Origin: Candidatus Omnitrophota bacterium
GTDB taxonomy: Bacteria; Omnitrophota; Gorgyraeia; JAHIPI01
Direction of reading: 5' to 3'
DNA length: 47,461 nt
Assembly: GCA_016783745.1 (NCBI GenBank)
Contig: JADHVZ010000012.1
Location: 1 to 47,461, forward strand
Shown here: piece by piece, positions 1 to 47,461 of the stretch
How positions within the stretch are numbered: the stretch's first letter is position 1
Layout of the letters: the number at the start of each line of letters is the position of its first letter
Position numbers and translations under genes: made by a program
The notes under the pieces: generated by a model
Seen by the model: only the letters and a program-made list of their open reading frames with translations
The model's database searches: none
What the model was told of the DNA's origin: nothing

Positions 1-48
1 ATAAACGAAATACGGACTAAAAAATACGAAAACAAGGAGTAAAAATAA

Positions 49-450
49 ATGCCAATCACAGATTCAATCGCTGATATGCTGACCGTGGTAAGAAATGGCG
101 TCAGGGCAAAAAAAGAAAAAATCGACGTAAGGAATTCCAAGTTCAGCCAGAAAATATTAGATATTCTCAAAAGCGAAGGATATATAAAAAACTTCAAAGT
201 CATCGAAGATAAAAAGCAGGGCATGATAAGGGTGTACCTGAAATACAAGGCCGGGGACAAGAGCTCGTTTATCACCCAGATCAAACGCATATCCAAACCC
301 GGGCTGAGGGTATATGTGGAAAAGGGGGAAGCGCCAAAGGTGCTGAACGGCCTCGGCACAGCTGTCATGTCGACCTCAAAAGGCGTGATGACAAGCAAAG
401 AAGCCAAAAAGAATAAAATAGGCGGGGAAGTCATCTGTTATATTTGGTGA
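49..450 (+). CDS. rpsH: 30S ribosomal protein S8 (uS8)
   Basis: S8 binds the central domain of 16S rRNA and helps assemble the small-subunit platform. The 133-residue product has the usual family length, opening MPITDSIADMLT and ending with the C-terminal RNA-binding part (STSKGVMTSKEAKK, then GGEVICYIW). ATG 49 is preceded by AAGGAG at 34-39. The stop at 448-450 is 12 bases before the rplF start, as expected in the spc operon. The gene before it, probably rpsN, lies outside the window. Confidence 0.98.
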   Translation: MPITDSIADMLTVVRNGVRAKKEKIDVRNSKFSQKILDILKSEGYIKNFKVIEDKKQGMIRVYLKYKAGDKSSFITQIKRISKPGLRVYVEKGEAPKVLNGLGTAVMSTSKGVMTSKEAKKNKIGGEVICYIW

Positions 451-462
451 TTGGAGGAAGTA

Positions 463-999
463 ATGTCAAGAGTAGGAAAAAAACCGATAACGATTCCGGG
501 CGGCATTAAGATATCACTCGACAAAGGTATAATAGCCATTGAAGGCAAACAGGGTAAGCTCGACTACAAAATACCCGATCCCATAAAGGTAGAGGTCAAA
601 GATAATCAGGTTATTGTAACAACGCCGGATGATCAGAAGAGAAACATGTCACTGCATGGCCTGGTAAGGACTCTTATCAGCAACATGATCAAGGGTGTCT
701 CTGAGGGCTATAAAAAGGAACTTGAAATAAGGGGCGTCGGGTATAAGGCTCAGATAGATGGGGCCATGCTCAAAATCTCCCTTGGATTTTCACACCCTGT
801 GGAATATCAGATACCGGAAGGGATCACGGTAGAGGCGCCCAAGCCCACTATATTGCATATTAAAGGCATAGATAAGGTCAAGGTGGGCGCAGTCGCCGCT
901 GAAATACGTGATTATTGCAAGCCTGAGCCGTATAAAGGCAAAGGTGTAAGATACATGGGTGAATATGTAAGGCATAAGGCGGGCAAGACAGTCGCTTGA
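463..999 (+). CDS. rplF: 50S ribosomal protein L6 (uL6)
   Basis: L6 is a two-domain protein near the factor-binding site of the large subunit. The 178-residue product starts MSRVGKKPITIPGG and keeps the conserved C-terminal segment KPEPYKGKGVRYMGE. A TTG at 451 would add four residues, but the GGAGG at 453-457 sits five bases before ATG 463, so the ATG is chosen. It follows rpsH directly and is followed by a short heptad repeat before rplR. Confidence 0.98.
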   Translation: MSRVGKKPITIPGGIKISLDKGIIAIEGKQGKLDYKIPDPIKVEVKDNQVIVTTPDDQKRNMSLHGLVRTLISNMIKGVSEGYKKELEIRGVGYKAQIDGAMLKISLGFSHPVEYQIPEGITVEAPKPTILHIKGIDKVKVGAVAAEIRDYCKPEPYKGKGVRYMGEYVRHKAGKTVA

Positions 1000-1000
1000 T

Positions 1001-1024
1001 TAGGTAGTAGGTTGTAGGTAGTAG
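1001..1024. repeat. Short TAGGTNN heptad tandem repeat
   Basis: In the rplF-rplR gap, three 7-base units (TAGGTAG, TAGGTTG, TAGGTAG) and a partial TAG run without interruption. The array begins one base after the rplF stop and ends just before the rplR ribosome-binding site. No complementary arm is present here. The same unit recurs at 5475-5515. Its function is unknown. Confidence 0.75.
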
Positions 1025-1034
1025 AAGGGACAAC

Positions 1035-1394
1035 ATGGATAGAAAAGAAATACAAAGAATAAAAAGACATAAGAGATCGAGAAAAAAGACAGTAGGCACA
1101 GAAAAAAGGCCGCGGCTCTCCATTCATAGGAGCCTGGGCAATCTATATGTGCAATTGATCGATGACATCAACGGAAAGACCATCTGTTCGATATCCACGC
1201 TCAGCCCTGACGTAAAAAAGGGCGCAAAGTACGGAGGAAACGTAAAAGCGGCCGAGGCGCTGGGAGAAGCAGCCGGTTCGCTGGCCAAATCAAAGGGGAT
1301 ATCTAAGGTTGTATTTGACCGCGGCGGATACATATACCACGGTAGAATCAAGGCATTTGCCGAATCCGCCAGGAAAAACGGGTTGGAATTTTAA
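1035..1394 (+). CDS. rplR: 50S ribosomal protein L18 (uL18)
   Basis: L18 binds 5S rRNA and carries it into the central protuberance. The 119-residue product has the basic N-terminal tail ([11 protein letters not shown]), the [10 protein letters not shown] strand and the C-terminal [20 protein letters not shown] motif region typical of the family. ATG 1035 follows the purine-rich AAGGGA. The stop codon overlaps the Shine-Dalgarno region of rpsE, which suggests translational coupling. Confidence 0.98.
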
Positions 1395-1404
1395 AAGGAG
1401 AACA

Positions 1405-1926
1405 ATGGGTTCAAGAGAATTCGGTCGAAAAAAAGATAAATTCATAAAAAAGATGGGTGACGGAACGCAGCCGGAGTTTATTGAAAAAGTTGTAAGTATA
1501 AACAGAGTCGCAAAGGTTGTTAAGGGAGGCAGAAGGTTCTCCTTCAACGCTCTTGTAGCTGTGGGAGACGGCAAAGGGAAAACAGGATTTGGCTTCGGAA
1601 AAGCTAATGAAGTCCCGGAAGCGATCAAAAAGGCGTTAAACGGCGCCAAAAAGAACCTTATCAGCGTACCCCTCAAGAACACGACCATCCCGCACGAGAT
1701 AATAGGAAGGTATAAAGCTTCCAAAGTCATGCTTAAGCCTGCCGGCCCCGGAACAGGCGTAATAGCAAGCGCGGCTGTACGGGCTATTTGTGATTCCGCG
1801 GGAATCAAAGATATTTTAACAAAATCACTAAAGTCTAATAATCCGCTTAACGTCGTAAAGGCCACTCTTGACGGATTATCAAGACTGAAGAGGGCACAGC
1901 AGGAGAGAGTCGATGAAGCTACATGA
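1405..1926 (+). CDS. rpsE: 30S ribosomal protein S5 (uS5)
   Basis: S5 helps control decoding accuracy and lines the mRNA entry tunnel. The 173-residue product contains the N-terminal double-stranded-RNA-binding fold ([20 protein letters not shown]) and the [18 protein letters not shown] loop, followed by the C-terminal domain with [13 protein letters not shown]. The reading frame is open further upstream, but ATG 1405 is chosen because AAGGAG lies at 1395-1400 and family members start here. It overlaps rplO by 14 bases. No rpmD (L30) lies between the two, unlike the usual spc order. Confidence 0.98.
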
Positions 1927-2386
1927 GATACCAATACCCAGAGGAGCTCGCAGAAAAATAAAGAGGGTAGGGCGCGGGTCCGGATCCGGTCACGGAAAAA
2001 CGAGCGGAAAGGGTCATAAGGGATTAAAGGCGCGTAGCGGAGCGCCCGGTAAACTGAGAATGGGGTTTGAAGGCGGCCAGATGCCGTTGATACGCCGCAT
2101 TCCGAAACGCGGTTTTAGAGGCAGGGGCAAGCCCGCAAACCAGGTCATAAACGTCGGAGACCTGAACGAATTCAGAAAAAACGAGGTGATCGACCCGCAG
2201 AGATTAAAAGAGCTTAATCACATAAAGAACGTCCGCACACCCGTCAAGATCTTAGGCAGCGGGGATATCAAAAAAACGCTGACCGTGCGCGCTCATTCTT
2301 TTTCCGTGAGTGCCGCAAAAAAAATACAAGAGGCAGGCGGAACGGTTGAGGTCATTAAAAACCTGGGAGAAAAAATTAAGGATTAA
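1913..2386 (+). CDS. rplO: 50S ribosomal protein L15 (uL15)
   Basis: L15 is a late-assembling large-subunit protein with a long glycine- and basic-rich N-terminal extension. The 157-residue product shows this clearly: [20 protein letters not shown], then [15 protein letters not shown] and a globular C-terminal domain ending in [14 protein letters not shown] 1913 lies inside the end of rpsE, with AGGAGAG at 1901-1907 as ribosome-binding site, so the two genes are probably translationally coupled. Confidence 0.98.
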
Positions 2387-2388
2387 GT

Positions 2389-3732
2389 ATGCTGGAACCA
2401 TTGTTTAATATTTTTAAGATACCGGACCTTAAAAGGAAAGTCCTTACCACATTTGGCCTTATAGCAGTATTCAGAATAGGCGCGTTTATTCCGACTCCCG
2501 GGATCGACAGCGCTAAATTGATGATGGTCTTTGAAAAGATGGCGCAGACAGCCGGGGGCACACTCCTTGGCCTGTTTAACGTATTCTCAGGAGGCGCGAT
2601 GCAGCGCGCTACAATATTCGCGCTGGGAATAATGCCATACATATCTGCGTCTATTATCCTGCAGCTTTTAACGGCAGTCATCCCGCAATTAGAGAGATTA
2701 GCCAAAGAAGGCGAAGCGGGCCGTCGAAAACTGACACAGTACACCCGGTACGGAACCATTGTGCTGTCGGTCATACAGTCATTTTTTATTGCCATGTGGC
2801 TTGAGAACCCCGCACACTTCCAGGGGGAGATCATAGTTCCTTACGGCGGCCTGGCGTTCAGGCTTATAACGATCATCACGCTGACCAGCGGCACCGCGTT
2901 TATTATGTGGCTTGGCGAACAAATACAGGAATTCGGGATAGGTAACGGCATATCTCTAATAATATCAGCAGGAATAATCTCGAGACTGCCTAGCGCTATA
3001 GCTCAATTGGTGGGATTGATATCATTTGCTCCCGAAACACGGCAGGTGCAGCCTTTTACGCTCATGCTTATGGCAGTCATGTTTATAGGCGTCATTGTAG
3101 CCGTAATCCTTATTACTCAGGGCCAAAGAAAGATACCGGTTCAATACGCAAAACGTATTGTAGGTAGAAAAATATACGGCGGGCAAAGCACATACATACC
3201 GCTTAGAGTGAATCAGGCCGGTGTAATACCTATAATCTTCGCACAAAGCTTGATCCTCTTTCCCGCTACTATAGCGAGTATAATCCCCAACCAGTTTATG
3301 CAGAATCTGGCGTCGGGCCTGGCTAGCAGGGGGATAATTTACAACATCATTTACTCGCTGCTTATAATATTCTTTTGCTACTTTTATACAGCCATCACCT
3401 TTAATCCGATCGATGTATCTGAGAATATGAAAAGGTACGGGGGCTTTGTCCCGGGCATACGGCCCGGAAAGGCGACCGCTGAATATCTTGACCATGTTAT
3501 GACCAGAATAACGCTTCCCGGAGCCTTATTTCTTTCAATAATCGCCATTATCCCGACACTCATAAGCGCCGGGCTTAAGATACCTTTTCTTGTGGCCAGC
3601 TTTTTCGGAGGCACAAGCCTGCTGATCATAGTCGGCGTGATGCTTGATACGGTCCAGCAGATAGAGTCTCACCTTTTAACGCGGCATTATGAGGGGTTCA
3701 TGAAAAAATCCAAGATCAGGGGGAGAAGATAA
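2389..3732 (+). CDS. secY: Protein translocase subunit SecY
   Basis: SecY is the pore of the Sec translocon in the inner membrane. The 447-residue protein has the family length and the run of about ten hydrophobic segments. It starts LFNIFKIPDLKRKVLTT, contains the plug region and the conserved GIMPYISASIILQLL helix, and keeps the cytosolic loops that contact SecA or ribosome (QGQRKIPVQYAKR; RPGKATAEYLDHVMTRIT). It follows rplO by two bases and precedes adk by one, as in many spc operons. Confidence 0.98.
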   Translation: MLEPLFNIFKIPDLKRKVLTTFGLIAVFRIGAFIPTPGIDSAKLMMVFEKMAQTAGGTLLGLFNVFSGGAMQRATIFALGIMPYISASIILQLLTAVIPQLERLAKEGEAGRRKLTQYTRYGTIVLSVIQSFFIAMWLENPAHFQGEIIVPYGGLAFRLITIITLTSGTAFIMWLGEQIQEFGIGNGISLIISAGIISRLPSAIAQLVGLISFAPETRQVQPFTLMLMAVMFIGVIVAVILITQGQRKIPVQYAKRIVGRKIYGGQSTYIPLRVNQAGVIPIIFAQSLILFPATIASIIPNQFMQNLASGLASRGIIYNIIYSLLIIFFCYFYTAITFNPIDVSENMKRYGGFVPGIRPGKATAEYLDHVMTRITLPGALFLSIIAIIPTLISAGLKIPFLVASFFGGTSLLIIVGVMLDTVQQIESHLLTRHYEGFMKKSKIRGRR

Positions 3733-3733
3733 T

Positions 3734-4390
3734 ATGAATATGGTACTTCTCGGACCCCCGGGTGCCGGAAAAGGGACACAGGCCAAGGTCCTTGCTAAAG
3801 AATTGAATATCCCCCATATATCGACTGGTGACATGCTTAGGGACACCGTAAGTAAAGGCACGCCGCTGGGCAAGAAAGCCAAGGAATACATGGTAAAAGG
3901 GGAGCTTGTTCCTGACGGGCTTGTCATAGAAATAGTCAAAGAGACTTTAAAAGGCGCTGGCATGGAAAGGGGCTTTATTCTTGATGGGTTTCCGAGGACG
4001 CTTGAGCAGGCGAAAATGCTCCATGAAACATTCAGTAAACTCAGCAAGAAACTTGATTTAGTCTTATACTTTAAGACATCTCTCGATACAAGCGTGACCA
4101 GGTTGAGCGGAAGGCGGGTATGCAAAAATTGCGGAGGGAATTTTCATATTAAAAACATTCCTCCAAAGGAAGAAGGTAAATGCGATCACTGCGGAGGAGG
4201 GCTCTATCATAGGAAAGACGACGAAGAGGCCACCGTTAAGAGAAGATGGTCCGTATACGCTAAAAAGACCGAACCGCTGATCAGCTATTATAAAGATGAA
4301 GGAAACCTGCGTGAGGTCTCTGGTGACCTCGACGTAGATGAGCTAAATAAGATTTTAATAGCTCTTTTTCATAAGGAAAATCTTGTATGA
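3734..4390 (+). CDS. adk: Adenylate kinase, zinc-binding LID type
   Basis: Converts ATP and AMP to two ADP in the cytoplasm. The 218-residue protein has the P-loop GPPGAGKGT (residues 7-15), the AMP-binding stretch ISTGDMLRD and the GFPRT motif (85-89). The LID domain carries two CxxC pairs (Cys130/133 and Cys150/153), so it is the long, zinc-stabilised form. ATG 3734 is used; an in-frame ATG two codons later is a possible alternative. The TGA stop overlaps the map start as ATGA. Confidence 0.97.
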   Translation: MNMVLLGPPGAGKGTQAKVLAKELNIPHISTGDMLRDTVSKGTPLGKKAKEYMVKGELVPDGLVIEIVKETLKGAGMERGFILDGFPRTLEQAKMLHETFSKLSKKLDLVLYFKTSLDTSVTRLSGRRVCKNCGGNFHIKNIPPKEEGKCDHCGGGLYHRKDDEEATVKRRWSVYAKKTEPLISYYKDEGNLREVSGDLDVDELNKILIALFHKENLV

Positions 4391-5154
4391 TCCCGCTCAA
4401 ATCGGAGCGCGAACTGACCATCATGAAAAAAGGCGGCCGGATCGTAGCCTTAGTCCTTGATGAATTATACGGGATCATAAAGCCCGGCATTAAAACAGTG
4501 GAGCTTGACAGACTTTCCGAAAAATACATAAAAGAATGCGGCGCAAGACCCGCCTTTAAAGAATACAGGGGCTTCCCCGCAAATATATGCGTATCTGTCA
4601 ATGAGGAGATCGTACACGGGATACCCGGAAACAGGATACTGGCTGAAGGCGATATCATCAGCGTTGACGTGGGAGTCGAGCTGGAAGGCTATTTTACCGA
4701 CAGCGCCAGAACATACGCGGTAGGGAAAATAGATGATGGGTCTAAGAAGCTTATGTGCGTAACCGAGGTTTCTCTCGAAAAAGCTTTAGAGCAGTCGCGT
4801 GCAGGCAACAGATTATCCGCCATATCTTGCGCGATTCAGGACCATGTAGAGAATAACGGATTCAGCATCATAAGGGCTTTTGTCGGCCATGGTATTGGCT
4901 CACAACTCCACGAGGCTCCTGAGGTCCCGAATTTCGGTACACGTAATTCAGGGGTGAGGCTGGAAAGCGGTATGGTCCTGGCTATTGAGCCCATGGTCTC
5001 CGCCGGCAAATATAAAGTTGAGATTTTAAAAGACGGGTGGACTGCCGTTACGGCAGACAGGAGCCGGGTAGCTCATTACGAGCACACTATAGCAATAACC
5101 GACGATGGTCCGGAGGTCTTGACGCTATGCCAAAAGAAGAAGCGATACTGGTAG
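4387..5154 (+). CDS. map: Methionine aminopeptidase, type I
   Basis: Removes the initiator methionine from new proteins. The 255-residue product has the pita-bread fold with all metal ligands visible: Asp94 (SVDVG), Asp105 (FTDSA), His168 (GHGIG), Glu201 (AIEPM) and Glu232 (YEHTIA), plus substrate-binding His77. The basic tail (LCQKKKRYW) after the usual TDDGPEVLT end is encoded in DNA that also holds the start of infA, with which it overlaps by 28 bases. It overlaps adk by four bases. Confidence 0.97.
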
Positions 5155-5345
5155 AAGGCGCTGTTAGAGAGAGTCTGCCCAACGCGATGTTCAGGGTAGA
5201 GTTGGATAACGGCCATAAAGTACTCGCCCACATTTCAGGTAAAATGAGAATGCACTATATACGCATATTACCGGGTGATAGGGTGAGATTAGAATTATCC
5301 CCCTATGATCTCGACCAGGGCAGGATTGTGAGAAGGATTAAATAG
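5127..5345 (+). CDS. infA: Translation initiation factor IF-1
   Basis: IF-1 occupies the A site of the 30S subunit during initiation. The 72-residue single OB-fold protein reads [20 protein letters not shown]-type sequence, then [20 protein letters not shown] and [13 protein letters not shown], ending RIVRRIK. A longer frame opens at 5037, but ATG 5127 matches the family start and has GGAGGT at 5112-5117. Both this signal and the start codon lie inside the 3' end of map, so infA translation is probably linked to map. Confidence 0.96.
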
Positions 5346-5360
5346 GTGGCAGGTGAAAAG

Positions 5361-5474
5361 ATGAAGGTAAGATCAAGTGTTAAAAAAATATGCTCTAAAT
5401 GTAAAATAATACGAAGAAAAAGGGTATTGAGAGTAATCTGTTCGGATCCTAAGCATAAGCAGAGACAAGGCTGA
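5361..5474 (+). CDS. rpmJ: 50S ribosomal protein L36 (bL36)
   Basis: A 37-residue zinc-ribbon ribosomal protein. The translation reads [20 protein letters not shown] and continues to [11 protein letters not shown]. The zinc ligands Cys11, Cys14, Cys27 and His32 are all present, so this is the zinc-binding (C+) form. The purine stretch AGGTGAAAAG just before ATG 5361 serves as ribosome-binding site. It sits between infA and rpsM, its standard place at the start of the alpha operon. Confidence 0.96.
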
Positions 5475-5515
5475 TAGGTTTAGGTGATAGGTTATAGGTG
5501 GTAGGTAATAGGTTA
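5475..5515. repeat. TAGGTNN heptad tandem repeat
   Basis: Immediately after the rpmJ stop is TAGGTT (5475-5480), then five exact 7-base units: TAGGTGA, TAGGTTA, TAGGTGG, TAGGTAA, TAGGTTA. The first five bases of each unit are invariant and the last two vary. The orientation is the same as in the array at 1001-1024. No complementary arm is present before rpsM. A further weak match, TAGGTGG, overlaps the infA stop at 5343-5349. Confidence 0.8.
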
Positions 5516-5550
5516 TGGAGAAGATTCGGCACCTAAAAAAGGAGATATAA

Positions 5551-5949
5551 ATGCCAAGAATCGTTGGTGTAGACATACCTAAAGAAAAAAGAATAGACAT
5601 ATCCCTTACTTATATATACGGAATAGGGAGAACAACGGCCACTAAGATATTAAAAAAAACCGGTATTGACCCGAGCGTCCGCGCAAAGGATCTCACTGAA
5701 GAAGATGTCTCTAAATTGACATCCGTTATCCAGAGAGACCTCAGGGTCGAAGGGGACTTGAAAAGACTGGTGGCGAGCAACATTAAAAGGTTAATAGATA
5801 TCGGTTCATACAGGGGCTACAGGCATAGAAGATCTTTGCCGGTTAGAGGCCAGAGAACGCGCACAAACGCCAGGACAAGAAAAGGGCCCCGTAAGACCGT
5901 GGGAGTGATAAAAGCTAAAGCAGCGCCCAGCGGCCCAGTCAAGGAATAA
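5551..5949 (+). CDS. rpsM: 30S ribosomal protein S13 (uS13)
   Basis: S13 sits in the 30S head and contacts P-site tRNA and the large subunit. The 132-residue product has the helix-two-turn-helix region ([19 protein letters not shown]), the conserved [19 protein letters not shown] segment and the basic tail with NARTRKG. ATG 5551 is preceded by AAAAAAGGAG ending at 5544. It follows the heptad array and precedes rpsK by 24 bases. Confidence 0.98.
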
Positions 5950-5973
5950 CAAAAACTCAAGAGGAGCGTTAAG

Positions 5974-6360
5974 TTGGCAAATAAAACAAAAACAAAAAAG
6001 AAGGTGTTAAAAAACATACCGAGCGGCGTAGCTCACATCATGGCGAGCTTTAACAACACGCTGATAACCATAACGGACAAGGCCGGTAACACAATATGCT
6101 GGTCCTCGACGGGAAGCATAGGCTTTTCCGGGTCAAAGAAATCTACTCCGTTTGCCGCTCAGATAGCCGCAAGCGACGCGGCCAAAAAGGCCGCCGTCCA
6201 CGGCATCAAAGAAGTAGAGGTGCTTGTAAAAGGGCCTGGGTCCGGACGTGAATCAGCTATCAGGGCAATACAGGCAGCGGGCGTAAATGTGACCTCGATC
6301 AAAGATGTCACGCCAATACCGCATAACGGATGCAGGCCGCCCAAGAGGCGCCGCGTCTGA
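5974..6360 (+). CDS. rpsK: 30S ribosomal protein S11 (uS11)
   Basis: S11 forms part of the 30S platform near the E-site codon. The 128-residue product includes [18 protein letters not shown], the [13 protein letters not shown] region and the typical end [16 protein letters not shown]. The start codon is TTG 5974, with GAGGAG at 5961-5966. No better in-frame ATG is present, and the lysine-rich N-terminus ([10 protein letters not shown]) matches the family. Confidence 0.98.
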
Positions 6361-6394
6361 TTTTTTTGGCATAAATCACTACGAAAGGAAGAAA

Positions 6395-7021
6395 ATGGCA
6401 AGGCAAACCGGAGCAGCATGTAAATTGTGCAGAAGAGAAGGGGAAAAATTATTTCTTAAGGGGGCGCGCTGCACTACGGATAAGTGCGGCCTGGCCAGAA
6501 GATCTTTTGCTCCCGGCCAGCACGGACAAAAAAGAAAGAAGATTTCCGGGTATGGTCTGCAATTACGCGAAAAACAGAAAGCAAAAAGAATATACGGAGT
6601 GTTGGAGAAGCAGTTCAGGCATTATTTTCACATGGCGGAACGCTCTAAGGGTATTACAGGCGAAGTCCTGCTGCAGCTGCTTGAGCGGAGACTTGATAAT
6701 GTGATCTTCAGGCTTACCTTTGCCACGAGCAGGCGCAGCGCGAGGCAGATAGTAAGGCACGGCTTTGTGCTTGTAAACAAAAAGAGGGTCGATATTCCTT
6801 CCTATCTCATAAAAGAAGACGATAGTATCGAGATCAAAGCCAAAGAAAAACTTAAGAAGAAGGTTGTCGAGAATATCGAAGTGGCAAAAGAGAGAGGCGT
6901 TCCAGTATGGATCGAAGCTGACAGCGCCCATCTAAAGGGCCGGATAAAGAGACTACCCGTAAAAGCTGATGTCGGCGACGTGATACAGGAATCGTTGATC
7001 GTCGAGCTATATTCAAAATAA
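6395..7021 (+). CDS. rpsD: 30S ribosomal protein S4 (uS4), zinc-binding type
   Basis: S4 nucleates assembly of the 5' domain of 16S rRNA and also acts in autoregulation in some bacteria. The 208-residue product begins [19 protein letters not shown] and carries four Cys (9, 12, 26, 31) in a zinc-knuckle arrangement, so it is the C+ form. The S4 RNA-binding domain follows ([23 protein letters not shown] region). An upstream in-frame extension from 6305 overlaps rpsK and is rejected in favour of ATG 6395, which follows GAAAGGAAG. Confidence 0.97.
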
Positions 7022-7051
7022 TGATTTTGAAAAAAACCGGGAGGAAACATA

Positions 7052-8038
7052 ATGGGCATAAGCTGGAAAAATATTGAATTACCCAAACGGATCGACTGTG
7101 ATGAGTCCGCGCAAAGCGATAACTATGGAAAATTTATCGCCGAGCCGTTCGAACGCGGCTACGGAATGACCATAGGAAACTCGCTTCGACGCGTACTGTT
7201 GTCGGGAGTCGAAGGGGCCGCTGTGACTTCAATAAAAATAGACAGTGTTTTGCATGAATTCTCCACTGTGCCGAATGTCATCGAAGACGTACCGCAAATA
7301 GTGCTGAACATCAAAAAACTGATCTTGCGGTCTCACACTAAAAATCCCAAGACGCTTTTAATAAACGTGGAATCGAAGGGTGAAGTAAGGGCATCTGATA
7401 TCCAGACCGATGAGACTATAGAGATCATAAACCCCGATCTCCATATTGCCACACTCACTAAAAAGACTAAATTCAATATGGAGCTTGAGGTAGGCAGAGG
7501 CAGAGGCTATGTACCCTCGGAAAGAAACAAAAAAGACTCACAGCCTATCGGAGTGATCGCCATAGATTCCATCTTCACGCCGGTCACAAGTGTAAAATTC
7601 CATGTTGAAAACACAAGGATAGGCCAGATAACCGATTACGACAAGCTGATCCTGGAGATATGGACAAACGGAAGCATCAATCCAAAAGATGCCCTTCTGC
7701 ACGCCTCTCATATATTACAGCGGCATCTGGATCCTTTTCTTGCATTCGGCAAATTGCCCGAAGAGGAAGAGGATGAAAAGGAAGCCCTTGAGGACAAGGA
7801 GCTTGCGGGTAAACTGCAGACCCCGGTCACTGAACTTGAACTCTCTGTGCGAAGTTCAAATTGCTTAAAGGAAGCCAAGATGAAGACGATAGGCGATCTT
7901 GTCAAGAGAACTGAAATGGAGATGTTAAAATACAGGAATTTCGGAAAGAAATCATTGAGTGAGATACAGAAGATCCTTCAGGAGATGGGCCTGTCTTTCG
8001 GCATGAAGATCCCCAAAAAGAAAGCTGGAGAAAAATGA
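7052..8038 (+). CDS. rpoA: DNA-directed RNA polymerase subunit alpha
   Basis: The alpha dimer nucleates RNA polymerase assembly, and its C-terminal domain binds UP-element DNA and activators. The 328-residue protein shows the N-terminal domain motifs (FERGYGMTIGNSLRRVLLSG, residues about 33-53; AIDSIFTPV; LLHASHIL). An acidic linker (LPEEEEDEKEALEDKE) joins it to the helix-hairpin-helix C-terminal domain (VRSSNCLKEAKMKTIGDLV to FGKKSLSEI). ATG 7052 has GGGAGGA upstream. The last four bases overlap rplQ as ATGA. Confidence 0.98.
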   Translation: MGISWKNIELPKRIDCDESAQSDNYGKFIAEPFERGYGMTIGNSLRRVLLSGVEGAAVTSIKIDSVLHEFSTVPNVIEDVPQIVLNIKKLILRSHTKNPKTLLINVESKGEVRASDIQTDETIEIINPDLHIATLTKKTKFNMELEVGRGRGYVPSERNKKDSQPIGVIAIDSIFTPVTSVKFHVENTRIGQITDYDKLILEIWTNGSINPKDALLHASHILQRHLDPFLAFGKLPEEEEDEKEALEDKELAGKLQTPVTELELSVRSSNCLKEAKMKTIGDLVKRTEMEMLKYRNFGKKSLSEIQKILQEMGLSFGMKIPKKKAGEK

Positions 8039-8619
8039 GACACAGAAGAGCTGTAAATAAACTGGGCAGGAATACCTCGAACAGGAAAGCCCTTATGAGA
8101 AGCCTTGTTAGAAGCCTCTTCATCAGTGAGAGGATCTCGACTAATTATGTAAAAGCTAAAGAAGCAAGTTCTCTAGCCGATAAATTGATCAGCTTAGGCA
8201 AAAAAAACACTATTACGTCAAAAAAAACGGCCATCGAAATACTGGGATCAAAAGAACTCATCAATAAGCTTTTTGACGATATAGCCCCGAGATACGCAAG
8301 CAGGAACGGCGGGTATACCCGCGTGCTACAGACCGTTCACAGAAAAGGCGACGGGTCAAAGATGGGTCTTCTGGAGTTGACGGAAAGGGTGGTCATAGAA
8401 AAACCCTCGACTAAAAAATCCTTGAAAAAAGAAAAAGAAGGGAAGCCGGATCTGCCCGCAAAAGAAAAAAAGGAAAGTGACAAGGCGGGTGAGCCGGAAA
8501 GTCAACAGCCGGGAGGCGCAAAAGAAAAGGTCAAAGACTACGCAAAAAGCAAGAAAGACAAGCACGGAAAAGGTTTCTTTAAAGATCTGCGGCAATACTT
8601 TAAAAGAAAATCCATGTAA
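8035..8619 (+). CDS. rplQ: 50S ribosomal protein L17 (bL17) with a long basic tail
   Basis: L17 lies near the peptide exit tunnel. Residues 1 to about 122 match the family (MRHRRAVNKLGRNTSNRKAL, then RNGGYTRVLQTVHRKGDGSKMG). A further 70 or so residues rich in Lys and Glu follow (for example SLKKEKEGKPDLPAKEKKE), ending FFKDLRQYFKRKSM. The family is usually about 115-130 residues, so the tail is an addition. It is low-complexity and probably disordered apart from the last stretch. Translation is coupled to rpoA by ATGA. Confidence 0.96.
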   Translation: MRHRRAVNKLGRNTSNRKALMRSLVRSLFISERISTNYVKAKEASSLADKLISLGKKNTITSKKTAIEILGSKELINKLFDDIAPRYASRNGGYTRVLQTVHRKGDGSKMGLLELTERVVIEKPSTKKSLKKEKEGKPDLPAKEKKESDKAGEPESQQPGGAKEKVKDYAKSKKDKHGKGFFKDLRQYFKRKSM

Positions 8620-8628
8620 GGAAGATTT

Positions 8629-9819
8629 ATGGCTTCGTCAAGTCTAATCGTATTGATACTGGTAATACTTTTAGGCGCGATCTTCGTCATCATGCAAGGC
8701 GCGAAGATCTTATTACTGAAGAAGAGGCTTGGCGAGGCCATAGTCGGAACGGAAAAAAGAAACATACAGTTATCCTACCTGGTAAAAACCACCCAGACAT
8801 TAAGCTCGGCCCTAAGCAAAGATAGATTACTCCGCCTGATAATCGAGACCGTCGGGGATATTTCAAAATCCGACAGGACGCTGAGCCGCTGCGCCCTATA
8901 TCTGATGGATTACAATGTTAACGGGTTTGTCTACGAAACAGGCTTCAACATGGATGTTACCATGCTGTGCCGCCCCAGCTTCGGAAGCGACGACGCGCCT
9001 TTTAAGGCTTTAAAAAAAGACAGGAAGATCTCCTTCTTCGACGAATCCAGCAATATAAAGAATGTATTCTTCAAGGGAAGCAAACTTCATATGCTCAATG
9101 AGATCGACCACGGCATAATGATACCCCTCATAGTCGAAGATGAAATAATGGGTGTGGTTGTATCGTTTCTTGCTAAATCTTCCTGCGATTTTCTTAAAAA
9201 CGAATATCACCTTCTGCAAACTGTCACGGGAATGATCGCAATGGCGCTCGGAAGCGCGGTCCAGTCGGAGCTTGCGGTACTGGACAGGCTGACAAAGGTA
9301 TATAACCATGCCTATTTTGAGGGCCGTCTATCACAGGAAGTAGCGCGGTCAGATAGATACCAGCACCCTCTTTCGGTCCTCATGATAGATATAGACCATT
9401 TTAAGCGTATAAACGATACATACGGCCACCAGCAGGGGGATGCTATCCTAAAAGAAGTAGCAAATGCCATAAAGTCAAACACGCGAGTGGTCGACTTATG
9501 CGCCAGATATGGCGGAGAGGAATTCGGGATAATCCTGCCGGAAACAGATCTGACCGCCGAGCCAGAGAAAAAAGAAATAAAGAAGTCCGGTCCCTCAGGC
9601 GGCGCGATTGCCAGAGCGGAAAACTTGAGGAAGACGATAGAGAATATGGAAGTAGTCTCCCCTGAAGGCTTGCGCGTAAAACTTACCGTAAGCATAGGCA
9701 TAGGTGTAAAAAGATTTCCGGAAGGAGCCGGTATGGGTAAAGACCAGCTCATAAAAGAAGCGGATAAGCTGCTATACAGGGCTAAGCAAGAGGGAAGAAA
9801 CAGGGTATGCCATCCTTAG
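8629..9819 (+). CDS. Membrane-anchored GAF-GGDEF diguanylate cyclase
   Basis: Predicted to make cyclic di-GMP. The 396-residue protein has one N-terminal membrane helix (residues about 5-27), a GAF-like sensor region (about 60-212) and a GGDEF domain. The catalytic signature is GGEEF (295-299), with the metal-binding DIDHFKRIND stretch before it. An RxxD inhibitory site (RVVD, 286-289) precedes the signature, so feedback inhibition by c-di-GMP is likely. A charged insert of about 20 residues follows the GGEEF strand. It starts nine bases after rplQ and overlaps the next gene by 13 bases, so it appears appended to the ribosomal operon. What the GAF region binds cannot be read from sequence. 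Confidence 0.93.
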   Translation: MASSSLIVLILVILLGAIFVIMQGAKILLLKKRLGEAIVGTEKRNIQLSYLVKTTQTLSSALSKDRLLRLIIETVGDISKSDRTLSRCALYLMDYNVNGFVYETGFNMDVTMLCRPSFGSDDAPFKALKKDRKISFFDESSNIKNVFFKGSKLHMLNEIDHGIMIPLIVEDEIMGVVVSFLAKSSCDFLKNEYHLLQTVTGMIAMALGSAVQSELAVLDRLTKVYNHAYFEGRLSQEVARSDRYQHPLSVLMIDIDHFKRINDTYGHQQGDAILKEVANAIKSNTRVVDLCARYGGEEFGIILPETDLTAEPEKKEIKKSGPSGGAIARAENLRKTIENMEVVSPEGLRVKLTVSIGIGVKRFPEGAGMGKDQLIKEADKLLYRAKQEGRNRVCHP

Positions 9820-10745
9820 AACGTCCCGCCGCAAAAACATTATTCGCGCTGATTTTTTTATTACATCTCGCGGTCATCACAGGCTGCGAAAACAATAAGC
9901 ATGAAACTGCCGAGCTCGCTGTCGAGTCCATTACCAAAGCGCAGCCGGCTGAGCTCGACGAGAAACCTGACATTAAAGACGTTCTGGCATGGGTAGAGGG
10001 GAAGCCTATAACTATAGCGGCGTATAAACAGGAACTTGCCGCCATATCAGGAAATTATAAAAATTTCGCTGATACGCACAAGGGGCAATTTCTGGACGGC
10101 CTGATAAGCAGAGAACTTCTGCTTGAGGAAGCAAAGAGAAAAAACCTCCGGGATGATGAGGGCGTAAAAAAGCTTATTCAAAAAGTCGGAGAAGAAATAA
10201 TGATCCAGGAGCTTATCGACAAAGAAATAAGCGGCAAGGCGTTGATAGACGAGGAGGAGATCGAGAAGCATTATAGCGCTAATAGCGACGCCTATAACGA
10301 TCCTGCCCGGATAAGAGCGCGCCACATATTAGTGGATTCGGAATTACTCGCCATTAAAATAATGTCCGACTTAAAACAGGGGAGGAACTTCGAAGATCTC
10401 GCAAGGGAGCATTCCCTCGACATCCCCACTAAGGACAGAGGCGGAGACCTTGGATATTTCGCTGTGGGATCACTTTTTCCTGACTTCGAAGAAGCATGTA
10501 ATAAGCTAAATCCCGGTGAAATAAGTGATATAGTCAAAACCGGCATCGGTTATCACATCATCGAAGTCCTCGACAAAAGAGAAGCCAGGCAAAAACCACT
10601 CGATGAAGTAAGGGAAGAGATAAGGTCAAGGCTTCTTATGGATAAGGAGGTATCCATTTACGAGGTATTCCTGCGGGATCTCAAGAAAGGTAAGAAGATC
10701 ACAATAAACACTCAAATACTGGAAGATCTTGACCTGACGCAATAA
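9807..10745 (+). CDS. Parvulin-type peptidyl-prolyl isomerase lipoprotein (PrsA/SurA-like)
   Basis: Likely an exported folding factor. The 312-residue protein has a lipoprotein signal with lipobox VITGC (Cys27). A SurA/PrsA-type helical region (about 58-160) follows, with ILL-type sequence LDGLISRELLLEEAKRK. Then comes a parvulin rotamase domain (about 166-258) with the hallmarks RARHILV, DRGGDLGYF and GIGYHIIEV. Lipidation at Cys27 would tether it to a membrane facing the periplasm. It overlaps the cyclase gene and ends 22 bases before a terminator. Confidence 0.92.
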   Translation: MPSLERPAAKTLFALIFLLHLAVITGCENNKHETAELAVESITKAQPAELDEKPDIKDVLAWVEGKPITIAAYKQELAAISGNYKNFADTHKGQFLDGLISRELLLEEAKRKNLRDDEGVKKLIQKVGEEIMIQELIDKEISGKALIDEEEIEKHYSANSDAYNDPARIRARHILVDSELLAIKIMSDLKQGRNFEDLAREHSLDIPTKDRGGDLGYFAVGSLFPDFEEACNKLNPGEISDIVKTGIGYHIIEVLDKREARQKPLDEVREEIRSRLLMDKEVSIYEVFLRDLKKGKKITINTQILEDLDLTQ

Positions 10746-10767
10746 GTATTAACACCTTTTTTCGCGG

Positions 10768-10801
10768 TCCTCTTTATGACGGTAAGTCTAAGAGGATTTT
10801 T
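10768..10801 (+). terminator. Rho-independent terminator ending the ribosomal/GGDEF/foldase unit
   Basis: TCCTCTT (10768-10774) pairs perfectly with AAGAGGA (10790-10796). The loop contains a second short pairing (GAC/GTC), and the stem is followed directly by five T (10797-10801). It lies 22 bases downstream of the foldase stop and 69 bases before the next start. It is the only convincing intrinsic terminator I found in the window. Confidence 0.75.
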
Positions 10802-10869
10802 GTATTGTAAATCCCCCTCATTTATGGTATATTCAAAAAAATATCATTAATATAATTAGGGGGTATATA

Positions 10870-12021
10870 GTGGGAAATAGAATAGCTCAAATAACACCTT
10901 CAGTCACCCTTGAGATCACCGCCAGGGCAAAGGCTTTAAAGGCGAAGGGCTCTGACGTAGTAAACTTTGCAGCCGGAGAACCGGATTTTGACACGCCCGA
11001 TTTTATAAAAGATGCGGCGATAAAGGCTATTGAAAACGGCCTCACTAAGTATACTCCTGCTTCGGGGACGTCTGAGCTGAAGGAGGCGGTCTGTGAGAAG
11101 TTTGCGAAGGATAACGGCCTTAGCTATAAGTCCGGCCAGGTGGCGATAGGCTGCGGCGCAAAACACTCTCTGTACAATCTCTTCCAGGCATTATGCGAGG
11201 AAGGCGATGAGGTCATCCTGCCGTCACCGTACTGGTTAAGCTATCCGGAAATGATCAAACTGGCCGGGGCAAAACCGGTGGTAGCGGAGACGGACAGAAA
11301 GTCCTTCACCATGAGGCCTGAAGATCTAAACAGCCGGATCACCAGGAAGACCAAAGCGATCATCATAAACAGCCCGTCAAACCCTTGCGGCGCGGTATAC
11401 AGCAAAGATGCACTTCAGAAGATAGCGGATATCGCCGTCAAACATAATATCTCCGTAGTAAGTGATGAGATCTACGAAAAGTTGATATATGACGGATTGC
11501 GGCATGTTTCCATAGCCTCTCTCAACGATGATATATACGGGCTTACCTTTGTCGTCAACGGCGTTTCAAAAAGTTATGCCATGACAGGGTGGCGGATCGG
11601 CTACGTAGCCGGCAGGGAAGACCTCATAAAAGGGATCTCGGCTCTGCAAAGCCATTCGACCTCCAACCCCTCATCCATATCGCAGGCTGCAGCACTTGCG
11701 GCATTAAAGTCAGACGCGGACACTGTGGTCAAGATGGCTCAGGAATTCGAGAAGAAGAGAAATATCATGATAGACGAGCTAAGCGGGGCAAGTGGCATAG
11801 ATTGCATCAAGCCCATGGGCGCATTTTACTGCTTTGCGAATATATCCGGCACGGGCATGGACGGCCTTACATTCTCCAAGAAATTACTTGATGAAAAACA
11901 CGTAGCGGTAATACCCGGCGCGCCGTTTGGCATGAAAAACTACATCCGCCTCAGCTTCGCAACCTCTGTGGAAGATATAAAAAGAGGGGCGGAAAGGATA
12001 AGGGAGTGGGTAAAACAATAG
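10870..12021 (+). CDS. aspC: Aspartate aminotransferase, class I (subgroup Ib)
   Basis: A PLP enzyme that exchanges amino groups between aspartate/oxaloacetate and glutamate/2-oxoglutarate. The 383-residue protein opens with the subgroup-I pattern RIAQITPSVTLEITARAKAL. It has the conserved Asn171 (SPSNPCG), Asp199 and Tyr202 (SDEIYEKL), PLP-binding Lys234 (GVSKSYAMTGWR) and a distal Arg in YIRLSFA. GTG 10870 is preceded by AGGGGG at 10858-10863. It overlaps the hydratase gene by 16 bases. With IDH and MDH downstream it would connect the 2-oxoglutarate and oxaloacetate pools. Other class I specificities cannot be excluded. Confidence 0.9.
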   Translation: MGNRIAQITPSVTLEITARAKALKAKGSDVVNFAAGEPDFDTPDFIKDAAIKAIENGLTKYTPASGTSELKEAVCEKFAKDNGLSYKSGQVAIGCGAKHSLYNLFQALCEEGDEVILPSPYWLSYPEMIKLAGAKPVVAETDRKSFTMRPEDLNSRITRKTKAIIINSPSNPCGAVYSKDALQKIADIAVKHNISVVSDEIYEKLIYDGLRHVSIASLNDDIYGLTFVVNGVSKSYAMTGWRIGYVAGREDLIKGISALQSHSTSNPSSISQAAALAALKSDADTVVKMAQEFEKKRNIMIDELSGASGIDCIKPMGAFYCFANISGTGMDGLTFSKKLLDEKHVAVIPGAPFGMKNYIRLSFATSVEDIKRGAERIREWVKQ

Positions 12022-13265
12022 CCGAAAAGATATTGAGCGCGCACGCCGGCAGAGACCTGGCCGCCGGCGATATTGCTATCTGTAAGATCGATTTCTGCTT
12101 CGGGCAGGACGGGACAAGTTCCCTGATAATAGACAGTTTCAGGAAATCCAAAAAAAAGAAGGTATTTGATCCGGGTAAGTTCTGCATGGTCATTGACCAC
12201 AGCGCGCCCAGCCCTAACACGGGAGTCTCTGAAATACATAAGAAGATCCGGGACTTCGCGAAAGTGACGGGGGTAAAAGTCTACGACATCGGCTGCGGGG
12301 TATGCCATGTAGTCATACCGGAGATGGGCCATGTAAAGCCGGGTTCATTGATACTGGGCGCTGATTCGCACACATGTACATACGGCGCTCTTAATTCTCT
12401 CTCAACGGGGGTAGGATCGACTGACCTCGCGATAGCGCTTATAAGCGGCAAAAACTGGTTCAAGGTGCCGGAAAGTGTAAAGATAGGGATCAACGGCTCT
12501 TTAAAAAAAGGTGTTTATTCAAAGGACATCATACTTCACATCATAGGCGATCTGGGATCAAACGGATGCACCTATAATTCCGTGGAATTTCATGGTAGTA
12601 CTTTAAAGCGCATGAGCCTGGATGCGAGGCTGACTATAACCAATATGGCAGTCGAAATGGGCGCTAAATGCGGCATGATGGAAGCGGATGAAAAAGTCCT
12701 TTCATTCCTGAGAAAAACATCAAAAATACGCTCGAAGATCACGCCCGTGACAGCCGACAAAGACGCCCATTATGTGAAAACAGTGTCTTATGAGGCATCA
12801 AAAATAGAGCCTATGGTAGCCAAACCTCATACCGTTGACAATGTAACCAGGGCCGCGGCCGCGAAAAACATAAAAGTGAATGAGGCGTTTATAGGGACAT
12901 GCACAAACGGCAGACTTGAGGACCTTAAGATAGCGCATTCGATACTAAGGGGCAGAAAGATCCACGGGGGTATAAGGTGTATCGTAGCTCCCGCGTCGGC
13001 CCAAATATTTAAGGACGCGGCAAACCTGGGCTATATAAAGACTTTTATCGAGGCCGGCTGTACGGTTGTGGCTCCCGGCTGCGGGCCGTGCGTAGGTACA
13101 CACGAAGGCATACTGGCAAACGGTGAAGTGGCTATATCAAGCGCGAACAGGAATTTCAAGGGCAGAATGGGTAATCCCAACGCCTATATCTACCTTGCCA
13201 GCCCGGCTACCGTCGCCGCAAGCGCGATAGAGGGCAGAATAGCGGATCCGAGGGATCATTTATGA
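12006..13265 (+). CDS. leuC: Aconitase/isopropylmalate-isomerase family hydratase, large subunit
   Basis: Large subunit of an iron-sulfur hydro-lyase in the LeuC/homoaconitase group; it isomerises a hydroxy-tricarboxylate or related acid. In 419 residues it keeps the three cluster cysteines, Cys299 (GTCTNGR) and Cys359/Cys362 (GCGPC), and the active-site GADSHTCTYGA stretch (118-127). GTG 12006 lies within the end of aspC. The partner subunit follows directly. The neighbours are isocitrate and malate dehydrogenases rather than leuA or leuB, so an aconitase role is plausible. The symbol marks the family, not a proven leucine function. Confidence 0.9.
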   Translation: MGKTIAEKILSAHAGRDLAAGDIAICKIDFCFGQDGTSSLIIDSFRKSKKKKVFDPGKFCMVIDHSAPSPNTGVSEIHKKIRDFAKVTGVKVYDIGCGVCHVVIPEMGHVKPGSLILGADSHTCTYGALNSLSTGVGSTDLAIALISGKNWFKVPESVKIGINGSLKKGVYSKDIILHIIGDLGSNGCTYNSVEFHGSTLKRMSLDARLTITNMAVEMGAKCGMMEADEKVLSFLRKTSKIRSKITPVTADKDAHYVKTVSYEASKIEPMVAKPHTVDNVTRAAAAKNIKVNEAFIGTCTNGRLEDLKIAHSILRGRKIHGGIRCIVAPASAQIFKDAANLGYIKTFIEAGCTVVAPGCGPCVGTHEGILANGEVAISSANRNFKGRMGNPNAYIYLASPATVAASAIEGRIADPRDHL

Positions 13266-13768
13266 AAAAAGGAAATTCACACGTACTGAAACCTTTCGAC
13301 AATGTCAATACAGACTATATCATATCAGGAAGGTACAAGTTTAAAATAAGCGATATGAAGGAACTGGCAAAGTACCTGTTCGAGGATATAAGCCCCGGTT
13401 TTTATAAGAAGGTCAGGGCAGGGGATTATGTGGTGGCCGGTGAAAATTTCGGCTGCGGCTCCTCGAGGGAGCAGGCGCCCTGGGCCATAAAAGAGGCCGG
13501 AATATCGGCAGTCCTCGCAAAGAGCTTCGCCAGGATATTTTTCAGGAACGCGTTCAACATCGGACTCTGCGTAGTGCAGTGCGATACCAGCAAAATAAAA
13601 GACGGTGACGCGATAGAACTCGATCTGGACAGAGAGACCGTTATCAACCACTCAAAAAAATTGAAGATAAAGACCATGCCGATTCCAGGCCTCATGCGGC
13701 GATTCCTGCGTGACGGCGGTGTTGTGGAACACTTCAGGAAGCATGGGGATTTTAAGATCGGTCAGTAG
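13262..13768 (+). CDS. leuD: Aconitase/isopropylmalate-isomerase family hydratase, small subunit
   Basis: Swivelling-domain subunit that completes the hydratase active site. The 168-residue protein has DNVNTDYIISGRY (13-25) and the strongly conserved ENFGCGSSREQAPWA (61-75). The loop after GRY, which in characterised relatives (YLxx) contributes to substrate choice, reads KFK here. It overlaps the large-subunit gene by four bases. The following gap carries the heptad hairpin element at 13801-13921. Confidence 0.9.
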   Translation: MKKGNSHVLKPFDNVNTDYIISGRYKFKISDMKELAKYLFEDISPGFYKKVRAGDYVVAGENFGCGSSREQAPWAIKEAGISAVLAKSFARIFFRNAFNIGLCVVQCDTSKIKDGDAIELDLDRETVINHSKKLKIKTMPIPGLMRRFLRDGGVVEHFRKHGDFKIGQ

Positions 13769-13800
13769 TACGCTTACAGGAAATTCGTTTATTGTACATC

Positions 13801-13921
13801 CGGTTTACGGTGTACGGTTTACGGTTCTCGGTGTTCGGTTCTCGGATTCTTTTCCCGAAAACCGTAAACCGATAACCGAAAACCGAACCAAGGTAATCGA
13901 AGCAAAATACGATATACGATT
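13801..13921. repeat. Heptad inverted-repeat element, copy A (CGGTNNN units plus linker)
   Basis: Left arm: six uninterrupted 7-base CGGTNNN units (13801-13842) and a final CGG. After a nine-base spacer comes a right arm of CCGNNNN units (13855-13889), whose reverse complement is the same CGGTTNN unit, so the transcript could form a long imperfect hairpin. It continues into a linker (13885-13913) that matches 25 of 29 bases of 37767-37795, then ATACGAT-type heptads. A degenerate outer left arm may start near 13783. It fills the leuD-icd gap; the icd ribosome-binding site AAGGAG is at 13937-13942. Confidence 0.85.
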
Positions 13922-13948
13922 GACGACTAATAAACCAAGGAGCTTTAC

Positions 13949-15040
13949 GTGAAACATAGAATAACACTTATACCCGGGGACGGGATCGGTCCGGAAATAT
14001 CGGACGCCGCTGTTCGTTGCGTCGAAGCGACGGGGTTAAAAGTTGATTGGGATACGCATGAAGCCGGCGGCGAGGTGATGGAAAAAACGGGTGAGCTGCT
14101 GCCGCAGGGAGTGATTGATTCCATAAGAAAGAACAAGGTCGCCATTAAGGGCCCTATCATCACGCCTGTAGGCAAAGGTTTCAGGAGCGTAAATGTAAGA
14201 TTACGAAAAGAGCTTGATCTGTATGCCTGCGTCAGGCCGTGTAAATCCTATGAAGGCGTACGGTCCCGTTATAAAAACATAGATCTTATAGTGATCAGGG
14301 AAAACACCGAAGACCTCTATGCCGGAATAGAGTTTGAAAAAGGAGAAAAAAACACAGCGGATATAATAAAAAGCATCGAGGACGCATCTAAAAAGAAAAT
14401 AAGAGAGGATTCCGGCATAAGTATAAAACCGATATCCGTATACGGCTCGAAAAAAATAGTACGGTTCGCCTTTGAATACGCGATCAAGAACAACAGGCGT
14501 AAGGTCACAGCGGTGCATAAGGCGAATATAATGAAATACACCGATGGTTTATTCCTGGATTGCGCGAGAGAGGTGGCCGAAGAATATAAGGGGCGCATAG
14601 AGTTCGAGGACAGGATAGTCGACAACATGTCAATGCAGCTTATACAAAAGCCCGAACTCTACGACTGCATAGTGCTTCCCAACCTTTACGGAGACATAAT
14701 CTCAGATCTGTGCGCGGGGCTGGTAGGAGGGTTAGGGGTAGCCCCCGGCGCCAATATCGGAGACGATACAGCCCTTTTTGAACCGACCCACGGATCCGCG
14801 CCTAAATATAAGGGAAAAAATAAAGTCAACCCGACAGCAATGGTACTATCGGCAGTCATGATGCTCGCCTACATAAAAGAAGATGAAAAGGCTAAGCTAC
14901 TTGAGTCTGCGACAGCGGCTGTAATAGCAAAAAGAGATTCTGTTACTTATGATCTCAAAGACGACAGAAATGACCCGTCCGCAGTCGGCACAAAGGAAAT
15001 GGCGGATGCCATCATCAAAGAAATAAGAAAGGAAAAATAA
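13949..15040 (+). CDS. icd: Isocitrate dehydrogenase
   Basis: Oxidatively decarboxylates isocitrate to 2-oxoglutarate. The 363-residue protein belongs to the beta-decarboxylating dehydrogenase family. The isocitrate-type S-x-N pair is present (Ser80/Asn82 in [15 protein letters not shown]), along with [12 protein letters not shown] (118-128), Lys191 and Asp249/Asp253 (YGDIISDLC). Isopropylmalate dehydrogenases lack the S-x-N pair. HGSAPKY (281-287) matches the Lys-Tyr found in NADP-dependent E. coli enzyme rather than the Asp-Ile of NAD forms, but the position matching Arg395 is Asp, so cofactor choice is uncertain. GTG start with AAGGAG upstream. Confidence 0.88.
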
Positions 15041-15046
15041 GGCGGC

Positions 15047-15988
15047 ATGGCAAAAGGCAAAAAAAACGGTAAAATCAGCGTTATAGGAGCAGGGAATGTA
15101 GGCGCTATGCTGACACAGCTCATACTTGAACGCAACCTGGCCAATGTGACGCTTCTTGACATAGATGAGGGTATGGCAAAGGGGAAGGCCTGCGATATAC
15201 AGGATGCAGCCTCGATCCTGGGATATGACAAGGTGGTAAAAGGCACCTCAGACTATTCCGAGATAGCGGATTCTGACGTAATCGTGATCACCGCCGGATT
15301 TCCGCGCAAGCCCGGCATGTCCCGCGAAGACCTGTTAAATAAAAACAGGGTCGTCGTCAGAGAGATCTCTTTAAAGATAAAAGAATTCTCTCCCGATTCC
15401 ATAGTTATTGTTGTGACCAATCCCCTGGACCTGATGAGCTACCTGGCTTATAAAACAACAGGTTTTGATAAGCGCAAGGTGATCGGAATGGCAGGTGTCC
15501 TGGATTCGGCAAGATGCTCCAATCAGGCCTCTGAAGAACTAGGCATAACGCAAACTGAAGTCGACAGCCTTGTCATAGGCACACATGACACCAACATGAT
15601 ACCCCTCTTTGCGCATTCAAAGGCTCAAGGCAAATCGTTCAAAGCAGTTTTTGATCAGTCAAGACAATCCAAAATCGCGGAGCGCACACGCAATAGAGGG
15701 GCGGAAATAGTCTCCTATTTAAAATCAGGCAGCGCCTTCTTCGCGCCCAGCGCAGCCTGCTTCTCCATGGTCAAGAGCATCCTGAACAATGAAAACCTGA
15801 CTTTATGCGCGTCGGCCTATTTAGAAGGCGAATACGGATTAAATGACATGTTTATAGGAGTGCCGATAGTCCTCGGCCAGGATGGTATCGAAAAAATAAT
15901 GGAACTTGAGCTATCTGATGATGAGGTCAATAAGCTTAAGAATGCCGCCGAGCAAATGCAAAATGCTATCAGCAGGCTCGGCATATAG
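15047..15988 (+). CDS. mdh: Malate dehydrogenase (LDH-like type)
   Basis: Interconverts malate and oxaloacetate with NAD(H). In 313 residues it has the Rossmann GAGNVGA (14-20) ending in Asp38/Asp40 (LLDID), which favours NAD. Arg87 in AGFPRKPGMSR is the residue that selects malate over lactate, and Asp153/Arg156 lie in GVLDSAR. The catalytic His180 is in IGTHDTNMIPL. That loop is unusual, since relatives read GGHGDTMVPL, so the bases around His differ. It follows icd by six bases, and the shared operon supports a TCA role. Confidence 0.9.
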   Translation: MAKGKKNGKISVIGAGNVGAMLTQLILERNLANVTLLDIDEGMAKGKACDIQDAASILGYDKVVKGTSDYSEIADSDVIVITAGFPRKPGMSREDLLNKNRVVVREISLKIKEFSPDSIVIVVTNPLDLMSYLAYKTTGFDKRKVIGMAGVLDSARCSNQASEELGITQTEVDSLVIGTHDTNMIPLFAHSKAQGKSFKAVFDQSRQSKIAERTRNRGAEIVSYLKSGSAFFAPSAACFSMVKSILNNENLTLCASAYLEGEYGLNDMFIGVPIVLGQDGIEKIMELELSDDEVNKLKNAAEQMQNAISRLGI

Positions 15989-16003
15989 CAAAAATAGGGC
16001 TGG

Positions 16004-16681
16004 ATGAAATCGCTAAAAATATTCGATCTAGGTACCCTCGCATATAAAGACGCATATTTTTTTCAGCGCGACATTCTGGAAGAAAAGAAACTATCCGTAG
16101 CTGAAGATCATTTATTACTTGTAGAGCACCCGAATGTGTTTACAATAGGAAGAACCGGCTCAAGGGATAACCTGCTTGCCGGAAAAGGACTTTTTGGCCG
16201 GAAGAGACCTGAGGTCATAAATATTGACAGAGGAGGAGACATAACTTTTCACGGCGCCGGACAACTTGTAGCTTATCCCATATTTGACCTGCGAAACCAC
16301 ACTAAAGATGTCCGGTTTTTCATAAGAAATCTCGAGCGCGTTATGGAGCTGACCGTATCGGAGTACGGCCTGAGCGCGGATACCGATAAAGAATATACCG
16401 GACTCTGGGTCAGGGGAGAAAAAATCGGATTTATCGGAGTTGGCATCAGCAACTGGATAACATATCACGGATTAAGCCTGAACGTAAATGTCGACCTTAA
16501 GTATTTTTCCATGATAAAACCATGCGGCATAAATGGTCTGAAGGTAAACAGCCTTCAGGGTATATTAGGAAAAAGCATTGATATTAACGGCTTGAAAAAT
16601 GTCTTAATAGCTAAAATTTGCGAGGTATTCGGCTTTGAGCGCTCGGCAATGTGCTTCTCGGATGCCCTCGTGGCTAGGTAA
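16004..16681 (+). CDS. lipB: Octanoyltransferase (lipoate biosynthesis)
   Basis: Transfers octanoyl from acyl carrier protein to a lipoyl domain, the first step of lipoate assembly. The 225-residue protein has the family blocks RGGDITFHGAGQLVAYPI (76-93; the usual Pro after HG is Ala), Lys140 in GEKIGFIGVGIS and catalytic Cys174 in IKPCGI. ATG 16004 starts 15 bases after mdh. It overlaps lipA by 20 bases. A substrate, the small lipoyl protein, is encoded just downstream. Confidence 0.95.
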   Translation: MKSLKIFDLGTLAYKDAYFFQRDILEEKKLSVAEDHLLLVEHPNVFTIGRTGSRDNLLAGKGLFGRKRPEVINIDRGGDITFHGAGQLVAYPIFDLRNHTKDVRFFIRNLERVMELTVSEYGLSADTDKEYTGLWVRGEKIGFIGVGISNWITYHGLSLNVNVDLKYFSMIKPCGINGLKVNSLQGILGKSIDINGLKNVLIAKICEVFGFERSAMCFSDALVAR

Positions 16682-17507
16682 GAATTTACCTCTCCATGAG
16701 TCTATCAAAGAACTCAGCTCATACTTGAGGTCTAATCATATTGAGACAGTATGCCTGAACAGCAGGTGCCCGAATGCAGGAGAGTGCTACTCCGAGGGAA
16801 ATGTGAGCTTCTTGATCCTCGGCAATACCTGCACGAGGGATTGTTTGTTTTGCGCTATCCGCGGCGGCGTACCCGGCAAAATCGATCCGGATGAGCCCGC
16901 TCGGATCGCCGGCGCGGTCCGCAGATTGAAGTTAAAATACGTCGTGGTAACCTCCGTCACAAGAGACGATCTTCCCGACGGCGGCGCATCACATTACTCG
17001 GATGTGATCAAGGCGATAAAACACGCCTCACCCGATACGGTCACCGAAGCGCTGGTACCGGACTTCAAGGGATCAAAAAGATCGATTGATACAATACTTG
17101 ATTCCGGCGCGGATGTTTTTTCGCACAATATGGAAGTGGTATCAAGGTTATACCATAAAATAAGGCCGGATTTCGGTTATTCACTTTCCCTTGACTCGTT
17201 GCGTTATGCTTTTTCACGCGGCACCTCCGCGATAAAAAGCGGCTTTATGGTCGGGTTGGGTGAGCTGGACAGTGAGATCGATGATCTTTTAGGAGACCTG
17301 AAAAACACAGGGTGCACTTATCTGACAATCGGCCAGTATTTAAAACCAAAAGGCTCCCGCCTTGATGTTGAGGAATATATCAGGCCGGAAAAATTTATCG
17401 CTTTAAAAGAAAAGGCGATGGATCTTGGTTTTAAAAAAGTGGCCAGCGGGCCTTTTGTAAGAAGTTCTTACAGGGCCGGGGAATTATACTTTGGACAAGG
17501 AGTTTGA
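16662..17507 (+). CDS. lipA: Lipoyl synthase, radical SAM
   Basis: Inserts two sulfur atoms into protein-bound octanoyl groups. Counting from ATG 16662 (MPSWLGKNLP, 281 residues), it has the auxiliary-cluster cysteines 31, 36 and 42 (VCLNSRCPNAGEC) and the radical SAM CxxxCxxC (57, 61, 64 in CTRDCLFC). The C-terminal RSSY (267-270) supplies the serine ligand. A TTG at 16635 would add nine residues with no family match. It follows lipB with a 20-base overlap and leads into the lipoyl-domain gene three bases later. Confidence 0.96.
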   Translation: MPSWLGKNLPLHESIKELSSYLRSNHIETVCLNSRCPNAGECYSEGNVSFLILGNTCTRDCLFCAIRGGVPGKIDPDEPARIAGAVRRLKLKYVVVTSVTRDDLPDGGASHYSDVIKAIKHASPDTVTEALVPDFKGSKRSIDTILDSGADVFSHNMEVVSRLYHKIRPDFGYSLSLDSLRYAFSRGTSAIKSGFMVGLGELDSEIDDLLGDLKNTGCTYLTIGQYLKPKGSRLDVEEYIRPEKFIALKEKAMDLGFKKVASGPFVRSSYRAGELYFGQGV

Positions 17508-17510
17508 GAG

Positions 17511-17741
17511 ATGAAAAAAGTCACATTGCCGGAATTAGGCGAGGGCATTGGAGAGGCTGTGGTCTCTTTCTGGCATTTTAACGAAGGTGATACGGTAAAA
17601 AAGGATGATGACATAGTGGAATTAGCCACTGATAAGGCCACTTTTAACGTGCCTGCGAGCGAGTCAGGCGTTATAAAAAAGATCCTCCGGCGCGAAGGCG
17701 AAAGCGTTAAAGTGGGTGAAGTGCTGGCAGAGTTAGCATAG
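17511..17741 (+). CDS. Free-standing lipoyl-domain carrier protein
   Basis: A 76-residue protein that is a single biotinyl/lipoyl hammerhead domain: MKKVTLPELGEGI, then FWHFNEGDTV and ELATDKATFNVPA, ending VKVGEVLAELA. Lys42 in the TDKA turn is the expected lipoylation site, as in E2 subunits of 2-oxoacid dehydrogenases. There is no linker, peripheral-subunit-binding or catalytic E2 domain in this frame or in the next gene. It lies directly after lipB and lipA, which suggests it is their substrate. Its partner enzyme is not in the window. Confidence 0.88.
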   Translation: MKKVTLPELGEGIGEAVVSFWHFNEGDTVKKDDDIVELATDKATFNVPASESGVIKKILRREGESVKVGEVLAELA

Positions 17742-17763
17742 CGGGATAAACCGAGGAGATATC

Positions 17764-18951
17764 ATGATACACGAGGCAAACAGATTAAAAAGATTACCGC
17801 CATACCTTTTTACCATAGTGGACAGAAAAAAAAGAGAGGTCATGGACAAAGGCGTGGATGTCATAGACCTCAGTATGGGTTCGCCGGACATGCCGGCGCC
17901 AAAGGGCGTGATCGAGGAACTCTGCAAGCAAGCCAGGGTGGACGGAAACCAGAGGTATTCGCGCTGGGACGGGGAAGTAGAAAGAAAATTGAGAGTTACC
18001 ATCGCTGATTGGTATATGGACAGGTTTGGAGTCTCCCTGGACCCTGAAAGCGAGATAGTGCCGTTGATCGGCTCAAAAGAAGGCATAGCGCACTTGTCTC
18101 TGGCTTTTTTAAATAACGAAGATATAGCGCTTGTGCCGAATCCCGCATATCCAGTGCATTTTAATGGAGTGATAATGGCGGGAGGAATACTGTACAATAT
18201 CCCGATCACTAAAGAAAATAACTATATGCCAAAGCTTGACGCACTGAGCCCGGAAGTAGTGAAGATGGCAAAGCTCATCTTTTTAAGCTATCCGCACAAT
18301 CCTACCACGCAAGTGGCATCGCTTGATTATTTTCAGGAAATAGCGGACTGGGCGAGGCAGAAGAACATCATAGTCGGCCATGATCTGGCGTATTCTGAAA
18401 TAGTCTTTGACGGATATAAGGCGCCGAGTTTTCTGCAGGCAAGAGGCGCGAAAGAGATAGGCATCGAGTTTCACACCCTTTCAAAATCATATAATATGTC
18501 AGGCTGGAGAATCGGCTTTTGCGTCGGGAACAGGGACATACTGAAGACTCTGGCAAAAACAAAAAGCTATATCGATTTCGGTATATACCGGGCCATACAG
18601 TACGCTGCCATTAAGGCGCTATCGGGCCCGCAGGATTCCGTAAAAAAGACTGTTGAGACCTACAAAAGAAGGCGTGATTTATTTGTGGACGGGCTCAATA
18701 AGATCGGGTGGAAGGTGAAAAAGCCAAAGGCCACATTCTACATCTGGGCTCATATCCCTTTAAAGTATAGCGCGCTTACGTCCATGGAATTCACAAATCT
18801 TTTGCTTGAAGAGGCCGGGATAGCCGTAGCGCCGGGAACAGGCTTCGGTGAGTACGGTGAAGGCTATGTGCGCTTCGCGCTTGTTGAAAAAGAAGAAAGG
18901 CTCAAGAGCGCGCTGGAAAGGCTTAAAAAGATACTGGAGCTTGAGGCATAA
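17764..18951 (+). CDS. Class I aminotransferase, LL-diaminopimelate/alanine type
   Basis: A fold-type I PLP enzyme of 395 residues. The start RLKRLPPYLFTIVDRKKREV resembles the DapL2/AlaC branch (LL-diaminopimelate or alanine aminotransferases). It has Asn179 (YPHNPTTQ), Asp207 and Tyr210 (GHDLAYSE), PLP-lysine Lys241 (TLSKSYNMSGWR) and a C-terminal GYVRFALV arginine. ATG 17764 follows CCGAGGAG. Substrate specificity cannot be fixed from sequence; lysine/peptidoglycan or alanine synthesis are the main options. Confidence 0.85.
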   Translation: MIHEANRLKRLPPYLFTIVDRKKREVMDKGVDVIDLSMGSPDMPAPKGVIEELCKQARVDGNQRYSRWDGEVERKLRVTIADWYMDRFGVSLDPESEIVPLIGSKEGIAHLSLAFLNNEDIALVPNPAYPVHFNGVIMAGGILYNIPITKENNYMPKLDALSPEVVKMAKLIFLSYPHNPTTQVASLDYFQEIADWARQKNIIVGHDLAYSEIVFDGYKAPSFLQARGAKEIGIEFHTLSKSYNMSGWRIGFCVGNRDILKTLAKTKSYIDFGIYRAIQYAAIKALSGPQDSVKKTVETYKRRRDLFVDGLNKIGWKVKKPKATFYIWAHIPLKYSALTSMEFTNLLLEEAGIAVAPGTGFGEYGEGYVRFALVEKEERLKSALERLKKILELEA

Positions 18952-18966
18952 AACACTAAAACGTCC

Positions 18967-20085
18967 ATGAAAAAAAATATTCTTCTGATGTATATCTCTG
19001 AACACTCCGGACACCACCAGGCAAGCATCGCGCTGGAAAAGGCCATTTTAAAAAAATGTCCGGAATCGAGCGTGCTTAATGTAAACGCGTTCAGATTGAC
19101 TAACCCTATCATGGAGAGGGTCACTCACAAGGCGTATATGGGAGTGATCAAAAAACACCCTTCTGTCTGGGGCAATCTCTACGATAACCCCAAAGTCGTA
19201 AAGAAAACCGAGCGCATCAGAAGTATCTTCAATAACGCGGGGTCTAAGAAGCTTGAGAAGCTGGTCGAAAAATTCAAACCGGATGCCGTAGCCTGCACAC
19301 AGGCATTCCCCTGCGGGATCATGGGAAATTACAAAAAGACGCGTAAAGTCAAGACGCCTCTGGTAGGGGTATTGACGGATTATGCCCCGCATTCTTACTG
19401 GATGCACGATGAGGTAGACGCTTATATCGTGCCTTCAGAGGAGATAAAAGACGCTCTGGTAAAAAAGCGGATACCGGCGGAAAAAATACACCCGCTGGGC
19501 ACGCCGATAGACCCAATTTTCACCGACGTTTTGGACAAAGACAACTTAATCAGGGAGATGGGCCTTTCCACCAATAAGCCCGTCATACTTGTCATGGGAG
19601 GAACTTACGGGATAGGGCCCGACGAGAAACTTATCAGGGCGCTGGAGGGCTGCAAAAAAGATATACAGGTCGTGGTGGCTACGGGAGTCAATAAAAAATT
19701 ATTCGATAAGGTCCTAAAGCTTAAGGCGGGACTTCAAAAAAAGGTCATTGTCCTGAGTTATTCGCGCAATGTGCATGAATTAATGGAAATAGCGGATCTA
19801 ATAATAACAAAGCCGGGCGGCCTTACAGTCGCTGAGGCACTGGCCAAGTCCCTTCCGATGGTGATCTTAAACCCGCTGCCGGGCCAGGAAGACCTGAACA
19901 CAAAGATCCTGACTAAAAAGGGCATAGCCATAAAAGCGGCTGACGAAAAAGACGCGGTCTTGATCGTGGATAGCCTGCTTGAAAAACCTGATCAGATGGA
20001 TAAAATGCGGGATTCAATAAAGGCAGAAGCGAAACCATATTCCGCATTTCAAACAGCTGACCTGTTACTGCAATTGTCAAATTAG
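18967..20085 (+). CDS. MGDG-synthase-like glycolipid glycosyltransferase (GT28-type)
   Basis: Probably transfers a sugar to diacylglycerol or another lipid at the inner membrane. The 372-residue protein starts with the MGDG_synth-like N-terminal fold (YISEHSGHHQASIALEKAI) and has the acceptor-side region HSYWMHDEVDAYIVPSEE. The GT-B C-terminal half carries VMGGTYGIGP and the nucleotide-sugar site ITKPGGLTVAEALAKSLP. It resembles plant-type MGDG synthases and Bacillus UgtP. It precedes an acyltransferase gene by two bases, consistent with envelope lipid synthesis. The donor sugar is unknown. Confidence 0.87.
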   Translation: MKKNILLMYISEHSGHHQASIALEKAILKKCPESSVLNVNAFRLTNPIMERVTHKAYMGVIKKHPSVWGNLYDNPKVVKKTERIRSIFNNAGSKKLEKLVEKFKPDAVACTQAFPCGIMGNYKKTRKVKTPLVGVLTDYAPHSYWMHDEVDAYIVPSEEIKDALVKKRIPAEKIHPLGTPIDPIFTDVLDKDNLIREMGLSTNKPVILVMGGTYGIGPDEKLIRALEGCKKDIQVVVATGVNKKLFDKVLKLKAGLQKKVIVLSYSRNVHELMEIADLIITKPGGLTVAEALAKSLPMVILNPLPGQEDLNTKILTKKGIAIKAADEKDAVLIVDSLLEKPDQMDKMRDSIKAEAKPYSAFQTADLLLQLSN

Positions 20086-20087
20086 GC

Positions 20088-20942
20088 ATGTTGTACTATT
20101 TTTACATAATAGGCTTATTTTTGCTTCGTATCGCGAGTAGGACGACTGCGTGCAGGATAGCCTCATTCTTAGCCAGGGCTAAATATATTCTATCGAAGAA
20201 AGACAGGGAGACGGTAAAATCAAATCTCAGGAATGCCTTTCCGCAAGCGGGGGAAAAAGAGATCTCTCTTCTAGCGCGAAAGACATTCGAGAACTTCGGC
20301 AGATATATCATAGATTTCTTTTCACTGACAAAGAATGAGGATGGATACCTGGATAACGTGATGCATATCACGGGCGCTGAAAATATCGACCGCGCCCTTG
20401 ACTTCGGCAAAGGATGCATAATTTTAACGGCTCATTTCGGCAATTGGGAACTTACCGGATGCGCCATGGCAAAACAGGGGTATAAAATAAACGCGGTCGC
20501 CCTTGCGCATGCGGATCCCAGGATAAATGAGCTCTTCATCCGGCAACGGATAAGATGCGGCATTAAAGTCATACCCACAGGCAAGGCAAAGGCAGACTGT
20601 TTAAAAGCTTTAAACCGGGGAGAGGCTGTCGCCATACTCGGTGACCGCCCATACGCTGATCACGGCATAGAGATGGATTTCTTTGGCAAGAAAACCTTAG
20701 CCCCCAGGGGGGCGGCGCTTTTTAGTTTAAAAAACGGATCGCCTATCGTGCTTGTTTTTTCATACTGGGAAAATGGCGGTTACCGGGCGGTTTTCGAGGA
20801 ACCGTTTGTTCTCAAAAGGGAAGGGGATATAGACAAGGAACTGGCTGAGATCTCCGCTAGATTTTTCAGAAGATTCGAGCATTACATAAAAAAATATCCC
20901 GCTCAGTGGTACATGTTTAACAGGGTGTGGAAGGAAAACTAG
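20088..20942 (+). CDS. LpxL/HtrB-family lysophospholipid or lipid A acyltransferase
   Basis: A membrane-associated acyltransferase of 284 residues. The N-terminus is hydrophobic (MLYYFYIIGLFLLRI). The catalytic HX4E motif is HFGNWE (His116-Glu121), followed by the second block IRCGIKVIP and by GDRPYADHGIEMDFFGK. In diderms this family adds secondary acyl chains to lipid A. The neighbouring glycosyltransferases also allow a role in another glycolipid. ATG 20088 starts two bases after the GT28 stop. Confidence 0.88.
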   Translation: MLYYFYIIGLFLLRIASRTTACRIASFLARAKYILSKKDRETVKSNLRNAFPQAGEKEISLLARKTFENFGRYIIDFFSLTKNEDGYLDNVMHITGAENIDRALDFGKGCIILTAHFGNWELTGCAMAKQGYKINAVALAHADPRINELFIRQRIRCGIKVIPTGKAKADCLKALNRGEAVAILGDRPYADHGIEMDFFGKKTLAPRGAALFSLKNGSPIVLVFSYWENGGYRAVFEEPFVLKREGDIDKELAEISARFFRRFEHYIKKYPAQWYMFNRVWKEN

Positions 20943-20945
20943 GCT

Positions 20946-21614
20946 GTGAACAGAGTACGCATTCTTATACCGGCTTACAATGAATCGGAGCAGATAGGCC
21001 GGCTATTAAGGGCCCTAAAAGCAAAGGGGCATACACCGGTTGTGGTCGATGACGGATCAAATGACCAAACAGCCAGAGAGGCCGGAGATGCCGGCGCTAT
21101 TGTGGTAGGACACAAAGAGAACAGAGGCAAAGGCGCATCACTGCAGACCGGTTTCGATCATATTTTAAAAGAAGGCTACGATGCGGTTTTGATAATGGAC
21201 GGCGACGCCCAACATAGTGCCGATGATGTTCAAAGATTCATCGACCTGGCTGATAAGAAACAAAATGTCCTTATCATAGGCAACAGGATGGGTAATACAA
21301 AAAATATGCCTCTCGACCGGAAACTCACCAATATGTTTATGTCATTCATCGTATCCTGTATATGCCGTCAAAAAATACCCGACTCCCAGTGCGGTTTTCG
21401 TCTGATAAAACGTGAATTGCTACAGAAGATCAAGATCGAATCAGAGAGATTTGAGGTGGAATCCGAGCTATTGATAAAAGCAAGCCGCCGAGGCACAGAG
21501 ATACTGTCTATTCCCATCGATACGTTTTACGGCAAAGAGTCCAGTCAGATAAATCCTTTTTTGGATACATTCCGGTTTATAGTCTTTCTTCTCAAGCTTC
21601 CTTTTATTAGATAG
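20946..21614 (+). CDS. GT2-family glycosyltransferase (dolichol-phosphate-mannose-synthase-like)
   Basis: A single-domain GT-A transferase of 222 residues. It has the opening ILIPAYNESEQIGRLL, VDDGSND (34-40) and the metal-binding DGDAQH (85-90). The later block DSQCGFRLIKR is typical of polyprenyl-phosphate sugar transferases. The last 25 residues are hydrophobic and may touch the membrane. GTG 20946 starts three bases after the acyltransferase. It probably makes a lipid-linked sugar used in the same envelope pathway; the acceptor is not known. Confidence 0.87.
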   Translation: MNRVRILIPAYNESEQIGRLLRALKAKGHTPVVVDDGSNDQTAREAGDAGAIVVGHKENRGKGASLQTGFDHILKEGYDAVLIMDGDAQHSADDVQRFIDLADKKQNVLIIGNRMGNTKNMPLDRKLTNMFMSFIVSCICRQKIPDSQCGFRLIKRELLQKIKIESERFEVESELLIKASRRGTEILSIPIDTFYGKESSQINPFLDTFRFIVFLLKLPFIR

Positions 21615-21623
21615 AGGAACAAC

Positions 21624-22274
21624 ATGACTAATCAATCGTATGAAGAGATGCGGGAAAATATGGTGAAAAAGCAACTTATTCCGAGAGGAATAAGCAGCCC
21701 GACGGTATTAAAGGCCTTCAGAAGGATAGAAAGACATAAATTCGTACCTACCGGATCGCTAAATTCATCCTATGCCGACCACCCGCTTCCTATAGGTGAA
21801 GGCCAGACGATATCACAGCCGTATATCGTGGCCCTTATGACAGAGTCACTCGGATTGACCGGAAGTGAAAAAATACTTGAAGTCGGCACCGGTAGCGGTT
21901 ACCAGACGGCTGTGCTTGCGGAACTGGGTTCGAAGATCTATTCGGTTGAGAGAGTCCCGGCGCTTGCGGATAGAGCCGGCAAGACTCTGAGAGAATCAGG
22001 TTATAAAAATATCGAGATAGACGTGAGGGATGGGTCACTCGGATGGGATGAACACGCGCCTTATGACGCTATTATTGTAACAGCCTCATGTCCGGGAAGG
22101 CCGGAGGCTCTGCTGGGGCAACTTTCCTCCGGAGGCAGATTAATAGCTCCCATAGGAGGTGCCTTTGGCCAGGCACTCACTTTGTATAGAAAACACGATA
22201 AAACAATCGATAAGCGCGAGATATGCGGCTGCGTCTTTGTCCCGCTCATCGGAAAAGAAGGTTGGGAGAGATAG
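21624..22274 (+). CDS. pcm: Protein-L-isoaspartate O-methyltransferase
   Basis: Repairs isoaspartyl damage in proteins using S-adenosylmethionine. The 216-residue protein has the N-terminal region ATG-MTNQSYEEMRENMVKKQL, the substrate-loop DHPLPIGEGQTISQPYIVA, the SAM-binding EVGTGSGYQTAVLAEL and the later GGRLIAPIGG. ATG 21624 follows AGAGGAA. It lies between a glycosyltransferase and a small membrane protein and is probably co-transcribed with both. Confidence 0.95.
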   Translation: MTNQSYEEMRENMVKKQLIPRGISSPTVLKAFRRIERHKFVPTGSLNSSYADHPLPIGEGQTISQPYIVALMTESLGLTGSEKILEVGTGSGYQTAVLAELGSKIYSVERVPALADRAGKTLRESGYKNIEIDVRDGSLGWDEHAPYDAIIVTASCPGRPEALLGQLSSGGRLIAPIGGAFGQALTLYRKHDKTIDKREICGCVFVPLIGKEGWER

Positions 22275-22277
22275 ATC

Positions 22278-22781
22278 ATGCTGGAACGAATAGTGGATTT
22301 TATGAACGGCTTACCAAAGGAATTTGTCACTGTGATAGTCGCGGCATTGCCTGTTTCAGAATTAAGAGGGGCTATCCCACTGGCTATAGCCATGAAACAG
22401 CCGCTTGTAAAAACACTCATCCTTGCCTACATAGGCAATATGCTGCCCGTGATACCGCTGCTGGTACTGCTGGGTCCTGTCTCTGAAAAATTGAGGCATA
22501 TTCCAGCGCTGGAACGATTCTTTAACTGGCTTTTTGAAAGGACTAAAAGAAAAGCGGAAATAGTCCAAAGATATGAGGCCCTCGGGCTCATATTATTCGT
22601 GGCTATACCTCTCCCGGCCACAGGGGCATGGACAGGCTGCATAGCCGCGTCGTTGTTTAAAGTGAAGTTCAAGTACGCTTTCCCTGCGATCTTAATAGGG
22701 GTGTTGATAGCAGGGGTCATAGTGACGTCCCTCACATTAATGGGCATAAAATTTATTGATACAAGCTATGTGATCCGGTAG
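22278..22781 (+). CDS. Small multidrug-export family membrane protein
   Basis: A 167-residue integral membrane protein matching the pattern of Pfam family Sm_multidrug_ex (PF06695). It has the conserved LPVSELRGAIPLAIA loop after the first helix, AYIGNMLPVIPLLVL, and PLPATGAWTGCIAASLF before the last helices. The family name comes from limited data, and the actual substrate and mechanism are unknown. It starts three bases after pcm. Confidence 0.82.
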   Translation: MLERIVDFMNGLPKEFVTVIVAALPVSELRGAIPLAIAMKQPLVKTLILAYIGNMLPVIPLLVLLGPVSEKLRHIPALERFFNWLFERTKRKAEIVQRYEALGLILFVAIPLPATGAWTGCIAASLFKVKFKYAFPAILIGVLIAGVIVTSLTLMGIKFIDTSYVIR

Positions 22782-22804
22782 CTGTCGATCATAGTAGGCC
22801 GTAT

Positions 22805-23467
22805 ATGCTAAAAGACGCCTCCTTTAAAATTTGCCTTATACTTTCTGCATTTGCCCACATAACAATCCTATACCCATGGTCATTTATGCATTTTGCATCG
22901 AGGCCGGAAATAACATTCCGTCGCGTAGAATTGACTTATTTTAAATCCGGCGGGGCTGATGAGGTATTTGTCAAAGATATAAGGCCTGTTACTTCCGTAA
23001 GGAAAGAAAAAGCAAATAAAAAAGCCTCAGCGGTAAGGCCGGAAGGGATCGAAATAGAGACTGTGAAAAAACCGGCTGCAGTGGTAAAAATACCGGAAGA
23101 AATATCAATCGAGCCGGAGGCTTTCAAGGAACCTCCGCAGGAATGGCTTGATCCGAATGAGGCACCGGAAGGAAGCAGACTGCGCGATGATTATTACCTT
23201 AGGGTACGTGAGAAAATCAAATCTGTATTAGACAAGAACAAAAAAGGTTTTGCGGGAGAGGGTGAACTGCATGTACGCTTCATAGTGGAAAGATCCGGCG
23301 CATTAAAAAATCTTACATTATACAGAAGATACGGCAGGGATATCCGCAAGCTTGGGCCTATAGCCCTTAACAGCATAAAAGAAGCCGCGCCGTTTCCACC
23401 GTTCACGAGTGAGATGAGAGAAAGTGAACTCATATTTAAACTACCTATAAGGTTCTCTTATAAATGA
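22805..23467 (+). CDS. TonB-like protein with C-terminal TonB domain
   Basis: A 220-residue protein with one N-terminal membrane helix (about 8-30) and a charged periplasmic linker rich in Glu, Lys and Pro (about 60-130). The C-terminal domain resembles TonB (GELHVRFIVERSGALKNLTLYRR, then AAPFPPFTSEM and a final hydrophobic strand). No exbB or exbD is nearby. The stop overlaps the start of the following outer-membrane gene by four bases, so the two are probably made together. It may energise or anchor that barrel, or be a structural TonB-domain protein. Confidence 0.82.
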   Translation: MLKDASFKICLILSAFAHITILYPWSFMHFASRPEITFRRVELTYFKSGGADEVFVKDIRPVTSVRKEKANKKASAVRPEGIEIETVKKPAAVVKIPEEISIEPEAFKEPPQEWLDPNEAPEGSRLRDDYYLRVREKIKSVLDKNKKGFAGEGELHVRFIVERSGALKNLTLYRRYGRDIRKLGPIALNSIKEAAPFPPFTSEMRESELIFKLPIRFSYK

Positions 23468-25725
23468 CGATCAAACATTACCTCGCCTGCATATTAGTCC
23501 TCCTTGCCTGGACGGGGCCTGCCCTGGCCGTTGAATCCGGGCCTAACATCTACTGGCTTTACGATGATGAGGCAAAGGGGCCATTTCTGGATGATCTGGA
23601 TAGATTCCTGAGGGCGCATGAGGATGAGCCCTTCACGCGGAAAGATTCGGATTCTCCCGCCAAAATAAGTGGCGGATATAGAATGAATTTCGGATTTCAA
23701 TGGGCTTCAACCGATGATCTCCACTGGAAGAACGCGAATACGGAGATCACGGGCAATAATTTCAGGTACCTCTGGGGGGAGAAGCGCTACAACACATTCA
23801 ATCCTGATATATACGATAGTTTTGACCTGTCGATAGATATAGAGCCCGAGGCGCAGTGGTCCGCGCATATGGATCTGATCGTGGATCCGTGGGCATTCGT
23901 CGGAGAAACCGAAAAGGTGAATGTCAGAAGCGGTTGGGGGGCTGAAATCGATCTTGACCTGCCCTACTGGTCAAATACCGGGCGCACAAGGGATATAGTA
24001 GTCAGAAGTAATACCGGTGACACTATCAACATCCCGGCAATACAGGTAAGGGACTCTGACACGGAACCCACTAATGTGACAAGCGGATGGGGGGATAGAT
24101 ATTTCATCCCCGCCATGCACGTTAAGCGGGAGTTCAGGCCTATAAAAAATCTATGGCTGGACTGGAACTTCGCGGAGGATTCCCGCATTAGAGTATTCCC
24201 GTATCTTGATAACGCTTATGCCTTCACAAGCGACGACCCGATCGGGCTATCAAATAATCATATCTACTGGGAAGCAAGCCCCTGGATAAGCTTCTGGACG
24301 CGCGGGGTCGAATATTCGGCATTAGGCTGGGAGCCCGGATTCTGGACAGCTGATACGGCCGAAGGCAGGCAAGGTGAACGCCTCAGGCTTTTGCGCGGGA
24401 TCCACCTCACCAGCGAAACAGAGAGAACCAGCTTGGAGACGATGGCCGCCAGCTCTGTATCACCGTGGAACGAATACGAAAACATGAATAACATAGCCTA
24501 TGCCGGCAGGTTCAAGGCATACGTCACCGATCTATTGACCATGGGATCTACATATACCGCAAGAACAGGCATGACAGATGATGATGTGGAGTCGCTTGAG
24601 CAGGCCTGCGCCCTTGACTGGAGCCTGGATGTATCACCCGAAGTCAGGGCAGAAACCGAAGTAGCTTATTCATACAGAGGCACTGACACGGATAGCGTAC
24701 ACAGGTCGAGTAACTGGGGTGAGGCGTTTGCCGCCCGGCTACACTACGGCAAGGAATTCGAATCCGGAAGAACGGGGTATAAGTTCGCGTTTACTTATAT
24801 GGCCGACGATTTCGAGCCTCCTCTAGCCACATATGGAAATACCAGCAACGACCAGAGCTGGGCAGACCACATAGAGTTTACGGAACGCTCGGAAGAGGAT
24901 AAGAAAATAAAAATAGGCGACGGTATTTCCCCTAACCGCAGTGTTTTTTCCATCGGCAACACCACATCGCTTTTCGACGGCAAATTCGAGATCCTTTCCG
25001 ATTACAGGCAGGCCCACACTGCCAACATCGGAAAGTTCAGGGAAGCTGTCTTTCGCAACGAGGCAACTGCCGTAGTCTCAGATTTTACAACGTGTAAATC
25101 ACTGGCCCTGGTACACAAAAATCCTCCCAATAAAGATAACGAGCTCGCCTTCGTATTCGGCGGAGGGGTAAAGTGCAGGTTAAACGATCAGATAGCAGCC
25201 TATGGAATATATGAACGTGCTAATAAATATCCGTACTGGCCGGAGGCAAGCTCTGACTGGTTCAGGATGGATCCGATGCCGCCTTATCCGTTTTTTAACA
25301 TGTATAAATTGAAATTCACGTTTGAGCCTTACAAGGATCTGATATTCGAATACAATCATTGCAGAAATGGTTTTAAATTCGCCACAGGCGTGGATGATAA
25401 CATCAACTATGACGGTATCGAGCTTAGGTGGAAGTTGTATGAGGGGCTGAGCACGCAATTCACTTACAAATATTCACGAGTCATGGAGGTAAATGAACTC
25501 CTGGCCGTAGGCACTGAAAACTTTATGGGACACCACAACATTTATTCCGAAACAAACTGGGAAATATGGAAGGGTAAATATCTGAGGGTTCAGTTCGGCG
25601 ACCTGGGACGGTTTATCACCAGGTATCAGATCGACCCCGATTCCTCTACTGAGCGCTCCAGCATACAGCATGATGTATTGGATACCCAGGAGATAATCCG
25701 CATTGCCTTAGTCGGAACGTTTTAA
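23464..25725 (+). CDS. Predicted outer-membrane beta-barrel protein, family not recognised
   Basis: A 753-residue exported protein. The signal peptide MTIKHYLACILVLLAWTGPALA probably ends before VES (residue 23). The rest has many alternating aromatic/polar strands rich in Trp, Tyr, Asp and Asn, with no membrane helices. It ends in LVGTF, and a terminal Phe is the usual sign for outer-membrane insertion. I do not recognise a TonB box, plug domain or enzyme motif. Its coupling to a TonB-like gene suggests an uptake or surface role, but this is inference. Confidence 0.75.
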   Translation: MTIKHYLACILVLLAWTGPALAVESGPNIYWLYDDEAKGPFLDDLDRFLRAHEDEPFTRKDSDSPAKISGGYRMNFGFQWASTDDLHWKNANTEITGNNFRYLWGEKRYNTFNPDIYDSFDLSIDIEPEAQWSAHMDLIVDPWAFVGETEKVNVRSGWGAEIDLDLPYWSNTGRTRDIVVRSNTGDTINIPAIQVRDSDTEPTNVTSGWGDRYFIPAMHVKREFRPIKNLWLDWNFAEDSRIRVFPYLDNAYAFTSDDPIGLSNNHIYWEASPWISFWTRGVEYSALGWEPGFWTADTAEGRQGERLRLLRGIHLTSETERTSLETMAASSVSPWNEYENMNNIAYAGRFKAYVTDLLTMGSTYTARTGMTDDDVESLEQACALDWSLDVSPEVRAETEVAYSYRGTDTDSVHRSSNWGEAFAARLHYGKEFESGRTGYKFAFTYMADDFEPPLATYGNTSNDQSWADHIEFTERSEEDKKIKIGDGISPNRSVFSIGNTTSLFDGKFEILSDYRQAHTANIGKFREAVFRNEATAVVSDFTTCKSLALVHKNPPNKDNELAFVFGGGVKCRLNDQIAAYGIYERANKYPYWPEASSDWFRMDPMPPYPFFNMYKLKFTFEPYKDLIFEYNHCRNGFKFATGVDDNINYDGIELRWKLYEGLSTQFTYKYSRVMEVNELLAVGTENFMGHHNIYSETNWEIWKGKYLRVQFGDLGRFITRYQIDPDSSTERSSIQHDVLDTQEIIRIALVGTF

Positions 25726-25761
25726 ACCGTCCTTGACTTTAGACGGTATTACGCTTATAAT
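25726..25761 (+). promoter_or_regulatory. Sigma70-type promoter with inverted repeat for the M16 protease gene
   Basis: TTGACT (25733-25738) and TATAAT (25756-25761) are separated by exactly 17 bases, eleven of twelve bases matching consensus. ACCGTC (25726-25731) and GACGGT (25742-25747) form an inverted repeat around the -35 box and could be an operator. No T-run follows the repeat, so it does not look like a terminator. Transcription would start about 25768, only about eight bases before ATG 25776, with no Shine-Dalgarno sequence, so the mRNA would be almost leaderless. Confidence 0.72.
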
Positions 25762-25775
25762 AATATTAAAATTAT

Positions 25776-28403
25776 ATGAATAACAAAAGCTGTGTATCAT
25801 TAATACGAATATTTCTCTTTTGCCTTTTTATAGTCGCCGCATCTCACGCTCACGCCGCCGATAAAATCTACACTGAGGATAATACACTTAAGAGGGTCTT
25901 GGATAACGGCATGACGGTCATCATACATCAAATGAACAAAACACCCATCGTCTCTATCGACATCGCCGTAAAAACCGGCAGCGCGGTTGAGGGTATCTAC
26001 GCGGGCAGTGGGATATCCCATTTTTTAGAACATATGATGTTCAAGAACAAGGCGGAGCAAAAAGGCCAAAGTTACGCTGAGAAAATAAAAGCATTAGGCG
26101 GGAACATGAACGCCTTTACCAGCCATGATTTCACTGTTTACTACGCCACAGTGCCCCCTGAGAAGGCCGCTCCAGCATTAGAAATACTTAAAAACCTGAT
26201 ATCCAATTCGCACTTCGACGCTTTAGAATTAAAAAAAGAGAAGTCTGTTGTCCTTGATGAGGCCAGGAAAAATAAAGACCAGCCGGGCAGGATGGCCTCA
26301 GAACTGTCATGGAGAACGGCATTTCAGGAGCATCCCTATAAATATCCGGTCCTGGGACATGACGGCCTGCTTGAACGCATCGGCAAGCAAGAGATGGAAG
26401 ATTATTACTCAAAAAGATATTCTACCCACCGTATGGTACTCGCGATATCCGGAGACGTAAACAAGGATGAGCTTTTCAGGGAAGTGCTGGAAAAATTCGG
26501 GCCCATGAAGCGTAACCTCATACCGGATTTGCCTAACGTTGAGGAACCTCTGCAGATAAGCCCCAGGGAGCGCGTGGAATATATGGACATCTCACTTGCC
26601 CACGTATCGCTTGCCTTCAGAGGTGTGTCGATAGGCGATCCCGCGCTTTACCCCTTAGACGTGCTGGCTCTGGCGCTCGGAGCGGGCGAAGATTCCATAT
26701 TAACCAAAGAGCTGCGCAACAAAAAGAAGCTGGTGCATCATATCAGCTCGAGTAATATAACATTGCGCAGCGCAGGACTTTTTTATATACATTTTGCCGC
26801 AGATGAGGAAAAAGTGGTTGACGCTATATCAGCTGTCCTCGAGGAACTGGATAATATAAAAAAGCGCGGAATACCCGATAGTGATCTGAAAAAAATACGT
26901 AATATCTCCAGGGCGAATCTTATAAACGGCCTTGAGACGGTTGAAGGCAGGACGAGAGATATGTCAATAAGCGAGGCCCTGACCGGAGATCACGCTTTTT
27001 CTGAATCTTATATAGAAAATCTAGCCCTGGTCACCTCGGAAGATATCAGATCTGCCGCAGGAGATCATCTGATCGATCAACACCTGAATATTGTCCGCAT
27101 CCTGCCTGAGATAAAGGAAGAAAAGATAGCGCCGGATAGCACGCCCCGACCGTCAAGCCGTGAATTATCAAAGCATGATATGACAAACGGGATCAGGATA
27201 ATCATCTGTGAGGACCATTCAACGCCGAACTGTTCCATGTCCGCGGTATTTCTGGGCGGGGTAAGGGCTGAAAACAGTTCCAATAACGGGGTATCGCACC
27301 TTATGTCTTCACTCCTTCTGGACGGAACGAAAGAGAGGAGCGAAGAGGAGATCAAGTCAGAGATCGAAAGCCTGGGAGGCGGAATACACAGCTTCAGCGC
27401 AAACAACAGTTTTGGAATAAAAATAAACCTCTTAAGCGGGGACTGGAAAAAAGGTATCGAAATACTCTCTGATGCCGTGATAAACCCGGTATTCCAGCAG
27501 GAAAAAATGGAAAAGGAAAGATCCCTGATCCTGGCGGCGATCAAGGAGAGGGATGATGGCATAATAAGTTCGGGCATGATGCGCTTTAAAGAGAACTTCT
27601 ACAAAGAACATCCCTACCGCATGCATCCTCTCGGCAAAGCCGAAACCGTCAATAGTCTTGACCGGCGCGATGTTCTGGGGTTTTACAATTCACTGTGCGT
27701 TCCGGCAAATATGGTGATAGCCGTTTGCGGAGACATAAGAGCCGCAGAAGTCACAGATGAGGTAAAAAAACACTTCGCCGATTTTAAAAGAGATGAGCCC
27801 GTACTGCCGGATCCGCCCACTAATATATCAAAAAGGGATAAAAACAAATTTTCCTATGAGATGAAAAGGGAACAGTCCATGATCATAATCGGGTTCCCGA
27901 GCGTAAAATTATCTGACAATGACAGATATGCCTTTGAGATCGTGGATTCTGTCATGTCAGGGTACAACGGAAGGATGTATAATAACGTGCGCGAGAAACT
28001 GGGGATGGGTTATATCGTGGGTTCCTCATATCAACCCGGGCTTGAAGTGGGCTGCTTTGCCTTTTATGCTCTAAGTTCACGTAAAAATATCGATACAATA
28101 AAAGAGGCGATGTTAAAAGAGATAAAGGATTTAAAGGAAAACCCGCTGCCGGAGGAGGAATTAGAGGCCGCGAAAAGATTTCTCATAAACCAATCGGTTT
28201 CTGGCCTGCAGACAAACAGTTCAATAGATTTCGCTACTTCACTTGACGAATTATACGGATTAGGCTACAAAAACTTTGAACTCTATGATGAAAAAATAAA
28301 CAATGTAACGGTGAGCCAGATCAAGAGAGCGGTCAACCAGTATTTTGATACGAAGAACTCTATTATAGTCACGGTTTATGGTGAAACGGGAGGGGAAGAG
28401 TAA
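25776..28403 (+). CDS. M16 (insulinase/pitrilysin family) zinc peptidase, exported
   Basis: An 875-residue protein with a signal peptide (probable cut after SHAHA, residue 27) and two consecutive M16 units. The first has the inverted zinc motif HFLEH (His82, Glu85, His86) and Glu162, exactly 76 residues later, as third ligand. The second unit (from about residue 470) has SHLMSS in the same place and lacks the ligands, so it is probably the non-catalytic half of the clamshell. Likely substrates are periplasmic peptides. It has its own promoter. Confidence 0.92.
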   Translation: MNNKSCVSLIRIFLFCLFIVAASHAHAADKIYTEDNTLKRVLDNGMTVIIHQMNKTPIVSIDIAVKTGSAVEGIYAGSGISHFLEHMMFKNKAEQKGQSYAEKIKALGGNMNAFTSHDFTVYYATVPPEKAAPALEILKNLISNSHFDALELKKEKSVVLDEARKNKDQPGRMASELSWRTAFQEHPYKYPVLGHDGLLERIGKQEMEDYYSKRYSTHRMVLAISGDVNKDELFREVLEKFGPMKRNLIPDLPNVEEPLQISPRERVEYMDISLAHVSLAFRGVSIGDPALYPLDVLALALGAGEDSILTKELRNKKKLVHHISSSNITLRSAGLFYIHFAADEEKVVDAISAVLEELDNIKKRGIPDSDLKKIRNISRANLINGLETVEGRTRDMSISEALTGDHAFSESYIENLALVTSEDIRSAAGDHLIDQHLNIVRILPEIKEEKIAPDSTPRPSSRELSKHDMTNGIRIIICEDHSTPNCSMSAVFLGGVRAENSSNNGVSHLMSSLLLDGTKERSEEEIKSEIESLGGGIHSFSANNSFGIKINLLSGDWKKGIEILSDAVINPVFQQEKMEKERSLILAAIKERDDGIISSGMMRFKENFYKEHPYRMHPLGKAETVNSLDRRDVLGFYNSLCVPANMVIAVCGDIRAAEVTDEVKKHFADFKRDEPVLPDPPTNISKRDKNKFSYEMKREQSMIIIGFPSVKLSDNDRYAFEIVDSVMSGYNGRMYNNVREKLGMGYIVGSSYQPGLEVGCFAFYALSSRKNIDTIKEAMLKEIKDLKENPLPEEELEAAKRFLINQSVSGLQTNSSIDFATSLDELYGLGYKNFELYDEKINNVTVSQIKRAVNQYFDTKNSIIVTVYGETGGEE

Positions 28404-28422
28404 AGAGGCAAAGGTGATAGCT

Positions 28423-29229
28423 ATGAAATCCAGAGAACCTGCTGCAGCGGGGCGGTTCTATCCGGGAACAAAGGCTTCGCTGGAAGAGACCTTATCGTCG
28501 CTGATAAGCAGGGATGAGTCCAGAGAAAAGGTGCTTGGGGCAATATCTCCCCACGCGGGATACATGTATTCAGGCCCTGTAGCCGGCCGGGTCTTTTCAA
28601 GGCTCGCGCCCCGTGATCTTTTCGTGATCATCGGACCCAACCATACCGGAGACGGGAAACCTTTCAGCGTTTACCCGCGAGGACAATGGAAAACGCCTCT
28701 GGGTCCGGCAGAAGTGGACGAGGAATTCTCCGGATACCTTATTGATAACTCCGGATTATTGCAAGCCGATGAAGCGGCTCACGCCTACGAACACTCGATC
28801 GAAGTCCAGTTGCCTTTTTTGCAGTATGGCGGATGGGCATTCAAGTTTGCCGCGCTTTGCGTCGCAAACATGAAGATCGGTGACCTGAAAAAGGCTGGGC
28901 ATGAAGTGGCGAACGCGATAAGCAAGCTGAAAAAAGACGCTACCATCATCGCCTCCAGCGATATGACGCATTATGAAAAGTATGAGTCCGCTAAGACAAA
29001 GGACAGACAGGTCATCAATGCGATACTTGAGCTGGATGAGGACCTGCTGCTCGAAAAGGTCTCAGAATTAAATATATCCATGTGCGGAGTCGCGCCTGTC
29101 ATAATAGCATTAAGCGCGGCTAAAGCGCTGGGCGCCAGGGAAGCTGAACTGATAGACTATAAAACGAGCGGGGATACGTCCGGTGACTATTCCTCAGTCG
29201 TAGGATACGGAGGTATGATCATAAAATGA
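28423..29229 (+). CDS. Memo-family protein (AmmeMemoRadiSam protein B)
   Basis: A 268-residue protein of the Memo family, related to extradiol dioxygenases. Conserved blocks are REPAAAGRFYPG, ISPHAGYMYSGPVAG (His44), IGPNHTG (His74), YEHSIEVQLPFLQ, SSDMTHYE and MCGVAP. The frame is open from 28378, but ATG 28423 fits the family start and lies after the M16 stop with AAGGTG upstream. In many genomes it occurs with an AMMECR1 protein and a radical SAM enzyme. Neither is in this window. Its biochemical role is not established. Confidence 0.88.
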   Translation: MKSREPAAAGRFYPGTKASLEETLSSLISRDESREKVLGAISPHAGYMYSGPVAGRVFSRLAPRDLFVIIGPNHTGDGKPFSVYPRGQWKTPLGPAEVDEEFSGYLIDNSGLLQADEAAHAYEHSIEVQLPFLQYGGWAFKFAALCVANMKIGDLKKAGHEVANAISKLKKDATIIASSDMTHYEKYESAKTKDRQVINAILELDEDLLLEKVSELNISMCGVAPVIIALSAAKALGAREAELIDYKTSGDTSGDYSSVVGYGGMIIK

Positions 29230-30041
29230 GTATGATAGATTATTTACCGAGGCTACTAGGAAAAAAGAGAAAGACCGCCCTTGTGCTAGGAGGCGGTTCC
29301 GCGAGAGGGATCGCGCATATAGGCGTGCTCAAGATACTGCAAAAAGAGAAGATCAAATTCGATCTTGTCGTCGGCACCAGTATAGGCGCGTTCATCGGCG
29401 CCGCTTACTCCCTGGGTGTTGATATGAAAAAGGCGGAGGAGATGGCGTTGACATTCAACGTGCGGGAAAGCCTTGACTTCATAATCCCGCCAGGCCTTGG
29501 ACTGATCAGAGGAAACCGGATCTATAGTGTAATAAAAGATTTTCTCGGGGATAAAAAGTTTTCGGATTTAAAGATACCAACGGCTATCATCGCCACTAAT
29601 ATAGAGAGCGGCCAGGAGGTCGTTTTTACGGAAGGGCCGCTCGCCGAAGCGGTGAGAGTAAGCTGCTCTTACCCCGGAATATTCGCCCCGCAGAGAATAA
29701 ACGGTCAATTACTTGTAGACGGCGGTATCATAAACACGGTTCCTGTCAGCGTCGCGAGGGATATGGGGGCTGATACCGTGGTCGCGATTGACGTAGGATT
29801 CTGCGTCAATGTAGGCGAGATCAAGAGCATATTCGGCATAATATTTCAGGCATTCCAGATCACCGGAGACGAGCTCAACCGCCATCAATCAAAGCAGGCG
29901 GATATTATCATAAGACCCGAACTTAAAGGTATCAACCAGCTTGACTTTGACAGCGCAAAGATAGCAATACAAAAAGGAGAGATAGCTGCGCTTGAAAAGA
30001 TCAAAGAATTAAGAAGAAAAATAGGCGTTATTAACACGTAA
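29226..30041 (+). CDS. Patatin-like phospholipase (RssA type)
   Basis: A 271-residue lipid acyl hydrolase. The oxyanion loop GGGSARG (22-28), nucleophile elbow GTSIG (Ser52) and catalytic Asp165 in DGG are all present, as in the bacterial RssA/YchK group. The protein has no signal peptide, so it probably acts in the cytoplasm on membrane lipids. It overlaps the Memo gene by four bases (ATGA). Confidence 0.9.
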   Translation: MSMIDYLPRLLGKKRKTALVLGGGSARGIAHIGVLKILQKEKIKFDLVVGTSIGAFIGAAYSLGVDMKKAEEMALTFNVRESLDFIIPPGLGLIRGNRIYSVIKDFLGDKKFSDLKIPTAIIATNIESGQEVVFTEGPLAEAVRVSCSYPGIFAPQRINGQLLVDGGIINTVPVSVARDMGADTVVAIDVGFCVNVGEIKSIFGIIFQAFQITGDELNRHQSKQADIIIRPELKGINQLDFDSAKIAIQKGEIAALEKIKELRRKIGVINT

Positions 30042-30057
30042 ATTCAGAAGGGAGCAT

Positions 30058-30339
30058 ATGAGCACTGATAAGAGTAACAGCGACGTAAGGCCTGAACCAA
30101 ATTTCAGCATCTTCATTTCCAGTCTGTCGATGCAGGCCCTTGTATTCATGGGAGAGATCGACAATCCTATGACACATAAGAAAGAGACGAATTTAGAGCA
30201 GGCGAAATACATGGTAGACACGCTTGCAATGGTAAAGGATAAGACCCAAGGGAATTTAAGCGGCCATGAGGCCAATCTTCTTGATAATGTCCTTTATGAA
30301 CTCAGGATGAAATATACGGCAAAATCCGGAAAACTGTAG
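30058..30339 (+). CDS. DUF1844 family small protein
   Basis: A 93-residue protein matching the DUF1844 pattern: FSIFISSLSMQALVFMGEI, then THKKETNLEQAKYMVDTLAM, KDKTQGNLSGHEANLL and a final LYELRMKY. The function of the family is unknown. ATG 30058 follows AGAAGGGAG. It is four bases upstream of rmuC. Confidence 0.85.
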   Translation: MSTDKSNSDVRPEPNFSIFISSLSMQALVFMGEIDNPMTHKKETNLEQAKYMVDTLAMVKDKTQGNLSGHEANLLDNVLYELRMKYTAKSGKL

Positions 30340-30343
30340 ACCC

Positions 30344-31381
30344 ATGAATATTTTTGCGGTCATAAGCGCGATCATAGTATTCGGCGTAGTAGCCCTCCTC
30401 ATCCAACTTGCTTTCTATTTTTCCAAACATCTGAACCTGATGAGACAGGAGGTCTCTCTAAACCTCAAGCAGATAAATGATAATATGACGGCCCACCTTA
30501 AGGACAGCCTGAACTCTATACACGAAGCGAATAAGAACATAGGCGGAAGGCTTGATAGCGCGACCAAGGTCGTGGGAGACGTAAAAGAACACCTGGGTAA
30601 ATTGGAAGAATCTAACCAGCGCCTCTATGAGATAGGCAAGGACATATCCGGGCTGCAGGATCTTCTGCGCGCCCCTAAGCTGAGAGGCGGTATAGGCGAG
30701 TTCATACTGGAGGATCTTCTCAGGCAGATAATACCGCGGGAATTTTATGAGCTTCAATATGAATTCAAAAACAAGGAAAGAGTGGACGCGGCAATAAAGT
30801 TCGGGCAGGGGATAGTCCCGGTAGACGCAAAGTTTCCCCTTGAAAATTTTAAGAGGATCGTGGAGGCAGAAGATGAGGAAGAGCGCCTCCGGATGAAGAA
30901 AAACTTCATCATGGATATCAAAAACCATATCAGAGTGATAGCTGAAAAGTATATCGTCCCCGAAGAAGGCACATTTGATTTCGCCCTTATGTATATCCCG
31001 GCTGAGAATGTATACTATGAGACCATTATAAAAGATGAAAAGTTAAGCGAAGAATCTGGCATATTCCAATTTGCGATAGACAAAAAAGTCATACCTGTAT
31101 CGCCTAACAGCTTCTATGCATACTTAAGAGTCATACTTTTAGGTTTGAAGGGCATGGCTATAGAAAAAGGCGCAAAAGAGATACTCTTCAGTCTTTCGCA
31201 GCTTAGAAGCGGATTCGACAGGTTCAATACGGATTTCTCAAAAATAGGAAAGCATCTCGATAACGCCAAAAACAATTACACCGATAGCGAGAAAAGGCTG
31301 ATCAAGATCTCTGATAAGCTGGCCCATATCGAGACTATGGACAAGTCCGAAAAGCGGGTAAAAATAGGCAGCGAAACATGA
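30344..31381 (+). CDS. rmuC: RmuC-family DNA recombination protein
   Basis: A 345-residue protein with an N-terminal membrane helix (about 5-28), a long coiled coil (about 35-105) and the RmuC domain. The domain shows LRGGIGEFILEDLLRQIIP, RVDAAIKFGQGIVPVDAKFPLENFKRI and VIPVSPNSFYAYLRVI. In E. coli RmuC limits inversions, and the fold is nuclease-like. This version lacks the longer C-terminal tail of the E. coli protein. It overlaps the next gene as ATGA. Confidence 0.92.
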   Translation: MNIFAVISAIIVFGVVALLIQLAFYFSKHLNLMRQEVSLNLKQINDNMTAHLKDSLNSIHEANKNIGGRLDSATKVVGDVKEHLGKLEESNQRLYEIGKDISGLQDLLRAPKLRGGIGEFILEDLLRQIIPREFYELQYEFKNKERVDAAIKFGQGIVPVDAKFPLENFKRIVEAEDEEERLRMKKNFIMDIKNHIRVIAEKYIVPEEGTFDFALMYIPAENVYYETIIKDEKLSEESGIFQFAIDKKVIPVSPNSFYAYLRVILLGLKGMAIEKGAKEILFSLSQLRSGFDRFNTDFSKIGKHLDNAKNNYTDSEKRLIKISDKLAHIETMDKSEKRVKIGSET

Positions 31382-32340
31382 AGCGTAAGATCTCTCTGGT
31401 GATAAGGGCGACTGTAAGCATCGCCCTGATGGCCGTTTTGATATATATGGTGCGGGACAGTATACCAAAGATGCTGACCGCGCTAAAAGGTGTCCCGGTA
31501 AGTATCATACTATTTGCGTATGCGTTATTTGTGATCTCAACTATTACCGCGTCAGTAAGGCTTAAGATACTGCTATCAACAAAAAAAATATCTATGACTC
31601 TTTTTGACATTGTCAAGCTGACATTCGTGGGTTATTTTTTTTCCAGCTTCTTACCGACCGCGGTCGGGGGAGACGTAGCAAAGGCCTTCTATATCTCGAA
31701 GGCAAGCGGCAGGGCGATCAATTCCTACACCACGGTGTTCATGGATAGATTTTTGGGGATGTGCAGTTTGTTTCTTCTTGCCATAGGCGCTTTCTTTTGC
31801 TTGAAAGAGATACCTAAATCCGGCCTCCATTTGTTGCTCCCATTACTTCTTTTAGCCGGTTTATTAATATCGGTTTTTTTATTCAACAAACGATTTGCCG
31901 GATCCGTGGGCCGAGCCTTCACTTCATTCATACCAAAAAAAATCAAGGAAAAGGCCCGGGATATATATGAGGCCATTCACAGCTTTAAAAATTTCAAACT
32001 CAAGCTCCTTGAATGCCTTTTTATTTCGGCAGTGGGGCAATCAACCGCTTTTGTATCCGTATATATATTAGCCATCGGGTTAAAATCTCCTCTACCGCTT
32101 ATGGCCGTATTATTAGTTATGCCGATATCCGCCATAGTGAGCATGGTCCCGTCCATATATGGCACAGGGCCGAGGGAGATGTCGATAGTGATCTTACTCA
32201 GCCCCTTCATCGGCAAAGACGGGGCGCTGGCCATCGCCTTTTTATGGCTCGGTTTATTATTAACAACCGCGTTAATAGGTGGTATAATACATCTGGTTAT
32301 GGGCCGCTATAAGGCTATATCGGCCGAAATACCGCAATAA
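31378..32340 (+). CDS. Lysylphosphatidylglycerol-synthase-type (UPF0104) membrane protein
   Basis: A 320-residue polytopic membrane protein with about seven or eight helices. It has the family blocks VGYFFSSFLPTAVGGDVAKAFYI, TTVFMDRFLGM and SMVPSIYGTGPREMSIV. These match the flippase-like LPG_synthase_TM family without the cytosolic aminoacyl-transferase domain, so it is more likely a lipid or lipid-linked-sugar flippase than a synthase. It overlaps rmuC by four bases. Confidence 0.87.
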   Translation: MKRKISLVIRATVSIALMAVLIYMVRDSIPKMLTALKGVPVSIILFAYALFVISTITASVRLKILLSTKKISMTLFDIVKLTFVGYFFSSFLPTAVGGDVAKAFYISKASGRAINSYTTVFMDRFLGMCSLFLLAIGAFFCLKEIPKSGLHLLLPLLLLAGLLISVFLFNKRFAGSVGRAFTSFIPKKIKEKARDIYEAIHSFKNFKLKLLECLFISAVGQSTAFVSVYILAIGLKSPLPLMAVLLVMPISAIVSMVPSIYGTGPREMSIVILLSPFIGKDGALAIAFLWLGLLLTTALIGGIIHLVMGRYKAISAEIPQ

Positions 32341-32355
32341 AACAGGGGGTTACCC

Positions 32356-32520
32356 ATGATAGATGACGAATTAATGAAGTTGCTTGTCTGTCCTGCATGC
32401 AAAAGCAGCGTAAGGCTGGAGGGGGAGAAGATAGCCTGCACAAATTGCGGGCTTCGTTACCCTATACGTAACGGGATCCCGGTAATGCTTATAGACGAAG
32501 CCGAAAAAGACGACCAATAG
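32356..32520 (+). CDS. Trm112-like (UPF0434) small zinc protein
   Basis: A 54-residue protein, MIDDELMKLLVCPACKSSVR-type, with a second pair CTNC and the typical end GLRYPIRNGIPVML. Two CxxC pairs (CPAC, CTNC) form a zinc ribbon. Trm112-like proteins in eukaryotes and archaea activate methyltransferases; the role of the bacterial UPF0434 group is less clear. ATG 32356 follows CAGGGGG. It is nine bases upstream of aroQ. Confidence 0.85.
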   Translation: MIDDELMKLLVCPACKSSVRLEGEKIACTNCGLRYPIRNGIPVMLIDEAEKDDQ

Positions 32521-32529
32521 GAGACGGAT

Positions 32530-32967
32530 ATGAAAAAGATCCTGGTCATCCACGGCCCTAATTTAAATCTTTTAGGGAAGCGTGAAACGAATATATACGG
32601 AACCTCCGACTTAAAGACGATTAATTCCGAAATATCAAAAAAAGCTAAATCACTAAAAATAAGCGTAGAATTCCTTCAATCAAATCACGAGGGCGATATA
32701 GTGGAGGCAATCGGCGGGGCGGTTAAAAAATATGACGCGTTAGTCATAAATCCGGCCGCCTACACGCATACAAGCGTCGCTATCAGGGATGCGATAAGCG
32801 CTATCCGCATACCTGTGGTCGAAGTACACCTGTCAAATATATATGCCCGTGAGGAATTCAGGCAAAAATCCCTGATCTCACCCGCCGCTAAGGGGAGCAT
32901 TTGCGGATTCGGGCTTCATAGTTACCTTCTGGGGATCGAGGCAGCAGCAGCATCACTTAAGCGGTAA
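32530..32967 (+). CDS. aroQ: 3-dehydroquinate dehydratase, type II
   Basis: Third step of the shikimate pathway, forming 3-dehydroshikimate. The 145-residue dodecamer-type protein has the opening IHGPNLNLLGKRE, catalytic Tyr23 (NIYGT), the QSNHEGDIVE block, NPAAYTHTSVA, and catalytic His100 with EVHLSNI, followed by Arg111. It is 13 bases upstream of pepP. The aroQ-pepP-efp order also occurs in Bacillus subtilis (yqhS-yqhT-efp). Confidence 0.96.
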   Translation: MKKILVIHGPNLNLLGKRETNIYGTSDLKTINSEISKKAKSLKISVEFLQSNHEGDIVEAIGGAVKKYDALVINPAAYTHTSVAIRDAISAIRIPVVEVHLSNIYAREEFRQKSLISPAAKGSICGFGLHSYLLGIEAAAASLKR

Positions 32968-32980
32968 GGACCGGATACAT

Positions 32981-34057
32981 ATGTCCAAAAAAAGGATCGG
33001 CGCGCTTGTCGATCTGCTTCGAAAAAATAAGATCGGCGCTCTATTAGTCACCAAGCCCGAGAACATCTTTTATCTGACCGGATTCACGTCAACCAGGATA
33101 ATGCTGGCCGTAAACGCTAAAAAGAGTTTTGCCGTGACGGATTTCATCTACGCCGAAGCGGCATCAAAAACTCTTAAGCGGCATGGCATAGATGTATACA
33201 TAGCAGACTGTAAGTCGTCGCCCGAAAAGATCATAAGCTCCACGCTCAATAAATACAGGGTCAAGGGCCTTGGAATAGAATCGCACTCTATGAATCTGGA
33301 CCATTTTCAAAAATTGAAGGGATCTCTAAAGAAGACGCATCTTGTCTTAACCGCAGGTATCGTCGAATCTTTGCGCGAGATAAAAGATGCCGGAGAGATC
33401 AGAAGCTTAAAAAAAGCAATAGGAGTGACTGCTGATACGTTTAAGAGCGTAAAGATGATGTTGCGGCCAAAGACCACAGAGGCCGAGTTAGCACGATCAA
33501 TAAAAGTGATTTTCATAAAGAACGGGGCGGATGGATCCTCTTTTGAGCCTATAGTAGCCGGCCAACCGGCCGCCTCTCAACCGCATTATATACCCTCTTT
33601 GAGTAAATTGGGAAATAATAATGCAATATTATTAGATATTGGATGTAAATTATCAGGATACAATTCCGACTTGACAAGGATGTGCTCATTGGGTAAAATA
33701 ACTCCTAAATTTGTTAAATTGTACGCGGTGCTGCTGGAAGCCCAGAGGCGCGCTATTGAGCATGTAAAACCGGGGGTAAAAATATGCGATATAGACCATG
33801 AGGCCAGGCAGTATATCGAAAGTAAAGGGCTTGGACGTTTTTTCGGGCATAATACGGGCCATGGCATAGGATTAGAGATCCATGAACATCCTTCGGTCTC
33901 AAGTACCAATGTTAATACCCTGAAAGAGGGTATGGTATTCACGGTAGAGCCCGGTATATATATACCGGGTTACGGGGGGCTCAGGATAGAGGACGTGATC
34001 ATGGTAACACGGAATGGGCGCAAGGTATTAACGCATGATATCGACAAATCAATTTAA
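32981..34057 (+). CDS. pepP: Xaa-Pro aminopeptidase / M24 dipeptidase
   Basis: Cleaves N-terminal residues preceding proline. The 358-residue protein has a creatinase-type N-terminal domain (about 1-125) and the pita-bread catalytic domain. Metal-binding blocks are LLDIGCKLSGYNSDLTR (two Asp), GHNTGHGIGLEIHEHP (His), FTVEPGIYIPG (Glu) and GLRIEDV (Glu). The last 23 bases overlap efp, so EF-P translation is probably linked to it. Confidence 0.93.
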   Translation: MSKKRIGALVDLLRKNKIGALLVTKPENIFYLTGFTSTRIMLAVNAKKSFAVTDFIYAEAASKTLKRHGIDVYIADCKSSPEKIISSTLNKYRVKGLGIESHSMNLDHFQKLKGSLKKTHLVLTAGIVESLREIKDAGEIRSLKKAIGVTADTFKSVKMMLRPKTTEAELARSIKVIFIKNGADGSSFEPIVAGQPAASQPHYIPSLSKLGNNNAILLDIGCKLSGYNSDLTRMCSLGKITPKFVKLYAVLLEAQRRAIEHVKPGVKICDIDHEARQYIESKGLGRFFGHNTGHGIGLEIHEHPSVSSTNVNTLKEGMVFTVEPGIYIPGYGGLRIEDVIMVTRNGRKVLTHDIDKSI

Positions 34058-34592
34058 GAGCGGAATATTCATAAAACTCGACGGACAACTCTATATGATA
34101 ATGGAATTTCAACATCATAAGCCCGGCAAGGGCGGAGCAGTGGTGCGGACAAAGCTCAGGAATGTGAAAGCTGGATCCATTGTAAATCGGACGTTCAGGG
34201 CAGGTGATGCTGTTGAGAATGTGTTTGTGGAAGAAAAAAAATTCCAGTATCTATACGCGGATAACGGGCATTATCATTTTATGGACAGTGAATCGTATGA
34301 ACAGATATCGATCTCTGAGAAAGTGGTGGGCAGCGCAAAGAATTTTCTCAAAGAAAACTCCGAGGTCAGCGTAACTATGTATGAAAGTGATATACTCGAT
34401 ATAAAATTGCCTACTTTTATAGACCTTAAAGTAGCGGAGGCGGGTCCCGGCTCAAGAGGGGATACCGTCAAGCAGGGAACCAAGAACGCAATGCTTGAGA
34501 CCGGGGCAACCGTACAGGTTCCGCTTTTCATAAATTCCGGGGACATAATAAAGATCGATACGCGCACAGGCGGATATGTAGGGCGCGCTTAG
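34035..34592 (+). CDS. efp: Translation elongation factor P
   Basis: Relieves ribosome stalling at polyproline. The 185-residue protein has three OB-like domains. Domain I carries the tip loop KPGKGGAVVR with Lys32 at the site that is modified in many bacteria. The C-terminal block GDTVKQGTKNAMLETGATVQ contains the EF-P signature region. No epmA or ymfI-type modification gene is in the window. Its start lies inside pepP. The following gap holds an octad hairpin repeat. Confidence 0.96.
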   Translation: MISTNQFKSGIFIKLDGQLYMIMEFQHHKPGKGGAVVRTKLRNVKAGSIVNRTFRAGDAVENVFVEEKKFQYLYADNGHYHFMDSESYEQISISEKVVGSAKNFLKENSEVSVTMYESDILDIKLPTFIDLKVAEAGPGSRGDTVKQGTKNAMLETGATVQVPLFINSGDIIKIDTRTGGYVGRA

Positions 34593-34612
34593 GGATTTTA
34601 TTGATAATCATG

Positions 34613-34720
34613 GGTCACAAAGTCACAAGGTCACCAGGTCACAAGGGAAGAAAAACCCCTGGTGACGTGTGACCTGGTGACGTGTGACCTGGTGACCTGG
34701 TGACGTGTGACCTGGTGACC
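34613..34720. repeat. GGTCACCA octad inverted-repeat element
   Basis: Left arm: four 8-base units (GGTCACAA, AGTCACAA, GGTCACCA, GGTCACAA, 34613-34644). After an A-rich spacer (34647-34655) comes a right arm of alternating CTGGTGAC (8) and GTGTGAC (7) units up to 34720, whose reverse complement is the left-arm unit. The right arm has about twice as many units as the left, so only part can pair. It fills the efp-accB gap and touches the TATAAT of a candidate promoter. Confidence 0.85.
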
Positions 34721-34727
34721 TTATAAT
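34700..34727 (+). promoter_or_regulatory. Candidate promoter for accBC at the edge of the repeat
   Basis: TATAAT (34722-34727) follows the last repeat unit. A -35-like GTGACG (34700-34705, four of six matches) lies inside the repeat with a 16-base spacer. The predicted start near 34734 leaves about 20 bases of leader with GAGGAG at 34744-34749 before ATG 34755. The -10 match is perfect, but the -35 is weak and part of a repeated unit, so it could be chance. Confidence 0.45.
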
Positions 34728-34754
34728 CCAACATACTTTATCCGAGGAGTAAAT

Positions 34755-35210
34755 ATGAATATCAAAGAAATAAAAGAGATGATAATCCTTATGAACGAGA
34801 ATAATCTCTCTGAATTTGAGCTGGAGAAACAAGGATTAAAGATACGCCTTCGAAAGGGCTCTGACGGTCTCGTAGAGAAAGTGATCGAAAGGCCGGTCGC
34901 TCCGGTGCTTTCAGCCGCAAACGCACCGCAGGCTGGCCCCGGAGGAACGGCGCAGGCCGCAGCGTCCAAGGCTAATGAAATAAAATCTCCCATGGTAGGA
35001 ACATTTTACGCGGCGCCTTCTCCGGACGCGCAGCCTTTTGTGGGGCCGGGAGACATCATAGAGGTCGGGCAGGTTGTCTGCATCATAGAAGCAATGAAGC
35101 TCATGAATGAGATAAAATCCGATATAAAAGGAAAAGTGACGTCGGTATTGGTTGAAAACTCGGATCCCGTTGAATTCGGCCAGGCATTATTTCTGGTAGA
35201 ACCCATTTAA
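34755..35210 (+). CDS. accB: Biotin carboxyl carrier protein of acetyl-CoA carboxylase
   Basis: Carries carboxybiotin between the AccC and AccAD active sites in fatty-acid synthesis. The 151-residue protein has an N-terminal helix region ([20 protein letters not shown]) and an Ala/Pro/Gly-rich linker (about 55-73). The biotinyl domain has [13 protein letters not shown], and the biotinylation motif [11 protein letters not shown] carries the target lysine. It is eight bases upstream of accC. Confidence 0.96.
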
Positions 35211-35218
35211 GGAGTATC

Positions 35219-36571
35219 ATGTTTTCAAAGATCCTTATCGCTAATAGAGGTGAAATAGCGCTGAGAATTATACGCGCCTGCAGAGAAATGGGCATAAAGA
35301 CCGTGGCCGTATATTCGGAGGCAGACGTTAATTCGCTGCATGTAAAGCTGGCGGATGAGGCGGTATGCATAGGGGAAGCTCAGAGCAGTAAGAGCTATCT
35401 CAATATTCCGGCTATCATAAGTGCCGCGGAGATCACTGATGTCGAGGCCATACACCCCGGTTACGGGTTTCTGGCCGAGGATGCCCATTTTGCGGAAGTG
35501 TGCGCATCATGCAATATAAAATTCATAGGGCCTTCTCCTGAAAGCATACGCCTGATGGGCGATAAACTCGCGGCAAAGAATGTCGTAAAACGCGCCGGCC
35601 TGCCTGTAATACCCGGCGGGGATAAAGCGATAAAAACCAAGGAAGATTCTCTTAAGATAGCTAAGAAACTTAAGTATCCGGTGATCGTGAAGGCCGCGGC
35701 CGGAGGAGGCGGCCGGGGGATGAGGGTATGTCATAATGACGTACGGCTTATCAGCGCTATTATGACCGCTCAGCGAGAGGCAGAGGCGGCCTTTGGAAAT
35801 GCCGATGTATATCTGGAGAAATACATAGAAAAACCAAGGCATATTGAGATCCAGCTGCTCGGCGACTCCAGAGGACATATCATACATTTAGGCGAGCGCG
35901 AATGCACAATACAGAGAAGGCATCAAAAGCTCATAGAAGAATCTCCCTCACCTGCGGTGAATGAAAAACTGCGCAAAAGGATGGGTGAACTTGCGGTCAA
36001 GGCGGCAAAAAGCGTAAACTATTCAAGCGCCGGCACAATTGAGTTTCTGCTGGACAAGAACGGGGATTTTTATTTTATGGAGATGAATACCAGAATACAG
36101 GTGGAACATCCAGTAACTGAGATGGTAACCGGGATCGATCTTATAAGAGAGCAAATAAACATTGCTAACGGCAAGAAGCTTACCACAAAGCAGGAAGATA
36201 TCAAACTCACCGGAAGCGCCATAGAAGCCCGCATATATGCCGAAGACCCGGAGAAGAATTTCATGCCTTCCCCCGGTAAGATCCTGGAGTACAATGCGCC
36301 GGGTGGGCGCGGCGTGCGGCTGGATACAATGGTCCATACCAATTACATGGTATCTCCGTATTATGATTCCATGATAGGAAAATTAATAACATTCGGCAAA
36401 ACAAGAGCTGAAGCTATCAGCATAATGAGAAGGGCCCTTGATGAATTTATCATCGAACCCATAAAAACAACTATCCCGCTCCTTAAAGACGTATTCAGCA
36501 ATCCTCTTTTTATAAAAGGCGATATTTCAACGGATTTCGTTAGCGGGATAGAGGAGGAATCTGAAAAATGA
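35219..36571 (+). CDS. accC: Acetyl-CoA carboxylase, biotin carboxylase subunit
   Basis: ATP-dependent carboxylation of biotin on AccB. The 450-residue protein has the biotin carboxylase N-terminal domain ([20 protein letters not shown]), an ATP-grasp core with [13 protein letters not shown], and the catalytic region [17 protein letters not shown] and [18 protein letters not shown]-terminal domain ends near FEI-type residues IKTTIPLL. The family length is normal. It overlaps the next gene by four bases (ATGA). Confidence 0.97.
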
Positions 36572-37002
36572 ACGCAGAATATAACGAATCAAACCTCGGG
36601 GACATAAGCATAAACAATGATGTCATCAAAAACATCGCCCTGAAGGCGGCAACGGATATCAGCGGCATACACAGCACCAGAGTCAATTTCATTAAAAAAA
36701 TGTGGAATACGTTGAGGAAAAAGGACTCTGCAACTGAAGTTATCCTGGAATTCATCAATAGCTCCGAGATAAAAATAACCTTGAGGATCATGATGGAGTA
36801 TGGGGTGAATATTCCGCACTTAGCGGGAATCGCCCAGGAGAACGTTAAAAAAGAAGTAGAGCATATGACCGGGCTGACCGTAACGGAGGTCGCCGTCAAA
36901 ATAGTCGAAGTAGATACAGAAAAATACTCTATACCAAAAGAAAACCCGAAAAAAGAATTTGAACCATCGCAACCTGTAAATGACGAAGCAGGTTCGCAAT
37001 AA
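36568..37002 (+). CDS. Asp23/Gls24 family envelope stress protein
   Basis: A 144-residue protein of the Asp23 (DUF322) family. It has the typical start of the domain ([26 protein letters not shown]), then [26 protein letters not shown] and [19 protein letters not shown]. Asp23 in Staphylococcus is tethered to the membrane by AmaP, whose relative is encoded next. The position after accBC matches yqhY in Bacillus. The C-terminal 20 residues are charged and probably disordered. Confidence 0.9.
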
Positions 37003-37022
37003 TACATTAGAAGGGGGTAATA

Positions 37023-37637
37023 ATGCGGATATTCAGCGGTTTCACAATGCTGATCTACACTCTTGTGTTTCTAGCAATAGGCTGCGCCTTGATAGCCTTT
37101 TCCCTGAACATGATACTGATCGAGGATATCATACCCGCGATAGAGTACGCCTTTGACACACTAAACATCCGGTTAATAGTGGGGCTGGTAGGCGTGCTTA
37201 TAATCCTCTATAACCTGGTGGCGGTACAGATATCGCTTGGCAATATGCAGAGGGAAAAAACTATAGCTTTTGACAACCCAAGCGGCAGGGTGACTATTTC
37301 TCTGTCAGCCATTGAAGACTTTATCAGGCGGTCTTCCTCTCATATCCCGGAAGTAAAGGAGCTCAGGGCGGACGTCAAGGCAAGCAAGAAAGGGATCAAT
37401 ATCACCAACAGGGTCGTAGTCTATTCAAACACGAATATTCCGGAGGCTACCGAAAGAATACAAAGCATACTCAAGCACAGGATACAAGAAATGCTCGGCA
37501 TAGAAGAACCAATAAACATAAAAGTACATATCGCGAAAATAGCCCCGAGAGATTCCAAAGACAAAGCGCCTAAAAAGGTTGAAGAGATAGAACAGAAGAG
37601 AGGGATCTTTAAGGGTATTGAATATGGAGACGGATGA
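37023..37637 (+). CDS. amaP: AmaP-like membrane anchor for Asp23
   Basis: A 204-residue protein with two N-terminal membrane helices (about 5-30 and 48-70). A cytoplasmic Asp23-like domain follows (SGRVTISLSAIEDFIRRSSS, then GINITNRVVVYSNTNIPEA). This is the AmaP layout, where the protein anchors Asp23 at the membrane. AAGGGGG precedes ATG 37023 closely. The charged tail (DSKDKAPKKVEEIEQKRG) may be the contact surface. The large heptad element starts just after its stop. Confidence 0.85.
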   Translation: MRIFSGFTMLIYTLVFLAIGCALIAFSLNMILIEDIIPAIEYAFDTLNIRLIVGLVGVLIILYNLVAVQISLGNMQREKTIAFDNPSGRVTISLSAIEDFIRRSSSHIPEVKELRADVKASKKGINITNRVVVYSNTNIPEATERIQSILKHRIQEMLGIEEPINIKVHIAKIAPRDSKDKAPKKVEEIEQKRGIFKGIEYGDG

Positions 37638-37645
37638 TCTGGTAA

Positions 37646-37837
37646 TTCGTATATCGCTTATCGTTAATCGTTGATCGTATGTACGGTTTACGGTGTACGG
37701 TTTACGGTGTACGGTTTTTAAAATCCAACGGTTGTTCCGTAAACCGTAAACCATGAACCGTAAACCGAACAAAGGTAATCGAAACGAAATATGATTAACG
37801 ATATACGATAAACGATATACGATCAACGATATACGAA
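37646..37837. repeat. Nested heptad inverted-repeat element, copy B
   Basis: Outer arms are built of ATCGTNN units on the left (37646-37680) and NNACGAT on the right (37789-37837). The outermost 11 bases, TTCGTATATCG (37646-37656) and CGATATACGAA (37827-37837), are perfectly complementary. Inner arms are five CGGTKTW heptads (37684-37718) against CCGTAAA-type heptads (37737-37770). The right side also carries the 29-base linker (37767-37795) shared with the copy near 13885. It occupies almost the whole amaP-pfk gap. GGAGG for the next gene is at 37847-37851. Confidence 0.9.
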
Positions 37838-37862
37838 CCAATAAGCGGAGGAAAAATAAGAA

Positions 37863-38891
37863 ATGATGAAGATAGGGATACTTACGGGCGGGGGCGATTG
37901 CCCGGGGATAAATGCTGTAGTAAGGGGCGCGGTAAGAACCGCGATACAAAAGGGCTATAAAGTAATCGGCCTTCGCGACGGATGGAAGGGCCTTGTAAAT
38001 AAGGATCATGTCAATCTGGACCTGAGCTCTGTTGCCGGAATACTCATAAAAGGCGGGACGATCCTGGGAACAAGCAGGACCAATCCTTATAAAATCGAAG
38101 GCGCAGTCGAAAAATGTAAAAAGAACTTCAAGCGCCTGGACCTTGACGCTCTTATAGCTATAGGCGGCGAGGATACCCTGGGAGTGGCAAACAAACTAAA
38201 CAAAGAAGGCTTAAACGTAGTAGGTGTTCCGAAGACGATCGATAATGATCTTTCCGCCACTGACTTCACTTTCGGGTTTGACACGTCCGTAAATATAGTC
38301 ACTGAGGCTATAGACAGGATCCAGACAACAGCCGAAAGCCACCACAGAATATTAGTAGTCGAAGTTATGGGACGTCACGCAGGCTGGATCACGCTTTACG
38401 CGGGTATTGCCGGCGCAGCGGATGTGATCTTGATACCGGAATTTCCTTTCGACATAAATGAAGTAGTGGATATCCTGAAAAAATCTAGAAAGAGCGGTAA
38501 AAAACACGGCATAGTCGCTGTTGCGGAAGGCGCTACCTTCAAAGATAGGAGCATGGTGATACAGAAAGAAGAGCTCGATTCCTTTGGGCACGTCAGGCTT
38601 GGAGGGATCGGAGGGATCCTTTCCGGCAAGATAGAAGAGATGACGGGTTTTGAGACGCGTTTAGTCGTCCTGGGACATCTGCAGAGGGGCGGATCTCCGA
38701 CAGCCGCGGACAGGGTGCTGGGAACACGTTTCGGCGTCGGCGCGGTAGAGCTAATTGAAAATAAAAAATTCGGAAGAATGGTAAGCCTGAACGGAAACAA
38801 TATCGTGGACGTTCCGCTTGAAAAGGCTGTGGGTAAGCTTAAAACAGTCAGTGAAGAACTGTATAATACAGCTAAAATATTTTTCGGTTAG
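37863..38891 (+). CDS. pfp: 6-phosphofructokinase, probably pyrophosphate-dependent
   Basis: Phosphorylates fructose 6-phosphate. The 342-residue protein has GILTGGGDCPGINAVVRG, GGEDT (101-105), PKTIDNDL (123-130) with catalytic Asp127, and MGRHAGWI. Asp104 and Lys124 stand where ATP-dependent E. coli PFK has two glycines. This Asp/Lys pair is the known signature of PPi-using enzymes. The preceding acidic residue is Glu103 where most relatives have Asp. The start is ATG 37863, or 37866 immediately after; the GGAGG is 11 or 14 bases upstream. Confidence 0.88.
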   Translation: MMKIGILTGGGDCPGINAVVRGAVRTAIQKGYKVIGLRDGWKGLVNKDHVNLDLSSVAGILIKGGTILGTSRTNPYKIEGAVEKCKKNFKRLDLDALIAIGGEDTLGVANKLNKEGLNVVGVPKTIDNDLSATDFTFGFDTSVNIVTEAIDRIQTTAESHHRILVVEVMGRHAGWITLYAGIAGAADVILIPEFPFDINEVVDILKKSRKSGKKHGIVAVAEGATFKDRSMVIQKEELDSFGHVRLGGIGGILSGKIEEMTGFETRLVVLGHLQRGGSPTAADRVLGTRFGVGAVELIENKKFGRMVSLNGNNIVDVPLEKAVGKLKTVSEELYNTAKIFFG

Positions 38892-38904
38892 CGAGCTGAC
38901 CGAA

Positions 38905-38952
38905 GGGGACGCTTTCTACCCGACACTATCACTTGACACAGAAAGTGTCCCC
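38905..38952. repeat. 12-base inverted repeat, REP/MITE-like
   Basis: GGGGACGCTTTC (38905-38916) and GAAAGTGTCCCC (38941-38952) are complementary at 11 of 12 bases, with 24 bases between. The element lies in the gap after pfp and runs into the start region of gmhA. A second short GGGG/CCCC pairing continues to about 38964. Such GGGGAC-ended palindromes resemble short dispersed elements linked to REP-associated transposases in other bacteria, but no transposase is in the window. Confidence 0.6.
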
Positions 38953-38971
38953 TCAAATGTGGGGTTGTCCC

Positions 38972-39541
38972 GTGAAAAACGCTATAGAAGATATAATAAA
39001 TGAAAGCATACGGACGAAGCAGGATCTTCTGAAGACTGAGCTTGAAAACATAGAAAAAGCCGTCAGGAAGATAATCGACTGCATAGGTAACGGCGGCAAG
39101 CTCATTATATTCGGAAACGGCGGCAGCGCCGCTGACAGCCAGCATATAGCCGCTGAATTCGTTGGAAGATTTAAATTGGAGAGGAAGGCCTTACCGGCTT
39201 TGGCCCTCACCACCAATACATCCACGCTGACAGCTCTTTCAAATGACTACGGATATGATGCGTGCTTCAAGAGGCAAGTCGAGTCTTTAGGGAATAAGGG
39301 TGACGTTGCGCTAGCTATTTCGACAAGCGGAAACGCCAGGAATGTAATAGAGGCTGTAAAAACAGCAAAAGAAAAGTCGATAAGCACGATCGCGCTTACA
39401 GGAAAAGACGGCGGAAGATTAAAAGGTCTCTGTGAGATGTCTATTGTGGTAAAATCGCAAGATACCGCGCGCATCCAGGAAGCTCATATACTCATAGGCC
39501 ACATAATAGCCGGTATAGTAGAGTTATCATTAGGACAATGA
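38972..39541 (+). CDS. gmhA: Sedoheptulose-7-phosphate isomerase / SIS-domain protein
   Basis: First step toward ADP-heptose, or the related DiaA. The 189-residue SIS protein has GGKLIIFGNGGSAADSQHIAAEFVGRF, LTTNTSTLTALSNDYGY and the sugar-phosphate loop AISTSGNARNVIEA. Start choice is uncertain: GTG 38972 (VKNAIEDIINES) fits the family and has GGGG upstream; in-frame ATG 38957 and TTG 38933 lie in or beside the inverted-repeat element. It overlaps rfaE2 by four bases, which favours the heptose role. Confidence 0.88.
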   Translation: MKNAIEDIINESIRTKQDLLKTELENIEKAVRKIIDCIGNGGKLIIFGNGGSAADSQHIAAEFVGRFKLERKALPALALTTNTSTLTALSNDYGYDACFKRQVESLGNKGDVALAISTSGNARNVIEAVKTAKEKSISTIALTGKDGGRLKGLCEMSIVVKSQDTARIQEAHILIGHIIAGIVELSLGQ

Positions 39542-40017
39542 AAGATAAGATAAAAAGTGCGGCCAGACTCGGGAAGACTATCGCTTACTTAAAGGGGCGT
39601 GGAAAAAAAGTCGTATTTACAAACGGCTGTTTCGATATAATCCACAAGGGGCATATCAAGCTTCTAGAAAAAGCCGGATCCCTCGGCGATATACTGATAG
39701 TCGCGATCAACAGCGACAACTCCGTAAAAAAGATAAAAGGCATAAAGCGGCCCATAAACTCCGCCAGGGACAGAGCTCTGGTGCTTTCCGCCATCGATGT
39801 AGTAGATTATGTGACTACTTTCAGCGAACCCGACCCCGCCCGCATCATATCCAAGTTAAAGCCTGATATCCTTGTCAAAGGCGGGGACTGGAAGAAACAT
39901 GAAGTCATCGGAGGGGATGTTGTGGAATCATGCGGCGGTAAGGTAGTCACCGTAAGACTTGAAAAGGGCTATTCGACAACGCGCCTCATCAATGCAATCC
40001 GCAAGCAATCAAGATGA
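39538..40017 (+). CDS. rfaE2: D-glycero-beta-D-manno-heptose 1-phosphate adenylyltransferase
   Basis: Forms ADP-heptose from heptose 1-phosphate and ATP for the inner core of LPS. The 159-residue protein equals the C-terminal domain of E. coli HldE. It has VVFTNGCFDIIHKGHIKLLE with the HxGH nucleotidyl-transfer motif, AINSDNSVKKIKG, RPINSARDRA and the late VKGGDWK. Kinase and phosphatase partners (hldA, gmhB) are not in the window. It overlaps both neighbours by four bases. Confidence 0.93.
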   Translation: MKDKIKSAARLGKTIAYLKGRGKKVVFTNGCFDIIHKGHIKLLEKAGSLGDILIVAINSDNSVKKIKGIKRPINSARDRALVLSAIDVVDYVTTFSEPDPARIISKLKPDILVKGGDWKKHEVIGGDVVESCGGKVVTVRLEKGYSTTRLINAIRKQSR

Positions 40018-40424
40018 ACAAAAAAGTCTTTCGGATATTAGACGCTAACGCAAACAGATTAAGGGAAGCACTTAGAGTCTGTGAGGATATTTCGCGATTT
40101 ATAATATCGGATAAAAGCTCGACCAGAAGATTCAAGGCATTGCGCCACAAAACAATCCTTGCCGTAAAATCAATCGACTTTGACGGAAAAACGCTGGCCG
40201 GTTTCAGGGATTCCGCCGGTGATATCGGAAAACGCACCATAAAAAGTGAATCCTCGAGAAAAGGCATAGGCGATATTTTCAAAGCCAATATAAAACGAGC
40301 GGAGGAATCCGTTAGGGTGCTTGAGGAATTCTCAAAGTTGTCGGGAGGAAGGCTTCCGGGCAGGTTTAAAAATATGCGTTTTGAGCTATACTCTCTGGAG
40401 AGTGATATCGTTGAAAAATTGTAA
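40014..40424 (+). CDS. ThiD2-type protein of thiamine synthesis
   Basis: A 136-residue protein matching the N-terminal domain of fused ThiD2-ThiE proteins: FRILDANANRLREALRVCED, then RHKTILAVKSI and FKANIKRAEESVRVLEEFSK. ThiD2 was reported as a monofunctional hydroxymethylpyrimidine-phosphate kinase that replaces canonical ThiD. Here it is a separate gene whose end overlaps thiE by 14 bases, so it is a split form of the fusion. Location next to thiE and thiC supports the assignment. Confidence 0.82.
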   Translation: MNKKVFRILDANANRLREALRVCEDISRFIISDKSSTRRFKALRHKTILAVKSIDFDGKTLAGFRDSAGDIGKRTIKSESSRKGIGDIFKANIKRAEESVRVLEEFSKLSGGRLPGRFKNMRFELYSLESDIVEKL

Positions 40425-41031
40425 ACTGTGTGTGATCATCGACATGGGCCTGGTGGGAAAAAGCGATATCACCAGGATAGCCACGGAGGCTCTGCGCGGC
40501 GGCGCTGACATGATCCAGTTAAGAGATAAATCATCTGACGACGGAGATTTCTTAAAATACGCCCGGCTCATAAAAAGCGCTACAAAGAGATTCCGGAAGC
40601 CGTTCATCGTGAACGATAGAGTTGACATAGCGCGCCTGGCGGGAGCTGACGGCGTACATCTCGGGCAGGATGACATCCCAATACGTGAAGCTCGCAAGAT
40701 ATTAGGCAAAGTGATCATTGGGATATCTGCCCGTAATCTGAAGCAGGCTAGAGATGCGGAAAAAAAAGGGGCTGATTACCTCGGGATAGGCCCTATTTAT
40801 CACACAAAGACAAAAATAGAAAACGCTCCTATAGGTACCGGTGTTTTATCACGCATAAGTAAAAACACGAACATCCCATGCTTCGCCATAGGGGGTATTA
40901 CTCGTAAAAACATCGGCAGCGTGCGCAAATCCGGAGGAAGTGCGGTCGCCGTAGCATCCGCGGCCATTAAGGCAAGAAATATTTATAGATCCGTAGAAAA
41001 TATGAAAGAGGCTATTGATGACACAGCTTGA
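40411..41031 (+). CDS. thiE: Thiamine-phosphate synthase
   Basis: Joins HMP pyrophosphate and thiazole phosphate into thiamine phosphate. The 206-residue TIM barrel has GADMIQLRDKSSDDGDFLKYA, FIVNDRVDIARLAGADGVHLGQDD, GISARNLKQARDAEKKGADYLGIGPIYHT-type motifs (in separate strands) and the phosphate-binding FAIGGIT. A longer frame opens at 40321 within the preceding gene. TTG 40411 is chosen because it fits the family N-terminus and has GGAG at 40397-40400. Confidence 0.93.
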   Translation: MKNCKLCVIIDMGLVGKSDITRIATEALRGGADMIQLRDKSSDDGDFLKYARLIKSATKRFRKPFIVNDRVDIARLAGADGVHLGQDDIPIREARKILGKVIIGISARNLKQARDAEKKGADYLGIGPIYHTKTKIENAPIGTGVLSRISKNTNIPCFAIGGITRKNIGSVRKSGGSAVAVASAAIKARNIYRSVENMKEAIDDTA

Positions 41032-42310
41032 CGCTGCTAGAAAAAAAATAATCACAGATAAGATGCGCGCCGTAGCAAAGCGTGAGGGTGTAAACGCGGA
41101 GTTTATATGTGACGGCGTATCGCGCGGGGTGATCATCATCCCCGCAAACAGCGGCCGCGATATAAAGAATCTCTGCGCGATAGGCAAGGGATTAAAAACT
41201 AAGGTAAACGCGAATATAGGCAGTTCTCTCGGATGTGAAGACATAAAAGACGAGGCGGAGAAGCTTGATGCGGCATTAAAAGCAGGCGCAGATACTGTCA
41301 TGGATCTTTCAACAGGAGAAGACCTGAAAAGCATCAGAGGCCTGATACTTGAGAGATCGACGGTCCCGGTCGGGACCGTGCCCATATATGAAATAGTATC
41401 GGATATCATAAGATCCGGCATGGAGATATCGGACATAACGAAAGATGACATAATGGCCTGCTTAAAAAAACAGGCGGAAGAAGGGGTTGATTTCTTTACC
41501 GTCCACTGCGGCGTTACAAGAGAAGCGCTGCGGCAGCTACAGGAAGAAAAGCGGCTTCTTGATATCGTAAGCCGGGGCGGCGCGTTTCTGGCCCAGTGGA
41601 TGATGAGAACCGGGCAGGAGAACCCGCTGTATGAATACTATGATGACGTACTGGAGATAGCTAAGGCCCATGATGTTACGTTGAGTTTAGGCGACGGTAT
41701 GCGTCCGGGTTGCATAAAGGACGCGACGGACAGGGCTCAGATAACCGAGCTCATAACGCTTGGGGGGCTTGCCAGGCGGGCCCGGGATTTCGGCGTGCAG
41801 GTGATGATAGAGGGTCCGGGCCATGTCCCGATAGATCAAATAAAAGTAAATATAGAGCTGGAAAAATCACTATGCGACGGCGCGCCTTTCTATGTCCTCG
41901 GCCCCATTGTAACCGATATAGCCCCGGGATACGACCACATAACCAGCGCTATAGGCGGCGCTATAGCGGCATCGGCCGGAGCTGATTTTCTTTGCTATGT
42001 AACACCGTCGGAGCACCTCAGGCTGCCTACCATTGAAGATGTTCGTGAAGGCGTCATAGCATCCAAGATCGCGGCGCATGCCGCGGATATTGCAAAAGGG
42101 GTTAGAGGGGCAAAGGAGGCGGACAACGCCATTTCGCTTGCCAGGAAAAAAAGGGACTGGGAAAAACAGATCGAGCTGTCAATAGACCCGGACAAAGCAA
42201 GGATGTTCAGAGATAGTTCCAAAGTCAAGCCGGGTGATGATGTTTGCACGATGTGTGATAAATATTGCTCCATAAAAATATACGATGAAGCCTTAAAAAG
42301 CAAGAGGTAA
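41018..42310 (+). CDS. thiC: Phosphomethylpyrimidine synthase
   Basis: A radical SAM enzyme that rearranges aminoimidazole ribotide to HMP phosphate. The 430-residue protein has NANIGSSLG, LSTGEDLKSIRGLILE, TVHCGVTREAL, SLGDGMRPGC and IEGPGHVPIDQI. The C-terminal cluster motif is CTMCDKYC (Cx2Cx3C), one residue shorter than the Cx2Cx4C of E. coli, as I recall from shorter anaerobe-type enzymes. ATG 41018 lies inside thiE (14-base overlap). No TPP riboswitch is visible upstream of the thi genes. Confidence 0.95.
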   Translation: MTQLDAARKKIITDKMRAVAKREGVNAEFICDGVSRGVIIIPANSGRDIKNLCAIGKGLKTKVNANIGSSLGCEDIKDEAEKLDAALKAGADTVMDLSTGEDLKSIRGLILERSTVPVGTVPIYEIVSDIIRSGMEISDITKDDIMACLKKQAEEGVDFFTVHCGVTREALRQLQEEKRLLDIVSRGGAFLAQWMMRTGQENPLYEYYDDVLEIAKAHDVTLSLGDGMRPGCIKDATDRAQITELITLGGLARRARDFGVQVMIEGPGHVPIDQIKVNIELEKSLCDGAPFYVLGPIVTDIAPGYDHITSAIGGAIAASAGADFLCYVTPSEHLRLPTIEDVREGVIASKIAAHAADIAKGVRGAKEADNAISLARKKRDWEKQIELSIDPDKARMFRDSSKVKPGDDVCTMCDKYCSIKIYDEALKSKR

Positions 42311-42314
42311 TAAA

Positions 42315-43217
42315 ATGTCAATACTTGTAGTCGGCTCTGTCGCGTTTGACTCCATTGAAACACCGTTCGGTAAAGTTGAAAACGCGCTTGGGGGTTCTGC
42401 GACTTATTTCTCTATAAGTGCCGGCTATTTTGTCCCGGTAAACCTTGTTGCAGTGGTAGGAAAAGATTTTCCGGATAAATATTCATCGGTCTTCAAAAAA
42501 CATGCCGTAAATATACAGGGCATGGAGGTCGTAGACGGTTCCACATTTCAATGGAAGGGCAAATACGGTACTGATCTAAGCAACCCGGAGACAATATATA
42601 CACATCTGAACGTCTTTCAGGATTTCTCCCCTAAAATACCCCAGGAGTATAAGAAAAGTGATGTCGTCTTTTTAGCAAACATCGACCCTGAATTGCAGAT
42701 GTATGTGCTTAAGCAGGTAAATAAACCGCGGTTGACTGCCTGCGACACTATGAACTATTGGATAGAAAACAAGAAAAACGAGCTGTTAAAGCTCTTGAAG
42801 AACATAGATATTTTCCTGCTTAATGAGGGTGAGGCGAGGCGGCTGGTAGATGAGCCGAATCTACTCAAATGCGGTAAAGCGATCCTGGGCTTAGGCCCTA
42901 AGAAAGTGATCATCAAGAAAGGCGAGAATGGTGTACTGCTATTTTCGCATAGTTCTGTATTTTCCACCCCGGCATACCTTCTGGAGACATTAAAAGATCC
43001 CACCGGCGCGGGCGACACATTTGCCGGCGGGTTAATGGGATATTTGAGAAAAAGCGGGCGTTTTACATCGGATTCCGAGATCAGAAAAGGGATAATATAC
43101 GGCACGGTGCTGGCCTCATATACAGTTCAGGGTTTTGGCGTAGAAAGGCTCAGCGGTATAAATTACAGCGATATACAAAAACGTTATCACGATTACAGAA
43201 GATTGACCAGGTACTAG
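42315..43217 (+). CDS. PfkB-family sugar or nucleoside kinase
   Basis: A 300-residue ribokinase-fold kinase: GSVAFDSIETPFG and the first PfkB signature region NALGGSATYFSISAGYF near the N-terminus. The second signature is DPTGAGDTFAGG, with the catalytic Asp before TFAGG, and the anion-hole GAGD. The substrate cannot be read from sequence; adenosine-kinase-like or sugar kinases are possible. It begins four bases after thiC and ends seven bases before the tRNA. Confidence 0.87.
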   Translation: MSILVVGSVAFDSIETPFGKVENALGGSATYFSISAGYFVPVNLVAVVGKDFPDKYSSVFKKHAVNIQGMEVVDGSTFQWKGKYGTDLSNPETIYTHLNVFQDFSPKIPQEYKKSDVVFLANIDPELQMYVLKQVNKPRLTACDTMNYWIENKKNELLKLLKNIDIFLLNEGEARRLVDEPNLLKCGKAILGLGPKKVIIKKGENGVLLFSHSSVFSTPAYLLETLKDPTGAGDTFAGGLMGYLRKSGRFTSDSEIRKGIIYGTVLASYTVQGFGVERLSGINYSDIQKRYHDYRRLTRY

Positions 43218-43224
43218 AGGGAAC

Positions 43225-43298
43225 GCGGGTGTAATTCAATGGTAGAATACGAGCTTCCCAAGCTCGCTGCGTGGGTTCGATTCCCATCACCCGCTCCA
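43225..43298 (+). tRNA. tRNA-Gly (anticodon CCC)
   Basis: A complete cloverleaf with encoded CCA. The acceptor stem GCGGGTG pairs perfectly with CACCCGC, the D stem is ATTC/GAAT and the anticodon stem CGAGC/GCTCG encloses TTCCCAA (anticodon CCC, preceded by T33). The T arm is GTGGG-TTCGATT-CCCAT with the GTTCGA core. T95-type discriminator precedes CCA at 43296-43298. It begins only seven bases after the PfkB-kinase stop, so it may be cut out of a longer transcript. Confidence 0.96.
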
Positions 43299-43305
43299 TA
43301 AATGA

Positions 43306-43440
43306 GCACATGACTTATGGAGCCGGCATTTTGCCGGCTGCGACATAAGTCATAAGTGCGAATTTACTCCGAAGCGTGCGAAGAAATTTTCGAAGAAAAT
43401 TTCGAGCTCCTACGCGAGGAGATTCACGCGAAGGGTGAAT
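43306..43440. other. Post-tRNA region with four consecutive hairpins
   Basis: First, a long palindrome (43306-43359): outer GCAC and ATGACTTATG arms pair with CATAAGTCAT and GTGC, enclosing AGCCGGCA-TTT-TGCCGGCT. Then GAAATTTTC-GAA-GAAAATTTC (43383-43403), CTCCT/AGGAG (43407-43421) and ATTCAC/GTGAAT (43422-43440). No T-run marks a simple terminator. Further unexplained sequence continues to the nlpD start at 43498. It may be a structured RNA, an mRNA leader or a dispersed repeat. Confidence 0.6.
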
Positions 43441-43497
43441 TTGTCCCGAGGATGTGACGAACAGGAACGTCCGAGGGGCCAAAAAAATATTTATATT

Positions 43498-44172
43498 ATG
43501 AATACAAAATTGCGTTTAGTAATAACTGGAATCGCACTCCTCTTCCTATCCGGTTGCGCGGCGACGGTCCCCATATTGGAACCAAGGAAAAGCCGCCTGC
43601 CTTCCGGAGAATACTACGAGGTCAAGAGAGGCGATACCCTCTGGTCCGTATCGAAGATGTACGATGTGGACATCAAGAAGCTCGTAGAGGCCAACCGTCT
43701 GCCTGACGCCACCAATATCAATGTGGGTCAAAAGCTTTTCATCCCTACGGTTACCCAGGTAGAGGGATACTCGAAGCCCGCCAGGATCACGGATTCCGCC
43801 GCAAAATTCTCATGGCCTGTATCCGGCAAAGTGATATCCCATTTCGGAGGCAAGAAGGGGACCGTGACCAATAAAGGGATAGACATAGAGGCCAGGCAGG
43901 GCAGTAAGGTTGTAGCCGCCGACAGCGGCATCATAAGTTTTGTCGACGAAGGCATGAAGGGGCTGGGTAAAACTATTATAATAGACCACGAAAACGGATT
44001 TTCTACGGTTTACGCCCATAACTCGGAAATACTGGTCCGCGCGGGGCAGAGGATCGATAGAAACCAACAGATCGCTAAAGTCGGTAAGACCGGAAGAGCT
44101 TTAAAACCATATTTACATTTTCAGATAAGGAAGGGGCATGAGCCTCAAAATCCTTTTTATTATCTTCCGTAA
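43498..44172 (+). CDS. nlpD: NlpD-like lipoprotein: LysM plus degenerate LytM (M23) domain
   Basis: Probably activates cell-wall amidases at division rather than cutting peptidoglycan itself. The 224-residue protein has a lipobox LSGC (Cys20), a LysM domain (YYEVKRGDTLWSVSKMYDV to NVGQKLFIP) and an M23 fold. Two metal ligands are lost: NKGID replaces HxxxD's His, and YLHFQIR replaces the first His of HxH. NlpD of E. coli also has NKGIDIA, YAHN and LVR in these places. ATG 43498 is preferred to GTG 43435, which precedes the signal peptide by 21 residues. The ribosome-binding site is weak. Confidence 0.86.
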   Translation: MNTKLRLVITGIALLFLSGCAATVPILEPRKSRLPSGEYYEVKRGDTLWSVSKMYDVDIKKLVEANRLPDATNINVGQKLFIPTVTQVEGYSKPARITDSAAKFSWPVSGKVISHFGGKKGTVTNKGIDIEARQGSKVVAADSGIISFVDEGMKGLGKTIIIDHENGFSTVYAHNSEILVRAGQRIDRNQQIAKVGKTGRALKPYLHFQIRKGHEPQNPFYYLP

Positions 44173-44184
44173 AAGGAAAGACAT

Positions 44185-45816
44185 ATGCTGATAGATCCTG
44201 TTGTAGGCGAAAGATTCTTCGGCAGAGAAGATGTGCTGGCTACCATCGAGAAGAGGATATCCGCGCTGAAAAGCGGGTACAGGCAGAATATCGCCATCAC
44301 GGGACACAGGCTTACCGGGAAATCCTCCATACTTAATCACTTCCTTAATTTTTTTAAGGACGATGGAATCCTTCCGATATACCTGGAAGTATTCCCGGAG
44401 CCTTTCAGGCAGTTTGCTTCAAAATTCATCGGGACGCTGCTATACAATTATTTGAAATACAGTCGGCTGGAAGTCAGGGATGATCTGGATTACCTGATAA
44501 GCGAATGCGGAGACCGGATCCCGGAGACGGTATCTTCGATAAAAAATATTCTGAAGCAGATCTCCTCTGATGATATCGATGACGCGTATTCCGAACTTCT
44601 GAACCTCACTTCGCTCCTCAAAAAAGAGACTAATAGATCATGCGTTGTCATACTCGACGAATTTCATAATCTTTCCACCCTCGGCATACGCGACCCGTTT
44701 AAGGGATTCGGCAAGAAAATAATGACGCAGAAGGACACCTTATATATAGTAGCGAGCTCTGAGGTCACCTCCATAAAAAAAATACTTTCAGAAAAACTCG
44801 CTCTGCTTTTCGGAAACTTTGAAACAATAACACTGGGCGGATTTGACTGCAAGACAAGTGAGGCTTTTCTTAAGAAGAAACTTTACGCGGCAACCGTCGA
44901 TCAGAGACTGCTTGATTTTATAATAGCATTTGCCGACGGACATCCGTTCTATCTGGACGCGCTTAGCGGAAAGATGAACGAGTTGACGGGAAACGCGCAG
45001 TCCGGAGAGGTCACGGTACAGACAGTGGTCCTGGCATTGGAGGAGCTTCTTTTTGATTCCAGGGGAACCCTCAACCAGTTCTTCATAAATCTGCTGCAGG
45101 ATCTCCTTGATGCTAAATCAGAAAATTGCAGGGATGCGCTCATCGGTATCGCGCACGGTATACACAAACAGAAAGAGCTTTCCAGATGGGCCGGCTGCAG
45201 CACAAAGGAGATATCCAAAAATCTAAAAATCCTTACTGAGAAGAACCTTATCTACCGGTCGGGAAGCTTGTACAGATTTTACGACAAGGTCTTAAGGTTC
45301 TGGCTGCAAAAGGCTTACCACAAAAGAAGGACGACTCTGGTAAACAATATATCGGATAAGGCTATGAACTTCAGGGCTGACACCGCAAGCCTGATACAGC
45401 AGTTTTTCAATGAATCCCGCATGTGTGTGCCGGTAAGGATAAAGAACCTCCTGGATTCCTTCAATAATGAGATCGTTCATATAGGGTCTAAAAATCGCAG
45501 GCTTATTCGTTTTGACAGCACTGAGGTCGTGGAAGACAGGGGCAAAGACTTTATTGTCTGCCGTTTGAGGGAGAAGCTTATTCTTGTTTACTGCCCGCGC
45601 GGGAAGGTAGATGAAAATGATGTGCTAGATTTTATTTCGTACAGCATAAAATATAAACCTATGTTAAGCCGCAGGGTCATTATGACTCTTGATGAAATCG
45701 ATATAAACGCGAAGATCATGGCAAAAGAGATGAAGATGCGGATATGGGACTCAGATGCGGTAAACGAGCTGCTGGATATCTACGGAAAGCAGAAAATAGT
45801 CAGGATCACGCAATGA
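44185..45816 (+). CDS. AAA/STAND-type ATPase with winged helix and nuclease-like tail
   Basis: A 543-residue protein of the archaeal-ATPase (ATPase_2) kind. Walker A is GHRLTGKSS (40-48), Walker B CVVILDEF (153-160), with a sensor-like VASSEV. A winged-helix region follows (KELSRWAGCSTKEISKNLKILTEKNLIYRSG). The last 110 residues show alternating strands and helices (KDFIVCRLREKLILVYC; RRVIMTLDEI) that recall the restriction-endonuclease-like domain in related ATPase-DUF234 proteins, but a clear catalytic D-ExK is not visible. Its function is unknown. It overlaps the phosphodiesterase gene by four bases. Confidence 0.82.
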   Translation: MLIDPVVGERFFGREDVLATIEKRISALKSGYRQNIAITGHRLTGKSSILNHFLNFFKDDGILPIYLEVFPEPFRQFASKFIGTLLYNYLKYSRLEVRDDLDYLISECGDRIPETVSSIKNILKQISSDDIDDAYSELLNLTSLLKKETNRSCVVILDEFHNLSTLGIRDPFKGFGKKIMTQKDTLYIVASSEVTSIKKILSEKLALLFGNFETITLGGFDCKTSEAFLKKKLYAATVDQRLLDFIIAFADGHPFYLDALSGKMNELTGNAQSGEVTVQTVVLALEELLFDSRGTLNQFFINLLQDLLDAKSENCRDALIGIAHGIHKQKELSRWAGCSTKEISKNLKILTEKNLIYRSGSLYRFYDKVLRFWLQKAYHKRRTTLVNNISDKAMNFRADTASLIQQFFNESRMCVPVRIKNLLDSFNNEIVHIGSKNRRLIRFDSTEVVEDRGKDFIVCRLREKLILVYCPRGKVDENDVLDFISYSIKYKPMLSRRVIMTLDEIDINAKIMAKEMKMRIWDSDAVNELLDIYGKQKIVRITQ

Positions 45817-46301
45817 CCAGGATAGGAGTGATCTCGGATACGCATATACCGATCAACGCAAAGAAGATTCCGGATGAAATATATACTGCCTTTAAGGACG
45901 TTGACCTGATATTACATGCCGGCGACCTCATAGAGCTGTCCGTGCTTAATGACCTGAAAAAGTTGGCCGATACACAGGCTGTGCGCGGAAATATGGATTC
46001 CATGGAAACGCAAAGACATCTGCCCGTAAAAAAGATCATAAAAGTAGAAAAATTTTCAATAGGGCTGATACACGGATTCGGATCACCTTTTAATCTTATG
46101 GACAGGATAAAGGATGAATTTTCCGAAAAAGTAGACGCCATAGTCTTTGGTCATTCCCATGCTCCGGCAAACGAAGTCCGTGACGGAATACTTTACTTTA
46201 ATCCCGGAAGCCCGACTGACAAGATATTCGCAAGATATAACTCATACGGCATGCTCACCGTCGACAAAAAAATAGAGGGAAGGATAATAAAATTAACATG
46301 A
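45813..46301 (+). CDS. YfcE/MJ0936-type metallophosphodiesterase
   Basis: A 162-residue calcineurin-fold phosphodiesterase. Metal-site blocks are GVISDTHI, LILHAGDL, VRGNMD, LIHGFG and VFGHSHAP, followed by FNPGSPTD. The substrate in cells is unknown for most of this family. ATG 45813 overlaps the ATPase stop as ATGA; a longer open frame from 45744 would duplicate ATPase sequence and is rejected. It overlaps the thymidylate synthase start by four bases. Confidence 0.93.
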   Translation: MTRIGVISDTHIPINAKKIPDEIYTAFKDVDLILHAGDLIELSVLNDLKKLADTQAVRGNMDSMETQRHLPVKKIIKVEKFSIGLIHGFGSPFNLMDRIKDEFSEKVDAIVFGHSHAPANEVRDGILYFNPGSPTDKIFARYNSYGMLTVDKKIEGRIIKLT

Positions 46302-47122
46302 AGCAGGAACGCGGAATACCTGTCTTAAAGATCGAAGAAAATAATTTGCCGCTGGCCTGGGAAAAAGCTGTTTTATCCGCATGGGAAGAAGGTAAGGACA
46401 TAAAGACAGAGTATGACAAGCATGGGGATCCGGCCAGCAAAGACTGCACGATGGTGATCGTAGTAAACGAGCCGATGAATGAGCCTCGTATTCACCGCGC
46501 ATTTCCCGGGGGGCTGGAGGACCTTGAGATCTACAGACAGGAAGTCGTGTTCGGCATCCACGACCACTGGATCAACCCCGCAGAAGGCAAATGGACATAT
46601 ACCTATCATGAGCGCATCTTTGACTACAATATAGAAAATGACCGTATTGACCAGATAGACGCTGTAGTAAAAAAACTAACCCAAGTGCCTTACTCTAGAA
46701 GGGCTCAAGCCATCACATGGAATGTAAAGCTGGATCCCAAGACAGACGATCCGCCATGTCTTCAGAGGTTATGGTTCAGGATCACAGAGTCGCATTCCGG
46801 CCAAAAAACACTGAATATGAACACTCACTGGAGATCAAGAGACGCGTTTAAGGCATCCTTCATGAATATGTACGCCTTGACAGACCTTCAGCGTGTCATA
46901 GCCGAGAAGATCTCTAAAGAGCGCGGGGAAGAAATAGTACCCGGCAGATATGTGGATATAAGCGACAGCTTCCACATCTACGGCTCGTATCATGAAGACT
47001 TTAAGAAATTCCAACAGACGATAAAAGGCAGAGACTTTGCCAGCAGGACATGGCGGACAGAATTCGCAGAATCGTTCTTCGAAGACGCACGTAAAAAAAT
47101 AGCGGCGGAGAAAAAGAGCTAG
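46298..47122 (+). CDS. thyA: Thymidylate synthase (folate-dependent family)
   Basis: Predicted to methylate dUMP to dTMP. The 274-residue protein has PYSRRAQAITWN (131-142; phosphate-binding arginines), catalytic Cys154 in DPPCLQRLWFRI, HWRSRDAF (177-184) and FHIYGSYHEDF near the end. Asn190 lies where Asn177 of E. coli selects uracil over cytosine. The residue after the catalytic Cys is Leu, not the His of E. coli, which I recall from archaeal-type enzymes. The first 70 residues do not resemble E. coli ThyA. A nucleotide hydroxymethylase remains possible. Confidence 0.78.
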   Translation: MKQERGIPVLKIEENNLPLAWEKAVLSAWEEGKDIKTEYDKHGDPASKDCTMVIVVNEPMNEPRIHRAFPGGLEDLEIYRQEVVFGIHDHWINPAEGKWTYTYHERIFDYNIENDRIDQIDAVVKKLTQVPYSRRAQAITWNVKLDPKTDDPPCLQRLWFRITESHSGQKTLNMNTHWRSRDAFKASFMNMYALTDLQRVIAEKISKERGEEIVPGRYVDISDSFHIYGSYHEDFKKFQQTIKGRDFASRTWRTEFAESFFEDARKKIAAEKKS

Positions 47123-47151
47123 CTTATAAGCAATGTACATCGGAGATCAAC

Positions 47152-47461
47152 ATGCTCTGGATACAATTTATCATATGCGCGGCGTTCATCATCGCCTCCG
47201 GTTACAAGATGACCATATACGCCGATGATATCAGTAAGAAGACGGGTCTTTCATCGGGCATTATGGGAGTGCTTGTGCTGGCCTTCATCACTTCATGTCC
47301 GGAACTTGTCACCACATTGTCCTCTATCTCGATAGTAGACGCTCCGGATCTGGCAATAGGAGATCTCATAGGAGCCAACGCGTTCAATATCTTCGCTATT
47401 GCTGTTCTCGGTGTCCTGTGCGGCAAAGGCTCTATCATGAAGGGGCAGGGTAGATTAAATA
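47152..47461 (+). CDS. Cation/Ca2+ exchanger family protein (partial, runs off the window)
   Basis: ATG 47152 follows GGAG at 47142-47145 and the frame stays open to the window end (103 codons). The product starts with a membrane helix (MLWIQFIICAAFIIASGYKM). It then has the exchanger alpha-repeat pattern: GLSSGIMGVLVLAFITSCPE, then a helix and IGDLIGANAFNIFAIAV. The S/T-x-PE and G-A-N-x-F-N elements match the CaCA family (Na+/Ca2+ or K+-dependent exchangers). The ion cannot be judged from this half. Confidence 0.82.
   Translation, partial: MLWIQFIICAAFIIASGYKMTIYADDISKKTGLSSGIMGVLVLAFITSCPELVTTLSSISIVDAPDLAIGDLIGANAFNIFAIAVLGVLCGKGSIMKGQGRLN

Follow-up and report, generated by a model that had tools for sequence, protein, structure and literature searches.

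Within the window (the whole analysed stretch of 47,461 nt from a Candidatus Omnitrophota bacterium), an amaP-like gene and the phosphofructokinase gene pfp are separated by a gap bounded by the amaP stop (37637) and the ATG of pfp (37863), and this gap is occupied by a nested inverted repeat (Table 1). The initial annotation took the whole gap for one element, and this is nearly the case; the 8 bp after the stop codon and the Shine-Dalgarno stretch lie outside and are spared. The nesting that it described, with outer ATCGTNN/NNACGAT arms around inner CGGT-type/CCGTAAA arms, was seen in the sequence as well as in the folds, and the outermost 11 bases pair perfectly as claimed (TTCGTATATCG at 37646-37656 with CGATATACGAA at 37827-37837). 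The repeat is not, as had been stated, built only of 7-base units in strict 7-base steps. Heptads account for 142 of the 192 bases, the remainder including the core and the right spacer, and two bases at 37681-37682 break the register between the layers.

Table 1 Features of the amaP-pfp locus and the second copy of the element in the window
Feature	Position	Strand	Description
amaP-like gene	37023..37637	+	Asp23-related, below the Pfam cut-off; upstream of the element, stop 8 bp before it
Element (dispersed-repeat copy)	37646-37837 (192 bp)		Nested inverted repeat in the amaP-pfp gap
Left outer arm	37646..37680	.	5 degenerate ATCGTNN-type heptads, in order TTCGTAT ATCGCTT ATCGTTA ATCGTTG ATCGTAT; pairs with 37797-37837 in the folds
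Left inner arm	37683..37717	.	5 ACGGTNN heptads, TT/GT alternating, 14-bp super-period
Core, type A	37718..37736 (~19 nt)	.	Non-heptad, TTAAAATCCAACGGTTGTT
Right inner arm	37737..37767	.	CCGTAAA CCGTAAA CCATGAA CCGTAAA CCG
Right spacer	37768..37796 (29 nt)	.	Non-heptad, AACAAAGGTAATCGAAACGAAATATGATT
Right outer arm	37797..37837	.	AACGATA/TACGATA (NNACGAT) heptads in inverse orientation to the left outer arm
pfp	37863..38891	+	Phosphofructokinase (PF00365); downstream of the element; adjoins the amaP gene in relatives too
Second copy	13785..13926	.	Same architecture, alternative type B core GGATTCTTTTCCC

Tandem Repeats Finder recovered the arrays of period 7/14, among them the left inner arm, which is conserved in an alignment of 18 copies. 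The right inner arm is inverted relative to the left one and carries different linkers, so that 2-nt mismatches recur in the arms, with left GTA linkers opposite TCA or TTA on the right. When folded as RNA, the element reached -80.8 kcal/mol compared with -48.1 +/- 3.8 kcal/mol for 200 shuffles, none of which was as low (z -8.6); as DNA, the z value was -7.9. Thus, the long stem or cruciform that had been proposed is energetically possible. An intrinsic terminator was rejected, in agreement with the initial annotation, as no GC-rich stem with a T-run was found on the plus strand and a single weak match lies inside the element on the minus strand. CRISPR was also rejected because the heptads are contiguous and have no spacers between them. 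An Rfam search of the window returned tRNA only, with no match to the element, and nothing relevant was found in a literature search with the element's own sequence.

When the element was used as a query on its source genome (G000, a 1.66-Mb Omnitrophota draft in 54 contigs), 89 matches were obtained, which merge to at least about 40 sites; this number is a lower bound, some first-look candidates having been left unscored. A chance origin of the window element is excluded, because about 40 further copies exist in this genome. Besides the heptads, the non-heptad core and spacer recur in about 40 copies at unrelated sites, the type A core of Table 1 being common to about 17-20 of them and the right spacer to most full copies. 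Nearly all copies are intergenic and many fill operon gaps directly after a stop codon, including the rpsN-rpsH and infC-rpmI gaps. Based on gene calls from a simple ORF script rather than curated annotation, 36 of the 37 sites with both neighbours called lie between co-directional genes. Since 44 of 51 gaps in the window are themselves co-directional, this preference is only a mild excess. Seventeen of 36 copies start within 15 bp of the upstream stop (median 18.5 bp), compared with three that lie within 15 bp of the next start. Over all copies, a paired test gave no significant difference between the stop-side and start-side distances (p 0.95), partly because wrapped copies (see below) sit in large gaps. 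The orientation of the copies relative to transcription showed no preference (16 same, 20 opposite).

The layers of the element are separable. Most copies in the source genome have the type A core (TTTTAAAATCC..GGTTGTTCC) and others the type B core, which was found in both orientations inside the same outer ATCGTNN layer. ATCGTNN arms surround other cores at C50:20240 and in C36, C7 and C52, and they also enclose a quite different core, ACAAATCCGGTGGAGGACATCAAC, without an ACGGTNN layer; conversely, ACGGTNN palindromes without ATCGTNN arms are present in C17 and C40. The largest copies sit within extra inverted-repeat layers, namely a CTCTCGAAT..CTCGAGAGACGC stretch and CGTAACNNN decamers. The most complete wrapped copy (C47) ends in the inverted termini TAAGCAATGTTGATC..GATCAACATTGCTTA as its outermost layer, and TA was seen by eye on both sides. 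The terminus AGCAATGTTGAT..CTCGCTCC was matched exactly at three places and nearly at five others, and is absent from the window copy, for which no target-site duplication was identified either. This genome also contains a nested palindrome of 246 bp (C51:59698-59943, L200) that shares the AAGCAATGTTGATC ends and differs entirely in its interior.

The amaP-pfp pair is kept in three genomes of the same family and other genera (G001, G002 and G003), where the gaps are roughly 15-70 bp long and without heptads, these empty sites not being resolved to the base. Because the conserved gene pair lacks the element in all three, the element was most likely gained at this locus in the source lineage. 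Together with the copies elsewhere in G000, the empty sites bear out the earlier proposal of an element family as opposed to purely local slippage. Not every site need be recent, however, because an ACGGTNN palindrome is present in the infC-rpmI gap of both G000 and G001; on this comparison of two genomes, the gap being cleanly recovered in few relatives, some sites may be old. The rpsN-rpsH gap contains the present element in G000, AGCGTAT/ATCCGCT heptads in G005 and CGTNNTN heptads in G008. We also observed that differing repeat words form inverted arms in this gap in G005, G008 and G004 (L313, L301 and L300, respectively), which belong to different genera.

The related genus represented by G001 possesses copies of its own, in which the ACGGTNN word is shared and the core is similar. 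In one case, a full ACGGTNN palindrome sits in-frame within the GspG pseudopilin leader (NCBIfam TIGR01710; L050, 1487-1978), a leader which in several GspG homologues is only a few residues long. The same leader contains ATTCCGC heptads in G011 (L347) and other palindromes in G017 and G018 (L337 and L336), as if this cleaved peptide were tolerant of insertions. In addition, in-frame TATATCG/ATACGAT heptad inserts were observed in truA (SYIVYRIS; L047, 1430-2224) and ispG (RDIRYTTYDIRN; L044, 620-1732), which are reminiscent of the Rickettsia palindromic elements.

Covariation of the arms, which had been suggested as a check, was not found. Redrawing the three bases that separate the CGGT words, with the pool of the respective arm as source, showed that the inner-arm linkers of 28 G000 copies are independent between the arms, since the native copies folded no better than the redrawn ones (mean z -0.03). 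In the 18 aligned type A copies, the consensus pairs were essentially the CGGT/ACCG words and a small core helix; none of the 17 pairs had changed on both sides, and the covariation term was unfavourable (positive). The numbers of heptads in the left and right inner arms, which reach 11, were uncorrelated (rho -0.14, n = 32). Because the linkers are independent, two-sided changes are absent and arm lengths are uncorrelated, the complementarity in the G000 family, as shown for the inner arms, is a by-product of a fixed word placed in opposite orientations. This conclusion is limited to the G000 family because copies from Saprospiraceae gave a weak effect in the linker test (mean z -0.61, n = 24) and those of Larkinella are near-perfect palindromes by eye. 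The initial annotation had named missing copies together with missing covariation as grounds for giving up the element family; only the second was observed.

Heptad arrays are common in the class. A 410-kb sample was made up of the window and 20 stretches from class-mates, chosen blind to repeats except for one stretch each from G001, G005 and G025 and the window itself. In this sample, 18 of 21 degenerate tandem arrays had a period of 7 or 14 bp, compared with 0 in simulated sequence, and their words differed by genome. Outside the window, 7 of 16 arrays had an inverted partner scoring above mismatched controls. The window itself contains inverted 7/8-base units (GGTCACAA.. / GGTGACC, TGTGACC) at 34613-34721, which fill the space upstream of the biotin carboxyl carrier gene with another word in a similar architecture, and short heptad arrays at 5472-5516 and 1001-1024 (ATAGGTT, TAGGTAG). 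An intergenic heptad run of about 400 bp was observed in G016 (L327, 12980-13400), its word drifting through TGTCCTA, CTTGTTA, TTGCAGC, TTTGTAA and TTTCTGT.

Of 292 genomes of the class, only 5 contained palindromes of paired ACGGTNN arrays, which were also found in other phyla. Counted as overlapping matches, there were 14-26 per genome in Saprospiraceae and Lewinellaceae, 29 in a Desulfobacterales genome, 9 in Larkinella and 3 in a Leptolyngbya, with no control matches. In Saprospiraceae the cores differ from copy to copy. The polarity is near-strict, with 119 overlapping matches against one reversed in genomes of several phyla, the opposite arrangement having been seen once in 21 of them; these genomes were selected by a pattern of one polarity, and the claim rests on the counts within each genome. 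Many single matches, in Streptomyces, Salinispora, Treponema, Oceanospirillum and others, were excluded as ordinary single hairpins. Among viral contigs, the inverted CGGTTTACGG pattern was found in one contig only (L162, 10462-10514), so phage carriage is not general.

We consider the window element to be a dispersed, non-coding and probably non-autonomous repeat, in which a two-layer palindrome was inserted as a unit and its arms then varied by heptads (probability about 0.7). It would be a composite whose two layers are separable, with outer ATCGTNN arms enclosing inner ACGGTNN arms, which in turn enclose a short core. Copies would insert as whole units into intergenic gaps flanked by co-directional genes, in many cases directly downstream of a stop codon, and would leave the coding sequences and the ribosome-binding site intact. 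The TA-flanked inverted termini of the most complete wrapped copy hint at a MITE-like mobilisation. Among the Y1 transposases of the source genome none was tied to the family, the five loci having no heptads nearby; the spread may in part be due to recombination among heptad arrays already in place. Judging by the differences in length from copy to copy, the arms would lengthen and shorten after insertion through duplication of 7 or 14 bp by slippage or unequal recombination. Their complementarity comes, as shown for the inner arms, from the same fixed word (CGGT, ATCGT) opposed on the two sides and not from base-by-base upkeep of a stem. No conserved function was detected. A co-transcribed copy would form a long imperfect mRNA hairpin, plausibly an RNase III or processing site.

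That last property could itself be what is selected, making the nested stem a structured RNA that processes or stabilises the transcript (an RNase III site, stabiliser or attenuator), a role that has been reported for Correia (CREE/NEMIS) and REP elements. The very stable fold and the operon positions beside stop codons, including rpsN-rpsH and infC-rpmI, are in line with such a role, as is the possible binding and cleavage of CREE by RNase III (PMC2649163). We find it unlikely, however, given the absence of compensatory pairs, the positive covariation term, the independence of the linkers between the arms, the empty gap of the same operon in relatives, the plus strand without a terminator-like T-run and the missing Rfam match. 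Because the arms do not covary, we take the element for a dispersed, probably non-autonomous repeat whose arms grew by 7-bp duplication, and not a conserved RNA structure.

Alternatively, ACGGT at a 7-bp pitch and its orientation might be selected as an array of binding sites for a nucleoid protein or regulator. In line with this, the word stays fixed while its linkers drift, and the convergent orientation is nearly invariant in genomes of several phyla (119 against 1). But the words differ among genomes of one class, no position preference was seen beyond operon gaps, the search pattern by which the genomes were selected had this very polarity, and polarity could be inherited from founder copies where the cores are shared; we therefore hold such an array to be improbable. 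Duplication of heptads and snap-back inversion in place, without any movement, would agree with the dominance of heptamer arrays with genome-specific words in the class, and both the 14-bp alternation and the variation in arm length indicate local duplication. As an account of the window element it is the least credible of the three and very hard to reconcile with a non-heptad core and spacer that are shared among about 40 unrelated sites and with a whole element inside the gspG leader of G001. It may hold for single arrays of other genomes.

A broader proposal is tentative and, in our judgement, rather doubtful: degenerate heptad palindromes might constitute a general class of bacterial repeats, in which a process specific to 7 nt forms inverted arrays at the ends of genes, each unit consisting of a lineage-specific 5-mer and two free bases, and the fixed polarity (ACGGTNN left, complement right) is common to genomes of Omnitrophota, Bacteroidota, Desulfobacterota and Cyanobacteria. 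In the present class, nearly all degenerate arrays are of 7 bp, the same architecture is found with words that change by genome, and in one lineage a heptad palindrome has become a dispersed repeat of mosaic structure. Origin, polarity and any effect on the transcript are testable in culture, since ACGGTNN arrays are present in isolates of Larkinella and Spirosoma.

Heptamers are over-represented in bacterial genomes, an observation for which, to our knowledge, no mechanism has been established. The STRR heptanucleotide repeats of cyanobacteria are multicopy, largely intergenic 7-bp units, mostly in direct tandem. The tandem heptad families of Geobacter metallireducens and Beggiatoaceae share the 7-bp unit, the copy number and the largely intergenic position with the G000 repeats; they are mostly direct tandem, and nested complementary arms are unreported in the available text of these sources (PMC2700814, PMC4679880). 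MITEs, CREE/NEMIS and the Rickettsia palindromic elements resemble the element in being non-coding, dispersed, intergenic inverted repeats that occasionally lie in-frame in genes, whereas its arms are heptad arrays and not unique sequence. REP, BIME and REPIN are likewise intergenic, hairpin-forming palindromes in mosaic arrays (PMC2817692, PMC3116915). Identity with REP/REPIN-RAYT was rejected, as no heptad pair was found in about 0.8 kb of flanks at the five Y1 loci of the source genome and, unlike in REP/REPIN, Y1 transposase genes are equally present in relatives without the element.

The closest counterpart is the degenerate GGGAATC heptads of Xanthomonas, which often form convergent inverted pairs by stop codons (70 and 75 pairs in two genomes), are largely transcribed and have no role identified (Rehm et al. 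2015, PMC4692102). The same authors mention a proposal by which the abundance of heptamers mirrors the segment of DNA that DNA polymerase holds. Both systems have tandem 7-bp units with fixed and variable positions, two convergent arrays close together, and a mostly intergenic location between aligned genes near the upstream stop. The Xanthomonas repeats are single-layered, G-rich and G-quadruplex forming, occupy the same position in two species in 83 % of cases and are not tied to mobile elements (PMC4692102). In contrast, the two layers of the G000 element are nested and differ in their words, its non-heptad core is shared among copies, it was most likely gained at amaP-pfp, and its CGGTKTW/ATCGTNN units lack the run of three G required for a G-quadruplex. 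Because these G-tracts are absent, it is of the same kind as the GGGAATC family and not a member of it. The initial annotation knew of no described family of nested complementary heptad arms; this can stand for the two-layer nesting and not for convergent inverted pairs. Thus, inverted heptad pairs by stop codons were already known, and their layered mosaic version appears to be new.
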